Shown: in pieces, positions 1 to 64,000 of the stretch
How the letters are laid out: each line of letters starts with the position of its first letter
Position numbering within the stretch: the first letter of the stretch is position 1
DNA from: Prostheceraeus crozeri
Lineage: Eukaryota > Platyhelminthes > Polycladida > Euryleptidae
DNA length: 64,000 bases
Direction of reading: 5' to 3'
NCBI GenBank assembly: GCA_907163375.1
Contig: CAJQUW010000460.1
Span: 1-64,000 of the forward strand
The notes under the pieces: model-generated
The model's database searches: none
What the model saw: only the letters and a program-made list of their open reading frames with translations
What the model was told of the DNA's origin: nothing
Program-made: the position numbers and the translations under genes

Positions 1-285
1 TTTAACAGCATTTGATATTGCACTAGCTGTACTACCTATAGCAGCTGCTCCTTTTGCAGCAGATGTAATCAAATCTTTATTATTTTTAATTAAGTTAACG
101 ATACTACCAATACCAGAAAAGATGCCATCCCCTTCTTTTTGAACGGCACCTGCGGTGCCTAGGAACTTTTCTGTTCCGACTGTTTCTCTATTATCATAAT
201 GATAAACAGGATTCATACGTGGTTCATGAGCAATTTTTTGATTTGAAGCAAAATGTTTAAGATTGTGTTTATAAATTATAGGCAT
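1..285 (-). CDS. Small pVI/pX-like virion protein, C-terminus off window
   Basis: A 95-codon open frame begins at ATG 285-283 and runs off the left edge. The N-terminus (MPIIYKHNLKHF) is basic and aromatic. The part nearest the edge, from about residue 55, is glycine- and alanine-rich and hydrophobic (GIGSIVNLIKN, then AAKGAAAIGSTASA), a composition seen in small membrane-active or core proteins of adenovirus-like and Polinton-like viruses. The assignment rests on composition and context, not on a diagnostic motif. The frame contains a copy of the dispersed palindromic repeat (140-180), which here is translated. Confidence 0.5.
   Translation of the reverse strand, partial: MPIIYKHNLKHFASNQKIAHEPRMNPVYHYDNRETVGTEKFLGTAGAVQKEGDGIFSGIGSIVNLIKNNKDLITSAAKGAAAIGSTASAISNAVK
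140..180 (-). repeat. Dispersed palindromic element, in-frame copy
   Basis: On the minus strand it reads AGTTCCTAGGCACCGC, with the GGCACCGCAGGTGCC hairpin. It is a diverged member of the family best seen at 4599-4632 and is translated inside the pVI/pX-like frame. Confidence 0.45.
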
Positions 286-325
286 TTTTTAGGATTAAAT
301 TTGACTTTTAGGAAAAACATAAATA

Positions 326-365
326 CGGGCGAAGCGCGAAGCCCTGGAAGACATCTCCGATGTCC
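326..365 (-). repeat. Dispersed palindromic element, intergenic copy
   Basis: Plus-strand GGGCGAAGCGCGAAGCCC (327-344 region) is the exact reverse complement of the core at 4614-4631. It lies just downstream of the 57-residue gene (384-557, minus strand), the same relative place as the copy behind the ATPase gene, so it could also act as a terminator-like hairpin. Confidence 0.75.
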
Positions 366-383
366 ATTATAAAAAAAAAATGT

Positions 384-557
384 TTATTTTTTGTTCTTAA
401 CTTTTACAGATTGCGTTTTTGGTTTAACTTTATCAGGAACCAAACCTGCATCAATCATTCTTTTTATTCTATGATTTTCTTTCATAATATTTCTTTCTTT
501 TATTAACTCTTCTAATTGTTTAATTCTTTTAAAATTATTAGCTCTAATTTTATCCAT
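384..557 (-). CDS. 57-residue paralogue of the N-terminus of the 274-residue protein
   Basis: A complete small gene, ATG at 557-555 and TAA at 386-384. The first 35 or so residues (MDKIRANNFKRIKQLEELIK and onward) nearly match the N-terminus of the protein at 9362-10186 (MDKVRADNFKRIKQ), then the sequence diverges into a lysine-rich tail. The shared part is charged and predicted helical, so it could be a coiled-coil or assembly peptide. It looks like a partial gene duplication on the opposite strand that has kept its reading frame. Function unknown. Confidence 0.7.
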   Translation of the reverse strand: MDKIRANNFKRIKQLEELIKERNIMKENHRIKRMIDAGLVPDKVKPKTQSVKVKNKK

Positions 558-716
558 TTTTAAAATTATATACTTTTATATACTTTTATATATTTATACT
601 TTTATATTTTTAAAATTATATACATATTTTTGTATTTTTTAAATTATATTTATATTTTTTATGATTCTTATTTTTTGTAGGTAAAAAATATTTAAGTTAA
701 TATTTACAATACTCGT
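558..716. other. AT-rich spacer with short direct repeats
   Basis: Contains tandem TATACTTTTA units (about 569-610) and then oligo(T) runs. No gene is seen. It may hold the promoter of the 57-residue gene. Confidence 0.5.
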
Positions 717-1604
717 TTAATATTTACGTTTATGAATATCTAACAACTTCGAGATAACTTTATTAATTGCCTGTTGCACTTTATCTATTGCGTCAAGTAG
801 CGTGTGATGTACTTTAATTTCTTTTCTATTAACTTGTATTTTTTGCTGATTAATCTTCAATGCCGTTTTAAGAGCATTTAACTTAATTTTAAGAACATTT
901 AATTGTCTTTTAACAGCATCTAACTGTTCTTTATTTTCTTTAGAGTTTTCTTGTAAATTTTTCTTTAATTCATTTTCTAAATTGATTTTAAGAGTTTTCA
1001 TTTTATCAACTTTTTCATTAAGTGAGTTTACTTCATTTATTATTCTATTCATCTTTTTCATTTGTTGAGTAATTTTAGAACTCAATTCATCAACACTTTT
1101 TTGGAATGTAGTTTGCAACTGCTTTAAATTTTTTTTAATTCTTTCAGGTAGTTTTTCTATTTCATCTTCTAATTGTTCTTTTAACATTTTTATCTGATGT
1201 TTATTTTTGATGACTGCAGATTTTAAATTTAAAGAAAGTAATATTAAAATTTTTGATTGTTCTGAAATCTTTTTAAAAAGTTTTGCTATATCTGCTTCTA
1301 GCTCTCTATCCTTTTTATCAAGTTTTGATAATTTTTCGTTTAATGATTTGTCATTAAGTTTAAGCAACTTTAATTCGTTCATCAGCGGAACCAAAACATC
1401 GTTTATATATTTTTCTTTTAATTCATTGATTTGCGTATCAACATATTGTTTATTTGTTAACTCTGTATTTTGTTGTGGAAGAATAGAAAGATGTAATGGT
1501 CCAGATAAAACGTCTCCAGTTTTCATGATATAATTTTCTATCTCTATTTCTAATTCACGATTATTCGGGATATATGCACCTCCACCAACATTTGGTAACA
1601 TCAT
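717..1604 (-). CDS. Coiled-coil, fibre-like protein with phage tail-fibre signature
   Basis: A protein of 295 residues if it starts at ATG 1604-1602, or 294 from the next ATG. The frame is open to 1796, but that extension is low-complexity translated spacer and is not used. After a glycine-rich start (PNVGGGAYIPNN) comes MKTGDVLSGPLHL followed by NKQYVDTQI, the arrangement typical of the shaft or collar of phage tail fibres (a G-x-L/M-x-G-x-L step followed by NKxYVD). The remainder, about residues 50-290, is a long heptad-like coiled coil rich in K, L, E, N and I. It may be the virion fibre or spike. No C-terminal receptor-binding knob is recognisable. The minor-strand frame at 1207-1533 is a shadow. 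Confidence 0.6.
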   Translation of the reverse strand: MMLPNVGGGAYIPNNRELEIEIENYIMKTGDVLSGPLHLSILPQQNTELTNKQYVDTQINELKEKYINDVLVPLMNELKLLKLNDKSLNEKLSKLDKKDRELEADIAKLFKKISEQSKILILLSLNLKSAVIKNKHQIKMLKEQLEDEIEKLPERIKKNLKQLQTTFQKSVDELSSKITQQMKKMNRIINEVNSLNEKVDKMKTLKINLENELKKNLQENSKENKEQLDAVKRQLNVLKIKLNALKTALKINQQKIQVNRKEIKVHHTLLDAIDKVQQAINKVISKLLDIHKRKY

Positions 1605-1711
1605 TTTTAAACAATAAAAAAGGAAATTTTTTCTGATTATAAAAAATACATAAATTATAAAAATACATAAATTATAAAAAATAAAATTTTTCCTAATAAA
1701 AATAAAAAAAA

Positions 1712-2655
1712 ATGGAAATGACTCAAATTTGTCAAGTTTGCAATATGCGTTTTTTAAATCAAACACTATTATATTCTCATATGAAAAACACACCATGTGG
1801 TATGCATATGAATCAATTACAACCTAATATACAACCTAATAATATCAACCTAATAATATTCAACCTAATAATATTCAGAATAATATTCAACCTAATAATA
1901 GTATTCAGTATAATAATATTCAATCAGAGCAACCATTACAAAGATTAAAGCATTTATTTATTTCAGATAAAGAACAAAATCTTTATACTGCTAGAATAAA
2001 TACACCTAGGCAAAATACTGCTAGAATAAATACACCTAGGCAAAATACTGCTAGAATAAATACACCTAGGCAAAATACACCTAGCCAAAATACACCTAGG
2101 CAAAATAATAATAATTATTTAGCACAAAATAATAATGTAGCACAAAATAATCCTTTTGTTCAAAATAATCCTTTTGTTCAAAATAATAATGTAGCACAAA
2201 ATAATTATATTGATAAAAATCAACTTGTTGAAAGTAATAACAAAAAAATATGTTCCGGATGTAATAAAAATACAACATCAAAAAATTTTGCACGTCATTT
2301 AAAATTATGTGAACAAACAGAAGAGGTTAAAAAAGAAAAAAAAGATAAATTAAAAGATCAGTTATGTCGTAATTGTAATAAATATTTTACAAATCAAGGA
2401 ATTACTAATCATTATAATTCTTGTATAAGTTCTACAAGACAATGTACAAGTTGTCAAATTACTAAACCTAAGACAGAGTTTTATGATAGTAAATATCAGT
2501 GTAAGGATTGTTTAAAAGAAAAAGTTAAATGTAGAGGTTGTCAAAAAATTATATTAAAGAAAAATTTTCAGCGACATGTAACACTATGTCCAAAACTTAA
2601 TCAACATAATAATCAACATAATAATAATTTATGTCAAAATAATAATTTATGTTAA
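1712..2655 (+). pseudogene. Zinc-finger protein, frameshifted
   Basis: Starts at ATG 1712 with a C2H2-like finger (CQVCNMRF...H). After about 45 codons the reading leaves frame at 1841-1850, where one base is missing relative to neighbouring copies of the same Asn/Pro/Gln-rich repeat. From there the next frame is open to TAA 2653-2655 and encodes a low-complexity NTPRQNTARI/AQNN region and four Cys/His modules (CSGCNKN, CRNCNKYF, CTSCQITK, CRGCQKII). These resemble C2HC fingers and suggest nucleic-acid binding, perhaps a viral transcription factor. The lesion could be a real mutation or a sequence error; recoding cannot be excluded. Confidence 0.6.
1981..2100 (+). repeat. Tandem repeat, 30-bp unit, coding
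   Basis: Three 30-bp units ending in ATAAATACACCTAGG, then 15-bp half units. The period is a multiple of three, so copy number can change without breaking the zinc-finger reading frame. Confidence 0.85.
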
Positions 2656-2673
2656 AATAATAATTTATATTAG

Positions 2674-2750
2674 TATTTCAACTAAAATAGTTGTATTTCA
2701 ACTAAAATAGTTGTATTTCAACTAAAATAGTTGTATTTCAACTAAAATAA
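2674..2750 (+). repeat. Tandem repeat, 20-bp unit with inner palindrome
   Basis: Four units of TATTTCAACTAAAATAGTTG at 2674, 2694, 2714 and 2734 (the last diverged). CAACTAAAATAGTTG is self-complementary. The array follows the zinc-finger gene and could act as a terminator or origin-like array. Confidence 0.85.
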
Positions 2751-2817
2751 TCTTATATATATTAAAATATTATTTTTTTATAAAGAATAAAATATTATTT
2801 TATTAAAATATTCTTAA

Positions 2818-2946
2818 GCATTCCGGAAGAGAGGAGAGGTATAAAAATACTTCTTTTGAGTATAGGAACAAAAAGTCCGACACATTCCGGAGGTTCTACA
2901 GAGGTTAAAAACACTCATAAGAGTGTAAGAATGCTAGTCCGGAATC
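2818..2946 (+). repeat. Degenerate repeat pair built on ATTCCGGA
   Basis: Two diverged units of roughly 64 bp begin ATTCCGGA (2820 and 2885) and contain GAGGT(A)TAAAAA; a closing TCCGGAAT lies near 2939. ACACTCATAAGAGTGT (2909-2924) is a hairpin. The block lies just upstream of the membrane-anchored ATPase gene and may be its promoter or leader. Confidence 0.55.
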
Positions 2947-2988
2947 AACAAATAATAACTCCTAAATTTTTTATTTAAAAAATAATAA

Positions 2989-4581
2989 ATGAATAAAAGC
3001 GAAAATTTGGAAGATTTATATTCACCGGTTATAATTAAAAGTGATAAAAGTAATGAAAGTAATAAAAGTAATCTAACTCGTCATAAATCTCTTAATGCAA
3101 TAAACGAAATAATAAATAATTATATGAATAACACTGAGTTTCAAGATACACTAACCCCTCAAGATCCGAATCTAAAAGATATTAATAATATTGTAGATAA
3201 TCCTATATATAATACTAGATATAATAATAATAATATAGATAAAAATATATATAATAATATAGATAAAAATATATATAATAATATAGATAAAAATTCATAT
3301 AATAATATAGATAAAAATACATATAATAAAAGATATTTAGAGACACTACCCCCTAATTCATCTCTTAATAAAAAAATACCACAATCAGATCTTACACGTC
3401 TTTGGAATTTTTTAAAATTTCATTGTATAAAAATATTGTTAGCATGTATTTTAATATTTTTTATTTATCATCTTGTTATATGTATTGGAAATCAATGGGG
3501 TTACTTTCTAACAGAGGAACAAAAGAGAATAATTTTTTATAATCAAGAAAAAAAAACTTTTGAAGGATGGAAGACTGAGGAAGATAAGATTAAGGATAAA
3601 ACTAATAATAAAAATATTAAACAAGGTAAAATGTATCAAGAAAATTTACATTTCATTGTTTACGGTAAAACTGGAAGTGGTAAGACTACGTTTATTAAAA
3701 AATATATAAACCAATATTATAAGGACGAAACAAAAGTACATATTTTTTGTATGCATACTTCTGAATGGCCAACTTTTACAAACGTCTATAATGATAAACA
3801 ATTAGATGAGTTACAAGATATGGAAAGTTTTGCTGGTACACCTGAAAATAAATCTTTATTAATTTTAGATGATGTTGCAAGTTTATCAAAACAAAAAAAT
3901 ATGTCAGAAATATTTACAAAAGGAAGACATCAAAATATTCAAATAGTTGTATTAGCTCATAAAGCTTGTGATGTAGATAATAAGATTAGAGAAAACATTC
4001 AAACATTTTTTACAACTACACAAAATAATGCAGCATTCTTTAATGATATTAATAAAAATTATAAAATGAATATGCCTTTATCATATTATACACATCATAA
4101 ATATGGAATAATACGTGTTGACACCATAAGTGAACATATGCAAGTATATGATAAAGATTTAAATATATTAGTAGATACTGAACATGAAATCTATAATAAC
4201 TCTCAAGATTTTGATATTAGAATGTATGCAAATACAAAACATTTATCAAATCAAGTTATAGAACAAATAATTATCTTTTTAGAATCCGAAGCAAAAGTAC
4301 CACTAAAAATTATTCCTGATACATTTTATTTTTATTTTGATCATTATTTAAATGCAAAATTTGGTATACCAATACCAAAAAGATTACAAGATAATGAAAC
4401 ATTAAACTATTTAAAAATTGCAATAAATGATGTTAGAAACGGTTTAAGAAAAGCAACACCAATAATATCTGATGTTAAATCTACATTTTCTGATGCTAAA
4501 TCTACATTTGATGAAGCCAAAAAAACATATAATGATATAAAACCATTAATAAATGGTGTAAGTGAAATACTTAGTAATTAA
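2989..4581 (+). CDS. Membrane-anchored P-loop ATPase (A32/FtsK-like)
   Basis: A protein of 530 residues starting at ATG 2989 after an A-rich leader. Order: a polar N-terminus with repeated NNIDKNIY units (about residues 80-115); one strongly hydrophobic segment (ILLACILIFFIYHLVICIG, about 149-167); then an ATPase domain with Walker A GKTGSGKT (226-233), Walker B LLILDDVA (about 290-297) and a downstream FTKGRHQNIQIVVLAHK stretch that parallels the second ATPase of this element; then a C-terminal helical tail with repeated DVKSTFSDAKSTF units. The family packages or translocates viral DNA. An N-terminal membrane anchor is unusual for the Polinton packaging ATPase, which is normally a soluble protein of about 200-260 residues. 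A palindromic element sits 18 bp past the stop. Confidence 0.7.
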   Translation: MNKSENLEDLYSPVIIKSDKSNESNKSNLTRHKSLNAINEIINNYMNNTEFQDTLTPQDPNLKDINNIVDNPIYNTRYNNNNIDKNIYNNIDKNIYNNIDKNSYNNIDKNTYNKRYLETLPPNSSLNKKIPQSDLTRLWNFLKFHCIKILLACILIFFIYHLVICIGNQWGYFLTEEQKRIIFYNQEKKTFEGWKTEEDKIKDKTNNKNIKQGKMYQENLHFIVYGKTGSGKTTFIKKYINQYYKDETKVHIFCMHTSEWPTFTNVYNDKQLDELQDMESFAGTPENKSLLILDDVASLSKQKNMSEIFTKGRHQNIQIVVLAHKACDVDNKIRENIQTFFTTTQNNAAFFNDINKNYKMNMPLSYYTHHKYGIIRVDTISEHMQVYDKDLNILVDTEHEIYNNSQDFDIRMYANTKHLSNQVIEQIIIFLESEAKVPLKIIPDTFYFYFDHYLNAKFGIPIPKRLQDNETLNYLKIAINDVRNGLRKATPIISDVKSTFSDAKSTFDEAKKTYNDIKPLINGVSEILSN

Positions 4582-4598
4582 ACAAATTTATCATAATC

Positions 4599-4632
4599 AA
4601 ACCGAAGGTTCTAGGGCTTCGCGCTTCGCCCG
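4599..4632 (+). repeat. Dispersed palindromic element, reference copy
   Basis: Reads AACCGAAGGTTCTAGGGCTT followed by CGCGCTTCGCCCG. GGGCTTCGCGCTTCGCCC forms a strong GC hairpin in otherwise AT-rich DNA. It follows the ATPase stop codon and could serve as a terminator. Confidence 0.8.
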
Positions 4633-6648
4633 ATTTTGCAGATATATTAGCATTTTTTTTCTCTAAAAATTAAAACATAAATTTTTTTTTTAAAAAAAAT
4701 TTCTCAAATTTTCTCTAAAAAAATAAAAAAATGGAAAAATTTTATTGCAACTTATGTAAAAAAAAGTTGCAAACAAAAAGAAGTTATCAATCTCATCTAC
4801 AAAGTAAAATGCATTTACAAAATGTAGAACGAGTTGATGATGGAAATATATTAAAATTAAATAGTTATAAAAACTATCTAGAAACATTGCCTACTGATAT
4901 AAAAGTTAAAAAAATGTTTGATGATTATTCACATTCGGAATATAAAAAATTTTTTAATAGTGAAGATGAAGCCGTAACAGATATAAAATATTTATTTAGC
5001 GATACTGATGAATTTAACGAAATAGATGAATTTGATGAAGCTGAACGAACCGATGAAGCCTTAGCAAATATAAAATATTTATTTAATCAGTCTTTTGAAC
5101 ATAATGAAACCGATAAAACTTTTTATAATGTATTAACAAACTTTTATAATATATTTAAGAAATCTTTCAAATGTTATATGAATGTAGAAGTACTTTATAC
5201 AAAAAATGGACCTGATGGAATTCCTGAAGAAATAATACAAGGACATTTTACAAATTCGCAAGAAATTCATAATGTAAATGATATACAACCCATATTTGAA
5301 TCGATGATACTTAAATTAGAAAATTGTATAATTGAAGCCCAGTTACGTGAATCTGGTTGGAGATTTGTTAAAATAATATCTAAGAAAATAGTAATTGATA
5401 AATATAAAAATAATACTGGTGGTAGTTATGTTCCTTTACCTTTCAGTTCACCTCAATTAATCAACATAAAAAATGAAGATGATTATTGTTTTCTGTGGAG
5501 TATTATAGCACATTTACAACCTGTAAATATCATAAAGAAAGACTAAGTCATTACAATAAAGAAGAATACATAAGTGAATTTGATCTTTCTGATGGCTTAG
5601 ATGAATTTCCATATGATTATAATAGGTTACTAAAGTTTCATAAAAAGAATAAAAATTTAATTGAAGTAAATGTTTTTGAATAAAATGTGAATTATGTTTC
5701 TATTGGTAAAATTACTCCACTTTACTCAGATTCAAAAAAATTTTATTTGAATAATAAAAATTTTTGCCAATCAGAAATAGTATATAATGACAGAGGTAAT
5801 TACATGCATCATAATATTTTTTACCAAGGAAATATAATATGTACTGAAAAATTTGAACTTGTTAAAACACTATCACCAATAATGATTAATCATAATAATT
5901 ATAAAGGACGTACTGATGATTATAATTACAAATATTCATCTTTATCTTCAGAATACCAACAAAAATTAGAAAATTTAAATAAAAGTTTACAAAAATGTAA
6001 AATAGATTATCAACAACAAACACAAATGTTACTACAAGAATATCACCATAAATATCAAAATAAGATAGAAACAATTCAAAAATTAAATGAAGAAAATAAT
6101 AAAGAATTAAATAATGAAGAATTAAATAATAAAGAATTAAATAATGAAGAAAATGAAACCAATCAAAAAATAAATGAATGTTTAAAAAAATGTCTACAAC
6201 AATATAAAGAACAATATGATAAAGAATATAGTTATCAGTTACAAATATTAAATCAAAATTATTATAAAAATACATTTAATCTTACAAAAGAAATTAATGA
6301 AACACATGAAATATATAAAGATGAATTTGAAAAACTAGTACAGTCAAAACAACCAGCGCAAGCGAATATATTATATTATCAGGGACATTTTATATTGTGT
6401 AAAGATGTTTCTATATTTACAAAAACTTCAGATAATAAAAATTTTCCTTGTCTTCAATGTATGACAAGTTTTAGAACTTTAGAAGAAATGAATAGACATT
6501 TGGAGAATTGTCAACAAAACGAAGCAGTTCAAAATACTTTTCCAAAAGATGATTATTTAGAATATAATAAATGGTATTTTAAAAATAAAGTACCCTTTAC
6601 TATTTATTGTGATTTTGAAGCATATAATGTTAATATGACACAAAATCA

Positions 6649-6680
6649 AACGGAAAGTTCCAGGGCTTCACCCGATTCTG
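6649..6680 (+). repeat. Dispersed palindromic element inside the polymerase gene
   Basis: AAACGGAAAGTTCCAGGGCT followed by TCACCCGATTCTG matches the copy at 4599-4632 closely. It is translated in frame in the low-complexity linker just after Exo I. Confidence 0.7.
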
Positions 6681-7754
6681 AAAATTATAATACTGAAAAT
6701 TATAATTCTGAAAAAAGTGCGCCTGAAAAAAGTGCACCTGGAAAAAGTTCAACTGAACAAAGTAAAGAAAAATATTTATTTGAACAAAAACCATTATGTT
6801 GGGGAATGTACATTTATTCAAATTATCCTAATTTATTTAAATCAGAATATTTTCAATACTATGGTGAAGACAGTTCAGAAATGTTTACAAAGAAAGTAGA
6901 AGAATTACAAGGACGTTTTTCACAATTGCTTGAAACAAATAAACCAATGATACCATTAACGGATGAAGAAAGAAAAGAATTTTATGATGAAATAAATTGT
7001 TATTACTGTGGAAAAGGTTTTACAAATAAATATAAAACTGGCAGAGGTAGATATATTGATAAAGTAAAAGATCATGATCATCTAAATGGATTATATAGAG
7101 GTGCAGCACATAATTCTTGTAATCTTAATGCTAACAAATTTAAATATAACTTTGTTCCTTTATATTTCTATAATGGTTCTAAATATGATTTCCATCTAGT
7201 AATGAAAGATTTATTTTCATCTGAAAAATTACAACAACAAAAAATAAATGTACTATGTAAACAAGAAGAAGAATATTTTTCAATGCAATTAGGTTGTATT
7301 AGAATTTTAGATGCATTTAGATTTTTTACTCCTTATTCATTAGATGTTATGGGAAAAACTTTGAAACCTGAACAATGTAAAATATTAAATAAATATAATT
7401 TAAAACCTTTAAAAGGAATATTTCCGTATGAGTACATAACTGGAGATTTTAATTCTGTGAATAAAATTATGGAAGAAGAACAACTTCCTCCAATAAATAA
7501 ATTTAAATCAACATTAAAACAATCACAATTATCTGAAGAAGATTATGCAGAAGCTGAAAAAAATTGGAGAGAGTTAAATTGTAAAACAATGTATGATTAT
7601 ACAATGAAATATCTACAGATAGATGTATTAATACTAGCTGATCTTTTTGAAAACTTTCGTGATATGTGTTTAGAATATTACGGAATAGATCCATGTTATT
7701 GTTATTCTACACCAGGTTTAACATGGCTAGCAGGATTAAAACATACAAATGTTC

Positions 7755-7782
7755 AAGCCGATGGCTCTAGGACAAAGTCCGT
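7755..7782 (+). repeat. Dispersed palindromic element, second copy in the polymerase gene
   Basis: GCCGATGGCTCTAGGACAAAGTCCG keeps the TCTAGG core and ends in a GGAC/GTCC hairpin. It is translated in frame and is more diverged than the other copies. Confidence 0.45.
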
Positions 7783-9361
7783 TAAACTTAAACATTATAA
7801 AGAAAATACATATGATAAATTATTATTTTTTGAATCTGGAATTAGAGGTGGAGTTTCATCAGTTTTAGGTAATAGATATGTTAAATGTTATAATAAGAAA
7901 GTAAATCCACAAGAATATGGAATAATGAAACCTTTATCTCCAGAAGAAAAAGAAAAAATATTAGAAATTTTTCGAACGAAACGAGAAGGAGTAGAACGTG
8001 AAAATGCAATTGATGAATTCATGAGAGAAAACTATTTATTATATTATGATTTTAATAGCTTATATTCTTCTTGCATGATACAAGAATTACCAACAGGTGA
8101 AATGACATGGTGTAATAATCTTGTTTATCAAAGAACATATGATGGTGAAAATAATTTTGGTTATGTATATGAAGTTGATTTAGTATATCCTGATTATATA
8201 AAAGACGCAACAAAATATTATCCTTTCTGCCCAGAAAACAAAATTCCCAATATAGAAGATTTTTCAGATTATCAAAAATCTATAATTCCGAAAAAATACA
8301 GACCAACAAAAAAACTTATGTTAACACAAAGTAATAAAGGAAAGTATGTTGTTGAAGGAAGAATGCTAGATTGGTATTTAAATCATGGCATGATTCTCAC
8401 CAAAATACATCGAAAACTAGAGTATAGAAAATCTAAATGGTTAAAAAATTATATTGAGTTCAATATTGAAAAACGTAAAATAGCTAAAAGAAATAAAGAT
8501 GATTTTGGAAACGTTTTCTTCAAATTAATGAATAATGCATTTTATGGTAAGACTTTAGAAAATGTACGTAATAGACAAAATATTGAAATAGTTTATGATA
8601 GAGATAGATTTCAAAATTTAACAAGGAAACCTACATATAAAAGAACTACTAGATTCAGTGATAAACTTTGTGCTGTTCATCTAAGAAGAAGCATTGTAAA
8701 ACATGATAAGTTTAATTTCATTGGTTTCACTATATTAGAATTAGCTAAACTATTTATGTATAGTTTTATATATGATTATTTAGCACCTGCTTATGGCAAA
8801 AACTATAAATTACACTTTACAGATACCGATTCTATTTTCTTAGAATTAACAGTACCATATGGTTCTTCACTTGATAAAGAAATTAATAAAATAAAAGATA
8901 TTATTCATCCTTCTGATTTATGTAAAGTAAAAGATGAATTAGAAGGAAATGAAGATTTCATAACAGAAGCTATATTTTTAAAATCTAAATGTTACTGTTA
9001 TGATACAACTAATAATATTAAAACACATAAAACATTAAAAGGAATTTCAAAGGCATCAGTGGCTAATCAAATAACATTTCAAGATTATAAAAATGCATTA
9101 TTTAATAATGAAATAAAAACAGCATATAATTATAGACTTAATTCAAAGAAACATAAAATGTATTTAAAAGAAGAACATAAATTAGCATTAGATCCATTTG
9201 ATGATAAAAGAAAAATTTTACCTGATGGAATAACTACTTTACCTTTTTAATTTTCTAATTTCTATTTTCTAAATATAACAATATAAAAATATAAAAATAT
9301 AAAATATTATAAAATATTATAAAAATAAAATAAAATAATAATATAAAATTATCATATAAAA

Positions 9362-10186
9362 ATGGATAAAGTTAGAGCTGATAATTTTAAAAGAATAAAA
9401 CAATTAGAAGAGTTAATAAAACAAAGAAATATTATGAAAGAAAATCATCTTCAACATAGAATGATAAAAGCTGGTATTCAATCTGATATGTTTGAAAAAA
9501 TGCAGCAAACCGAGCAAGTAAAAACTGATTTTGAGAAAACTATGAAACCATTTAAAACTCTTGAAAAAGAAAGTACAAATAATGATAAACAAATTGATAT
9601 AACAGATCCAGAGCACAAAACTACATTAGATGACTATGGATTACTAGAATCAAACATTAATAAGAAATTACCAAAATCTATGCAATTTGAACATTCTATC
9701 TCATTTATAGATGGAAAAACAATACCTAGATTTTATCTCGGACAAAAAGAAATATTTCCACAACCTTTTCGAGGTTTAATTTTTTCACCAGATAAATCTC
9801 CTTTTAATTTAGATAGAAATTTTGTTAATCTTTTAAGAGGAGCAGATTTAAATAATTATGCTGTAGAAGATCTCATAAAATATAAAGCTATGTTAGATAG
9901 AGTTGGTGCAGTAAAATCTCTTAGACGTTATAAACAATTAGAAAATTTATTATCAACGGGAGTTAAAGTAGGGAAAGGTTTATCTGAAAAACAGAAAACA
10001 GAAACAACCATATTTTTACCAGATGTTCCACAAGAATTACTAAATAGATTAAATATTTTAATATCTGCAATAAAAGAAGGACATAATTCTAGTTTCAATG
10101 AAATTCATGCTATATTGAAAAGACTGTTAGAAAAGAAGATTCTAAATGAAGAGGATTATAAAAGTATAACGAACCGAATGATCTAG
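9362..10186 (+). CDS. 274-residue virion or core protein of unknown function
   Basis: Starts at ATG 9362 after an A-rich leader. The N-terminal 100 residues are charged and helical and are partly duplicated in the 57-residue gene at 384-557. The middle (FIDGKTIPRFYLGQKEIF, about residues 116-133, then FNLDRNFVNLLRG) recalls a conserved uncharacterised protein that sits between polymerase and capsid genes in cnidarian Polinton-like elements; this is from memory and is not decisive. The last residues and the stop codon come from a palindromic element copy (10170-10200), so the C-terminus may have been altered by that insertion. Confidence 0.65.
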   Translation: MDKVRADNFKRIKQLEELIKQRNIMKENHLQHRMIKAGIQSDMFEKMQQTEQVKTDFEKTMKPFKTLEKESTNNDKQIDITDPEHKTTLDDYGLLESNINKKLPKSMQFEHSISFIDGKTIPRFYLGQKEIFPQPFRGLIFSPDKSPFNLDRNFVNLLRGADLNNYAVEDLIKYKAMLDRVGAVKSLRRYKQLENLLSTGVKVGKGLSEKQKTETTIFLPDVPQELLNRLNILISAIKEGHNSSFNEIHAILKRLLEKKILNEEDYKSITNRMI

Positions 10187-10200
10187 GACTTCGCCCATAG
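10170..10200 (+). repeat. Dispersed palindromic element supplying a stop codon
   Basis: GAACCGAATGATCTAGGACT followed by TCGCCC. The TAG of its TCTAGG core is the stop codon of the 274-residue gene. Confidence 0.65.
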
Positions 10201-10264
10201 CTGAAATATGTTGTTGTTTTTAATTTTTTATAAAAAAAATATTTATTTAATTTTTAGTTTAAAA

Positions 10265-11053
10265 ATGTGTTCAGCAGATTTAGACAAAATTAATAATCAT
10301 TTAGAAAATCTAACAGAGATTTTGGGTTCATCAAAATTTAGTACGACATTAAAAATTATAACAACTACTTCATCACACACTTGTAATTTAGAACCCATTC
10401 TACATTTAGAACAAAATAAAAATTATCAAATTGCATTGACTAGTTTCTCTACATTTAACACTATTCAAAACGTTATCAAAGATGTGAATGATCAATTTAG
10501 ATATTCTACTGATAAAGGCAAAACATGGAAAATATTAACTTTTCTTCCTGGTTCTTACGAAGTTGAAACAATATCAAATGAAATTAAGAGACATTTAGGT
10601 ATACCATTTAAAGATAAGAAACAATTACATTTTGCAGTTGAACCGGCAGTTAATAAATTTTCTCTTACTTTAGACGAAAATCATCAAGTTGATTTTAATC
10701 ATGATAGATCATTGTCAAAGCTATTAGGATTTAATAAACAAACCTATAGTCAAGGTTATCATTTAGGTGAGAAGATTCCAAAAATAACTGAAATAAATTC
10801 AATTGTTGTACATTGTGACATTATTGAAGGAGGATATATAAATGGTAAATTATCAAATTTAATATTCAGTTTTCCAGCTTTTACTGTACCCATTGGTTAT
10901 AGATTAAATGTAATTCCACAAACATTAATATATTTCCCTATTACAAGAAAAACTATTAACAACATTGGCATTAGAATCACTGATGAAAAAGGACAAGAAA
11001 TAAATTTTGGAGGTGAAGAGATTATGATAGATCTTTTGGTACGGGAGGTATAA
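10265..11053 (+). CDS. Penton-like minor capsid protein (jelly-roll candidate)
   Basis: A protein of 262 residues from ATG 10265, preferred over the upstream ATG at 10208 because the extra 19 residues are translated AT-rich leader. Residues such as NYQIALTSFSTF, RYSTDKGKTW, GSYEVETI, LSKLLGF, CDIIEGGYINGKLSN and the C-terminal IRITDEKGQEINFGGEE match the pattern of a capsid protein family found with Polinton/adintovirus polymerases in many invertebrate genomes (beta-rich, about 260 residues). It probably forms the capsid vertex. The stop lies inside a small hairpin repeat. The frame is intact. Confidence 0.65.
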   Translation: MCSADLDKINNHLENLTEILGSSKFSTTLKIITTTSSHTCNLEPILHLEQNKNYQIALTSFSTFNTIQNVIKDVNDQFRYSTDKGKTWKILTFLPGSYEVETISNEIKRHLGIPFKDKKQLHFAVEPAVNKFSLTLDENHQVDFNHDRSLSKLLGFNKQTYSQGYHLGEKIPKITEINSIVVHCDIIEGGYINGKLSNLIFSFPAFTVPIGYRLNVIPQTLIYFPITRKTINNIGIRITDEKGQEINFGGEEIMIDLLVREV

Positions 11054-11097
11054 ACTCCCGTTCGAGAGGTATAAACTCCCGTTCGAGAGGTATAAAC
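11040..11097 (+). repeat. 21-bp hairpin repeat at the capsid gene stop
   Basis: Two and a half units of GAGGTATAAACTCCCGTTCGA. ACGGGAGGTATAAACTCCCGT is a palindrome and contains the TAA stop. A terminator role is plausible. Confidence 0.8.
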
Positions 11098-11234
11098 TTT
11101 TACGCTACAATAGAGAAGTTTAATTTTTTTATCATTTTTCATTATTAACCTTATTAATCTTATTATTAGAAACAAAAAAAATAAACTTAAATTAAAATTT
11201 TTATTTTTTTGTTTTTAAAAACACTAATTCAATA

Positions 11235-12023
11235 ATGGATGAATTTATTACTTTAAAAATGAATGAAATGACTTTAAATAAAAAAAAACTTAAATTTAAT
11301 CATCATCCAAATTTATCTAATAAAGTTTTGTCAGTTATTTGTGGAAGATCAGGATGTGGAAAAACATATCTATTATTTAAAATTTTAACGACTCCAAATT
11401 TTTTGGATTATAACAATCTTATAATTTATACAACAACGGCAGAACAACCCGTCTATCAATTTTTAAAATATGGATTTGAAAATAATCTTACAAAAACAGC
11501 AATTGCTTCTCTATTCGAAGAATACGAAAAATCTGAATATGAAGAAGAAATAAATTTGTGGTGTGAAGAAGCAGCAAAAAATAAACAATTAGTTGAATCC
11601 AATAAAAATAAGCATATAAAAATACAATTAATAGATGATAGTGGTAATATGCAAGATCCTAGTAAACTAGATAAAACAATGAAACATTGTGTAATTTTTG
11701 ATGATTGTGTTAATGACAGAAATCAGTCAGTTCAAAGAAATTATTTCACAAGAGGTAGACATAATAACTGTAGTGTATTTTATTTAACACAAAGTATGTA
11801 TTCATTAGATGGAAGTGTTATTAGAAAGAATGCAAATATATTTATACTATTTGAAATAAATGCAAGAAACTTAAGTGATTTGTTAAGAGATTTATGTATA
11901 AGAGATAAAGATGAATTTAAACAATCGTGTAATAATGCTTGGTCAAAAGATTATGGATTTATCACAATTAATATTGATAAAAAAATTCATGAAAGAGTTA
12001 TCGAACAATTGTTTACCGAGTAA
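11235..12023 (+). CDS. DNA-packaging ATPase (A32/FtsK-HerA type)
   Basis: A protein of 262 residues. Walker A GRSGCGKT at residues 37-44, Walker B CVIFDDCVN near residue 155, then YFTRGRHNNCSVFYLTQS, the conserved sensor stretch of Polinton and adintovirus packaging ATPases, and IRKNANIFILF. Length and motif order are those of the usual family member, so this is the likely canonical packaging motor, pumping DNA into the capsid. The frame is intact. It differs strongly from the longer, membrane-anchored ATPase at 2989-4581. Confidence 0.85.
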   Translation: MDEFITLKMNEMTLNKKKLKFNHHPNLSNKVLSVICGRSGCGKTYLLFKILTTPNFLDYNNLIIYTTTAEQPVYQFLKYGFENNLTKTAIASLFEEYEKSEYEEEINLWCEEAAKNKQLVESNKNKHIKIQLIDDSGNMQDPSKLDKTMKHCVIFDDCVNDRNQSVQRNYFTRGRHNNCSVFYLTQSMYSLDGSVIRKNANIFILFEINARNLSDLLRDLCIRDKDEFKQSCNNAWSKDYGFITINIDKKIHERVIEQLFTE

Positions 12024-12185
12024 TAAAAATATACAAATATAATGTTTTAATATTTTATTTTTTATTATCAGCTTTAATTTTGTCTATTTTTTTAAAATAT
12101 AATATTTGAATTTTGTGGTAACATTAGAATACAGCAAAAACATTTTACTGAACAAATTATTTTTTTATTGCTTTGTTGTTTGACA

Positions 12186-12305
12186 TCTTTTCGTTTAAAG
12201 TTTTCTCGTTTTAAGTTTTCTTTAATAAAGTTTTCACGTTTAAAATTTTCTCGTTTAAAATTTTCTCGTATTAAGTTTTGTTTAATAAAGTTTTGTCTAA
12301 TAAAG
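12186..12305 (+). repeat. Tandem TAAAGTTTTCTCGTT-type repeat
   Basis: About seven degenerate units of 15-21 bp, partly coding for the repetitive C-terminus of the membrane protein on the minus strand (LLDKTLLNKT). Indels in this array probably set the position of the stop codon. Confidence 0.75.
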
Positions 12306-12990
12306 TTTTTAGCTCTTCTAAAAAAATTTTATCATCACTAAAAGTTTTACCATCACTAGAAATTTTGCCATCCTTTTTATTTTTATCATCAACTTTTTCT
12401 GTCTGTGATTGAAATGATATTTGATTTACTTCATTAGCTATTTGATCAAATTTTTCAATCTCATCTAACGTAATAACATTATCATCACATACTCTTTGAA
12501 AGTAGTAATGTAGTTTATCATATACTTCTTTAATATGTAAATGCTTAGTTTTTAATGATTTTCGTTTCTTAGTTATTAAAGATTTTTCTAACATTGTAGC
12601 AAGTGAAGTTGCAAAAACACCCGTACCTGTTAAAGCTGTAGCAACTACTGGAATTACTAAAACACCTGAAGATATAACAATTGTTAAAGCACCTAAACTT
12701 ATTGTTAAGAATATGCCAATTCCTTGTGTTACATTCTTAACTTTACTCCATCTCTTTCTTAATTTTTTATAATGCTCTAATCTTAATAATAATTGAGATT
12801 CCTTATCTTTCATATACCTTACTCTATCTTTGTGTTTTTCAATATTTAATTCACTTATTTTTAATTGAGATAACGAAGGATATATTCTTGCGGTTTCATC
12901 CATTTCTGAAGTTCCTTCCACTTTTGTTTCTTCCATTTTTAAAGAAATATTTTTAACGGCGAAGCCCTGAACCTTCGGTTCGCTAGTCAC
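12271..12990 (-). CDS. Two-segment transmembrane protein with flanking helices
   Basis: A protein of 239 residues from ATG 12990; an alternative start at ATG 12936 would remove the part derived from a palindromic element (SEPKVQGFAVK). A charged helical N-terminal half is followed by a long hydrophobic hairpin (GIFLTISLGALTIVISSGV and IPVVATALTGTG, about residues 90-125), a basic KKRKSLKTKH segment and an acidic DDNVITLDEIEKF stretch. The layout resembles a conserved membrane protein at the end of many cnidarian Polinton-like elements; its role is unknown, perhaps capsid maturation or membrane passage. The C-terminus is repetitive. Confidence 0.65.
   Translation of the reverse strand: MTSEPKVQGFAVKNISLKMEETKVEGTSEMDETARIYPSLSQLKISELNIEKHKDRVRYMKDKESQLLLRLEHYKKLRKRWSKVKNVTQGIGIFLTISLGALTIVISSGVLVIPVVATALTGTGVFATSLATMLEKSLITKKRKSLKTKHLHIKEVYDKLHYYFQRVCDDNVITLDEIEKFDQIANEVNQISFQSQTEKVDDKNKKDGKISSDGKTFSDDKIFLEELKTLLDKTLLNKT
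12957..12985 (-). repeat. Dispersed palindromic element at a gene start
   Basis: Minus strand GCGAACCGAAGGTTCAGGGC followed by TTCGCCG, very close to 4599-4632. It provides codons 3-12 if the first ATG of the membrane protein is used. Confidence 0.75.
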
Positions 12991-13029
12991 ATGATATATT
13001 TTAAAAACCTGAAAGATGGATAAAATTCA

Positions 13030-13310
13030 TGAATTTGAAATTCTCAACTTTTATGATTTTTTCGGTGTCCGGGTTTTCGGTGTCCTAGAACGGTCATGAT
13101 TTTGGCGGGGGGTGAAAAATGACATAATCACAAATTTGAGATTCTTAACTTTTATAATTTTCGGTGTCCTAGAACGGTCATGATTTAAGCAATGAAAAAT
13201 GTCATAATCACAAATTTGAGATTCTTAACTTTTATGATTTTCGGTGTCCTGGAACGGTCATGATTTAAGCAATGAAAAATGTCATAATCACAAATTTGAG
13301 ATTTTGAAAA
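13030..13310 (+). repeat. 80-bp tandem repeat near the right end of the element
   Basis: CATAATCACAAATTTGAG recurs at 13123, 13203 and 13283, exactly 80 bp apart, with GGTGTCCTAGAACGGTCATG in each unit and a partial unit before. It may be part of the terminal repeat or an origin region. Confidence 0.9.
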
Positions 13311-13375
13311 ATTTGAAAATTGGGTATTTTTAAAAACGCCCAAATCGGAGCGAAGCTCCTCTAGCTTTAGCCGAT

Positions 13376-13560
13376 TTATGAATTTAGGTCTTCATAACCT
13401 GAAAAAGGGTTCAAATTCATGAATTTATGTTGTTTTTAAAAGTACCATTTTTGAAAAAAATGGTACTTTTTGAATGAACCAAATTCATGAATTTAGGTCT
13501 TAAAAACCTGAAAAAGGGTCTAAATTCATAAATTTATGTCGTTTTTAAAAGTACTATTTT
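13376..13560 (+). repeat. 109-bp tandem repeat with hairpins
   Basis: TGAATTTAGGTCTT recurs 109 bp apart (13379, 13488), each followed by ACCTGAAAAAGGGT. AAAAGTACCATTTTT pairs with AAAAATGGTACTTTT (13437-13469). GGTGTCCTGGAACGGTC returns once at about 13570, close to the presumed element end. Confidence 0.8.
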
Positions 13561-13914
13561 TTGATTTTATGGTGTCCTGGAACGGTCTTTTATCCATTAC
13601 TTATGTTCAAATATTCAAAGATTTCTGAGTCTGATGGTCAAAGTTGTGATAAAATATGTGCGTATTTATCATCAGATAATGCATTAATTGTATCATTGAA
13701 ATTATTATTTTATATATGTATCTAAAGAAAACAAGTTATTTAGACAAAATAATTACTTCGCCGGTCTGGCCGCCTCAGCTGTATCATTTACAAAAATAAA
13801 TTCAATGGTGTGACAATAATATCAAAGTCAAATCGTATTTCATGGCCGAGATATCTCTCACATAAGTTAGAAGTATGTCATGTCGTTAAAAGTAGAGATC
13901 TTGTAGGCTGGAAA

Positions 13915-14300
13915 TTACTGTGATATCGCTAATCCAGACAAATTCAGTGAATGAAATTCTTGCTTCGTATTCATTAATTTTTCACTGTTTCCATGTCTCA
14001 TTTCTGCTGATTCTGCTATTTGTCTTGTAAATACATCGCTGTTGTACACTTTGATAATATTCATTTTGAATTTCGCTATTTTGCTTTCATGTCTCTCTTA
14101 ACAATGTTTCCACAACACTGAGTTATTATTTTTCTGCTGTAATTGTTGCATATGTTCTTTCCCTCTAATCTTGCCGTTTCTTGAAGTCTCACCAATGTAT
14201 ACTGAGTCACATTCTTCTCATTTGATTTCAAAAGTCACTCCACTTTTGTTACAAGAACCCCTGCCTCCTGATTTGCATATAGGACAGCATCGATCTTTAC
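13915..14300 (-). pseudogene. Penelope-like element, GIY-YIG endonuclease relic
   Basis: Minus-strand translation gives CCPICKSGGRGSCNKSG, then CDSVYIGETSRNGKIRGKEH and SVLWKHC, then a tail ending in an ordinary stop at 13917-13915. This is the zinc-like motif and GIY-YIG core (VYIGET, R, E/H) found at the C-terminus of Penelope-like and related retroelements. At least two in-frame stops (after TFEIK and after WKHC) show it is dead. The reverse transcriptase part is not seen upstream. Confidence 0.7.
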
Positions 14301-14429
14301 AATTCTAACTTTTCAATAGATTTGATTTTTGCAATTTTCCTTTTAAAGAAGTACCAGCTTTTTCCACAGTAGTAAGCCCGTGCCAAAAACAAGGACAGTG
14401 CGGTGCAGCGATGAGTCATCGATGAGTCA

Positions 14430-15660
14430 TCATGCTGACTCAGCCCCCCCTCTGGAAGGAAGGTGAGGGAGTTCGCCAAAGGATGTGTTGGGAGGAATGG
14501 GTCCGAGAGGAGGAAACAGTTCCCTACCCCCCCTCTGGAAGGAAGGAAGGAGTTTTCCAGCAAGGGTTGGGAAGGAAGGTGATAGGAATGTGGGAGGGAA
14601 AGAGTGAGGAAAGGATGGGTGTTGGTGGTTTTGGGATGAGAAAAGTTGGAAATCGTCATGAAGGAGGGTTTGGATGTGAAATTGGAGTTTAGATTTGGAA
14701 TCTGCGTGAAATGTTGGATGGGGAAGGAAGGCGGGAGGAGCTTTTCTGAGAGGCAAGGGGTGGAGCGGCAGAGTTGGAAAAAGGCGGGTGTTGATGGTTT
14801 TGGGATGAGAAAGGTCGTTTTTCGGCATGAAGGAGTGCTCGGATGGGAAAATGGAGTGCAAGTTCGGACGTTTTGGCCAATGTTGGGTCTAGGAACTTCT
14901 TTCCAGCTCAATCGGAGAGAAAAAGTTCTGACCTCCCCCCTCCTGTCAAACTTCCAACTTTGGTGTTAGAGATCGTAGAAAGTCGTGCAATAGCTCATTT
15001 GAAAGCTAAGAGTGAGACAAATTCAGTGGAAGACACGGCTTGTTCCTATCTGCCTTTGTTTAGATGTGAGACGTCATTGAAAATTTGGGACATTGGCGAA
15101 AAAACGACAGTTAGAATTTTTACGAAAATGGCTCTAGCGGGTGAACCAAGCCTCGGACGGGAAAACAGAGACCAGATTTGGAATCAGCGTGCCATTCTAC
15201 ATCTAGAGGGTGAGTTTCAAGTCAATCGGAGAGAAAAAGTTGAAAAGTTGGGTCTCCACATGAGATTTTTTCCTGAAAATGTTAAATTGTAGCCACCTTT
15301 GGCGGTCAATAGCGGAGGATTGGAAGTGAATGAAGAGCTCGGGTTTCTTTTACGGGCAAGACGGCACTTTGTTCTCTAGGATCCTATCTTTTCAGATGCG
15401 TGGAAGGTTTCGTTTCCAAATGAGAGCCTGTTGAAAATCGAGCTTTTGCACATTTTCCAAGATTTTGGAAAATCAGCTGTTCGCCAGGAGATGGCCTTCG
15501 TCTCCAGGCCATAAAAGACTCCAAAACTTTAAAGGCTTGTAACTTTGCTTCTACAAGTCCGTTTGACTTGATTCAAAAAAAAGGTTCGGTCGCTATTGAC
15601 CTGCCCTAAGTGATAGACTACTTATAGAATTTCATAAGTAGTGCTAAAAAGTTGAAAAAT
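14430..15660. other. Non-coding, G/A-rich region with degenerate repeats
   Basis: No gene is supported. TGTTGGTGGTTTTGGGATGA (about 14619) and a close copy about 170 bp later, and CAATCGGAGAGAAAAAGTT at about 14909 and 15218, show degenerate repetition. CCCCCCTCTGGAAGGAAGG occurs twice (14445, 14527). Several open frames here look like by-products of composition. Confidence 0.6.
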
Positions 15661-15799
15661 TTAAATTAACTATTTTTGGAGGTTTTCGGGGTTTTCGGCC
15701 CTGCTGAAGTCAATGAAAGGATTTGTAATGATGTCTGAACCAGTCTTCTCATGAACCAAGCGGCTTTTCACTGAAAGAGAGCAAGACACGGAGAGTTTT

Positions 15800-15990
15800 G
15801 CTGTAATATTCCACTGACAGGGTGTTCCTTCGGGACGGCGGATGATGCCGTAGTGATAAGTGTGGCAAGGGAGTGTGTCATATTTTAGACCGAAACCGCT
15901 GGGGCGACCCATGTTGGGCATTTGACACAGTTCTCAACGTAGCACTTTGAACGCCAATCGGTTGAGTCTTAGCTATCTTGTCATGGGTGG
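15800..15990 (+). repeat. Structured repeat, copy A
   Basis: Contains GTGTTCCTTCGGGACGGCGG (15832) with a UUCG-capped hairpin, then ACGGC...GCCGT as a second hairpin, TTAGACCGAAACC, CATGTTGGGC and TCTCAACGT. It aligns with copies B and C. Confidence 0.6.
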
Positions 15991-16039
15991 CATCTAAACA
16001 TCTCCATTGCAAAACGCTGGTGAATCACGGCTTGCTATC

Positions 16040-16365
16040 AAGCTGATCAAAGCAACGACTTGGGATGTTTCCTCTTACCAACTCCACCGGTTTTCATGTC
16101 TGGCTATCAAGTCATGGACGGTGCAAGTCACGGAGATTTTCGGTGTCATACTTCCTGTTGGTGGGCGTTCTTTCGAGACAGCGGCGAAGTCCGTAGCGAT
16201 GAGTACTGCACGGGAGGTGGGCAATGGTAATCCTTGTGAAACCTCTCTGCGTCATGTTTCCAAGTGGTTGCCTTTCGTCTCAACGTTGTACTCTGACCGC
16301 CAGGGCGACATTTAGCTATCTGCCACAGGTTGCCTCATAAAAACTCCATTGCACTTGTCTCCCGA
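16040..16365 (+). repeat. Structured repeat, copy B
   Basis: The most diverged copy: GTTCTTTCGAGACAGCGG replaces the hairpin of A and C with a changed but still pairing stem (C-G to U-A beside the UUCG loop), followed by GAAACCTCTCTGCGTCATGT, TCTCAACGT and TTAGCTATCT. Confidence 0.5.
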
Positions 16366-16514
16366 CAGTTGGCCAACCATGCGAGAATGAACCATAAGTT
16401 CTTTTAAGAACTGTCTCTATCACGGAGACGAAATGATGAATGGAATGAAACGGGAGGCCACCCTTGCACCACATGCAAAACATCACATACTTCTCTCTTC
16501 GCTAGTGAACAAGC

Positions 16515-16830
16515 TCTTGTGAGTGTAGTCAGAAAGTGTATCATGGTTTGAAAATGTTAGTGTACTCAAATAGTTTTACTGCAACACAGGTTGATGTATA
16601 GTTAGAAAAGTTTGATCATGGCGTTTTATGAAACACAAATGTCATAAAATGTAAGCGTTAGTGTAGTCGAATAGTTTTTACCGCGACACACGTTTGTGAA
16701 AGTAAAGTTTGATCATCGAAGTTTTACGAAACACAAATGTCACAAAATGTAACCTTTAGTGTAGTCAAATAGTTTTACCGCGACACACGTTTGTGAAAGT
16801 AAAGTTTGATCATCGAAGTTGTATGACTGA
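16515..16830 (+). repeat. 97-bp tandem repeat
   Basis: TTTGATCAT recurs at 16611, 16708 and 16805 (97-bp period), with AAACACAAATGTCA, GTGTAGTC and CGACACACGTTTGTG in each unit. No gene. The period and lack of unique spacers exclude a CRISPR array. Confidence 0.85.
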
Positions 16831-17106
16831 CCGAGCTCATCACAGCACTAGAAAGTTTTATCGAAAAGGTTTTACTACACAGTGTAGATTGTCTTGTAGT
16901 TAGATTGTGTCTTGTTTTATTGGAGACAGTTGCCAAATGTTTCCCTATTAGAAAATTCAAACTCCATGACTGCTAGATTAGCTTCATCAGGTTTACTAAA
17001 AGCAGTCTTCTACTGCAGTGAGACTGAGAGTTTAGAATGTTATATGAAAAGTGTTCACCACAGCACTAGAAAGTTTAGCACAACACAAGTGTCATGAAAA
17101 AATACT

Positions 17107-17559
17107 TTATTTGGTCTTTGATTTAACATCATTGAAACCCACTTTACTAATAGCAATGACAATATGGTTTATTTTATTTAGAAGCAAATGATCGCCATAA
17201 CCATGAAAGTTGTCCATCCGAGAAATAATCTTCCGCAGATGTCGTGTATAAAACTCAGAAGCATCAGTAACATATTCTTGTCCGTAGGAACGAAATTGAA
17301 AGTCAACACTTCCCGCTGCTTCACCTTGTGGAAAATGAGTGTAATTGACATGTGCAATTAAGTGAGCCTTGATGAGACTGTCTTTGAAATAAGATATCAA
17401 CTCCATAAATATTTCTCGTGTGTAGTCTAAACATGCTTCCAATTCTGTCTCCTCCCTTTGAAACTCAAGGATGTAATCTTGTATTAAGCCTCCGAAGCAC
17501 TCTTGATGAAAACGAATCGTGCAATCATCATGTTTCAATGTATTGACTTCATGTGCCAT
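17107..17559 (-). CDS. Stand-alone paralogue of the Polinton polymerase N-terminal domain
   Basis: A 150-residue intact frame starting at ATG 17559. Its layout follows that of residues just before the exonuclease in the polymerase at 19,500-19,880: a short beta-like start with hydrophobic pairs (TIRFHQECFGGLIQDYILEF against TLRLSKFSLERLVRDYELES), a helical middle, a strand pair ending SVDFQFRSYG against STVTIRIASC, a helix (FYTRHLRKIISRMDNF against WIERHATYLVSNLNKF), and a closing strand (INHIVIAISKVGF against IEKVDIKINLLEN). It lies head to head with the zinc-finger gene, about 140 bp from its TATA box. I infer a separate product that shares a partner-binding fold with the polymerase. The similarity is read by eye. 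Confidence 0.5.
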   Translation of the reverse strand: MAHEVNTLKHDDCTIRFHQECFGGLIQDYILEFQREETELEACLDYTREIFMELISYFKDSLIKAHLIAHVNYTHFPQGEAAGSVDFQFRSYGQEYVTDASEFYTRHLRKIISRMDNFHGYGDHLLLNKINHIVIAISKVGFNDVKSKTK

Positions 17560-17654
17560 GGTTGAGTCTATTGCTAAACAAAATTTTTGCCTAGGACGAT
17601 TTCAAGAACGCGTTACAAATGTGTATGTGTGCACGTCGGGAACTCTAGCTCGTC

Positions 17655-17751
17655 TGTGATTGGACGAGAGGTTTCATCCATTCACCGCTTAGGAAAATCT
17701 TATAAAAGGCAGTGCATCAGCCCTGCTCTTCACATTTATCTTTCACAAGGT
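17655..17751 (+). promoter_or_regulatory. Divergent promoter with inverted CCAAT box, TATA box and 5' UTR donor
   Basis: ATTGG at about 17659-17663, TATAAAAGG at 17701-17709, and a good splice donor AAG|GTGAGT at 17749/17750, which suggests a short untranslated first exon. The region between 17,560 and 17,700 is shared with the minus-strand gene at 17107-17559. Confidence 0.55.
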
Positions 17752-17769
17752 GAGTGTCGGTGAGCTCCT

Positions 17770-18035
17770 GCTATCAGGTTGTTTTGACTTGCTATCAAGA
17801 GATTCACTTCTGCTCATAAAACATATCATCGCTGTAATACCTCCTTTGCTCGAGTGTTCCTTCGGGACGGCGGGTACTGCCGTAGAGGGATTGCGTTGCA
17901 CGGGTTGTTCGCCGTTTGTTAGACCGAAACCTCTCAGCCGTTGCTCATGTTGGGCGTTCGACTTCATACTCAACGTGATGCTTTCTCTCGCCAGGTCAGA
18001 GTACTTCAGCCATTCGACAAAGGTTAGTCTTTATG
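17770..18035 (+). repeat. Structured repeat, copy C, in the 5' UTR intron
   Basis: GTGTTCCTTCGGGACGGCGG at about 17861, then ACGGC...GCCGT, TTAGACCGAAACC, CATGTTGGGC and ACTCAACGT, matching copy A. It lies just downstream of the promoter at 17,701. Confidence 0.6.
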
Positions 18036-18181
18036 ATATGGAGTAGAGTGAAATGTAATGCATTAGATGTCACTTCAATGATTGTTCCCATGATAAACGT
18101 TGACTAGGCAAATGAAACGATTTTCATCTTTCCTTTTCATTGATTGAAGTTTTACAATTAATCATCTGCAATCGTTCAAAA

Positions 18182-19488
18182 ATGGAATTCGCCAAAATTG
18201 AGAATTATTGCATTACTGCTGAGATGGAAAAGGCCACCATCGAGCAATGTAAGTATTTGTATCAAGGTTGACTCTATTACTAACATCATTAGGGTAGACA
18301 TCCCAGTTAAAATCAAGAGCCCCTCCCTTATTTTGTTCATGTTTAAACCGAATCCAAATTTTACCTCTGCTTATCTTTGCTGTCATTCTTTTTCAGTACA
18401 TGAATGCATTCGTAATGGGGAACCCGTCCCCCAAGGAGCAATCGGGGAAGCCTATGAGCGGCTTGGCAAGTGTAAGTATCCTTAACAACTCATGTTTAGG
18501 CTGTTTCAGATCCTCTACATCATCCTTGTCTCATTATCTAATCTCTCTTTCCTCTCTAAAGACTTGGCCAAGATGAAGAAGTGGGAAGAAGCCGCGAGGC
18601 GGAGATTTAATGAGGAATTTCCGGCCCTACCTTCCCATCCATCTACCTCCACTCAAGGTGCGACTCCTCTCTCGAGCATCGTCATCGCCCCACCTCCAGC
18701 GCCTGCTCCACTCCCTGCGCCAGTCCCTGCTCCTCGTCACCACATCCCTCCAACACCGAAGCCCAGGACCCTTCCACCCTCGGCTCGCGTCCCTCTCCTG
18801 CCTCCTCCGCGTCCATCCTTGCTGCCGGAGTTACAGTCCTTAGATGGTAAGTAATCGTGATTGGGAAATAGGGGGATAAGACCTCAAACTTGAAATTATG
18901 ATCATGTTACTAATCTCTTTTCTCTTTTTCTCAACAGATTTGGCAGCCTACCTCCTGGACGGCGACGCTCCCTCCCGTCCCATCGTCATCCCAACTTCGC
19001 CACCACCACCTGCAGCGACCGAACTCCCTCTCCTCTCCGTTCAGTCGGTGGAGAGACTGTTGGAGGAACAGGAGTTAGAGATAGTGGGAGAGGAGATTGC
19101 AATCGAGGAGGAAGGTGTGAGGGAGAGAGAAGGACCTACAGCTCGACAGCTCAGCTGTACAGACTGTGGGCAGGTCTTCGCGAGGCCATTCTGCCTTCGG
19201 CGACACCGGCATTCTCGCTGCCCAAAAGCAAAAGGAGATCTGGAGAAGGCGTGCCGACCGATCCCTCAACGACCGAAGTGTGAAGGTTGTGGACGCACGT
19301 TCTACAACAACACCAACTTGCGAGTCCACATCGAAGGCGGTTCCTGTGGCAGTGTGAGGCAACCACCGACAGCAACAGGTAGGAAGCATCCTTCATCGCA
19401 CGTCGGCTTTTCCTGTTCTTCGTGTCAGAAGAGCTTTCCTTCAGAGTTTGTTCTTAATTCGCACACACTGTCACACTCATCCCACTGA
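18182..19488 (+). CDS. Four-exon zinc-finger gene of the second Polinton-like element
   Basis: Exons 18182-18248, 18397-18471, 18562-18846 and 18938-19488 join with GT-AG introns (donors GTAAGT, acceptors TTCAG, AAAG, CAACAG); every junction is phase 1 and the joined frame stays open for 325 residues. The N-terminus (MEFAKIENYC...) is unrecognised, exon 3 carries a basic KKWEEAARRRF helix and a proline-rich stretch, and exon 4 carries three C2H2-like fingers (CTDCGQVF, CEGCGRTF, CSSCQKSF). Its end overlaps the start of the polymerase frame by 41 bases; because Polinton polymerases can carry N-terminal fingers, these may once have been one gene, now frame-shifted. Confidence 0.55.
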
Positions 19489-20791
19489 GCTTTACACTAA
19501 CGTCACTCTAAGGCTGAGCAAGTTTTCCCTTGAGAGGCTCGTTCGCGACTATGAGTTAGAAAGCTCTGAAGCTGTGCAAAATATTCATCCTTTCTTGATG
19601 AATAATATAGGCTCAATTCATCAAATGTTGACGAGCTTAGATAGATTTTTACTCAAAGGCATGTTCTATCTCACTGCTCGTTTCAATAAGGTAGACAGTA
19701 GCACGGGAGAAGTAGAGTCCACTGTGACCATTAGGATAGCCTCCTGTGCTGCTGATCTCATAGGTGATGTAAACGAGTGGATAGAGAGACATGCGACCTA
19801 TCTCGTCAGCAACTTAAATAAATTTAATGAAAGAGACAGCGGACTGGTGTTTGATGGGATAGAGAAAGTAGACATTAAAATCAATCTTTTAGAAAATTTG
19901 CAAGGGAGCGGTTGTTTCACCCTCCCCAAAGCACTGGCTGACAAAAAGGCTGTCATCAATGTAGAGTGTCAGTCCCAGTGTTTCAAGTATGAGTGGAGCG
20001 TCCTCTCCATTCTTCACTATAATGATATAAGTGTACATCGTGAACGAATCACTCACTATCGTGAATGGGAGGATGAGCTTAAGTTTGACGGGTTAGATGT
20101 CAACACATTAGATTTTAAAGGCATCGCCCAATTTGAAAAACTCAAGAACATTGAGATTGTCATCCATCTCTGGGAAAAAGGTCTGAAGGGCGTTAGGTAT
20201 AACAACCGCCAGTGTAACTTCGACCTGGTTGTCAATCTTCTCCTAGTCTATAGCGACAACCACCCAGAATGGCATTATTGTGGCATTCCCAAAATTTCTA
20301 GATTGTATCGCCACCAACAAAGTTCTGATGACAAACATTATTACTGTGATCGCTGCACACGGCGCTTTAGGTCAAAACCATTTTTTGAAGAGCATTCCGA
20401 GTGGTGCTCTCGGGGTAAACTTCAAATGGAAGTCATGCCCAAAGATAAATTTTATAGGTATGAGGAAAACGGCAATGAGCTCAGTCCCATATGTACCATC
20501 TATGCGGACATTGAATGTTATATTGAACAAGAAGACCAAAGTCATGAGCCAGCAGCCATTGCCTGTTATGAAGTTTGGCATCCATATTATAGGAATCAAA
20601 ATAAAATGCATGTGTGGCAAGGCGAGGAGTGCGTTGAAAACTTCCTCAACTTTTTAGATAGGAAAGCCCGTTTTCATCAACGCTATGAAACGGAGCTGAC
20701 TAGGAAACCCATCTGCTTCGCAGAAGCCGATAAAATCAAATTTGATAGGACCACGGAATGTCTCCGCTGCTGTTCCGTCTGCCTTATTTAG
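19448..20791 (+). pseudogene. Polinton-type DNA polymerase B, truncated after Exo I
   Basis: About 447 codons. The N-terminal domain (with CFTLPKALADKKAVINV and YEWSVLSILHY, near residues 158-190) matches the pattern of the other polymerase in this window. A C2H2 finger (CDRCTRRFRSK, about residue 302) precedes Exo I YADIECYI (20501-20524). The frame ends just after CLRCC, the first cysteine pair of an endonuclease VII-like insert, where a LINE fragment begins. No polymerase catalytic motif remains, so it is a broken 5' fragment. An ATG inside the overlap with the zinc-finger gene is not a convincing start. Confidence 0.75.
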
Positions 20792-20798
20792 GTCTGCC

Positions 20799-21971
20799 TT
20801 ATGCAGTAAATGCAATATGAAACTTAGGCTCAAACGGCGAACGCTCCCCGTCATCTTTCACAACTTTAAATGTTATGATGCTCACATTTAAATTCGCTTG
20901 CTTCAGTGTCTTCTTCTCTCTTTTGATGCTTTTATTAAGTTCTCTTTTTGTATGCAACAACAAATGCAAATTTTGTTCAGATTTATCAGCTTTATATTTC
21001 TCAACAGTTTGTCTATATGTTTTCCTGAGAGATCTTAATTCATTAGAATAAATTATTTGTCTATCAGGATTCGTCATAGTAGACAGTGATCCCTTATTGA
21101 TATTGATTAATTTGTAATAAATGTCTGCTTTGCTTAACTTATTATCTGTTACTTCTTTTAAGAGATTCATGCTTTTACCTACAGCATTTTGATGAAATTT
21201 TTCAATGTCATATTTAGGAGACCATTTGAGAGGGATGATCCGTGTATCATGATTCATTTGTGCGAAATTAACATTAGATGATGCATTCTTTGCAACAGTC
21301 TTTAAAGTTATATTTATCTCTATTACCATCGGTCTGTGGTCAGTAAATAATTGAGGCTCCAATATTTTAAATGTTTCTAAATTTTGCAATAATGATTCTG
21401 ACAGTATTAAGTAATCTATTACTGATTTGCAACACTTTCCATTTTGCAGTCTGCAGAAAGTGTGTTCTCCTTTTTCGTACCTTCCATTAGCTATTATCAG
21501 AGATGTTTCATTACAGAAATTTATCAGTTCTCTTCCTTGCTTACTTACAATTGAATCTTCAGAATTTCTTAATGGGAGATCCATATGCACGTTGTCATTC
21601 AAATTACCTATTCTGCTATTTAAATCTCCCATCATAATTATATGCTTCATTTTGAATTTTTCTATATATCTTTTTATTTTATCAAGATATTCTTTATCTG
21701 CATATTTGGATTCTCTGCTTTCTCTATAACATAAGATCATATGTATTCTTTTTATTTCCTTCCATTGTTTGTTTGACATTTCAACTATTATCGTGTCTCC
21801 ATTTTCAGAAACTATTTTTTCTATATTTAGGTTGTCGTTTTTGTGATACAGATTGACTCCTTTAATATGGCGTCCTAGATTATTTTTGGTTTTGCTAGAT
21901 GTTTCTATGGTATTGTATTGGTCTATTGTCAAATTATTATATTCCATTAAGTGTGTTTCGGTGAAGCACAT
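20799..21971 (-). pseudogene. APE-like endonuclease domain of a non-LTR retrotransposon, 3' truncated
   Basis: About 390 codons. FTETHL near the start, MGDLNSRIG (about residue 115), VIDYLILS and TDHRPMVIEI are the catalytic blocks of the exonuclease/endonuclease/phosphatase fold that nicks target DNA during retrotransposition. A lysine-rich linker (NELRSLRKTYRQ) follows, as is usual before the reverse transcriptase, but the element stops there. Confidence 0.75.
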
Positions 21972-22025
21972 TATATCCGCGTCACAATTAATCTGATTAA
22001 TGTCTCCAATTTTATTATCATTTTA

Positions 22026-22528
22026 TTATCCATTAATATTTGTATAAAATATTTTTATCGTTTGGATTTGAGTCTTACTTTTTTCTGTCTCCTCCCCTCG
22101 CTCACTTCCGCTAAATAAACTGCTGTTGTTGCACACCGACTTGATTAAAATTCGGTAATGTCCTTGAGCCATGGTGGGAGCGGGTGGCTGATGGTAGCTT
22201 ATGGGCGGTTGGAAGCTTTGTGACTGAATTGCTGTTGCGGTGGTTAGCGCTGATTGTAAGGCAACTGGTACTGCTGGTAATGTTGCTGTTGAGGTCTTGA
22301 GAAGTTGGTTCTTGGTGTGTACCATCGCGGTCGACTTGAGTAACAGTTTCTTGCTATATGGCCTCTTCGGCCACACGAATGACAGATTGGCGCTGGTCGT
22401 CGTTGCTGCTGTCGGTAGGGTCTTGGCTGGTACAGTCTCGTTGGTGCAGGTTGACGGTATGTCGACGTTGGTGCAGGTTGATAGTATGTTGACGGGTTTC
22501 CTTCTTGTCTGCTCAAACTTTTATGCAT
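22026..22528 (-). pseudogene. Zinc-knuckle (ORF1-like) protein of the same LINE
   Basis: Two overlapping minus-strand frames. The first (22244-22528) is proline/tyrosine/glutamine-rich and carries a CCHC knuckle CHSCGRRGHIARNC; the second (22026-22376) takes over after a frameshift and leads towards the endonuclease. It is likely the RNA-binding part of the element. Confidence 0.55.
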
Positions 22529-22707
22529 GCTGGTCTTTACGTCGTCGATGACATGCCTTAAAACTGCTATCTCCGAAGACGTGTTTTGTCTATTTGCGTC
22601 GACAAGCTTAATAAGTTCTTCAATGTCACTGTTCTTTCTTTTCCTCTCCTTGCTGCTATTGTTATGATTTTTTCTTTCCTTCTCTTCATATTCAGTCAGT
22701 TGGGAAC

Positions 22708-22965
22708 ACTCTCACTCTCACTCACTCACTCACTCTCACTCACTCACTCACTCTCACTCACTCACTCTCACTCACTCACTCTCACTCACTCACTCTCACT
22801 CACTCACTCACTCTCACTCACTCACTCACTCACTCACTCTCACTCACTCTCACTCACTCACTCACTCTCACTCTCACTCACTCACTCACTCTCACTCACT
22901 CACTCTCACTCTCACTCACTCACTCTCACTCACTCACTCTCACTCACTCTCTCTCACTCTACCCT
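22708..22965 (+). repeat. (CTCACT)n / (TCAC)n microsatellite
   Basis: A long, imperfect CTCACTCACT array; its open frames reading Ser-Leu-Thr-His are artefacts. Confidence 0.98.
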
Positions 22966-23087
22966 AGTCTCTGCTGATGACCTCAGGAGTTCAAGGTTAA
23001 TATTTAAGTTCCAATCTTGATTATAGTTTAGAGTTTAAACTAATTAACCCTATGTATTTGACCTATTGGTTAGCGTATAACGTTTTA

Positions 23088-23103
23088 ATCACTCACTCAC
23101 TCA

Positions 23104-23135
<32 letters not shown>

Positions 23136-23231
23136 CTCACTCACTCACTCTCACTCACACACTCTCTCACTCACTCACTCACTCACTCTCACTCACTCTC
23201 ACACTCTCACTCTCACTCTCACTCTCACTCA
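23088..23231 (+). repeat. (CTCACT)n microsatellite, second block
   Basis: The same motif after a 120-bp unique gap. Confidence 0.98.
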
Positions 23232-23330
23232 AATTCAAAATTCAAAATTCAAAAATGTTTATTGCCCAACAGGTGGGACAAACAAATACATTTACATTAT
23301 TACATATTACATTTATTTAGTTGCGCGGCA
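23231..23330 (-). mobile_element. 3' tail of a LINE
   Basis: AAATTCAAAATTCAAAATTC followed by AAAAATGTTTATTGCCC is the reverse complement of a GGGCAATAAACATTTTTGAA end with a repeated GAATTTT tail, a common LINE 3' terminus. Only the tail is recognisable. Confidence 0.45.
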
Positions 23331-23693
23331 GAAGATGAAAGATGACAATGGGAATGTGAGATGAAAGTTAAAAACAGCTGCACCACTATCGCCGTTGATA
23401 TCCATAAAATATAACGATGAATGTCTGAAAAAGTACTGAGATATTTACAAATGAGGTTAACGATGAGACTTAGATGTGTCGATGAATCATGCACAAAAAA
23501 GATGAAAGTTCAATACACATGGAGGAGAGGAGGCAAAATATGCATCATTTTGTTGTCAATGGATTCGTTGATATAATTCAGAGCAATACTTCAGGTTATT
23601 AATCACAATTATTAAGCGGTATTATTTGCACATCACACCCAGCAGCAGATTATTAACTCTAACGTCTTGTTATTTACTCGGAAAACGGTTTTT

Positions 23694-26215
23694 TTAACCC
23701 GCATGTGATCAGGCGGACAAAAGTGTCCGTTAACGATTTTCAAACTGCTCTTTTTCATGATCGATAGCTTATCCGTCCGTAATATCATGTGACTTTGTTC
23801 ATATGGTGAGGTAGATATTCATGCTAAAAGGATTTTCGATTTGATCTATTAGAATGCGATCAGCAGCAGAATAACCTGTTGCGGTTCAAGGGGGACAAAA
23901 GTGTACGTTCATACATAGAGTCATTTTCATTCGATTCAAGCATCTTCACAACCCGAAGCTATTGTCTCATTGTGAAATAAACTAATTCATAGAGATGATA
24001 ACGTCATCCTTTCCAAGATAGTTGATTCTCTATGGTTGATTCATCGATTGACAGAAACACGACGAACGAGAGTGTGTGCGTATTTTTAGCACGTGCGTGT
24101 GATTCATTCTGTGTTTCGTCCATTGATGTTATTTGATAGACGAAGCCAATCAACTTGAAGAATGTTTTCCGTCTGACTCGACGCTGTTTGTGTTTCATCT
24201 TGTACGCATAATATCATTGTCTTCGGACTCACAGCTGCTCGCAAGATGTCACGCGCTGCAAAGCAGATTGCCATGAGACTGATGGCCCTAGAAAGTGATT
24301 CAGAGGAGGACGATGATTTTACAGCAGCTGATGATGACTTTCATGATGTATCAGTTGAAGTTCCTTCTACTCACGATGATCCTATGGGTGATGTGACAAG
24401 TGACAGTGGTGAAGATGATGAGCCGGACATTGGTGGTGATGGCGTCTCAGACAACACTACACCCGTTGAAGTTTTGATCGGCAGGAATAATACAGAATGG
24501 TCTGTGATAGACGAAAATGCTGTATTTCCTGGGAGAGCATCGAGAGAGAACATCCTGCGTCCAGCTCCAGGCCTAACAGCGTATGCATTTCAACGTCTAC
24601 GGGATAAGCCGGTTTTGGATAGTTTTCTAATTTTCTTTAGCACTGGTAGGTAATAGCCTTATTTATGCACAATAATTTTTGCATCTCTAATCGATTGCGC
24701 TTTTGTTTTTCAGATATGATTGAAACGATGGTCAAGGAAACCAATAGACAAGGTACAAGGATGAAAGGTGCTCAATTTACGGAAATTGATCTATGTGAGA
24801 TGAAGGCCTTTATTGGATTGCTGATTCTCCGAGGTACATATCGAGCTGCTGGGGAATGTGTCGATGAATTGTGGTCACCAATACACGGTAGACCTATTTT
24901 CAGCCGAACAATGAGTTAACGTCGATTCAAATTGATACGCTCCATTCTGCGATTTGACAATATTGAGACAAGACAAGGACGACTTTCTCGTGACAAATTG
25001 GCAGCCGTGCGTCTTTTATTGGATGGTTTTGTAAGTCACAGTCAACAGGCGTATGTTCCAGGACCATCGGTTACCGTGGATGAACAGCTATATCCGTATC
25101 GTGGAAGATGTCGCTACATTCAGTATATGCCATCTAAACCGGCCAAATATGGTCTAAAGTTTTGGCTTGCCTGCGATTCGGACAACTACTATTGCACCAA
25201 TATACAATTCTATTGCGGCAAGGACGACGTTCGGGATAGTGATGTACCGCTTGGTCAGCATGTTGTTTTATCACTGACTGAACATTTACGACAAAGCGGT
25301 AGGAACATCACATGTGATAACTTCTTCACTTCGGTTCAGCTTGCTCAGAAGCTTCATGAAGCAAACATGACTCTCGTGGGAACAGTGCGATCCAACCGAT
25401 GTGAGCTACCAAGTGTACTTGCAACACACCAGAGAAGAGAACAATTTTCAACTGTACAGGCTGTGAATCAAAGCAATGGTTGCTCGACTCTCTTAGTATC
25501 CTACGTGGCGAAGAAGAACAAAGTTGTCAACCTCATCTCGACCACTCATCGCAAGGCTACTATTGATCATTCCTCTGAGAAGAAGAAACCTGATGTGGTG
25601 GAATATTACAATCACACAAAAGGCGGTGTCGACGCCGCAGATGAGCGCATCGGCACTTATAGCACCAAATTCAAATGTCGACGGTGGCATGTTGTCTTTT
25701 TTACCAATATTTTGGATTTGAGTGCTTTCAATGTTTATGCCATTCATTCTATTTTTGAGCCGAATTGGAACTCGACGAAATTATTTCGCCGTCGGCTGTA
25801 TTTGTTGGCACTTGGCAATTCTCTGTTACAAGACCATCTGGACCGCCGGTCACCCAATCTGAACACTACATTTATTGTTGGAATGACACCATCTCCGATA
25901 TCCCAAAAACGTGGTGTCTGTGTGCGGTGTGATTACGGTGAACGAAAGAAGTGTTCAGTCAGATGCTACAAATGCAATCATTTCGTTTGCAAAGATCATC
26001 TTACGCAAATTTGCTGTCATTGTTCGAATTGATTCGCTCGGAAACATACACGTCTTTTGGATATACATATATTTTTCGTTTACACATCATATTTAGATGA
26101 AAAGAACATATATAGGCTATAAAGCACATCACAAAATGGTTTAAAATGAAAACGGACAAAAGTGTCCGCTCTGACACTAATCGTAGTTATTTTTTAGCGG
26201 TCACATGCGGGTTAA
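23694..26215 (+). mobile_element. piggyBac element, nearly complete
   Basis: Flanked by TTAA (23694-23697 and 26212-26215) with terminal inverted repeats CCCGCATGTGA (23698-23708) and TCACATGCGGG (26201-26211). Subterminal GGACAAAAGTGTCCG palindromes occur near both ends (about 23714 and 26154), with a variant at 23,891. It encodes a piggyBac transposase with one intron. Confidence 0.92.
24246..26032 (+). pseudogene. piggyBac transposase with one in-frame stop
   Basis: Exon 1 from ATG 24246 (acidic N-terminus, SDSEEDDD) to about 24,646, a short intron with an AG acceptor after TTTTTCAG (about 24713), then exon 2 to TGA 26030-26032. The catalytic aspartates lie in TVDEQLYPYRGR, ITCDNFFTS and GGVDAADERIGTY. 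The C-terminus is a cysteine-rich, RING-like domain (CVRCDYGERKKCSVRCYKC). One TAA (24917-24919) interrupts exon 2 and no other lesion was seen, so it was recently active. Confidence 0.85.
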
Positions 26216-26355
26216 TAACAATTAATATTGTTCATGTATCATTTATAGTAGATCACATTCAGTATACATACCTGAAATGTAGTTAGGAAATGTTGAGGAA
26301 TGATAACAGCACCACCAGTTATGTCACCGTTCTCCGATGTAAATTTGTCACGAGT

Positions 26356-26503
26356 AACTCTCACTCTCACTCTCACTCACTCACTCACTCTCTCACTCAC
26401 TCTCACACTCACTCACTCACTCTCACTCACTCACTCTGACTCACTCTCACTCGCGCTCACTCGCTCTCACTCTCACTCTCACTCGCTCTCTCACTCTCAC
26501 TCA

Positions 26504-26536
<33 letters not shown>
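26356..26536 (+). repeat. (CTCACT)n then (CT)n microsatellite
   Basis: Same motif as 22,708; it ends in pure CT about 26,508-26,536. Confidence 0.97.
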
Positions 26537-26540
<4 letters not shown>

Positions 26541-27417
26541 CTTTGGCTCAAATTAAATTGCAAGAGTACGATGACAATGTCTTGCAAGCACTTGAAGATA
26601 TTGCTGGTATAGAATTAGCAATAAATGTAAAAAAACAAGCTCAGTTGGGATTTCACTTTGGCGGTTTGGGCTTGCGCTCATTAAAGCATCATTCAACATC
26701 AGCATACATCGTCTCCAACTCTGCTGCGATGACGGAAATTTCGAGCAATTTCAGTTATTCCATTGTTTTGCATAACGTTTCGGTCCATCCCGAACACCAG
26801 ATAGGAGAGCTTGTGTTAGAAGATCCTATGAAACAGCAACAACTATACAAAGTAATTGAGGAAGCGCATTTTATCGAACTTTTTGATTCTCTAGCAACAG
26901 CAAATCAAGCGCGGAATCTTCGGGGAATTGCTACAAAAGGTGCTTATTGTTGATTTCGTGTTATGCCTTCAGAAAGTCTGGGTCTTCATCTTGCGCCAAA
27001 TGAGATGCAAACTTTGTTGAAGTAGTGGCTTGGTCTTGACTTTTTCCCTCATAATTCCATCTGTCCTACATGCCCACCGGAAAATCGGAAGTCCTTAATC
27101 AACTAGGACATCATGCTCTAGCAAATACGGACCCAGTATTGTGAGCAGACAATAATTTGCGAGACTGCTTATTTGGATATTGTCAGAGAGCACACTTGGC
27201 CCCTCAACTTGAGAAAGGAGGTGATGTAGGCAACGATCAACGACGACCTGCTGACATTCTTCTTCCTGTATGGCATCTAGGTAACACTGCTGCCTTGGAT
27301 CTAACAGTGACTCATCCGCTTAATTCAACTGTATTGATGGAAGCGAGACTCACTGCAAGATCGTCTACTAAATTTTCTATAATAGGAAATTTGAGGGCGC
27401 GTAAAAGTATATGTTAA
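26541..27417 (+). pseudogene. Decayed reverse transcriptase C-terminal region
   Basis: LGFHFGGLGLRSLKHHS (about 26,645-26,695) and, after several breaks, RPADILLPVWHLGNTAALDL with VTHPLNS (about 27,246-27,320) match the C-terminal part of an invertebrate reverse-transcriptase protein family. The region between is frame-shifted and contains stops. Clade not assigned. Confidence 0.5.
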
Positions 27418-27419
27418 TA

Positions 27420-29050
27420 ATATTGTACGTAATTGAAATGGACTAGGCAGCAATGTAGGAAAAAAGCGGCCAGCAGTGTTTATTACCACATAGGTTGCAG
27501 TGCATCCACCATAATTGACCGAACTGTCTATCTTATTTGAAACACGAGACTCGAAGCGTCGGGTGTTTTAAATTACATAGACAGTGAGTTCAATAACAGA
27601 TGGAAAAACGATATGCTATGCGGTATTATATTTCCTGCATGATATTGAGTTCTTGCTCTAGTGCAAGGAACTGCAATGACATCTCAATGCGTTCAATACA
27701 TAGATTGTCCGTGCAAGAACCACAGGCGAAGAACTGCAATATCATGCTGGAAATGCTATGAATACACATATAGATATGCGCTGAGATTTCTTAATTGTCT
27801 TTCATATGCACAGATGCCATGGAAGTAGATAATACCGTGTTTCCAAAGTGAAATCTCTGAGAATCCGCGCAGATACACCCCAACCCCTTTTACCTTGCAG
27901 CTTTATGACCAGATTTGTGATTTCTGGATTTCTCTTCCTTGACTTTTCAAAAATGCATCTTGCAAAATAGATTTTTTTAGTGATGTGCAACTTTTAAAAC
28001 CTAAAAAATTATGAATTTCAAAGCATAGTAGATTTACTTAATTTCATGCATTTTCTCTTATAAGTTTTCTTGTGTAGGCTATCAAACATGCGTAATCATT
28101 AAGAGAATATCTAGACATGCAAAATGACAACTAAGAATAATACTTATAGAGCGAACAATCATACTTAGCTTGTATTCGCAATAAACTAAACTAAAATTAA
28201 TGAACTATATTTTTCCCTTTGTAGCTAAATATTTGGTCTCCCATACACAAAATTTATAGATTTCGGATTTTTTAGACATATGGCAAAATTTCGGACCAAG
28301 TGGTAACGCCAGGGGAGCGATAACCACAAGGTTTAATACTGGAAGCCGTAATTTATTGAGATTCCAGAAGTGGAACTTTCAATCAAAAGAAGGCCTTCGA
28401 TGGAACTTCTAATAGGTTCAATATTTCTAGGGTCAATATAGTAGCTTTTTCTAATAAGGTCAACATAGCTAGTTTTAACAACATACGATGAACCTAGAGT
28501 AGTGCACTAATTTCACGGCAATAATTAAAGCTTTCATAAAACCAAGTTGAGCAAGAAACTATAGAGATATCTCTTGAATGGCATTCAAATAATAAAGGAA
28601 TGTGACTACAGCAGAAGGCCTTCATGACAATTGCTGTATTAATTCAAAAAGTGTCCTCATGGTCCACGTTTTCCGCAATTTCACGATAACTGAGCCTCGA
28701 GGATATTCAGCGTTACCGTATGTAACACTAAATATCCTTCTAGAAAATTTGTATTCATCAATAGAAATTGCATCAACTTGAATTCAGGCTAAAGATAAAG
28801 TAGTTAAATGCGCTCTTTTTCTTTTTGCTTCAGATACTGCATGTAGCAATTCGATGCCTCATAGCAACGATCGAGCAACTTAAGTCCAATTGGAAACGTT
28901 GCGCTGCTGTAACCGTGATTTTGCATAAATAAATTCACTGTCAGAAGACCGGTAAAACTGTGATACGGTTTGTGGTCAAAATGCGTTTTATCGAACTGAA
29001 TAGTCTTTCAGTTCAGTATCAGCGTTGCTGTGAGGTAAAATAATTTTTGT
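27420..29050. other. No gene recognised
   Basis: AT-rich, unique-looking DNA. GAGTTCTTGCTCTAGTGCAA and a later near-inverse (about 27,650-27,740) hint at a decayed inverted repeat. Nothing else is supported. Confidence 0.5.
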
Positions 29051-29051
29051 A

Positions 29052-29500
29052 CTAAATAATAATTAAGCAAAAATGTTTGGCTAGTGGATTCAAACTTTGG
29101 TAGGCATCTTTTGAGGCTATCTGTTTCCAAAATTTGGGCAAGTCGAGTTCCTCAAGATCAATTTCGGCATCGCTACAAAATCTGCGCCATTCAAGAAGTG
29201 CGTCGGCGTCGTAATCGACTGCCAATTCTGATTTGGCGTGAAAGAGATCTTCGCTTTCCTTTGTTTCGGATCCAAGAATTTGAAAGCCCTCAGAGAGACG
29301 TTTACCAATAGGCAAGCAGTGGAGCAAAGATCGAAGGAGCTAGCCATAGAACAGACGAACACGTTCAGAAAATAACCACGTTGTGCTGCCGTAAGATGGT
29401 CGTTACGAAGAGCTTCTCTAGCTTTCTCGCCAATCAGCATATTATCATCAGATAATTGATCTTCATTTGGTATGATGTAGAATTCATTTTCATTCATCAC
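29052..29500 (-). pseudogene. hAT-like transposase C-terminal relic
   Basis: Two overlapping minus-strand frames. EKAREALRNDHLTAAQRGYF and then LRAFKFLDPKQRK in one, LLEWRRF and LPKFWKQIASKDAYQSLNPL in the other, follow the order seen before the dimerisation region of hAT-family transposases. One frameshift lies between them and the final hATC block is absent. Confidence 0.45.
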
Positions 29501-29504
29501 CTTA

Positions 29505-30080
29505 TCAACATATTCTTGTCGAATAAAGGAGCAACAGATGTCCGGGATGATCTATACCATGCGATCGTAGATCAAATGGATTACTGGAGCTGACGTTTGA
29601 AAAAAAGATGTCAAAGTCTTTCAACGATTTCATGGCGAACAGAACGAAATTCATATAAACTGAATAAATGGCGGAATACACGAATTTCCGTATTCTCCTA
29701 ACTCGTTCCTTGTTCTGCTCCGAAGCTGGCAACGATGAGAAGAATTCAGAAGCGGGAAGCAATTCCAGAAACCGCTGAACCGCTAATAATATAATAATAA
29801 CTAATAAAATAACTAATAATATTTGAAGTCTTATAGTTTCAATTCGACGCAAAAATTTCAAAGGTTCTAAGTCCATAATTTTCTGATTTTTTGAAAGAAT
29901 TGGCGGCTTTGGCGCACCGTAGATAGAAAAATGCATCATCCATATCTTCTTCCAGCTCTTCGCCCAATTATGGCATCGCTGTTTTCTCGACTGAGTTGTA
30001 CACTGAGCAACCTCAAAGTCGACCAAATTGAGATTGCCTTTCTCCAAAATCGCTATGACGCCACCTTTCTGACCGTGCAT
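29505..30080 (-). CDS. Hypothetical protein with one membrane-like segment
   Basis: A 191-codon frame from ATG 30080, not recognised. It holds a hydrophobic run (LQILLVILLVIIILLAVQRF, about residues 88-107) and the adjacent hAT relic follows it in the same direction. It may be part of the same decayed transposon or a chance open frame. No promoter is evident. Confidence 0.25.
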   Translation of the reverse strand: MHGQKGGVIAILEKGNLNLVDFEVAQCTTQSRKQRCHNWAKSWKKIWMMHFSIYGAPKPPILSKNQKIMDLEPLKFLRRIETIRLQILLVILLVIIILLAVQRFLELLPASEFFSSLPASEQNKERVRRIRKFVYSAIYSVYMNFVLFAMKSLKDFDIFFSNVSSSNPFDLRSHGIDHPGHLLLLYSTRIC

Positions 30081-30084
30081 GGCA

Positions 30085-31215
30085 CTTAAGTGGTCTATTT
30101 ATTCTGCACAGCACTATACGTGTTGCATGTAGGTAGATTTAATATGATGCAGAATCAAAGCGTGATATTTGATTTGAACTTGAAAATACAAGAAATATTC
30201 AAGTGATCGGGCCGGTACGGTTAAATATATCTTGATTTGCAATCATTTTACAATTTGTGCGTAGAAAAACTAATTTCCCATAATATAATTCCCACCTAAT
30301 ATTGAAATAATGTTATCGAAGTTTTTCTTTATTTCGGTTAAAAATATCACAAAGAATTAAAATACACTTGAAGTAGAAAAAGATTGCGATATCAAAATTC
30401 CGCGCAGAAATCGACAAAACCGCGCAGCTGCTCTCAATTTTGGAAACACTGATAAAAGGAAAACAGAAGGAATACATATCTATTTCAGTAAGACTGTCAG
30501 TAAAGGCAAGTAATACATGCATGTAATCAACAGTATAAGGCACATGTTTAAGACCATTAAGAAAAGTCAATTACGAGTTATAAATTTAAGAAGATATTTG
30601 AGAGACACCTAACAATCAATCATTCTAAAGTCAGCTTCGCGACTGACAAATTCGATATCAACATTTTGTGAATCATCATTGAAATAGAATGATCGAGATC
30701 CACGTAGACATAAAAGGTAAGAACGCAACAAATGAAAAGACAGTCTATGTTAGAAGTAGATAATAGCATGGACTTTCTACCACTGGCACTGCTTATTCAC
30801 TGGCATTGTTACTTTCCATGATAGATGCAGAAATCATCATTACAGAATACATTGCTGCCTAAATACATACCTTTTTTACACCTGTTGCCTTCTTTTTTCC
30901 ACATTGTACCATAGCTAAATTGCGCACAATCCCACTGCCTACTCTTCTTGTGTCAAGTCAGGCCTAGTATTGTGTCAAATTGAAGAGATATATATCTGAT
31001 ATCCTTTGTCTTCACTCAATAGGTAAAGCACTTCACTTAATAGGTCATAAAACAGTTCAATACAGTCTCCGAGAACATTTCAATTGAAGCTTCTAAACTC
31101 CACACTCACTGATATGAGCAGATTCCGTCTACCGAATCACGCGAAATGGAAAACGTAACTAATTGTAGAATGTCTGAAATTTTTTGATAAAAACAATAAG
31201 TAAAATAATGTTAAC
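30085..31215. other. No gene recognised
   Basis: Unique AT-rich DNA. A short minus-strand frame at 30313-30570 has no recognisable feature. Confidence 0.5.
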
Positions 31216-31799
31216 AACAGGATGGCGGCCAAAATTCAAGCTTCAAATTCCCGGGCAATTTTCCCGAATTTCCACGCTATTTTTCATTTTGACCAGATGT
31301 CATTCCAATTACACCGTTCAAAAATTATCCGGACATTTCTTTGAACTATTTTTATCATAAAATTTGAGACATTTCCTGTTTGAATTTTGCCACTAAATAT
31401 TGACGCATTAGATAATGAACGATATTTAACTTCACCGCAATAAGCTATCAAAATTTTTGAATTCTGTGACCGCTGGTTCTTAAGTTTATAAGCATGAACT
31501 TTTCCTCAATCGGCTGCACCTAATGAACTGCTTGGGATCTGAATGATTTAATATCGACAGAAAAGCCAATTTCTTGAACTTTCCAAATATCAAAACTTCT
31601 TTCATTTTCATCATCTGATTCATAAAATTCTAGAAAGTTGTTTTTTGCCGATTTATCAGACTGAAGTGATCAAACATATTAAGTTGAAGCAACAAATGAC
31701 AAGCAACAACCATGATATCAACATGTAAATGTTGATGCAATGGCACGTTGACAGAAAGTTGTCAAGAAATATCGACAAGAGAAGCCGGGAAACTGCCAC

Positions 31800-32310
31800 A
31801 CTGGACGAAGACCGCAAACGCCACCCCCGGGACTGAATAGAATAGGATAGGACCGACGTACCCCTGCGTGTCGCAAAAAGCGACTAAAAGGGACCTTTTG
31901 CCACTGCAGGTCTGATGTTTGCGGTTTGATGTCTTATTCTCACTGCCTTTCCTCAGTGGCTATACTAAGTTGATGTTGCGCGGGATCCTGGCTGCGGAAT
32001 CTTAGCTGTTGGGATATGCAACAAAGCTCTTTGAGCTTCCTCCCCTGTCTCCTGAGCGATGGCCGCCGTCCCTTTTCGGAGGGGAGTGTGGGGTGGGTGG
32101 GACCGACCATTGAGGATGCTGCCTCCCCGTTCTATGCTATTCAGCCTGTTTGAACAACTTTGTCTTGGGCATGGTAGCACCCACGTGGTATCGGAATGGC
32201 AATCTCCTCGCCAGCAGTTGGCATTTTTTTTTGCTTACTGGGTGTGTCGCCTCGTATTGTCTTGATCCTATCCGCTGGACGGAGCCGGGTAAAACAACAA
32301 CCGTAAACGC
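31800..32310 (+). other. Possible LINE 5' UTR fragment
   Basis: CCCCTGCGTGTCGCAAAAAG followed by CGACTAAAAGGGA (about 31,861) is a motif I associate with 5' regions of non-LTR retrotransposons in invertebrates. GTTTGCGGTTT and its inverse AAACAACAACCGTAAACGCC (about 32,290) bracket the block. Clade not determined. Confidence 0.3.
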
Positions 32311-32479
32311 CAGAAGTAATACAACTTATCATCCTTTTTGTATCAGCTTGCGTAGAATGGACGCATAGTAACCGTCTGTCATAAAATTTGTGTCTGATGT
32401 TTCCACCGAAGTCAGATATAATACTGGAGAATCAAGGTCTCGATCTTTCCTGATTCAAAAGATAGTGATGACGGTGCAA

Positions 32480-33290
32480 ATTGACTGAAGCGACTATATC
32501 GCGGTTAAACACATGCATCCAGGTATTTAATAGCAAGGCCTTTTCTGCGCATGGTGCAAGCTAGCAAAATTTACTTGATTACTTACTAAGAATGGTATTA
32601 GTAACTCCTTCAATCTTTAATTAGAATGGTATTTATTGATATATTTCCCGGGTTTCTGGTATTGCCGTTACCGCAGCAGAGAACAAAATCTTCACCACTG
32701 GAAGAAGCTCCAAATGGTTCCATAAACTAGCGACCCACGCATTTGGAAGCAGTGGTCCATGCGTAAACCACATTGGTTTGGCTGCCTTCTTGTCATGATT
32801 TATTGTAAGGCCTCGAACTGATCACTTAGCCTAGCCATCATTGACTTTTATTGGAAATACCAGCGAAAACTGTAATACACTTTTCTGTCACTGGCAGTCT
32901 TGGTAGAATTTTGTTGGCATGATTTCGTATTGATATCCTTCATCACATTGGTGAGGATGTAGGTGTAAGTAACCAATAGTGCTAAATTGTGCGATGCTCA
33001 CTCAGACGTTTCACTGCTCAAAAAGCTTTAAGCTTGTAAAATATCTTACAACTCACGAAATTGATAATGTGAGGATAAAAGATCATTTATATTTGACTTT
33101 TTTAGCACTTTTTATCACTTTTACCAAAAAAAAACACAAAAAACGATTTTTGCATACCACTGTAGATAGATTACGAGTTTATACTTGCATGCATGAATTA
33201 TAGTCAACCCAGCTCTGTACACGACTTCGATGTGAATAACCACAAATTGTTTTATAAGATGAAACGCTACTCATCTACAAAACTTTTTCA
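32480..33290 (+). repeat. Dispersed repeat family X, copy 1
   Basis: Shares AAAATATCTTACAACT, GCGACCCAC, CATTGGTTTGG, CTTCTTGTCATGATT and AATTATAGTCA, in the same order, with copy 2 (46,950-47,368 plus 49,380-49,790). Non-coding and strongly diverged. Confidence 0.6.
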
Positions 33291-34020
33291 TTAGCGATTT
33301 CACAATAGCGACGCGTCAGCAACACAGCACCATCGCCTCATAGGCATCATTGGCACTGTCATGTGGAAACGAAACAAATTCATGAAGTCATCAAAATTTC
33401 ATCCAGATGCTGCGCAAACGTTTATGTTTACTAGGCTGCATCAATTGAGATTCGAAGAAATTTACTTGAAATTGTGGGCTTAATAATAGTCATAGTAATA
33501 GCAATTGAAATCAAGAAATTATGCTCATTGAACTTAGAGTGAAACTATCACAAAATGGCATTTCCGGACTATTTAAGGGCTAATTGACTATTTCACTAAA
33601 ACTCACGGGCGATTCCCCGGCCCCAACGAAACCCCGCAGGCGATTTCCGGGCTGCCCGGGATTCCCGGGCTCGGCCGCCACCCTGTAATAAAAGATTTTT
33701 TGTCTTCGACTATATCTCTGAATTTATCGCGGGAAATTTTAAAGCGATAAAATTTCCGGTCTTCGCGATAAGCGATACATTTTCGGCTAGAGCGATATTA
33801 TCGTTTTATCGTTTTACTTATTGCAACGCCAACCACTATGTTAATAATATATCGTTTACCAATTGATGTTTTTGATTCTGCATTAGGTCGATGCGATTCA
33901 ATTGAACACATTGTAATGCTCCTATGTTTCAAATCCTAGATTTAGGTACTAATGAAGGATAGTCAACGTAATTACAATCAAAATAATACATAGAGAAAAT
34001 AAAATCATGACGTAAATATA

Positions 34021-35251
34021 CAGGGTGACACACCTAAAGGTTCAATTTTTATTCCCCTCCTATTCATGGAAAAAGAACATAGCGGCACTATGAAATTAGT
34101 GACGCCTGTTATGTGATCATTGGAATATAGCATTTTGTAGCATTTTGTATCGTCGGTGCCCTATATCTATGATTCTGCTTCATAGTTTTGGAACTGTCAA
34201 TTGACAATATTTCGACAATTTCTTTTAAAGTTTCGCATTTTAACTTTTCATGAATGTCAATAGAAATTTCAAGGTAACTTCAGAAGCAGCATTGTATTAT
34301 TAGATTTTAAAAAATTCAACATTCAGAATGTCCTCCTTCCTCTTTGATGACGACGCGAATCGTTGAAAGTACTTGATAACATCTCTGATTTCACCAAGTG
34401 AAAAGCACTCATGCTTCGCTGCTTCAAATTTGCGATGTCTTGAAACGGCCTCTCATATGGATTTGATAAATCCCCAGCGGAAGAATTCACAGAGCATTAA
34501 ATCTGGAGATCGAGGTGGCCCTGACATCGTTGGAGATCCGCATCTCTTCTGACGCCGGGGAAATTGTGGATCTAAGTAGTTGCGAGCACACAAAGGAGAT
34601 CTTCTTTCAGAATTCAAAAGTTGCTCATGATGCCAATGAAGATTATCAGTTGATCAATAACGTCAGATTTGTCGATTTGCTGACCCATCAAGGATGAAGT
34701 GGGCATCGTCAAAGGGTGTTAACTGCATGAAGTGGCTTGACGAAGAATTTCTGCGAAACTCTTCAAAAGCAAAGTTATTTCGACAAGCTTGTCTTCTTCA
34801 CTCAGAGATTTCTCTGGAGATGTTGCATTTTCTATCCGTCTCTTGTTTGATCAAGAACATTGCCAGTCTCCATCAGGAGAACATGCCACATCTTGATTGT
34901 GCTACATGAGGGAGTGTCAACGTTTTTATCATAAACTGCACGAAAAGTTCGTTGCACAAGAGTGGTACTCCCCATGCAGTCATACCAAGCCGCGCATTTA
35001 TCTCGTTGTTGAATGGAAGCCATCAGAGACTGTCATTGTCCCAAATCAATTGGATTTTTTATGAACGTCAATCAATCCAAAATAGTACTATGAAGCAGAA
35101 TCATAGATATAGGGCACCGACGATAATATTAGTGATAATCTACAAAATGCTATATTCCAATGATCACATAACAGGCGGCACTAATTTCATATTGCTCTTT
35201 TTCCATGAATAGGAGAGGAATAAAAATTTAACCTTTAGCTGTGTCACCCTG
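34021..35251. mobile_element. Mariner/Tc1-type element with long terminal inverted repeats
   Basis: TA duplications at 34019-34020 and 35252-35253. The ends CAGGGTGACACA...TGTCACCCTG continue as about 170-bp inverted repeats (34021-34190 and 35082-35251) sharing CCTATTCATGGAAAAAGA and ATCATTGGAATATAGCATTT. Confidence 0.88.
34300..35023 (-). pseudogene. Decayed IS630/mariner-type transposase
   Basis: The N-terminal part (QQRDKCAAWYD, VQRTFRAVYDKN, ETGNV; 34832-35023) is the helix-turn-helix region of an insect-type IS630-like transposase. The C-terminal part (PPRSPDL, FFRWGFIKS, about 34,430-34,520) holds the last catalytic block. Several stops and frameshifts lie between. Confidence 0.6.
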
Positions 35252-35255
35252 TACT

Positions 35256-35380
35256 TTGCAGCATTAACGTTTACGAACTGTAAAGTAGTGACCGCAAAGA
35301 CTGCAAAGTTAACCAGGGACTGCAAAGTGCTGACCAAGGACTGTAAAGGTGAACAGAGACTGTGAAGTAATGCTCATGCG
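35256..35380 (+). repeat. Short tandem repeat around GACTGCAAAGT
   Basis: About five degenerate units of 20-28 bp: ACTGTAAAGTAGTGACC, GACTGCAAAGTTAACC, GGACTGCAAAGTGCTGACC, GGACTGTAAAGGTGAAC. Confidence 0.7.
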
Positions 35381-35879
35381 TTCTGAGGGTTACGGTAATG
35401 TCAACTTTTCAACACGCATAGAAATAAGAAAATTTCGAGATATGGTAACATCATGGTCTTCCTTCTTCACCAATACAGAGAGAAGAGATGTGAAAACAGA
35501 GAAGAAACAAGAGGAATTTGTATGATGTAGCAATGATATCGATTGGGAAAAGCTTGAGTGAGCAAAATAGAAAGTTAGATCTTTCAGAACAAGGCTCGAG
35601 CGCCGGCAGCTTCGGAAATATCTATAATTGGACGGTCTTTGCCGCCAGTACAGTACGCCTTTTGGAATTAACTATCCCATTGATGATACTATAGAAACAT
35701 TGATTTGGACTCAGCCAAAAATTGTTTGATATATTTACCAATCTATAAATACATGCTGTGAGTCTATAATTCATACTATATATTTCTGTTGCCATTTTTC
35801 TTTTAAGCGAAAAATTGAAAACACTCCCTTGTAATGGCGTTGTTTCTGATTTATGAGATCAATAAAATTACATTGTGTG

Positions 35880-36830
35880 AACCGCCCGACGTTTCGTCCG
35901 CCGCGGACTTATTCATGGACAAACTGGCATTGGTAAGCGATGGTTTAAATATCAAAAATGATTTCTCATCAATTCGTGTTTCCTATTCATGGATGGACAA
36001 TGGATCCTGATGTAATTCGCTTCAGTCACCCTAGTATGAATAGGGTTGCTGAGGCGATCGATGATATCGACATCAAAGTCGTCTATAGAAAAAGAATGAT
36101 CAGAATGACGTACGACAATATGATCTGAGATGGCACTCGCACTGTCTAGATTATCAATGCTTCTACGATGTTCAGCAAAAGGGTCGATTCGTAGAGCCAA
36201 TGTAACACTCATTGCATGATCTGCAAATAACGATAAAACGATATACAACATAGCGCATGCTGCAATTATACTTATAAGGAAGCGCTTGAAAAACTTTGCA
36301 CATAAATTTTTCAGTATAACTAAAATTGAAATTGTTGCTAATTTTGGTACCGGGTTGATTTATCACTCTGATAGGTAAATCGTAATTCCTAGTTAATTTA
36401 TTAATTTTACGGGTAGCTGCGTCGCTCGAAATTTAATTTTAAATTGATTTTGTTAGAGCAGTTATGGTTACTAGTCGTAGGCTTATTGACGTTAGGGTAC
36501 TTGAAAGGGTTGAACCCATTGATTTTTAGTTTTAGATCCATTTTAGTTTTACTATTTTCCAAATTTTTCAAAAAAAATTCAATGCAGTCATTAACAGTTA
36601 TACTAAGACCTAAAAAATTGAGAACGTTGTTCTTTGGTACTTCGAGAGTAAACTGAATAGAATTATGAATCGAATTGAAAGTATTTAAAATTTTACTAAA
36701 AGTCTCACTATCGTTAGTAGGGAATGGTCCCAGGATAATGTCATCAATATAGCGGATATCAATTATAGCCCAGGATAATATCAACTAATTTGCAAATAAG
36801 TTTTATCCTGGTATCAGATTTCATAATTAT
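35880..36830 (-). pseudogene. Penelope-like element relic (reverse transcriptase end plus GIY-YIG)
   Basis: Minus strand: RYIDDIILGPFP with FTLEVPKNNVLNFLGLSI (36407-36784) is the reverse transcriptase palm. CNECYIGSTNRPFC and EHRRSIDNLDSASAISDH (35,952-36,366) are the GIY-YIG domain. A CCGACGTTTCGTCCGCCGCG segment (35,886) is the typical Penelope terminal motif. Frameshifts separate the parts. Confidence 0.75.
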
Positions 36831-36835
36831 AGCTA

Positions 36836-37065
36836 ACAAACGTGCTAGAAGGTTGGCAGAAAATGCATTTGGCATACTTGCCAATCGATGGCGAGTATTT
36901 CATTGAAAATTTCCACTGTCAACGACGAATGTTGAATTGGTCGTCAAAAAAGTTGTTCTTCACAATTTTTTGCAATATCAAAGCAATTCATCAGGCGCTA
37001 CTGAATCTTCTGACGATGATGATGACGACGATATTCAAAGTCTTCTACAACCGCTGGCGCAGAGA
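36836..37065 (+). pseudogene. PIF/Harbinger transposase fragment (DDE_4), 5' part
   Basis: ANKRARRLAENAFGILANRW, then VELVVKKVVLHNFLQYQ, is the conserved end of the Harbinger DDE domain, followed by an acidic DDDDDDD stretch. One TGA interrupts it (after RWRVFH). It stops where the LINE 3' tail begins (37,066); the likely continuation lies at 41,239-41,439. Confidence 0.65.
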
Positions 37066-37218
37066 GTAAGTAAGTAAAATGTTTATTTCTTGTAATGAAA
37101 AGCATCACATAACACAAATTAAGTCATCGTTGGCGCAAAAGTAATCAAAAAATACATAAATTCAAATCATCGATCTGCGTGAAATCTTACGCATGTTTAC
37201 TGACTTCATTACACAAAG

Positions 37219-37920
37219 TTATACATGCAGGAAGGAAAGAGGACTGACGAGAAACAGTTCGAGACAGTGGAACTCTATATGTTCGAGATCGGGGCAATGT
37301 ATCTGGTTAGAGTGCATGAAGAGGATTTCTCTGATCGGACCATGAAACAGCTTCAATGCTGCTTTCTGCCTTCTTATGTGCAATGGAGTGAACTTTTGGA
37401 ACTGACAGTCGAGTCCGCATATGATTCGATGAGATCTCTTTCTTACTCTCTCAAACTTTGTCGAGTCTTTTTTATTCATGCCTATGAATAACGGTGCATT
37501 GTCTTCTAAAATAGACAAAACTGTTGCACTATGAAGTCGAATGAGATCAGGTATTTGTAAGAAAGTCTTCAAACGCTTGATCACATAGACTCGTTGACAC
37601 GCGAGCTTGCAGATATTCTGTACATGGCTATCCCAAGAAAATGCTTCATTGTAGATCACACCAAGAATCCGAATCTCCCGCACGAATTCAACATTGGATG
37701 GTAAAAGAACAGAAAGATGAGGCTTCTTCACATTCATAATTTTCGTTTTCTTTTTGTTCAGTTCCAACCCGTGAGTGTTACACCAATTTTCTGCGTGTTG
37801 AATTTCCTCTCTGATAGAAAGTTCTAAGTCTACATTTGCGCAAATGGGAATGCCAATAACGACGTCGTCAGCATACTTGGAAATGAAAGTATCATTGTTC
37901 GATGGTTGCAGAGTTCGCAT
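37219..37920 (-). pseudogene. LINE reverse transcriptase, C-terminal part
   Basis: TFISKYADDVVIG (about residues 10-22) is the catalytic YADD block; HGLELNKKKTKIM and IRILGVIYNEAFSWDSHV are the next conserved blocks. The GVPQG-like upstream motif is split across frames just to the right (37,921-37,990). Confidence 0.8.
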
Positions 37921-38208
37921 GTGTACGTAGAATAAAAACGGAGAAAGTTTTCCCCCTTGCGGGACGCCAGAGGTGACGCGTACAATCGAGCTGAAACAGT
38001 CCTTTCTTAATTTTACCCTTTGACGGCGATTTCAAAGGAAGTCACAACACCAAAGTAAAAAATCACGTGGCAAGTTTGTACTTATCAGAGACCTGAGTAA
38101 ACTCCCATGCTCTAAACAATCGAGGCCTTTTTTAAATCGAGAGTTACGAGTATGACACCAGTAGATGAACAATCGTCCAATACAGAAGAAACGAAGTCGT
38201 GAATACTA

Positions 38209-39025
38209 CCGGGTGTCCACAAAGTCGGGAACCATAGGGAATGAAGGAACATTGCGGTCTAACTTGCACTTTTTTAATCTCATCTCGGTTTGAATGGTTT
38301 GGACTAAGCTTAGAAGCTGACTTTATCAGTCACTCACACACTGGAACGCTAAAATGCAGACAATAGGACTGAAAACAATTGCCTCCAACGCAGGTCTTCG
38401 CTTAGGCGAAGTTTTCCCTAATTTGTCAACGCAGTCGTCACATACGGCGACACATACTTGAAAATGCTGCAGGAGCAGTTCCTGCCTGTGCTTAATGATA
38501 TTGGATTCAAGCCCACCTGGTTTCAACAAGATGGTGCACCGCCGCATTACTCTGTCAAAGTTAGAAATTGGCTCGATGAGACATTTGATAGCTGGATCGG
38601 TCGGCGAGGAACAGTCGAATGGGCTCCGAGGAGTCCTGACCTCACTCCTCTCGATTTCCTTCCTTGGGGTCATATTAAGAACAGGGTATATCAAGACCGA
38701 ATCAGAGATTTATCTCACTTGCAAGAGAGAATCCTGGAGGAATGCTACGAGATTCGACAAAATGTGGTGATGCTGCGAAATGTGCAACATGAAATTTCAG
38801 TCCGATTTCAGAAGTGTCATGATGTTCATGGTGAGCACTTTGAAGATTTACTATAAACACATACATGTACATAGGCCTACAAGTTGGCTGTGCTAAGTAT
38901 AAAAGTTGTTTTCACTTCATTGTTCATTTAATATATGTCCCTTATCACGAACTATGATGATTTTTCCATATTATACTCATATTTTCTACTAAATCCCTAT
39001 GGTTCCCGACTTTGTGGACACCCTG
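38209..39025 (+). mobile_element. Internally deleted mariner-type element
   Basis: TA at 38207-38208 and 39026-39027. 32-bp ends CCGGGTGTCCACAAAGTCGG... (38209-38240) and the inverse at 38994-39025 differ at one base. It is 817 bp long and inserted into the LINE reverse transcriptase. Confidence 0.92.
38458..38856 (+). pseudogene. Mariner/IS630-type transposase, C-terminal half
   Basis: WFQQDGAPPHYSVKVRNWLD and WAPRSPDLTPLDFLPWG carry the second and third acidic catalytic residues. The DNA-binding and first catalytic part are deleted, so it is non-autonomous. Confidence 0.85.
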
Positions 39026-39096
39026 TAATATTGGCATGAACTGTTGATGATAGAGACCGAAAACCGATCTGTTGGGGACCGTAACTATTTATAAGT

Positions 39097-39294
39097 TCAA
39101 CTCTGATTTTGTTGAGAATATAACACAGGAAGAACTGAGATAGGTCTACAGTCATCTAGTGTCGGGTTTCTGCATTTTTGAACGGGTGTAACATTCGCTA
39201 ATTTCCACGAATGAGGAACAGACTTAGAATTGATGGACAAAGCAATTATATGACTGAGCGGACTTGCAAGTTCAGAACTAGCCACTTTAACCAA
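39097..39294 (-). pseudogene. LINE reverse transcriptase, N-terminal part
   Basis: VPHSWKLANVTPVQKCRNP and DDCRPISVLPVL are reverse transcriptase blocks 0-1 of the same LINE, on the other side of the mariner. Confidence 0.75.
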
Positions 39295-39868
39295 AAAAGG
39301 AGGGATGCCATCGCTTCAAGCCGATTTGTTACCTTTCAGGTCATGTAATAATTTTTCAACCTCACCGATATCAACAGAAATATCCCATCGCTCTTCGTCA
39401 CCTGTAGTACACAATTGCGTCAACACATCCCAGTTCGGAGGTTTGTTAAATGCAGAAATCTTTGGTTGAGAAGTTCAGCTGCATCGGTAGTCACCGGTAG
39501 TTCAGATTTTTATTCTTGCTATTCATCATTTTCCAAATTTTCCATAAACCACTTGATTTTGAATGAGCATTTCCAATCTAGTATTGCTTCGCCTTCTCAA
39601 TTTCTGCCTTAACTTTTTGACGGTAATAACGATATAAATTAAAATTCCTTACGCGGTAAGCGGCGAAGCGAAGATTTATCAAATGCTTCAACTTGTGTGT
39701 GAACCATGGTTTTTCATTACCTTTTATAATTACTGCATGACTTGGGATTACCTTCATTGCATCCTGAATAATTACAGCAAGTAACTGAACTTGTCATCAA
39801 GTGAGTCCTGTGATCGATAGATTCGATGTCAACGATAATCGCGGAGATATTCTTTAAATGTTGCAATA

Positions 39869-40570
39869 TTACTCAAACACATCAACTTTGAAGGATTTGT
39901 CAATTTCCAGAGTTGGGCTACCCAAGAGCGGTTCCAAAATGACAACATTATGATCTGCATTTCCGATAGGCGCTTTGATGGCTATTGTGTTTTTATCATC
40001 ATCACTGAAATACGGATATAGGCTTTGGCCTATTAAAATATTATCTAAGACAGAGTCTTTACGAGTTGGCAGTTTTACGATTTGATTGAGATCTAATTGA
40101 TTTTCAAGATCTTCTGTCCGTAACTTGTTTATGTCTCTAACAATCATAATTTTTGAATATGCTAAGAAATCGCAGAAATCAACCATGAAAGAAATCACAA
40201 TCACCTGTTGCAGCTGTGGCACATTTAAATCAGGAGGAACGTAGATTACGAAGAAGATGATAACATTTGCCAGACGAAGAGTCAAACATTCAAAGAAGTC
40301 CGGTTTTGCAGAAGTATCAAGAACTGTGACGGGAATATCATAATGCACATATGCGCAAACTCCGCCACCACGCCTGCCATCTGCACGGTCCTGCCGATAC
40401 AATACATAGTTATGTATATTGATTTCGTCACCAGACATATTCTCAGTTAACCAGGTCTCACATAATGTGATAATCTTTGGTCTAAGAAGATCTGCTACTA
40501 GAGATAGGTCATCATATTTTGGACGTAAGGATTGCACGTTTTGCCAAAAGCACATGTGGAGCAACTGCAT
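39869..40570 (-). pseudogene. LINE APE-type endonuclease
   Basis: WQNVQSLRPKYDDL, LCETWLTENM, GGGVCAYVHYD, LDNILIG and ADHNVVIL are the endonuclease fold blocks in order. The usual GDFN block is degenerate (VRDINKL), and the link to the reverse transcriptase is broken by stops between 39,300 and 39,868. Confidence 0.75.
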
Positions 40571-40863
40571 TCTGCTTGAAGTCGGTTCTGATTGTATATC
40601 AAAGAAGATATGGTTTTCTGCATCGAGTCAAAGTGGAGAGTGAATTTTGCTTCCAAAATGTTCTCAAAGTCTTCCCTGGTGAGAGAATTCAGAAAACTGG
40701 AGTTTGAAGTGCTTTCTTTTTTATCTAGGTCAGTGGACTGAAAGCTACTAACAGCATCACGCAACACACTTGAGAGTTGATCTTTATTGAGTTGCTTAAT
40801 ACGAGATGTTGATATTCTTCTAACATTCGCAAATGTGACATGTGTGTCGTCTTTGGAACTCAT
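40498..40863 (-). CDS. LINE ORF1-like protein
   Basis: A 121-codon frame from ATG 40863, overlapping the endonuclease start by 72 bases. It is polar and helical (RIKQLNKDQLSSVLRDAV; LNSLTREDFENILEAKF), as expected for the short first protein of CR1-like elements. No zinc knuckle is clear beyond CSCSTCAFGKTC near the end. Confidence 0.45.
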   Translation of the reverse strand: MSSKDDTHVTFANVRRISTSRIKQLNKDQLSSVLRDAVSSFQSTDLDKKESTSNSSFLNSLTREDFENILEAKFTLHFDSMQKTISSLIYNQNRLQAECSCSTCAFGKTCNPYVQNMMTYL

Positions 40864-40871
40864 GCTATTGT

Positions 40872-40945
40872 GACAAAATAAACACCGGAATTGAACGTGG
40901 AACCCTCAAACGTCATTCTAACAGCTTAACCACTGCGACACTCTA
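40872..40945 (-). repeat. tRNA-like (SINE head-like) segment at the LINE 5' end
   Basis: Minus strand GTCGCAGTGGTTAAGCTG (box A-like) and, about 35 bases on, CACGTTCAATTCCGG (box B-like). It adjoins the LINE start; no SINE body follows. Confidence 0.4.
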
Positions 40946-41238
40946 CACTTCTGTTGTGACTGTCAATTCAGTTTGTTAAACTTATAAGTCTTTAAATTTG
41001 AGAGATTCTTGCGACCTATGTAGTGACGTGAAAATGCGATTTCTACACTCCACAAGTACGCATAATGTAGACAACCAAGATGAGACACTAAGAAATAATC
41101 ACTGAGACCGACGAGCGAAGATCAATTTCTCCAGATTATAAGAAAGCGATGATGATATCACACAAATGAATACAAAGATGATGTAGATGATCATACAAGG
41201 ACTCTGACGATATAAATTTCCACAGAAATGGCAACCAA

Positions 41239-41439
41239 AGAACGGTGAAACTCTGCAATATATCTCGTCTGTTACCAGCTACAATTAACCAACCGACCGT
41301 CACGATGACAAGGAAGAGTAGAGGTATTCGACCTACAAAGATCGCTGTCCGTGCTCGAGAAGCATTTGAAAACTATTTTATCTCTCCAGAAGGAGAAGTG
41401 AAATGGCAAAATCGCGTTTGCCTAGGTCCTGGTATATAA
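41239..41439 (+). pseudogene. PIF/Harbinger transposase C-terminus, 3' part
   Basis: AVRAREAFENYFISPEGEVK followed by WQNRVC is the usual Harbinger C-terminal block (RExFxxYF...G.V.WQ). With 36,836-37,065 it would frame the inserted LINE. Confidence 0.5.
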
Positions 41440-41754
41440 CTAAATCCAACCGATATTTTGCTGTGCATTGTTCTGCAGGTCTATGTTACATTAGTTGGAG
41501 GTTCTGATGCTATTTTTGATAAATATATTTTTGAAGATTTAAAATTGCCGGGTTATCATTCATAGTAAAATAAAGGTTTTTGCGAGAACCAAGTAAATTT
41601 TGATGGATCATTTACAATATGTAGTTCATATCAAAAGCAAGTGAAGATATTAATTTTATTTCATTAGAGAAGGCTACAATTCATCTCGATAATGTTGGAT
41701 TAAAAATACGGTTAAATTTGCTTAAAAAATTAGGCTGAATCAAACATTATCAAA

Positions 41755-41945
41755 TAGAGAATTTCCTCACCTGATAATCCTATGTCTTTGACAATTTTCC
41801 TCCGCATCATATTTTTCTTTTCAAAGTCCTTGTAATCGGCTCTTCCTTTGTCAAACAAAATTTAATTTTCTTGAACAACATGGATGATGTATTCTGCCGC
41901 AGCACCCGTTTCCATTGCAATCAGCTCATGACCTGATTTGTTTCA
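41755..41945 (-). pseudogene. MADF/Myb-like protein relic, likely Harbinger partner
   Basis: Minus strand: ELIAMETGAAAEYIIHVV, a stop, then ILFDKGRADYKDFEKKN and RRKIVKDIGLSGEE. The second part matches the start of a MADF (Myb/SANT-like) domain. Harbinger elements encode such a DNA-binding partner next to the transposase. Confidence 0.45.
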
Positions 41946-42199
41946 TCCATGGTATTACTATATTTATAAGTCCATGGTTTCATCCTATTTCAAAGACGTT
42001 ATTCAAAAAACCTATGAATCGGTCTTCTACGGTCATCAAACAGTCTCAACGCTGAAAATTTCACGAGCTGTGAACACAATTGTCTCATCGGTGGGGGGCG
42101 CGACACGCAGATGGCTTGAGAGTTGTCAAGAACAAAGTAATCGCGCAATTGAAGAGCCAATCACACACCGATATTTTGTTAACTTTGAAGGTGAATTAT

Positions 42200-43400
42200 G
42201 ACACTTTGATGATGAAAAATTAAAATGTATGAAAAATGTTAAAAATCCTAAAGCTCATCAGATTCATTATATTAGTGCGATTTATTTGCAGTGCAGATCA
42301 CATGAATCGGTTCGGTGGATCGAGTACAATCGCACATAATGGCTTTGGTAATGAGCGTTTGTTAACTGTCGCCCCGCACACTTAAAGCATGAGGTTTGTT
42401 ATCAAATGATTTCTTTGATCCAGTTTTCTCAAGACTTGACCAAAATTACCGGGACGGACTTCGTTTACATCGAGATTTTATGGAGAATGCGATGGAATTA
42501 TTCATTTTGCAATCAGAAGCAATTTTTTTCTGAAATGAAAAAAATCGCAGTTGAAATGGGTTCAGACCCATTTCAACTGCAGCAAACCGTATCGTGCGTG
42601 AACGCCATCTGCGGTTTTCTACTGAGTTTAATGATAGAAATCGAGAAGCCATTTAGCTCGACAGAAAATAGCCGTAAAATCGTGATCTCTCTAAACGCGC
42701 CTTAACCTCCACGTCTTCCAGCATCGTCCCTGACACCATCTGCTTCGTGTCCAGTCACTCTCAAGGATATCTAGCGGTTATTGCCAGAATCCTGTTCATC
42801 ACGTTTGTGCACAGAGGAAACAAATTCTCGCCGCTTAAAATGTCTCGACCATATCCTCCGCTGAGATCCAAGCTGCATAACTGATTGGCACAGACGACAG
42901 ACGTAGAGAAGGAGGATGCTTCAATTGCAAAGGCTAGTGCTAAAAGATCTCAAACACTTGAAGATGCGTTATATCTGCCGTCAATAGGATCGTGATTGGA
43001 AGACCATCCTTTCAGAAATTACCAGCGACAGGACACAATGGAGAAGACTGATCGCATGTAATCGCCGGATACCTTGATGCTCAATAAATGGATCCCTCTT
43101 CAGCAAGTACGAGTAAGCAACATTCTACGTGGCATCTCTTCACGCCTTCCTTCAATCGACCAACATGCCAATTTAAACCCGTCTCTGGTTCTGTGGGATT
43201 GCACATAGCTCCTCAAGTAACTGATCTTGTTCATCTTGACCTTCTTGCGGGGCATTTACACATACAATGTTGGAACTTTCTTCTCCAATGCTCATTGACG
43301 TCTTTATCAGTTTTTTGCTTTTCATCTCTACTTTTATCAGCTTCAACCTGATGCATTTTAGCAGGGCTGTCACAACACCATTTTTCCGCTACGCTCCAGA
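42200..43400. other. No gene recognised; one short palindrome
   Basis: GCAGTTGAAATGGGT pairs with ACCCATTTCAACTGC (42,549-42,583, 4-base loop). Otherwise no supported feature. Confidence 0.5.
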
Positions 43401-43410
43401 TCAAAGTCTG

Positions 43411-43453
43411 GCTATGACAGCACCGTCCAAGCCCCACGTGTGAGGGCAGTGAC
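43411..43453 (+). mobile_element. SINE/RTE-type 3' end fragment
   Basis: CACCGTCCAAGCCCCACGTG followed by TGAGGGCAGTGACG resembles the ends of the copies at 43,585 and 46,320. Confidence 0.45.
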
Positions 43454-43584
43454 GCTAAACTTTTAAGGAAAAAACATCATGAAATAATTTGTGCCTTACT
43501 GCCAGTTCCTTCACTCTCTGTCCTTTCCATCTTGTTTCATGTAGGCACAGTATGGCCTATCCTTCCTCCAATGTGATGAAAATG

Positions 43585-43770
43585 GTGGTTCAGCGTCACT
43601 ACTCCCCATACTGGGAGGCTTGGACGGTTCTGACTTAGTCAGACTTTAATCTGGAGCGGTGTGATCCCTTTGTCCGGATGCCCTTCCTGATGACTTCAAA
43701 TGAAGTATTGACATCAATCTGAAGGTTGACCCCACCCTATCCACAGACACCGACCGGATTGATTTGTGTA
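43585..43770 (-). mobile_element. SINE-like element, body and tail
   Basis: Minus strand CATCAGGAAGGGCATCCGG ... CCGTCCAAGCCTCCCAGTAT ... GGGGAGTAGTGACG. The same order of motifs occurs at 46,320-46,430. Confidence 0.65.
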
Positions 43771-44377
43771 AAGAATACAAGCGATGAGATACAGAGGATT
43801 GTCATTAGAAAGCAGCCATTCTAATCACGTGTAACTGTGAAATGGTATTCTACAGCTCTACGTAGCTTTAATGTGACCACAAAGAAGAAAGATGACTTTT
43901 GGATTTCAAATGATTAGGAGAATGCACAAAGATAACAACTTGAATCTGCATTATACAAGAAATATACACGGCAACTTTCGAATTTTTAATGCTCTGCTCG
44001 ATGTCTATGGAATTATGGATGATCATGATGCAATTCAAAGATTAATATTTGTATAATGCTGTAGGGCCTACTTAGATTGAAAATCAAAGCGTTTCATTAA
44101 ACTCAGTCACATAAAAATGGTTGCCCGAAGTGGTAACTGGCAAAATTTAGGTATTCGGAAAAGCTACTTAAAAAGCAGTAAGTTTGACCTTCGAATGGGC
44201 CACCGTTAAAAGCTTTTAGCTTGAAAATACAATACGCTAAAATTGAACATCACAAGAGCACAACTCGGACGGCTTGGCTTAAAGAGGACCACTGCATAAA
44301 ATGCGACAGAGGGACTGTGTGCCCCCTTCGATATGGAGAGAATTAACTTAAAAACTTAACACAATCAACTTTTGATA

Positions 44378-45512
44378 ATAAATTGTAATTTTCCTTAAGC
44401 AGCATTCTGATGGTAATTAAATGATATGAATAAGGAGATTGATAAGCCGAGCTTCTATTTAATTTTCTATAATACTTTCAATATTTCGTGGTTAAAACCA
44501 CATCATCAGGAATACAAAGAATACAAAATGATTTATACTAGGCAGAAGATGTAAAATTTAAATATTAGTAGAAAAAATCAGATGGCGGTAATCATTACAT
44601 TCATCTTTGTTGTTGATAGAAGGATGTAAGATATCGATGATCATTGCCTCACGGAATCTAAGGTTAACAATATCATGATCTTTATCTAAGATGTCCACAG
44701 ATATTTTGCTATTGTCACACTGATGTAAATGCTTAAAGATTGACGAATCTGAGTGGTTGATATGTTCGGTTATTCTTGTGTGTAATTTTCGTGCAGTGCT
44801 ACCAATGTAGTATTGTTGACATTTGGTGCATGTTACTTTATAAACTACAAGTTGTTTAAAGCAAATGGCTTTGTTGGGGTTTTTACACGATTTCCATTTA
44901 CACGTTTGTTCTGATTGTTTGTTTTTGTTCAATGTTAAGGTGAATGATTGTTGGGAGATTCTCACTGGAAGATTTAAATTGTGAAAAATCCTGAGAATTC
45001 TGTTGTCTACATCATCTGATATATACGGAATTTGGAAATAAGATATTTGATTGTGAAACTTGTCGTTTGTGTGATATGACGGTCGTTGATTGGCGATTGA
45101 ATGATTTGATTGATTCAATCGCCAATCAACGACCGTCATATCACACAAACGACAAGTTTCACAATCAAATATCTTATTCAATATCTTATATCTTTCTTCA
45201 AATATCTTATCAAATATCAGTGTGACAATAGCAAAATATCTGTGGACATCTTAGATAAAGATCATGATATTGTTAACCTTAGATTCCGTGAGGCAATCAT
45301 CATCGATATCTTGCATCCTTCTATCAACAACAAAGATGAATGTAATGATTACCGCCATCTGATTTTTTCTACTGATATTTAAATTTTACATCTTCTGCCT
45401 AGTATAAATCATTTTGTACTCTTTGTATTCCTGATGATGTGGTTTTAACCACGAAATATTGAAAGTATCAAAGAAAAATTTAAATAGAAGCTCGGCTTAT
45501 CAATCTCCTTAT
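44378..45512. mobile_element. Penelope-like insertion with palindromic (head-to-head) structure
   Basis: Flanked by TCAACTTTTGATA at 44365-44377 and 45513-45525, a 13-bp target duplication. Two copies of the same Penelope 3' part face each other: a longer one (about 44,428-45,112, GIY-YIG gene on the minus strand) and a shorter, internally deleted one (about 45,113-45,512) on the plus strand. CCTGATGATGTGGTTTTAAC occurs in both arms. Confidence 0.8.
44558..45181 (-). pseudogene. Penelope-like GIY-YIG endonuclease, C-terminal part
   Basis: About 207 codons. CKWKSCKNPNKAICFKQ, then VVYKVTCTKCQQYYIGSTAR and TRITEHINHSDSSIFKHL hold the GIY-YIG core. The first 26 residues read through the palindrome centre. 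The reverse transcriptase is missing. The deleted sister copy is the plus-strand frame at 45110-45382. Confidence 0.7.
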
Positions 45513-45531
45513 TCAACTTTTGATAGCTCAC

Positions 45532-45947
45532 CAGAATTGTGTTTTTCCAACGCCTGCGGCGCCACATATTTCTGTTATTCGTCCACAAGGAATTCCACAT
45601 CCGAGCATCTCATCGAAGCTGTAGGGATAAATGTAAGAAATTTCAGCGGATTTTTCTGTCATCATTTAGGGAATCTACATTCAATTTCTTCTGTTAATAA
45701 GACATTTTGTCAACTTTTACAACACTAAATACATGCCAGATAGCGATTGTAAATTTGAAATGTACGTGGATTAAACAGAGAACGATTAATGCGTATGCTA
45801 CTCACCCCTTACACATTGTCACAATATTTCCCAGTTCTGCTTCAACAGCCATTAGTTCATTTACAGTCATTGGCACTTTAGCAAATTGAGTCGCACCTTT
45901 TATGTGTTCTTGAATCAATTTGGCCTCTGCTTCCGATATTTTCAAAC
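45532..45947 (-). CDS. RAD51C: RAD51C-like recombinase, two exons of a host gene
   Basis: Exon 45947-45806 (acceptor TTTATAG, donor GTGAGT) and exon 45618-45532 (acceptor CCCTACAG, donor GTGAGC). The joined frame reads LKISEAEAKLIQEHIKG ... ELMAVEAELGNIVTMCKG, then FDEMLGCGIPCGRITEICGA and AGVGKTQF. The Walker A context (TEICGAxGVGKTQ) is that of RAD51C rather than RAD51, XRCC3, RAD51B or RAD51D. The outer splice sites fall at the same codons and phases as the ends of human RAD51C exon 2 (phase 1 before the SKAEA-like helix, phase 2 inside the codon after GKTQ-x); the inner intron is extra. RAD51C acts in homologous recombination repair in the nucleus. Exons 1 and 3 onward were not found. The Penelope insertion starts 7 bp past the last donor hexamer. 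Confidence 0.8.
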
Positions 45948-46079
45948 CTATAAAGAGTTTATAAGTTGCGATGCACACATGGCTCCACACGATAGATTGA
46001 AATAAATGATAGAAAATAAATTGCCGATTACACTCCTTTTCATTGACAATAATTTAGACATTTCAGTAGTTGTTGGTAA

Positions 46080-46165
46080 CCAGGGTGGCGGCCGAATTTC
46101 AAGCTTCAAATGCCAGAGCGATTTCATCGAATTTCCACGTCATTTTTATATCGACCAGTCACGTC
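46080..46165 (+). repeat. Solitary copy of the GGTGGCGGCC end repeat
   Basis: CAGGGTGGCGGCCGAATTTC, AAGCTTCAAAT and GAATTTCCACG follow the order seen at 31,218-31,275. Confidence 0.6.
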
Positions 46166-46319
46166 GAATTTCCACGTCACCAACAACATTTATAACATGT
46201 CCATAAAAAATTAAAAATTGCCAAAAACCATGAACTGAGAATGCAATTCTGAAAATGTGACCTCCCGAAAGGCATAATGTTGCTTCAAATTTGGGTGTTT
46301 GAAAATTGAAAGCATGATG

Positions 46320-46495
46320 AATGAAGCTTTGACGTCACTACTCCCCATGCTGAGGGCTTGTACGGTGCTGACGGTTGCGGTACTTCCAGTCCGGATGCCC
46401 TTCCTGGCGACTTCAAATGACAACTTCGGGGCTCGACCTCTGGACCAAAAGATATCTACGCCATGCACTTAACCAATGAGCCACGCAGACTGCTT
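46320..46495 (-). mobile_element. tRNA-derived SINE
   Basis: Minus strand head GTGGCTCATTGGTTAAGTGC (box A-like) and CCAGAGGTCGAGCCCC (box B-like), then a body with CGCCAGGAAGGGCATCCGG and an end CATGGGGAGTAGTGACG. It carries the RTE-type tail shared with the two other copies. Confidence 0.65.
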
Positions 46496-46949
46496 CTACG
46501 AATTTGTTCGTGTGTTTGAAAATTGACTAAAAGCAATATTTGTATAAATTATATGAAAAAAGTTATGAAATTACATTAATCAGTTGACGTAAATGCAAGA
46601 TTTTATGATCGTTAGAAATCAGGAAAATAAACTTCCATCGCTATGAAATCATTCAGATCTCATAAATAGTACATGCAATTAAGTCGTTTTGAGTCCATGA
46701 ATAGAGGCCTGATCAACTGCGCTTTCTCAACAACCTAGTTTATTTGTGCAGGAATATTTAATTTCAGTAAAAAATGTTTGGTGATTCTGATTATTTTCAA
46801 AAACAATGACTCAATAATGCTACAAATGTCATCAAATTTTTAATAGGGCCTACTTACAAGCCTATTCCGAGCTCTTGAAATATTTTTCACGTCTGACCGT
46901 CGACCAGTAATGCAGTGCACATGGTTAGGAAATACATACATGTGCCTGT

Positions 46950-47368
46950 ATATCGCTGTTAAGCGATCACGCGCATGCATCGAGGTGTTAATTAGCTAGG
47001 CCTTATTTCAAGGCACATGGCATAGTCTAACAAAATATATTTGTTTAGTTACTTAAAACGACAGTTACTGATTTATTTTCGCATTTGTGAATGTAGTCGT
47101 GAACGAAGGGGGAACTAAATCTTTGCCGCTAGAAGAAGATCCACCTGCTTCATGATAGCGACCCACTTTGGATCGCGAGTCGCAAACCCGATATTTGGAA
47201 CCACTCTGGTCTATGCACAAGCCCCATTGGTTTGGTTGACTTTCTTGTCATGATTAACATTGAGGTTTTCGAGCTCATCACATAGTTTAGCCATTGAACT
47301 TTGCTCCAGCGAAACCTCTTATGAACTCCTGTGTCAGGGGGAGCATTGGCAGCACGGAATTAAATTGT
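46950..47368 (+). repeat. Dispersed repeat family X, copy 2, first part
   Basis: Aligns with 32,480-32,940; interrupted at 47,369 by the TTAA element. It resumes at about 49,380. Confidence 0.55.
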
Positions 47369-48761
47369 TTAAAGGTGTACTCCGGGCAAAATTCGTCTAT
47401 GATTTTATTGTCTTCAAAGCAAGTTTATACATCAGCTGTCACTTCTATCCGTATCCGGCACTCTGCAACGATTTGCCTCACGAGATATCCGCTTGTCTAA
47501 TGCTCGTGATGACGTCAGAAGTGATACGCACCAATGTCTACAGGCGTCGCGTGCAGTGAATGAATAGTCGATTTCACGAGGAAGTACAGTGAAGGCCAAT
47601 GGGAAGACAGTCACATATGAATTAAAACATGGTCAGCACGAATGAAGGTGCATTGTACCATAGCATATCAGCCTTCTTATACGTAGTTGTTGACAGGTGC
47701 AGGATACAATTTAATAATGCACATCACACAATGAATTCATTATAGTTTGCTCGTGAAGCTGAATTTTGATCAAATGCTCGAAAGCGATCCCCCATCAATT
47801 ATGCAAATATGATGTACATTTATAAACCCTTTTATGCAGACCATGGATAAATTTATCGGTTTCACGCTGCCTAAGAGAGGATTAGATTTATTGCCGCACA
47901 CGGAAGGTTTCCAAGGGCCTGAATTTTCTCCCCTAGAAATTTATTGGTGAAAGGTAATAAAACATATTAGTAAAAAATCACAAGCAGCCCGACGTTGCGT
48001 GTCGCAGACATACACTCATGGAACTTTGGGTAGTCAAATGCATTGACAGCCAATGCCTATATAGGCCTCGCATGCATACAAATTAGCGATAATTACCATT
48101 CATCAGCTCGTGTTTGTGGTTCATAGCCTGTTTGTAGAGGTCAGTCAATAAGCTTAGCTTCAGAAATCCGAGTACGAACTGGGTCAGTGTGACAGTCAAG
48201 GAAATCAATGCTAAAATCCATGACATCAGTAGATAAAAGAGAACCAGGGAGATAATTGATAATGTATTCAGTTATAGCACTCTTCCTATCCAAATCAATA
48301 ATGCTGCGGCGATGCTCATGAAAACGTATATATAAAGGGCGGTTAGTAGAATCGATGTAGGCATCGTGACAAAAGATAAGGCGTGAGTTGTAAGCAACAC
48401 TACGAGATTTTCACAGTGGAAGTTATACAGCCAGTCCTTTTCGTTCCTACCTCAGCATCGAAAAAGCTCCATCTTTTAAGAACTGCTGTGGCTGTTTTGC
48501 TTTAGTACATAACCCTTATGAACAAATCGCACTTCCTGGTTAATGTCTTGTCGCCATCGGAAAAATGTTCAGAGCAAGCGCTGTGTATGGTTGCCGTCCC
48601 TTGCTGTCACTTCATCACAGGTGACGTCATCACCGAGAATTGTTCGACGCGTAGCAAGAGAATACGCCTCGAGCTGCATATCGACGGCGGTAAATCAACT
48701 AAACTGATGCCGTAGTATCGATACGGGCCAACTTCAAAAATTTACCGGAATACACCTTTAA
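47369..48761. mobile_element. Kolobok-like non-autonomous element with TTAA ends
   Basis: TTAAAGGTGTACTCCGG at 47369 and the inverse CCGGAATACACCTTTAA ending at 48761. TTAA duplication and AGGTGTA ends fit Kolobok. No transposase. It contains a Penelope relic. Confidence 0.65.
48130..48400 (-). pseudogene. Penelope-like GIY-YIG relic
   Basis: Minus strand CHDAYIDSTNRPLYIRFHEH, then RRSIIDLDRKSAITEYI and SIDFLDCHTDPVRTRISEA, close to the relic at 35,952-36,366. No upstream part is present. Confidence 0.6.
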
Positions 48762-49379
48762 GCGTGTCACTTTGCTAGAAGTACAAACTGATTCAACCGA
48801 TTACACATGCAGGAACTTACTAAGTGGGCAAAAAGAAATTTTTAATACCTTGCAGAGATAGGAAAAATGGTCGAGCGCCGCTTGCGTCTTTCTGTGAATT
48901 CCTTCAAAATGCTCTGATTGCGCAAAAGTCTTCTCAATAATGTTGATCCTTCCGATCATTATTAAAAAAGTTAGCAAGTGCACGAAAAAAAAGTTCACAA
49001 GCTTCTCTACAGAACTGGACATCGACTGTGTCTCTTTGCTCTGTGGTCCGGTTGATAACAATCACTGAGACATCGCACAATTTGGCGTGTTGAATGTTCC
49101 GACTGCTATGGCATTATGTCAGCAGATTGTGCCATTTCATTGACGTTACATGTTCCAATGTCTCCGCTCTAGTCAAACAGAAGAAGAGACGACCTGTCTA
49201 ATGATGTGGTTGGCAGATTTCGTTGTAGGTATGTCGAATCAAAGTCTATGACTAAGCTAAGGGATGAAATAGTCTCACAAATCATGTTAAGAATGTCACT
49301 CAAGCCAATGAAGCCTATGCTCTTAGACTGACATCTTTCCTCAACTTGGTGTGGATATAGACGCACAGGCAACATGCGT

Positions 49380-49790
49380 CTGCAACTGTGCGATTCTTGT
49401 TCAGATGTACAGTTTTCTTAAATGAAGCAGGTTCTTTGTTGCTTCCGCAGTTGTGCACATGCAAAATATCTTACAACTAATGAAATTGATCGCGTGAAGA
49501 TAAACGATCAATTACATATGATCTTTCAGAATATATCACTGGCAAATTTAATTATACAGTATACCACAAGAGGTTGATTAACAAGTCATATTACGAGTCT
49601 GTTACGAAATTGCATGAAAGTACGTTAAGAAACACAAAAAGGCAAAACACGGAACATTATTTGCCGACCCCTATACATCTATTGTGGTGACTATAAGCGC
49701 AAGTGCATGTGCGAATTATAGTCAGCACAATTAAACACGTGACTTCGATGCGAGCAGCCTTGGATAGTTTTAATGTGATGCACCGCTAAT
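49380..49790 (+). repeat. Dispersed repeat family X, copy 2, second part
   Basis: AAAATATCTTACAACTAATG (49,465), GAATTATAGTCA (49,713) and GTGACTTCGATG (49,738) align in order with 33,039-33,235. Confidence 0.55.
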
Positions 49791-49799
49791 TTTCATAAT

Positions 49800-51269
<1,470 letters not shown>

Positions 51270-51299
51270 ATCTTATTTGTTGGCCTTGTCTTTCTTTTC

Positions 51300-51301
<2 letters not shown>

Positions 51302-51335
<34 letters not shown>
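51302..51335 (+). repeat. (TA)n microsatellite
   Basis: Second TA block. Confidence 0.97.
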
Positions 51336-51337
<2 letters not shown>

Positions 51338-51754
51338 TCGATTAGTCGGTTCAGTCAATCTAACTACTGTGTTCACTGCCTGGTGTCTTTATTGAAAAAC
51401 ATACAGTGAATATACATTGCATATATCACATTGCAAGATTGCAAAATATCACGTCATACATATTTTTCATTTCAAATTATGTTCATGGAACTCACATTGA
51501 GCCAGCTTGATTATCGGTAGAGCAAGTATTTCTCTGGAATCGGCTAAACCATTTTGAAGAAAATAGTGTCGAACTTTCGGATTGATTGGCAGCGTGCATA
51601 TTGAAGTCATCCTGAAGCGAAATTGATCAATTCGTAACAGATAATGCATCGAAATAGAACATAGTAATAACGATGGGTGAATATCTTGAAAGAATATTAT
51701 CGATACATAGCCATAACAAACCAATTAAATTGAAGGACGAAAGTACGAATTTTG

Positions 51755-51778
51755 CGTACGGTGGACACCCTGTATTAT
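51755..51778 (+). repeat. Solitary mariner-type end
   Basis: GGTGGACACCCTGTA resembles the right end at 39,014-39,027. No matching left end was found. Confidence 0.35.
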
Positions 51779-51955
51779 GTATGTATTAATTTCTGATTAG
51801 GCCCATGTCTTCAAATTAAGCACTTGAACAATGAGCTAGTGCCGGCTCAAGCGTCTTTTTGCTATTTGATCATGTCGATGCTCAAGCGATGGCGACAATC
51901 TGTTCCCGAAAGCTGATCGCTGCTGCTGCGGGGTGGATTTGTCAGTCATAGTCAG

Positions 51956-52530
51956 TGTGAGGGACGAAGAGTATACATGTAGGATTGATGCTAATTAGGG
52001 TTTGATAATTTCATATTAAATTAGAGTACAGGAATTAATTAACTTTCATTTCATAATAACGTCCTAGTTTGAGGCATCAGATGGGCCAATTAATAATCTA
52101 TTGTGCGCTGCGGGGATGAGTGGGCAGCCAGGCTATTGTGTTGAGTTTTGAGTGCTCAGTCACTGTGGTCGCGGTGGCCTTTGTTCCGTTGAGTCTTGGC
52201 TTGTTTGGAGTGGTTTGTAAATATTTCGGTGCGCCGTCCGCTGAGTTTGTTGTTATGCCTGAGGTGTTGACGTCTGCTTGAGTCTGCATGTTGATTTGTA
52301 ATCTTGGTGGACGAATAGCAATCTGCGATACCTGACAGTGATAAAAACTAGTGCCTGAAGTGAGACAAGGCCCCCCCTCTCGTATGTTCACGCTGAGATT
52401 GTAGAGATTATCTTGTGCCTGTAATCCTGCGGCAATAAAGTTGCGTCCACAACCCCTATCGCTTTCTCTTACTATCGACTGAGGCGAAAAGGCTATAGGC
52501 CTATTTGAACGCTACCGCAATTTCGTGACA
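51956..52530 (+). repeat. 5' LTR
   Basis: Begins TGTGAGGGACGAAGAG and ends CAATTTCGTGACA. Confidence 0.96.
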
Positions 52531-52532
52531 AC

Positions 52533-52550
52533 TGGGGGCTCAGCCGGGAT
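52533..52550 (+). other. Primer binding site
   Basis: TGGGGGCTCAGCCGGGAT starts two bases after the LTR; it differs at two positions from the tRNA-Pro site of murine leukaemia virus, so a tRNA-Pro primer is likely. Confidence 0.7.
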
Positions 52551-53358
52551 TCGTTCAAACCTTAATTCGAGGAGAAAGTTTGGTGGACAAAAGTCGGACA
52601 AGCAATTGTTGTCGATCACGGATCAAAAGCCAAGGTGATACACGGAGAACGTACAGGGTGACAAAGAAGTCGATCGGTCGAGATTCGAGAGGAGATTCGA
52701 ACAGGATTGGTAATCAGCGACAATTGAAAGTTCGGGTATTCAAAATCGAGAAATCTTCAGCATCTTCAACCGTCGACTGCTGCTGTGATCGGAAGAGGAA
52801 CGACATTCACGCACTCAAACACTGAAGGAAATCATCTGGAGCAGCTCCTGGAATCTACGCCGCTGGACTTTGAGAATCTTTGGGTAAGCAGATTGCTCTT
52901 CGTCCAAGTAATTTCCGCTGCTGGTGATCGCTGTTAGTAGTTGATTGGTGATTGTCGAGAAGGTCTGTCGGTAACTCTGTTACTTGTTCTGTGTTTCAGT
53001 GAATCCAGTTACTAAAGTATATACCTTTACTCATTTGTGCTGATAGCTACGGAGGTTTCATTTATAAGTACGTAGCATAAGTTTATTGATTATTATTTAT
53101 TCAATTTTGCATTTCTCGGTCTATTTCTTTCCCTGGATACAGTATATCATCGGGGTTGGCAGTCTAAGGTGTAAAACCGTGCGTTAAAGTTGGGGATTAC
53201 TTACCTTATTGTGTCATTAAAAGATTTTTCAATTTACTCATTGTAGCGAGGGTTAATTATTTTGATAAGGTCAGTAAAAGGTAATTATCTAGAGTGTATA
53301 CCTAGTAAGTTCAAAACTAACAGCTTTACTAAATGCTCTTATTCTAATCAATCTCATA
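52551..53358 (+). other. Untranslated leader of the retrotransposon
   Basis: About 800 bp between the primer site and the first ATG of the long frame. A short open frame at 52580-52825 has no recognisable domain. A packaging signal or internal ribosome entry is possible but not shown. Confidence 0.5.
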
Positions 53359-56300
53359 ATGGATAGATTAATTGACATAGGACAAAAGCTGGGATTAGAG
53401 GGTGCAGAACTGAGATCATTTGTGCTGGAACGTGAAGAGCGAGAAGAGAGACAAAGAGCAAGAGAACTGAAACGCACTGCCGATGAAAGAGAAGAGAGAA
53501 ATAGAGAAAGAGAAGAGAGAAATAGAGAAAGAGAATTCGAACTGGAGCGCTTGAAACTATCTGTAACAGTTGGTGGTGCTAGAGCAAGCGATAGTCAGAA
53601 AGCATACAAAACACCCAAGATGCCATCGTTTGTAGATGGCAAGGATGAGCTGGACAGCTATTTATTGCGTTTTGAACGTAGTGCCAAGGTGATGGACTGG
53701 CCGACTGAAATTTGGGCCAGTTGTTTAAGCAGTTTGTTGAGTGGAAGAGCACTCGATGTATATTCGCGCATGACTGACGAGGACGCAGGTGATTATAATA
53801 AATTGAAATCGGCTCTTCTGAAAAGGTACGATCTGACTGAGGACGGATATCGAAACAAATTTCGAGAAGCAAGGCCAGATATTGATGAAAATCCTGAGCA
53901 ATTCCTGACTAGGCTGCAGAATTATTTAGAGAAGTGGATAGATCTAGCTCAAGTTGAAAATTCAAAGACTGGTGTCTGTGAGCTCATGATAAGAGAGCAA
54001 TTTCTTTCGTCTTGCCCAAGTGACCTAGCGACTTACCTAAAGTTGAATCCGTCTTTCAACTTACAAGGCTTAGCCCACACAGCAGAAGATTTCCTAACAG
54101 CACATGACAAGAAATTTGGTGAGTTAGGAGTAAAGAAAGACAGAAAATGTGATGTTGTCAAAATTGACCGACGTGATGTTAGGCGAAACAATACTGGTTC
54201 CCCTTCCCTGAACCATGTGACAGATGATTACAACCGTGACGTAAGTACAATTCAATGTCGAGCATGCAATAAGTTTGGTCATAAGGCATTCCGTTGTCCC
54301 ACTGTAAGGAATGGAACCGTGCCAAAGAGGTGCTATAAATGCTCTAAGGTGGGTCACTTTGCGAAGAATTGCCCAGTCAAGGTTGAGGGGAAGGCGGCAG
54401 CCGGACGGGGACTGCACCGTAACGGAACAAAAGAAAATCACGCAATGCAAAGTTCGTCAATGGGAGATGACATGCGAGTGAGCAGTCCGACCATTGATAA
54501 GACTGAGGAAAACAATGCACCTGAGGTATCCTGGCTTGAGGAGTTTATTGAAGGCGACAATTTGGCTGGGGGCAAATCGGTTAAGATTATCGGGAGTGGA
54601 GGGGCTGAACTAACTGAGAAAGATGACGAAATGCCGGTTGCAGAAGGATTTGTGGGAACAGAAAAGGTTCAAGTTCTGAGAGACTCTGGTTGCAATTATG
54701 TAGTTACGAAGAAAAAGTTTGTGAAACCTGAGCAATACACTGGTGAGAAATGTTACATGGCAAGGGTCAATAACACAGTTACAGAAGGAGAGATTGCGAT
54801 AATCCAGGTTGATACACCATTTTTTGTGGGCGAGGTAAGAGCGATATGTTTCCCTGATGCTCTTTACGACTTATGTATAGGAAATATTCCTGGAGCTAGG
54901 AGGCCTTATCAGGAAGACAGTAATGATTGCAAGTTCGGCGGAGTGGCTACACGGTTAATGAGGAAGAGAGCAGATGTTCCCTTGAAACCGCCAAAATTCG
55001 AAGACCAGTTGAGGGTAGACCGTGAGACTCTAAAATGTCTGCAGACTGAAGATGAGACAATACGAGGAAGCGAAACCCGAAAGAATGAGAAAACCAAAGG
55101 GAAAGGGATAGAATCGTATGTGAAAATTGACGACATATTGTACAGAAAATTTGAGCACGAGAATATAAATCAAGGACAACCGATCCTACAAGTCATGGTT
55201 CCTAAATCATTAAGAAAAATGGTGATGGAGATAGCACACGAGTCTCTGTTTGGTGCACACATGGGTATTACGAAAACCAGTAATAAGATACTAAGCTGTT
55301 TCTTCTGGCCTGGGCTGAAAGCTGATGTCAGAAGGTTTTGTCAATCGTGTGACATATGTCAGAAAACTGTGGATAGGGGGCAAATTCCTAAAGCGCCATT
55401 GGGAAAGATGCCACTTATTGATACAGCTTTCAAGCGAGTGGCGATAGATTTGATTGGACCGATATATCCAGCAAGTGATCAAGGACATAAGTATGTGTTG
55501 ACGTTGATTGATTACGCAACGCGATACCCAGAAGCAATAGCATTACGAAATATTTCAACAGAAGCGGTAGCTGAGGCCCTCGTTAGCATCTACTCACGGG
55601 TAGGAGTCCCGGAGGAAGTATTGAGCGATCTCGGCACACAATTTGTGTCAGAATGCATGAGTCAAGTAGCCCAATTGCTGGGGACGAAGCAATTGACGAC
55701 GTCGCCATATCATCCGATGGGAAATGGTCTTGTGGAACGGTATAACGGTACCCTGAAGAAGATGTTGAAGCGATTGTGCAGTGAGCAGCCCAAACAGTGG
55801 GATCGCTACCTGGACCCTCTTTTGTTCGCGTACAGAGAGGTCCCACAGGAATCCACGGGATTTGCACCATTCGAGCTGCTATACGGACGGACAGTGAGAG
55901 GTCCCATGCAGATACTGAGAGAGCTGTGGACCGGTAAAACAGACGAATCTGAGGTTAGAAGCAGTTACCAATACGTTTTCGAACTGCGCGAACGGATTGA
56001 AGAAACAATGAAAATTGCTCTTAACAATCTTGAGTCAGCCCAAACGAAACAAAAGATTCTCTTTGATAAGAAGACGAAAGCGAGAAAATTAAGCGAAGGT
56101 GACGAGGTACTGGTGATGCTGCCGACTGATAACAATAAGTTGTTGATGCAGTGGAAGGGTCCATTTGTCGTCAAAAGGCAAGTTGGAATCAACGACTACA
56201 GAATCGCTGTCAAGGGAGAAGAGAAAACTTTTCATATTAACCTGCTGAAACAATATCATCGACGTGACATCTCGAGCGAGACTGCGGGTCATCACACACA

Positions 56301-57819
56301 ACGTGATGGAGTGATTCAGAAGGCATGTGCTGGCGTGATCCATGACTACGAACAAGATGATGAAGTTTCAGTTGAAGATCTGATAGAAATCAATAATTTA
56401 AGCTCAAAAGAGACTATTCAAGATGTAAGAATTAGTGATAAATTGACCAAAGATCAGATGACTGAAATTCAATCAATAATTGACGAGTTTGGTGTAGTTT
56501 TTACCGATGCCCCAGGATTGTGTATGCTAACTGAGCATACGGTGAAACTCACTGATGACAAGCCAATCTCTTTACGCCCGTATACAGTACCCTACAGCCT
56601 ACGGGAGTCACTCAAAAATGATTTAGATGAAATGCTCAGGTCGGGGATCATCGAACGATCTGACTCTCCTTACGCCGCCCCACTGGTGCTGGTTAAGAAG
56701 AAGGACGGCTCCAACAGAATTTGTGTCGACTACAGACAATTGAATAAGGTGACAGTATTCGATCCCGAGCCATTGCCGATTATGCAAGACTTGGTACAAG
56801 AATTATCTCGAGATAATTACTTTACTAAGATCGATTTGAGTAAAGGATTTTGGCAGATCCCTGTAGCAAAGGAAGACATCCCTAAGACCGCGTTTGTTAC
56901 TGTGGATGGTAAATACGCTTTCAAACGTATGCCTTTCGGAATGAAAAATTCTGGGTCTACATTGTCCAGGTGTTTGCGCGAATTGTTACACGGCATACCA
57001 GGAGTCTGTAATTATCTGGATGATATTTTGATCCATACAGAAACATGGGAACATCATCGACAAACTCTTAGAGTAATATTGACCAAATTAAAAGAAGCAG
57101 GGTTAACAGCCCGACCTTCCAAGTGTGACATCGGTCAGAGAAAGATAGAATTTTTGGGACATCGTCTCGGTGAGGGTATTATTGGACTACAAACTGACAA
57201 TGTAAGAAAAATTAAAGAAGCTGAGAGACCGATAACAAAGAAAGATGTACGATCATTTCTTGGCCTGACAGGGTTTTATAGAGAATTTATACCCGACTAC
57301 GCATCAAAGACGGCACCATTGACAGAGTTGACACGAAAAGGGGAACCCAAGAATGTAAGATGGGGTGAAGCTCAAGAGAAGGCGTTTCTTTCCTTGAAGA
57401 TGGCCCTAACCCAAGAACCGATACTGAAGTTAGCCGATAATAGAAAGCCTTATATTTTGCGAACTGATGCTAGCCTTACTGGAATAGGAGCAGTACTACT
57501 TCAGGAACATGATGGCCAACTCTTTCCGATTAGCTATGCGAGTCGCAAATTGTTGGAGCGTGAACAGAAATATTCGACGATGGAGCGCGAGTGCCTCGCA
57601 ATTGTATTTGGTTTGCGGAAATTTGAATTGTACCTATATGGCAATGAGTTTACACTTCAAACAGATCATGAGCCGCTTGGATATTTGAAGAAGACAAAAT
57701 ATCTGAATGACAGAATAATGCGATGGGCATTATTTATGCAAAGATTCACTTTTAGCGTTCAAGTGATCAAAGGTTCACAAAATGCGGGAGCTGATTATTT
57801 AAGCCGCATTGAAAGGTAA
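53359..57819 (+). CDS. Gag-Pol polyprotein with integrase before reverse transcriptase
   Basis: 1486 residues in one frame. Gag with coiled N-terminus (repeated RNREREE) and two CCHC knuckles (C300-C313, C325-C338). Aspartic protease DSG at 442-444. Integrase: H2C2 finger from H627, then D697, D757 and E793 (a D-x35-E spacing), then a GPY/F module (KGPFVV, near 935). Reverse transcriptase with YLDD at 1219-1222, then RNase H with DAS at 1370-1372 and a C-terminal HEPLGYL block. In ordinary Ty3/Gypsy elements integrase comes last; this order is that of the Gmr1 group. Sequence motifs remain Gypsy-type, not Copia-type. There is no Gag/Pol frameshift or stop, so all products would come from one polyprotein. 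Confidence 0.95.
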   Translation: MDRLIDIGQKLGLEGAELRSFVLEREEREERQRARELKRTADEREERNREREERNREREFELERLKLSVTVGGARASDSQKAYKTPKMPSFVDGKDELDSYLLRFERSAKVMDWPTEIWASCLSSLLSGRALDVYSRMTDEDAGDYNKLKSALLKRYDLTEDGYRNKFREARPDIDENPEQFLTRLQNYLEKWIDLAQVENSKTGVCELMIREQFLSSCPSDLATYLKLNPSFNLQGLAHTAEDFLTAHDKKFGELGVKKDRKCDVVKIDRRDVRRNNTGSPSLNHVTDDYNRDVSTIQCRACNKFGHKAFRCPTVRNGTVPKRCYKCSKVGHFAKNCPVKVEGKAAAGRGLHRNGTKENHAMQSSSMGDDMRVSSPTIDKTEENNAPEVSWLEEFIEGDNLAGGKSVKIIGSGGAELTEKDDEMPVAEGFVGTEKVQVLRDSGCNYVVTKKKFVKPEQYTGEKCYMARVNNTVTEGEIAIIQVDTPFFVGEVRAICFPDALYDLCIGNIPGARRPYQEDSNDCKFGGVATRLMRKRADVPLKPPKFEDQLRVDRETLKCLQTEDETIRGSETRKNEKTKGKGIESYVKIDDILYRKFEHENINQGQPILQVMVPKSLRKMVMEIAHESLFGAHMGITKTSNKILSCFFWPGLKADVRRFCQSCDICQKTVDRGQIPKAPLGKMPLIDTAFKRVAIDLIGPIYPASDQGHKYVLTLIDYATRYPEAIALRNISTEAVAEALVSIYSRVGVPEEVLSDLGTQFVSECMSQVAQLLGTKQLTTSPYHPMGNGLVERYNGTLKKMLKRLCSEQPKQWDRYLDPLLFAYREVPQESTGFAPFELLYGRTVRGPMQILRELWTGKTDESEVRSSYQYVFELRERIEETMKIALNNLESAQTKQKILFDKKTKARKLSEGDEVLVMLPTDNNKLLMQWKGPFVVKRQVGINDYRIAVKGEEKTFHINLLKQYHRRDISSETAGHHTQRDGVIQKACAGVIHDYEQDDEVSVEDLIEINNLSSKETIQDVRISDKLTKDQMTEIQSIIDEFGVVFTDAPGLCMLTEHTVKLTDDKPISLRPYTVPYSLRESLKNDLDEMLRSGIIERSDSPYAAPLVLVKKKDGSNRICVDYRQLNKVTVFDPEPLPIMQDLVQELSRDNYFTKIDLSKGFWQIPVAKEDIPKTAFVTVDGKYAFKRMPFGMKNSGSTLSRCLRELLHGIPGVCNYLDDILIHTETWEHHRQTLRVILTKLKEAGLTARPSKCDIGQRKIEFLGHRLGEGIIGLQTDNVRKIKEAERPITKKDVRSFLGLTGFYREFIPDYASKTAPLTELTRKGEPKNVRWGEAQEKAFLSLKMALTQEPILKLADNRKPYILRTDASLTGIGAVLLQEHDGQLFPISYASRKLLEREQKYSTMERECLAIVFGLRKFELYLYGNEFTLQTDHEPLGYLKKTKYLNDRIMRWALFMQRFTFSVQVIKGSQNAGADYLSRIER

Positions 57820-57895
57820 CTAGTAGAGCAATTTTGATTCCTCGAATTATCATATATTATGTCGCCGCGTAAGGTTGAAATAGAATATTTCTTCC

Positions 57896-57910
57896 TAAAG
57901 AAGGGGGAGA
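57896..57910 (+). other. Polypurine tract
   Basis: AAAGAAGGGGGAGA lies directly before the 3' LTR and primes plus-strand synthesis in this class. Confidence 0.8.
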
Positions 57911-58485
57911 TGTGAGGGACGAAGAGTATACATGTAGGATTGATGCTAATTAGGGTTTGATAATTTCATATTAAATTAGAGTACAGGAATTAATTAACTT
58001 TCATTTCATAATAACGTCCTAGTTTGAGGCATCAGATGGGCCAATTAATAATCTATTGTGCGCTGCGGGGATGAGTGGGCAGCCAGGCTATTGTGTTGAG
58101 TTTTGAGTGCTCAGTCACTGTGGTCGCGGTGGCCTTTGTTCCGTTGAGTCTTGGCTTGTTTGGAGTGGTTTGTAAATATTTCGGTGCGCCGTCCGCTGAG
58201 TTTGTTGTTATGCTTGAGGTGTTGACGTCTGCTTGAGTCTGCATGTTGATTTGTAATCTTGATGGACGAATAGCAATCTGCGATACCTGACAGTGATAAA
58301 AACTAGTGCCTGAAGTGAGACAAGGCCCCCCCTCTCGTATGTTCGCGCTGAGATTGTAGAGATTATCTTGTGCCTGTAATCCTGCGGCAATAAAGTTGCG
58401 TCCACAACCCCTATCGCTTTCTCTTACTATCGACTGAGGCGAAAAGGCTATAGGCCTATTTGAACGCTACCGCAATTTCGTGACA
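57911..58485 (+). repeat. 3' LTR
   Basis: 575 bp, three substitutions relative to the 5' LTR, same ends. Confidence 0.96.
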
Positions 58486-58489
58486 GTCA

Positions 58490-59430
58490 GCAGAAGTCAG
58501 AAACATCGACAACAGTAGATGATCTAGTGCACCCATCGTTTTAACAAAAATTTCATCATTAGCACAGCAACGAGCCATGAATGAAGCTAGGGCCTACTCA
58601 ATTTAAAGATATCAATGTATTACATAACTTTAGACTAACAAAATAAGGATCTTTTTTTCTTATTAAATTTTCCCTATCAGAAACTTATTCGTACGCCTCT
58701 TGAAAGCATTAAAATTGCACTGGTCAGGGAAATGAATAAACTGTTTCCAAAACTGATTCACTCGTGTAAGTGAATGTATTCCATGCAAACCAGATTCTAG
58801 CCTCTTTTAGTCTATTGAAAAGTTTTTGCAAGCCTGCAACCAATGAATAATTATAATAACTTCATAAGCTGACAATGACAGCAACAATCAATAAAACCAG
58901 GAAAACAATAATAATGATCAAAAACAATTATTAGAATTATTTTAAGAAGAGGTTTACCATTGAGACCCAACGTCTGATTTAATCTAGGAGTTTTATCATT
59001 TATTGACAAAGGAGTTCTTGTTTATTTAACCGAAAAAAAAATATCAATGTCATTACTCCAATTTGCACATATGTTCAGATGCATACCTACAGCTGAGTTA
59101 CCTCGCAGGTGTTCTTATATTCTTTGATGTAATCTGCGTTTCGTTTGTCTCAAGCATTGGGCATCAGGATGAATCCGACATTCAAAATTTTGCACAGCGC
59201 ATGATCGCATCAGCTTACCTGTTTTATCTTTCAGACTACAGTATTTTCAGACAGCTTTACAGGTGTTGAATATTACTTTTACATCATGGTTCAGTTTCCT
59301 AAATAATTCAACAAGTTTGCGTCGGAGTTTGATGGATGTTAAACCTACAAAAAGAAGTATCAAAAACTTGGTATCCTCCCATTCATATTTCTTCGCTTCT
59401 TTTTTATCAGTACTACATCCATTTCAGGGA
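58490..59430. other. No gene recognised
   Basis: AT-rich. A short stretch around 58,850-58,940 (AATAATAATGATC, AACAATTATTAGAATTATT) is low complexity. Confidence 0.5.
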
Positions 59431-59436
59431 ACTGTT

Positions 59437-59880
59437 TTAATAACTTAATTTTTTTAGTACACGACCCATGCACAGCATTAGGTCGGGATGACAGTACTGG
59501 ACCTCAGAGTCCTGCCAGGACTCAGGGAGGTCAAGTATGCGCCTGAGGATATGAGCACTTCCGAGAAGTGCTGCCTTAAGCAAATCCGGAATATGGTGCT
59601 GTCCATGAATTTGTGCGAGATATCCTTGTAACTGTGTTGTATGTGCACCGAGGGCTCCCATGACGATTGGTATGACTTTTACTTTGATGTTCCACAGCTT
59701 CTGTAATTCCATCTTTAGATATCGGTATCTTTCAATCTTCTCGCGTTCCTTTTTACTTATGTTGCAATCATCTGGCACTGCTATGTCGATTATAATTCCT
59801 TTTTTCTTCACCTTGTCCACGAGTACTATGTCAGGCCTTCTTGCCGTTATTAGTCGATCAGTTCGAATCTCTAAGTCCTA
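59437..59880 (-). pseudogene. Restriction-like endonuclease domain of the LINE
   Basis: DLEIRTDRLITARRPDIVLV, DKVKKKGIIIDIAVPDDCNI and KEREKIERYRYLKMELQKLW match the R4/Dong family nuclease, with the RPD...IDIAVP active-site blocks and the VIPIVMGALG end. The frame is closed just upstream by a stop. Confidence 0.75.
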
Positions 59881-59939
59881 CGTGTATTTTATCACATCAG
59901 TAGCTGAAGTAGTGGTCGATGTATTGCAATTCAAATGAA

Positions 59940-60758
59940 GAAATGTGGAATTACATGAAGTACTATAGACGGATGAAGAAACTGGCGATAACAAACTCAA
60001 GTGAAGAAATAGTATTTTCCATGTGTAGTCTTAGGTATAGTGTGTATAGTTTCATTGCTTTCGGTGTAGTAGAGTGTCATTGTAGCTCTATTGTTTACCT
60101 CCATTATCCACTTTCCACTTATCCACTCTTACCATTATCCACTTTGTGTAGTGTCAGATATAGTTCACTTGGTGTACATTCGGCATAATTCGGTGTAATA
60201 GTAGCATCGTTGTATTTCCATATTTTACCTCCACTTTTCCAATTTTTATTCATCGGTTTCCTGTTGTTTTATAATATCCATTTTTAATTTCCTTAACCTA
60301 TGGTGACCATTGTCTTATTCTATTTCCACTATCAGCATCTGTAGTCGGTACAGTATATTAGAAGTATGTTTTGAACGTATATACGGCAGTGTTTGGAATC
60401 TATGGTATTAGTATATTAACAGCAAGAATGAGTAGTATTACAAGTCTTAAGATTGGCATTTTTACCAGATATTGGGCCAAAGCTGATCAATTTTAATTCG
60501 TTGCCACGAGAAAGCTACATTGAGTTCTTTTAAGAACTGATTAATCCAATGGCTACAGTAGCATTGCCTTTGTACACTTGTGCGTACACTTTGTACACTT
60601 GTACCTTTGTGCGGATTGGAGAACGCCATCAGTCCTCCTTAGGACTACTTTAACTAATAATTTAAATTAGTAAGCATTATATTCTATTATGAATGGCTAC
60701 TGGGATGACTTTCATCATCGTATGAGAATCATTGTCCTCCACTGATCTCGGCTCATGT
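59940..60758. other. Insert without recognisable gene
   Basis: Lies between the two parts of the R4-like LINE together with the palindrome. TCCACTTTCCACTTATCCAC and CTTACCATTATCCACTTTG (60,100-60,150) are simple, degenerate repeats. Confidence 0.45.
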
Positions 60759-60760
60759 TA

Positions 60761-61504
60761 GTCCGGGAGCCAGCGTGAAGTTGTGCAGGGAACGAGGTAG
60801 TACACAAAACTTTCACATAGCATAGTACACCTCCAACCTACTGCAAAACTTCGCGTCTGCCGGATCAGATCATTTGCTTTTCAGAAATAGAGAGGATAAC
60901 ACAATCCTATGTATTTCCAATGGTGAAATTGTGACATTTAAGGTGTTGACTCCATTTTTTCGAATTTTTGCTCATAAAAGTTACACAAATTGGTATTTTG
61001 TTGAGCTGGTTATTATAGAAATCATCTACAGATCATGATCTTTCAAATGAGTGATCATTCAGTGACAGAGGATGAAGTAAAGTGTACAAACAGACACTTT
61101 TCGTTAAAGTATATCAACAATTTTCCTGAACTTTCTATGTTAAAATTTGCAGTTACACCAACGAAAAGTGTCTGTTTGTACACTTTACTTCATCCTCTGT
61201 CACTGAATGATCACTCATTTGAAAGATCATGATCTGTAGATGATTTCTATAATAACCAGCTCAACAAAATACCAGTTTGTGTAACTTTTATGAGCAAAAA
61301 TTCGAAAAAATGGACTCAACACCTTAAATGTCACAATTTTACCATTGGAAATACATAGGATTGTGTTATCCTCTCTATTTCTGAAAAGCAAATGATCTGA
61401 TCCGGCAGACGCGAAGTTTTGCAGTAGGTTGGAGGTGTACTATGCTATGTGAAAGTTTTATGTACTACCTCGTTCCCTGCACAACTTCACGCTGGCTCCC
61501 GGAC
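60761..61504. mobile_element. 744-bp foldback (near-perfect palindrome)
   Basis: Two 345-bp arms (60761-61105 and 61160-61504) are inverse copies with about four mismatches, around a 54-bp spacer. The tips are GTCCGGGAGCCAGCGTGAAG and its inverse. No gene. It interrupts the LINE; a target duplication was not identified. Confidence 0.9.
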
Positions 61505-61541
61505 TATGTCTCCATGATTGCTTGTTGACTTGAATGCTGTA

Positions 61542-61826
61542 TTATTTGCATATGCTTCTGTGCATTAGTTTTGCAACTTCGTTGTGCCTTCTGAGGTATT
61601 CAGTTGCAGCCAATGTCGAACACGAAGTCAAGATATGCGACACAGTTTCATCCGCTGAGTTGCACATTCTGCACTTAGGGTCGGATGATGATTTTATGAT
61701 GTAAGTTGCATGAGCCTTGGTATTGAGGGCTTGGTCTTGCGCTGCTGCTATCAGTGCCTCAGTTTCGATCTTCAACTTCACTGCTTTCATCCATTCATAA
61801 CATGCCCTTGTAGTAACATCATTCAT
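61542..61826 (-). pseudogene. CCHC region of the R4-like LINE
   Basis: QALNTKAHATYIIKSSSDPK, then CRMCNSADETVSHILTSC, is the CCHC motif that precedes the nuclease in this LINE group. Confidence 0.75.
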
Positions 61827-61879
61827 CTGTCTTTTGTACTGCCCATGAAGAGCCTTATTGTCACATCTTGTGAGCCTGT

Positions 61880-62571
61880 CTACGTTTGTCTTCTTCCTCC
61901 AATCTGCAGTGGTCTCAGATTCTTAATGTAGTCTCTAAGGCTTCTATATTCTCTTTCTATAATCTCGGTAATATTTTTCAAACCCCTTCCTCCCTGAGCC
62001 CGCGGTAGGTAGAGGCGATCGACATCCGCCCGCGGATGGAGGCCACCGTACATATTCATTATCTTCCGCGTTTTTCTATCTAGTTCTTCTAGTTCTTGTT
62101 TGGTCCAGCTGATTATTCCTCCCGTGTAGCTGATGACCGGTATTGCGTGAATGTTAATGGCTTGTACCTTATTCATTGCATTTAACTTTGACTTTAGCAT
62201 CTTTTTTAGTCTCTTTTTGTACTCTGTCCCAGCCTTCCTCTTGGCTTTATCATCCATATTGGTCCGATACTGTGGTATGCCCAGATACTTATATCTTTCT
62301 TCACTAATATCCGTTATGCATATTCCATCAATTTTAACACCATTGCCTCGAGATATTTTTCCTCGGTGGATGACAATGCGGGCACATTTATCAACTCCAA
62401 ATTTCATTTTGATGTCGTTGGAGAATATCTTCATGGTATTTATTAGACAGTTTATATAGTTTTCTGTTCTACCGTAAAGTTTCAAGTCATCCATACATAG
62501 CAGGTGATTGATTTCGGGAAATTTTGGTTGATTTCGACTCCTTGCGCAGTCAACCTTATTAATAATTCTTT
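61880..62571 (-). pseudogene. Reverse transcriptase C-terminal part of the R4-like LINE
   Basis: CMDDLKLYGRTENYINCLI carries the DD catalytic pair; MKFGVDKCARIVIHRGK, ERYKYLGI, ELDRKTRKIMNMYGGLHPRA and LYLPRAQGGRGL follow in R4/Dong order. The first nine codons of the open frame (62,572-62,593) come from the SRP-like segment and are not LINE sequence. Confidence 0.8.
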
Positions 62572-62631
62572 CGACCGGGTGTTTGGCACGCACCTGTAAT
62601 CCAGCTACTTGGAGGTCACTAAAGTGGATTA
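62572..62631 (+). repeat. SRP (7SL) RNA-like segment, copy 1
   Basis: CGACCGGGTGTTTGGCACGC, then ACCTGTAATCCAGCTACTTG and GAGGTCACTAAAGTGGAT, resembles the Alu domain of SRP RNA (GGC...CCTGTA.TCC.AGCTAC...GGAGG). Confidence 0.5.
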
Positions 62632-62675
62632 GAACCTTAATAACTATATTGTAATATCATCTATATCCTTACAGC

Positions 62676-62736
62676 CGACCGGGCGTGTGGCGAACACCTG
62701 TAATCCAGCTACGTGGAGGTCGGAAGTGGATCAGAC
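62676..62736 (+). repeat. SRP (7SL) RNA-like segment, copy 2
   Basis: CGACCGGGCGTGTGGCGAAC, then ACCTGTAATCCAGCTACGTG and GAGGTCGGAAGTGGATC, is the better match. No SRP S-domain follows. Confidence 0.55.
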
Positions 62737-62739
62737 ATT

Positions 62740-63510
62740 GGCTGACTATTAACCAGACTGCAGACGCTCAAATCACAAAAAGTGCATACTCGGGAGGAAA
62801 AAGCGGTTTCCTCCATAATCTCGTCTTCGCCCAACACCCATACACACATGGAGCATATAAATAACAACGATTCCATACTGGAACAGGCGACCCTTAACTT
62901 TATAATTATAAGGTTATAATTTTAAGTATTTATCATTATTACTTATTATTGATTATTATACAATATATCTATTAATTATATCAATCAATAAATATTTTTA
63001 TATCAAAACTAATTATAAATATAATAATTTATCGAATTTTAGTAATTTTTATCTCTATATCAAGCAGTTTTCAGCTTGAGCATACATTATACGCTCTATA
63101 TAGCATTCCTATCACAAGGGCATCCCTGAGTCCGGAGCTTGCAACCAGCACGCACTGTGTAGCATGTAGCTGCTTCGACTGGCTCTTGTTTAGCAATCGA
63201 CGTCTTCAACCGCTTTTAACACACAAGCTTATTAAAACTTCACGACAAGTCGAGAAATGGTCACAAATAAAAACAAAATAATTGGAGAAATTGTGGCATA
63301 GTGAAATCTATGACATTATATGACGTTTGTTTGTTCACAGCAAACTGTTCCTTTAAATACCCTAACTTCTAATGAACTTTGTTATTGGAGAAATTTATGA
63401 AAAATACACAGAACTAGTTTCGACCACGAAGTGCTTGTTTTGATTCTCTGACATGTACATACGGCAAAGTCAATACTGATGTGCATGCGACCCTAACTGA
63501 AAACATTACA
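62740..63510 (+). other. Region ending in a probable 5' LTR
   Basis: An AT-rich part (62,900-63,060), then sequence ending CATTACA at 63510, directly before a primer site. The LTR start cannot be fixed without its partner. Confidence 0.4.
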
Positions 63511-64000
63511 TTGGCGACTAGGATGTTTGATATCCTGAGAGTGTGAAGTTCTTTCTATGCAATTACTAATTCATTTACTAAAGTAGGAATAGGATTTGAC
63601 AAAACTTACTAATATTTGCATTACTAAAGTTCTAGGACTGAGCTGCTCTTTTTTCTTTTGAGTTATGGCTAGCGTCATTACTGGCGTTCCTGCGCCCACA
63701 CCTTTCCTTCACACTCCAGGCGATACGTACTTTCGACAACTACCTGCTTGCCGTAGGACTAGATGTCACCACTGAGGAAGCTAGGTGTAGGGCTCTGTTG
63801 ATTTCGTGCCTAGGATCGGAAGGTCAGAGGATTTTGTACACGTTTGACAGCTCCAGTGTTTCTAAACTTGCCGACCTAAAGAAGGTCATGAAGAACTACT
63901 TTGTGGGATCCACCTCTAAGTGGACATACCGACTCAAACTGCACGAGCGCATGCAGCGTCAGGGCGAGTCGATCGAGAGTTTCACTTCTGATTTGCGGCA
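63511..64000 (+). mobile_element. Second Gypsy-type retrotransposon, runs off window
   Basis: TTGGCGACTAGGATG (63511-63525) matches the usual TTGGCGACGAGGAT primer site of many invertebrate Gypsy elements, followed by a leader and gag. Confidence 0.65.
63665..64000 (+). pseudogene. Gag fragment, frameshifted, runs off window
   Basis: Starts ATG 63665 (MASVITGVPAPTPFLHTPG). Near 63,718-63,725 the reading moves to another frame, where TFDNYLLAVGLDVTTEEARC and KLHERMQRQGESIESFTSDL, gag-like capsid motifs, are found. The frame change, probably with a short deletion, makes this copy defective. Confidence 0.6.

Follow-up and report, generated by a model that had tools for sequence, protein, structure and literature searches.

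Double-hairpin mobile elements in genes and spacers of a Polinton/adintovirus-type provirus of the flatworm Prostheceraeus crozeri

Tiny palindromic elements in mitochondria, bacteria and viruses

How tiny palindromic elements such as GC clusters, double-hairpin elements and Rickettsia palindromes move is still unsettled. The yeast mitochondrial GC clusters of the GC42 family have one cluster reported inside the var (rps3) gene (PMC4478555). Fungal mitochondrial double-hairpin elements are presented as GC-rich, potentially mobile units with two hairpins, which in the fission yeasts described lie in mitochondrial spacers and rRNA genes (PMC10085805). Rickettsia palindromic elements measure ∼150 bp, or 25-102 bp in a spacer example, and enter protein genes in frame as well as spacers (PMC1950309, PMC10969869). 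The Submariner MITEs of the giant virus Pandoravirus salinus, for which a host Tc1/mariner-type transposase was proposed, carry terminal inverted repeats and duplicate TA, and of their 30 copies 10 fall within coding sequence (PMC4495683).

Our analysis of a 64,000-nt stretch of the P. crozeri assembly (the window) shows mobile double-hairpin elements, rather than conserved coding sequence, in genes and spacers of a provirus. In their working they are closest to the GC clusters and double-hairpin elements, and they are strict members of no known family. Like the GC clusters, they are GC-rich palindromes set in AT-rich DNA, have short direct repeats (9 of 15 sites) and site polymorphism, and show merging and shuffling of units; the GC hairpins in AT-rich surroundings had already been pointed out in a sequence-only reading of this DNA. 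Going by the descriptions, they are set apart from the 42-nt mitochondrial GC42 clusters by their length of 28 nt, their location in a provirus and several polymorphic coding insertions (PMC4478555). They share with the double-hairpin elements, as described in PMC10085805, two GC-rich hairpins joined by a short linker, but also occupy viral protein genes and have a 2-bp repeat at clean sites. All 50 loci inspected lie in copies of the provirus, and not in mitochondrial DNA. The likeness to Rickettsia palindromic elements, raised in the sequence-only reading, stands for the in-frame coding insertion but is an analogy only. The bacterial elements measure ∼150 bp by description, against 26-40 nt here. 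Submariner is likewise non-autonomous and amplified inside a DNA virus, whereas the present element is a 28-nt double hairpin with AT, TT or TA repeats. Among the matches listed in the open-licence literature, none described elements of this kind in a virus of Polinton type.

The provirus and its eight elements

The provirus, of Polinton/adintovirus type, makes up the AT-rich first 13.6 kb of the window and contains eight GC-rich elements, c1 to c8 (Table 1). Profile matches to both a protein-primed type DNA polymerase B and an A32-type ATPase assign it to this type. No major capsid or integrase gene was recognised among the window ORFs scanned by profile, and neither the polymerase nor the 274-residue protein yielded relatives in IMG/VR. 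The left virus end falls beyond the contig start.

Table 1. Viral genes and double-hairpin elements in the provirus
Feature	Position	Strand	Form and location	Evidence or flanks
Small virion-type protein (putative, name from the sequence-only reading)	1..285	-	truncated at contig start; bears c1	relatives' alignment
A32-type packaging ATPase	2989..4581	+		PF04665, E=1.9e-9
Protein-primed type DNA polymerase B	5687..9250	+	larger open piece	PF03175, E=2.5e-18
274-residue viral protein	9362..10186	+	terminated by c6	comparison with relative P0121
c1	144..178	-	GGAAC..GTTCC, TA, GGCACC..GGTGCC; translated within small virion protein, 12 extra residues	GT/TT, no clean repeat
c2	326..365	-	different first hairpin, GACATC GGA GATGTC; upstream of small virion gene	AT/TA
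c3	4598..4632	+	35 nt, contains core exactly; between ATPase and zinc-finger gene	AT/AT
c4	6647..6674	+	28 nt; in frame in polymerase (TESSRASPD)	AT/AT
c5	7754..7781	+	28 nt; in frame in polymerase (ADGSRTKS)	TT/TT
c6	10170..10197	+	decayed 28 nt; supplies TAG stop of 274-residue protein	one extra A, no exact repeat
c7	12957..12982	-	shortened; leader of membrane-type protein gene	ends not clean
c8	13346..13373	+	28 nt, unrelated stem sequences, same architecture; virus end region	AT/AT

All seven places named in the sequence-only reading hold genuine family members, and c8 adds an eighth; its count of at least six or seven copies in 13 kb was real, but matches reach thousands assembly-wide. 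It was right that the polymerase holds two in-frame copies, that the small virion protein contains a translated one, and that an element supplies the stop codon of the 274-residue protein. The copy credited with the start region of the membrane-type protein, c7, is a leader copy, ending 20 nt ahead of the ATG at 12936. The proposed shared core holds in part. The 20-mer occurs exactly only at 4602-4621, and allowing up to 3 mismatches adds just one further place, 10174 (100 shuffled sequences gave a mean of 0); elsewhere the copies share the architecture and parts of the sequence, not the full 20-mer. The commonest form is a 28-nt unit consisting of C, hairpin 1, a CTA or CCA linker, hairpin 2 and G, and a 35-nt form has a longer second loop. 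In c5, each hairpin has one pair altered on both sides.

A descriptor of this architecture (hairpin, linker ending in C/T-A, GG-hairpin, GC of at least 50%) gave six strand matches in the 13.7 kb of virus, corresponding to five distinct copies (c1, c2, c3, c5 and c7), against a mean of 0.025 and a maximum of 1 in 40 shuffles; c4, c6 and c8 escape it. In 50 kb of host DNA it gave 12 matches, exceeding all 15 shuffles (mean 5.9, maximum 11); by eye these are dissimilar to the family, and two are adjacent copies of one repeat. A covariance model built from c4-c7 recovered c3 independently (E=8.6e-5, with its own members at E≤4.3e-4) and c2 only at E=8.4, and did not detect c1 and c8. The first-hairpin arms of eight copies, which were chosen because they pair, form 29 of 32 pairs compared with 17.9 when permuted (12 of 40,320 permutations as good), and second-hairpin pairing is modestly above permuted (240 of 5040 as good). 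In the two-hairpin register 86.2% of cells are paired, versus no more than 49.6% in slid registers. For the common subtype the data did not support strong covariation: in a set of 13 closely related sequences two pairs had changed on both sides, and 103 of 500 shuffles scored as high.

The element had no match in Rfam at gathering scores, the patterns tried had no exact match in IMG/VR, and the 20-mer had none in the GTDB species genomes scanned; phage matches were at chance level and were dismissed. With up to 3 mismatches, the 20-mer has 15,450 matches in the 2.05-Gb host assembly, compared with 41 for a control pattern. We examined 50 loci around exact matches (labelled L0xx), taken from the first contigs among the matches listed (100 places, out of the 15,450), and all 50 lie in copies of this virus: the 2-3 kb fetched around the match includes a viral gene in 41 of them and, in the other 9, just the virus end region.

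Filled and empty sites in sister virus copies

Comparison of the virus copies revealed filled and empty alleles at the same virus sites, indicating mobile elements and not conserved coding sequence, and supporting the earlier idea of a palindromic family inserted in genes and spacers. At the nucleotide level such alleles were found for c4, c5, a polymerase site in L045, c8 and the virus end region, and at three sites (A, B and C) in a 271-aa gene. The c4 site is empty in a single locus, L056, which bears one AT. The c5 site is filled in the window, L053, L054 and L056 and empty in L045, L052, L055, L057 and L058, with no match in L051. Here, filled and empty alleles occur on both flank types, pointing to recombination or recurrence, so that presence and absence do not count transposition events. 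The c8 site is empty in L007-L010, L012, L031 and L033 (L007 and L008 overlap), and at the c7 site 12 alignments among the fetched loci, overlapping ones counted, carry the element and 18 lack it. No empty site was seen for c2 and c3 in the fetched virus loci; the c2 head type recurs at other sites in L011, L016, L029 and L052.

Protein comparisons are in line with this. P0135 is identical to the small virion protein over the compared stretch, minus the 12 residues of c1, and P0134 and P0138 retain a diverged insert there. The 98%-identical protein P0121 lacks c6, and joining the c6 flanks without the element yields KSIAEICCCF*, matching its C-terminus; L058 and L019 carry less decayed versions at this site. 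Had relatives shared these residues at matching positions, this would have spoken for ordinary coding sequence; the reverse was observed: the c4 and c5 peptides are missing from 16 aligned polymerase relatives, some of them partial, where these cover the sites. The sense-strand peptide motif occurs in none of the best 120 of 156 relatives, on which the antisense pattern used was too loose to discriminate.

Where the ends are clean, filled alleles have two copies of an A/T dinucleotide and empty alleles one; between L047 and the window, for instance, TA is present twice versus once, with flanks 100% and 98.4% identical. An exact flanking repeat was found in at least one copy at 9 of 15 sites (AT at five, TT at one, and TA at three, namely A, B and an antisense polymerase site). 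At the other six (C, c1, c2, c6, c7 and one upstream of the 271-aa gene) the flanks do not repeat exactly, and the same holds for some copies at A and B. Among 21 flank pairs, which are non-independent and include same-site variants, 11 match compared with 5.07 after shuffling, and 1 of 2000 shuffles reached 11; matches over 3-5 nt were absent. A 3-nt target duplication, suggested by c5 and c6 alone, was abandoned when nucleotide-level empty sites gave 2 nt. Identical or near-identical elements occupy unrelated virus sites, and first hairpins are exchanged at fixed sites with a constant second hairpin (c4, c6, c7 and site C). Merging and shuffling of units is indicated by the tandem elements of L011 and by a site that occurs with two head types.

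Possible routes of movement and effects on reading frames

Taken together, these data are best explained by a non-autonomous 28-nt mobile element spreading among many copies of one Polinton/adintovirus-type virus, a reading to which we assign a probability of about 0.87. An alternative that needs no transposase is that the protein-primed polymerase of the virus switches template or slips where short A/T homologies occur. The 2-nt direct repeats would then be microhomologies, and the first-hairpin swaps and the L011 tandem would fit. This route is nevertheless unlikely, as several unrelated sites hold 28-mers that are identical and share both ends, which calls for a defined unit. Less probable still are short MITEs moved by a host Tc1/mariner-type transposase, in spite of the 2-bp A/T repeat, which is TA at three sites, and of the Submariner precedent for viral copies inside genes (PMC4495683). 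The repeat is not TA alone, terminal inverted repeats are absent beyond one C...G pair, the two hairpins are separate and internal, and 28 nt would leave scant space for transposase sites.

Ordinary GC-rich conserved coding sequence or structured RNA, such as terminators or leaders, would account for foldable copies located in genes and leaders. The empty alleles in relatives and sister virus copies exclude it for c1, c4, c5, c6 and c8, the sense peptide motif is lacking in the 120 relatives listed, and we regard this explanation as extremely improbable. Translational-bypass inserts, which are skipped by the ribosome, occur in some yeast mitochondria. Hairpin inserts within coding DNA recall them, but bypass is unneeded at six of the nine coding sites with phase examined, which share one open sense phase with the frame kept (a count that leaves out the second-type copy at 580-596 in the L045 polymerase), giving this explanation a negligible chance.

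For the mobile 28-nt element, a nuclease may cut the target with a 2-nt stagger, the element would then be copied or pasted into the cut, and gap filling would duplicate the A/T dinucleotide. Recognition by shape and not by sequence is suggested by c1, c2, c5 and c8, whose stem sequences differ while their shape is common. Recombination among virus copies would then mix filled with empty alleles, and one first-hairpin type with another. The analysis turned up no mobilising enzyme; the nuclease might be encoded by the virus or the host, and the endonuclease-VII-like domain of the polymerase family is our guess at a candidate. Somewhat short of an even chance, in our estimate, is the fuller picture of an ultra-short, shape-recognised element living in a Polinton-type virus, moved by a 2-nt-stagger nuclease that is possibly this domain, and spreading cheaply through viral replication genes as 30 nt, repeat included, read as a hydrophilic peptide. 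In this viral case, matches number thousands in a nuclear-type assembly, empty sites are clean, the unit is defined at 28 nt and the repeat measures 2 bp, so that the mechanism is open to reading from comparative data and to testing in vitro.

Small mobile elements repeatedly extend viral replication proteins with the frame intact; element plus 2-nt repeat amounts to 30 nt, which keeps it. Copies that persist in genes would be those measuring 30 nt with the repeat, mostly in the phase giving TEGSRASP. A strict sense orientation was dropped, as 37 sense and 5 antisense rows (several rows per site) were counted within genes, and one antisense polymerase site, filled in L051, L055 and L056, is genuine.

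Filled and empty sites in virus copies

The eight double-hairpin elements of the provirus (c1 to c8) belong to a defined unit that is polymorphic for insertion, is flanked by a short A/T repeat where its ends are clean, and has spread among members of one virus family. Three positions of the 271-aa zinc-finger gene (sites A, B, and C) are occupied in certain virus copies, whereas other copies have them empty. The tightest pair comprises L047, one of the loci fetched from the same host assembly, which is filled, and the window, which is empty: the flanks are 100% and 98.4% identical, and the element in L047 has TA on each side, whereas the empty site has one TA. The polymerase site c5 is filled in the window, L053, L054, and L056, and empty with a single TT in L045, L052, L055, L057, and L058; L051 gave no match for this site. 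Filled and empty alleles of c5 occur on both flank types, indicating either recombination among copies or a recurrent event. The other polymerase copy, c4, is missing from one locus, L056, which has a single AT. At a further polymerase site, only L045 is filled, and the window plus at least seven other loci lack the element. For c8, seven loci (two overlapping) are empty, with a single AT when the element is bounded C..G, and alignments of the virus end region include many filled and several empty cases. No nucleotide-level empty site was seen for c2, upstream of the putative small virion gene, or for c3, in the spacer between the ATPase and zinc-finger genes.

The empty alleles of c1 and c6 are protein-level evidence. 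The relative P0135 is identical to the small virion protein minus the 12 residues of c1 (95 residues compared). P0121, which matches 82% of the 274-residue protein at 98% identity, has the C-terminus that the joined c6 flanks predict. At their C-termini, P0135 and P0147 also have additional residues like GETLRSGAPS that P0138 and P0137 lack; these may be another insertion of the element in the small virion protein, seen in protein only.

An exact dinucleotide is present on both sides in at least one copy at 9 of 15 sites, namely AT at five (end region, L045 site, c3, c4, and c8), TA at three (A, B, and the antisense polymerase site), and TT at c5. Six sites lack an exact repeat (C, c1, c2, c6, c7 in the leader of the membrane-type gene, and one upstream of the 271-aa gene); c6 has one extra base, and sites A and B have lost the repeat in some copies. 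We infer that the unclean sites are older and mutated. Among 21 distinct flank pairs, which include same-site variants and are hence non-independent, 11 match compared to 5.07 in shuffles (1 of 2000 shuffles reaches 11), and none of the 21 matches over 3, 4, or 5 nt.

Architecture and reading frame

All eight copies fit a layout of two hairpins joined by a short linker (TA, CTA, CCA, CA, TCTA, or TTCCA), with hairpin 2 decayed in c6; five of them have GAA as the loop of hairpin 1. The common form in the genome loci is the 28-mer C(G/A)AACCGAAGGTTCTAGGGCTTCGCCCG, found along with a 35-nt form with a longer second loop. The 28-nt length holds for c5 and c8 as well, although their stem sequences differ, and c5 has one pair per hairpin altered on both sides. 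A hairpin-pair descriptor found five distinct copies in the viral part (shuffle mean 0.025) and 12 matches in the host part (shuffle mean 5.9, maximum 11), the latter unlike the family in appearance. With arms chosen by the analyst, within-copy pairing of the first hairpin was 29/32 versus 17.9 between copies (12 of 40,320 permutations did as well), and pairing of the second was less clear (240 of 5040).

Element plus repeat amount to 30 nt, and four of the six phases of the 28-mer are open. One sense phase, read as TEGSRASP variants, is shared by six of the nine coding sites whose phase was examined (A, B, C, the L045 site, c4, and c5), so that coding copies look filtered by selection. c1 uses a different sense phase, c6 reads into its own TAG, and one polymerase site is antisense; orientation is thus biased, not strict. 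Catalogued copies of the 35-nt form are confined to spacers or the end region. At c4, a second head type of 37 nt would likewise keep the frame by its length.

Two versions of the first hairpin, the usual one and a GACATC..GATGTC type, occur at one position in each of c4, c6, c7, and site C; the second hairpin hardly differs between them, and L011 has both types in tandem. Merging and shuffling of units is a trait shared with yeast GC clusters (PMC4478555).

Genomic distribution and possible mobilization

With up to three mismatches, the 20-mer core of the sequence-only reading has 15,450 matches in the 2.05-Gb host assembly, and the pattern read backwards as a control has 41. Fifty loci were sampled from 100 listed places, all exact matches (the first 30 plus 20 chosen regions, some overlapping). 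A viral gene lies within the fetched stretch in 41, and the other nine match the virus end region; none of the 50, which cover few of the 14,165 contigs, has the element outside the virus.

A nuclease with a 2-nt stagger would insert the element, presumably recognizing it by shape. The endonuclease-VII match (PF02945) is frequent in the polymerase family (many of 120 relatives listed), and the window's own polymerase reaches it at E=0.0032 only, below the cut-off. Since this nuclease class acts on branched DNA, the endonuclease-VII-like domain is a candidate for the mobilizing nuclease, no more. It is also possible that a host transposase moves the element, or that it arises by polymerase template switching.

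Mitochondria, Rickettsia, and a giant virus are known to harbor mobile palindromes. Among the matches listed from open-licence literature, we found no report of a 28-nt double-hairpin family that spreads within a virus of the Polinton type and has empty sites, seen at nucleotide level, in a replication gene.

Carrier virus and neighboring repeats

Over its first 14 kb, the window has a GC content of 23–28% (2-kb steps) and encodes, among other viral-type genes, a DNA polymerase B (PF03175) and two A32-type ATPases; the remainder is host DNA of 34–47% GC. Only the polymerase and the ATPase make the carrier resemble a Polinton or adintovirus; no capsid or integrase gene was recognized within the window, which begins at the contig start, so that the other end of the virus is missing. 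The polymerase lies in two open pieces, whereas its close relative P0002 (1248 aa) is one protein, and the window's copy thus seems broken between them. In other virus copies, the element sits at one and the same AT position in many units of the 80-nt repeat.

Features of the window other than the elements
Position	Strand	Feature
2673-2749		Perfect 20-nt tandem repeat, 3.8 copies
2821-2945		Three TTCCGGA motifs in 125 nt, perhaps another hairpin family; fold ~-35 kcal/mol, value without shuffle control
near 2835 (about 2833-2845)		GAGAGGTATAAA, resembling the 21-nt unit
4731-5546, 5687-9250	+	Polymerase region
11045-11098		Tandem 21-nt unit GAGGTATAAACTCCCGTTCGA, at end of 262-aa ORF
13.0-13.6 kb		Probable virus end, from its position beside viral genes in many copies
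13074-13303		80-nt tandem repeats at virus end, also in end region of loci
host part		Ty3-type retrotransposon with SCAN match
host part		LINE-type fragments
host part		piggyBac-type transposase
~62570-62720	-	Two neighboring copies of one stretch, ~100 nt apart

The stretch in the last row resembles the 7SL-derived SINE motif GTAGCTGGATTACAGG.
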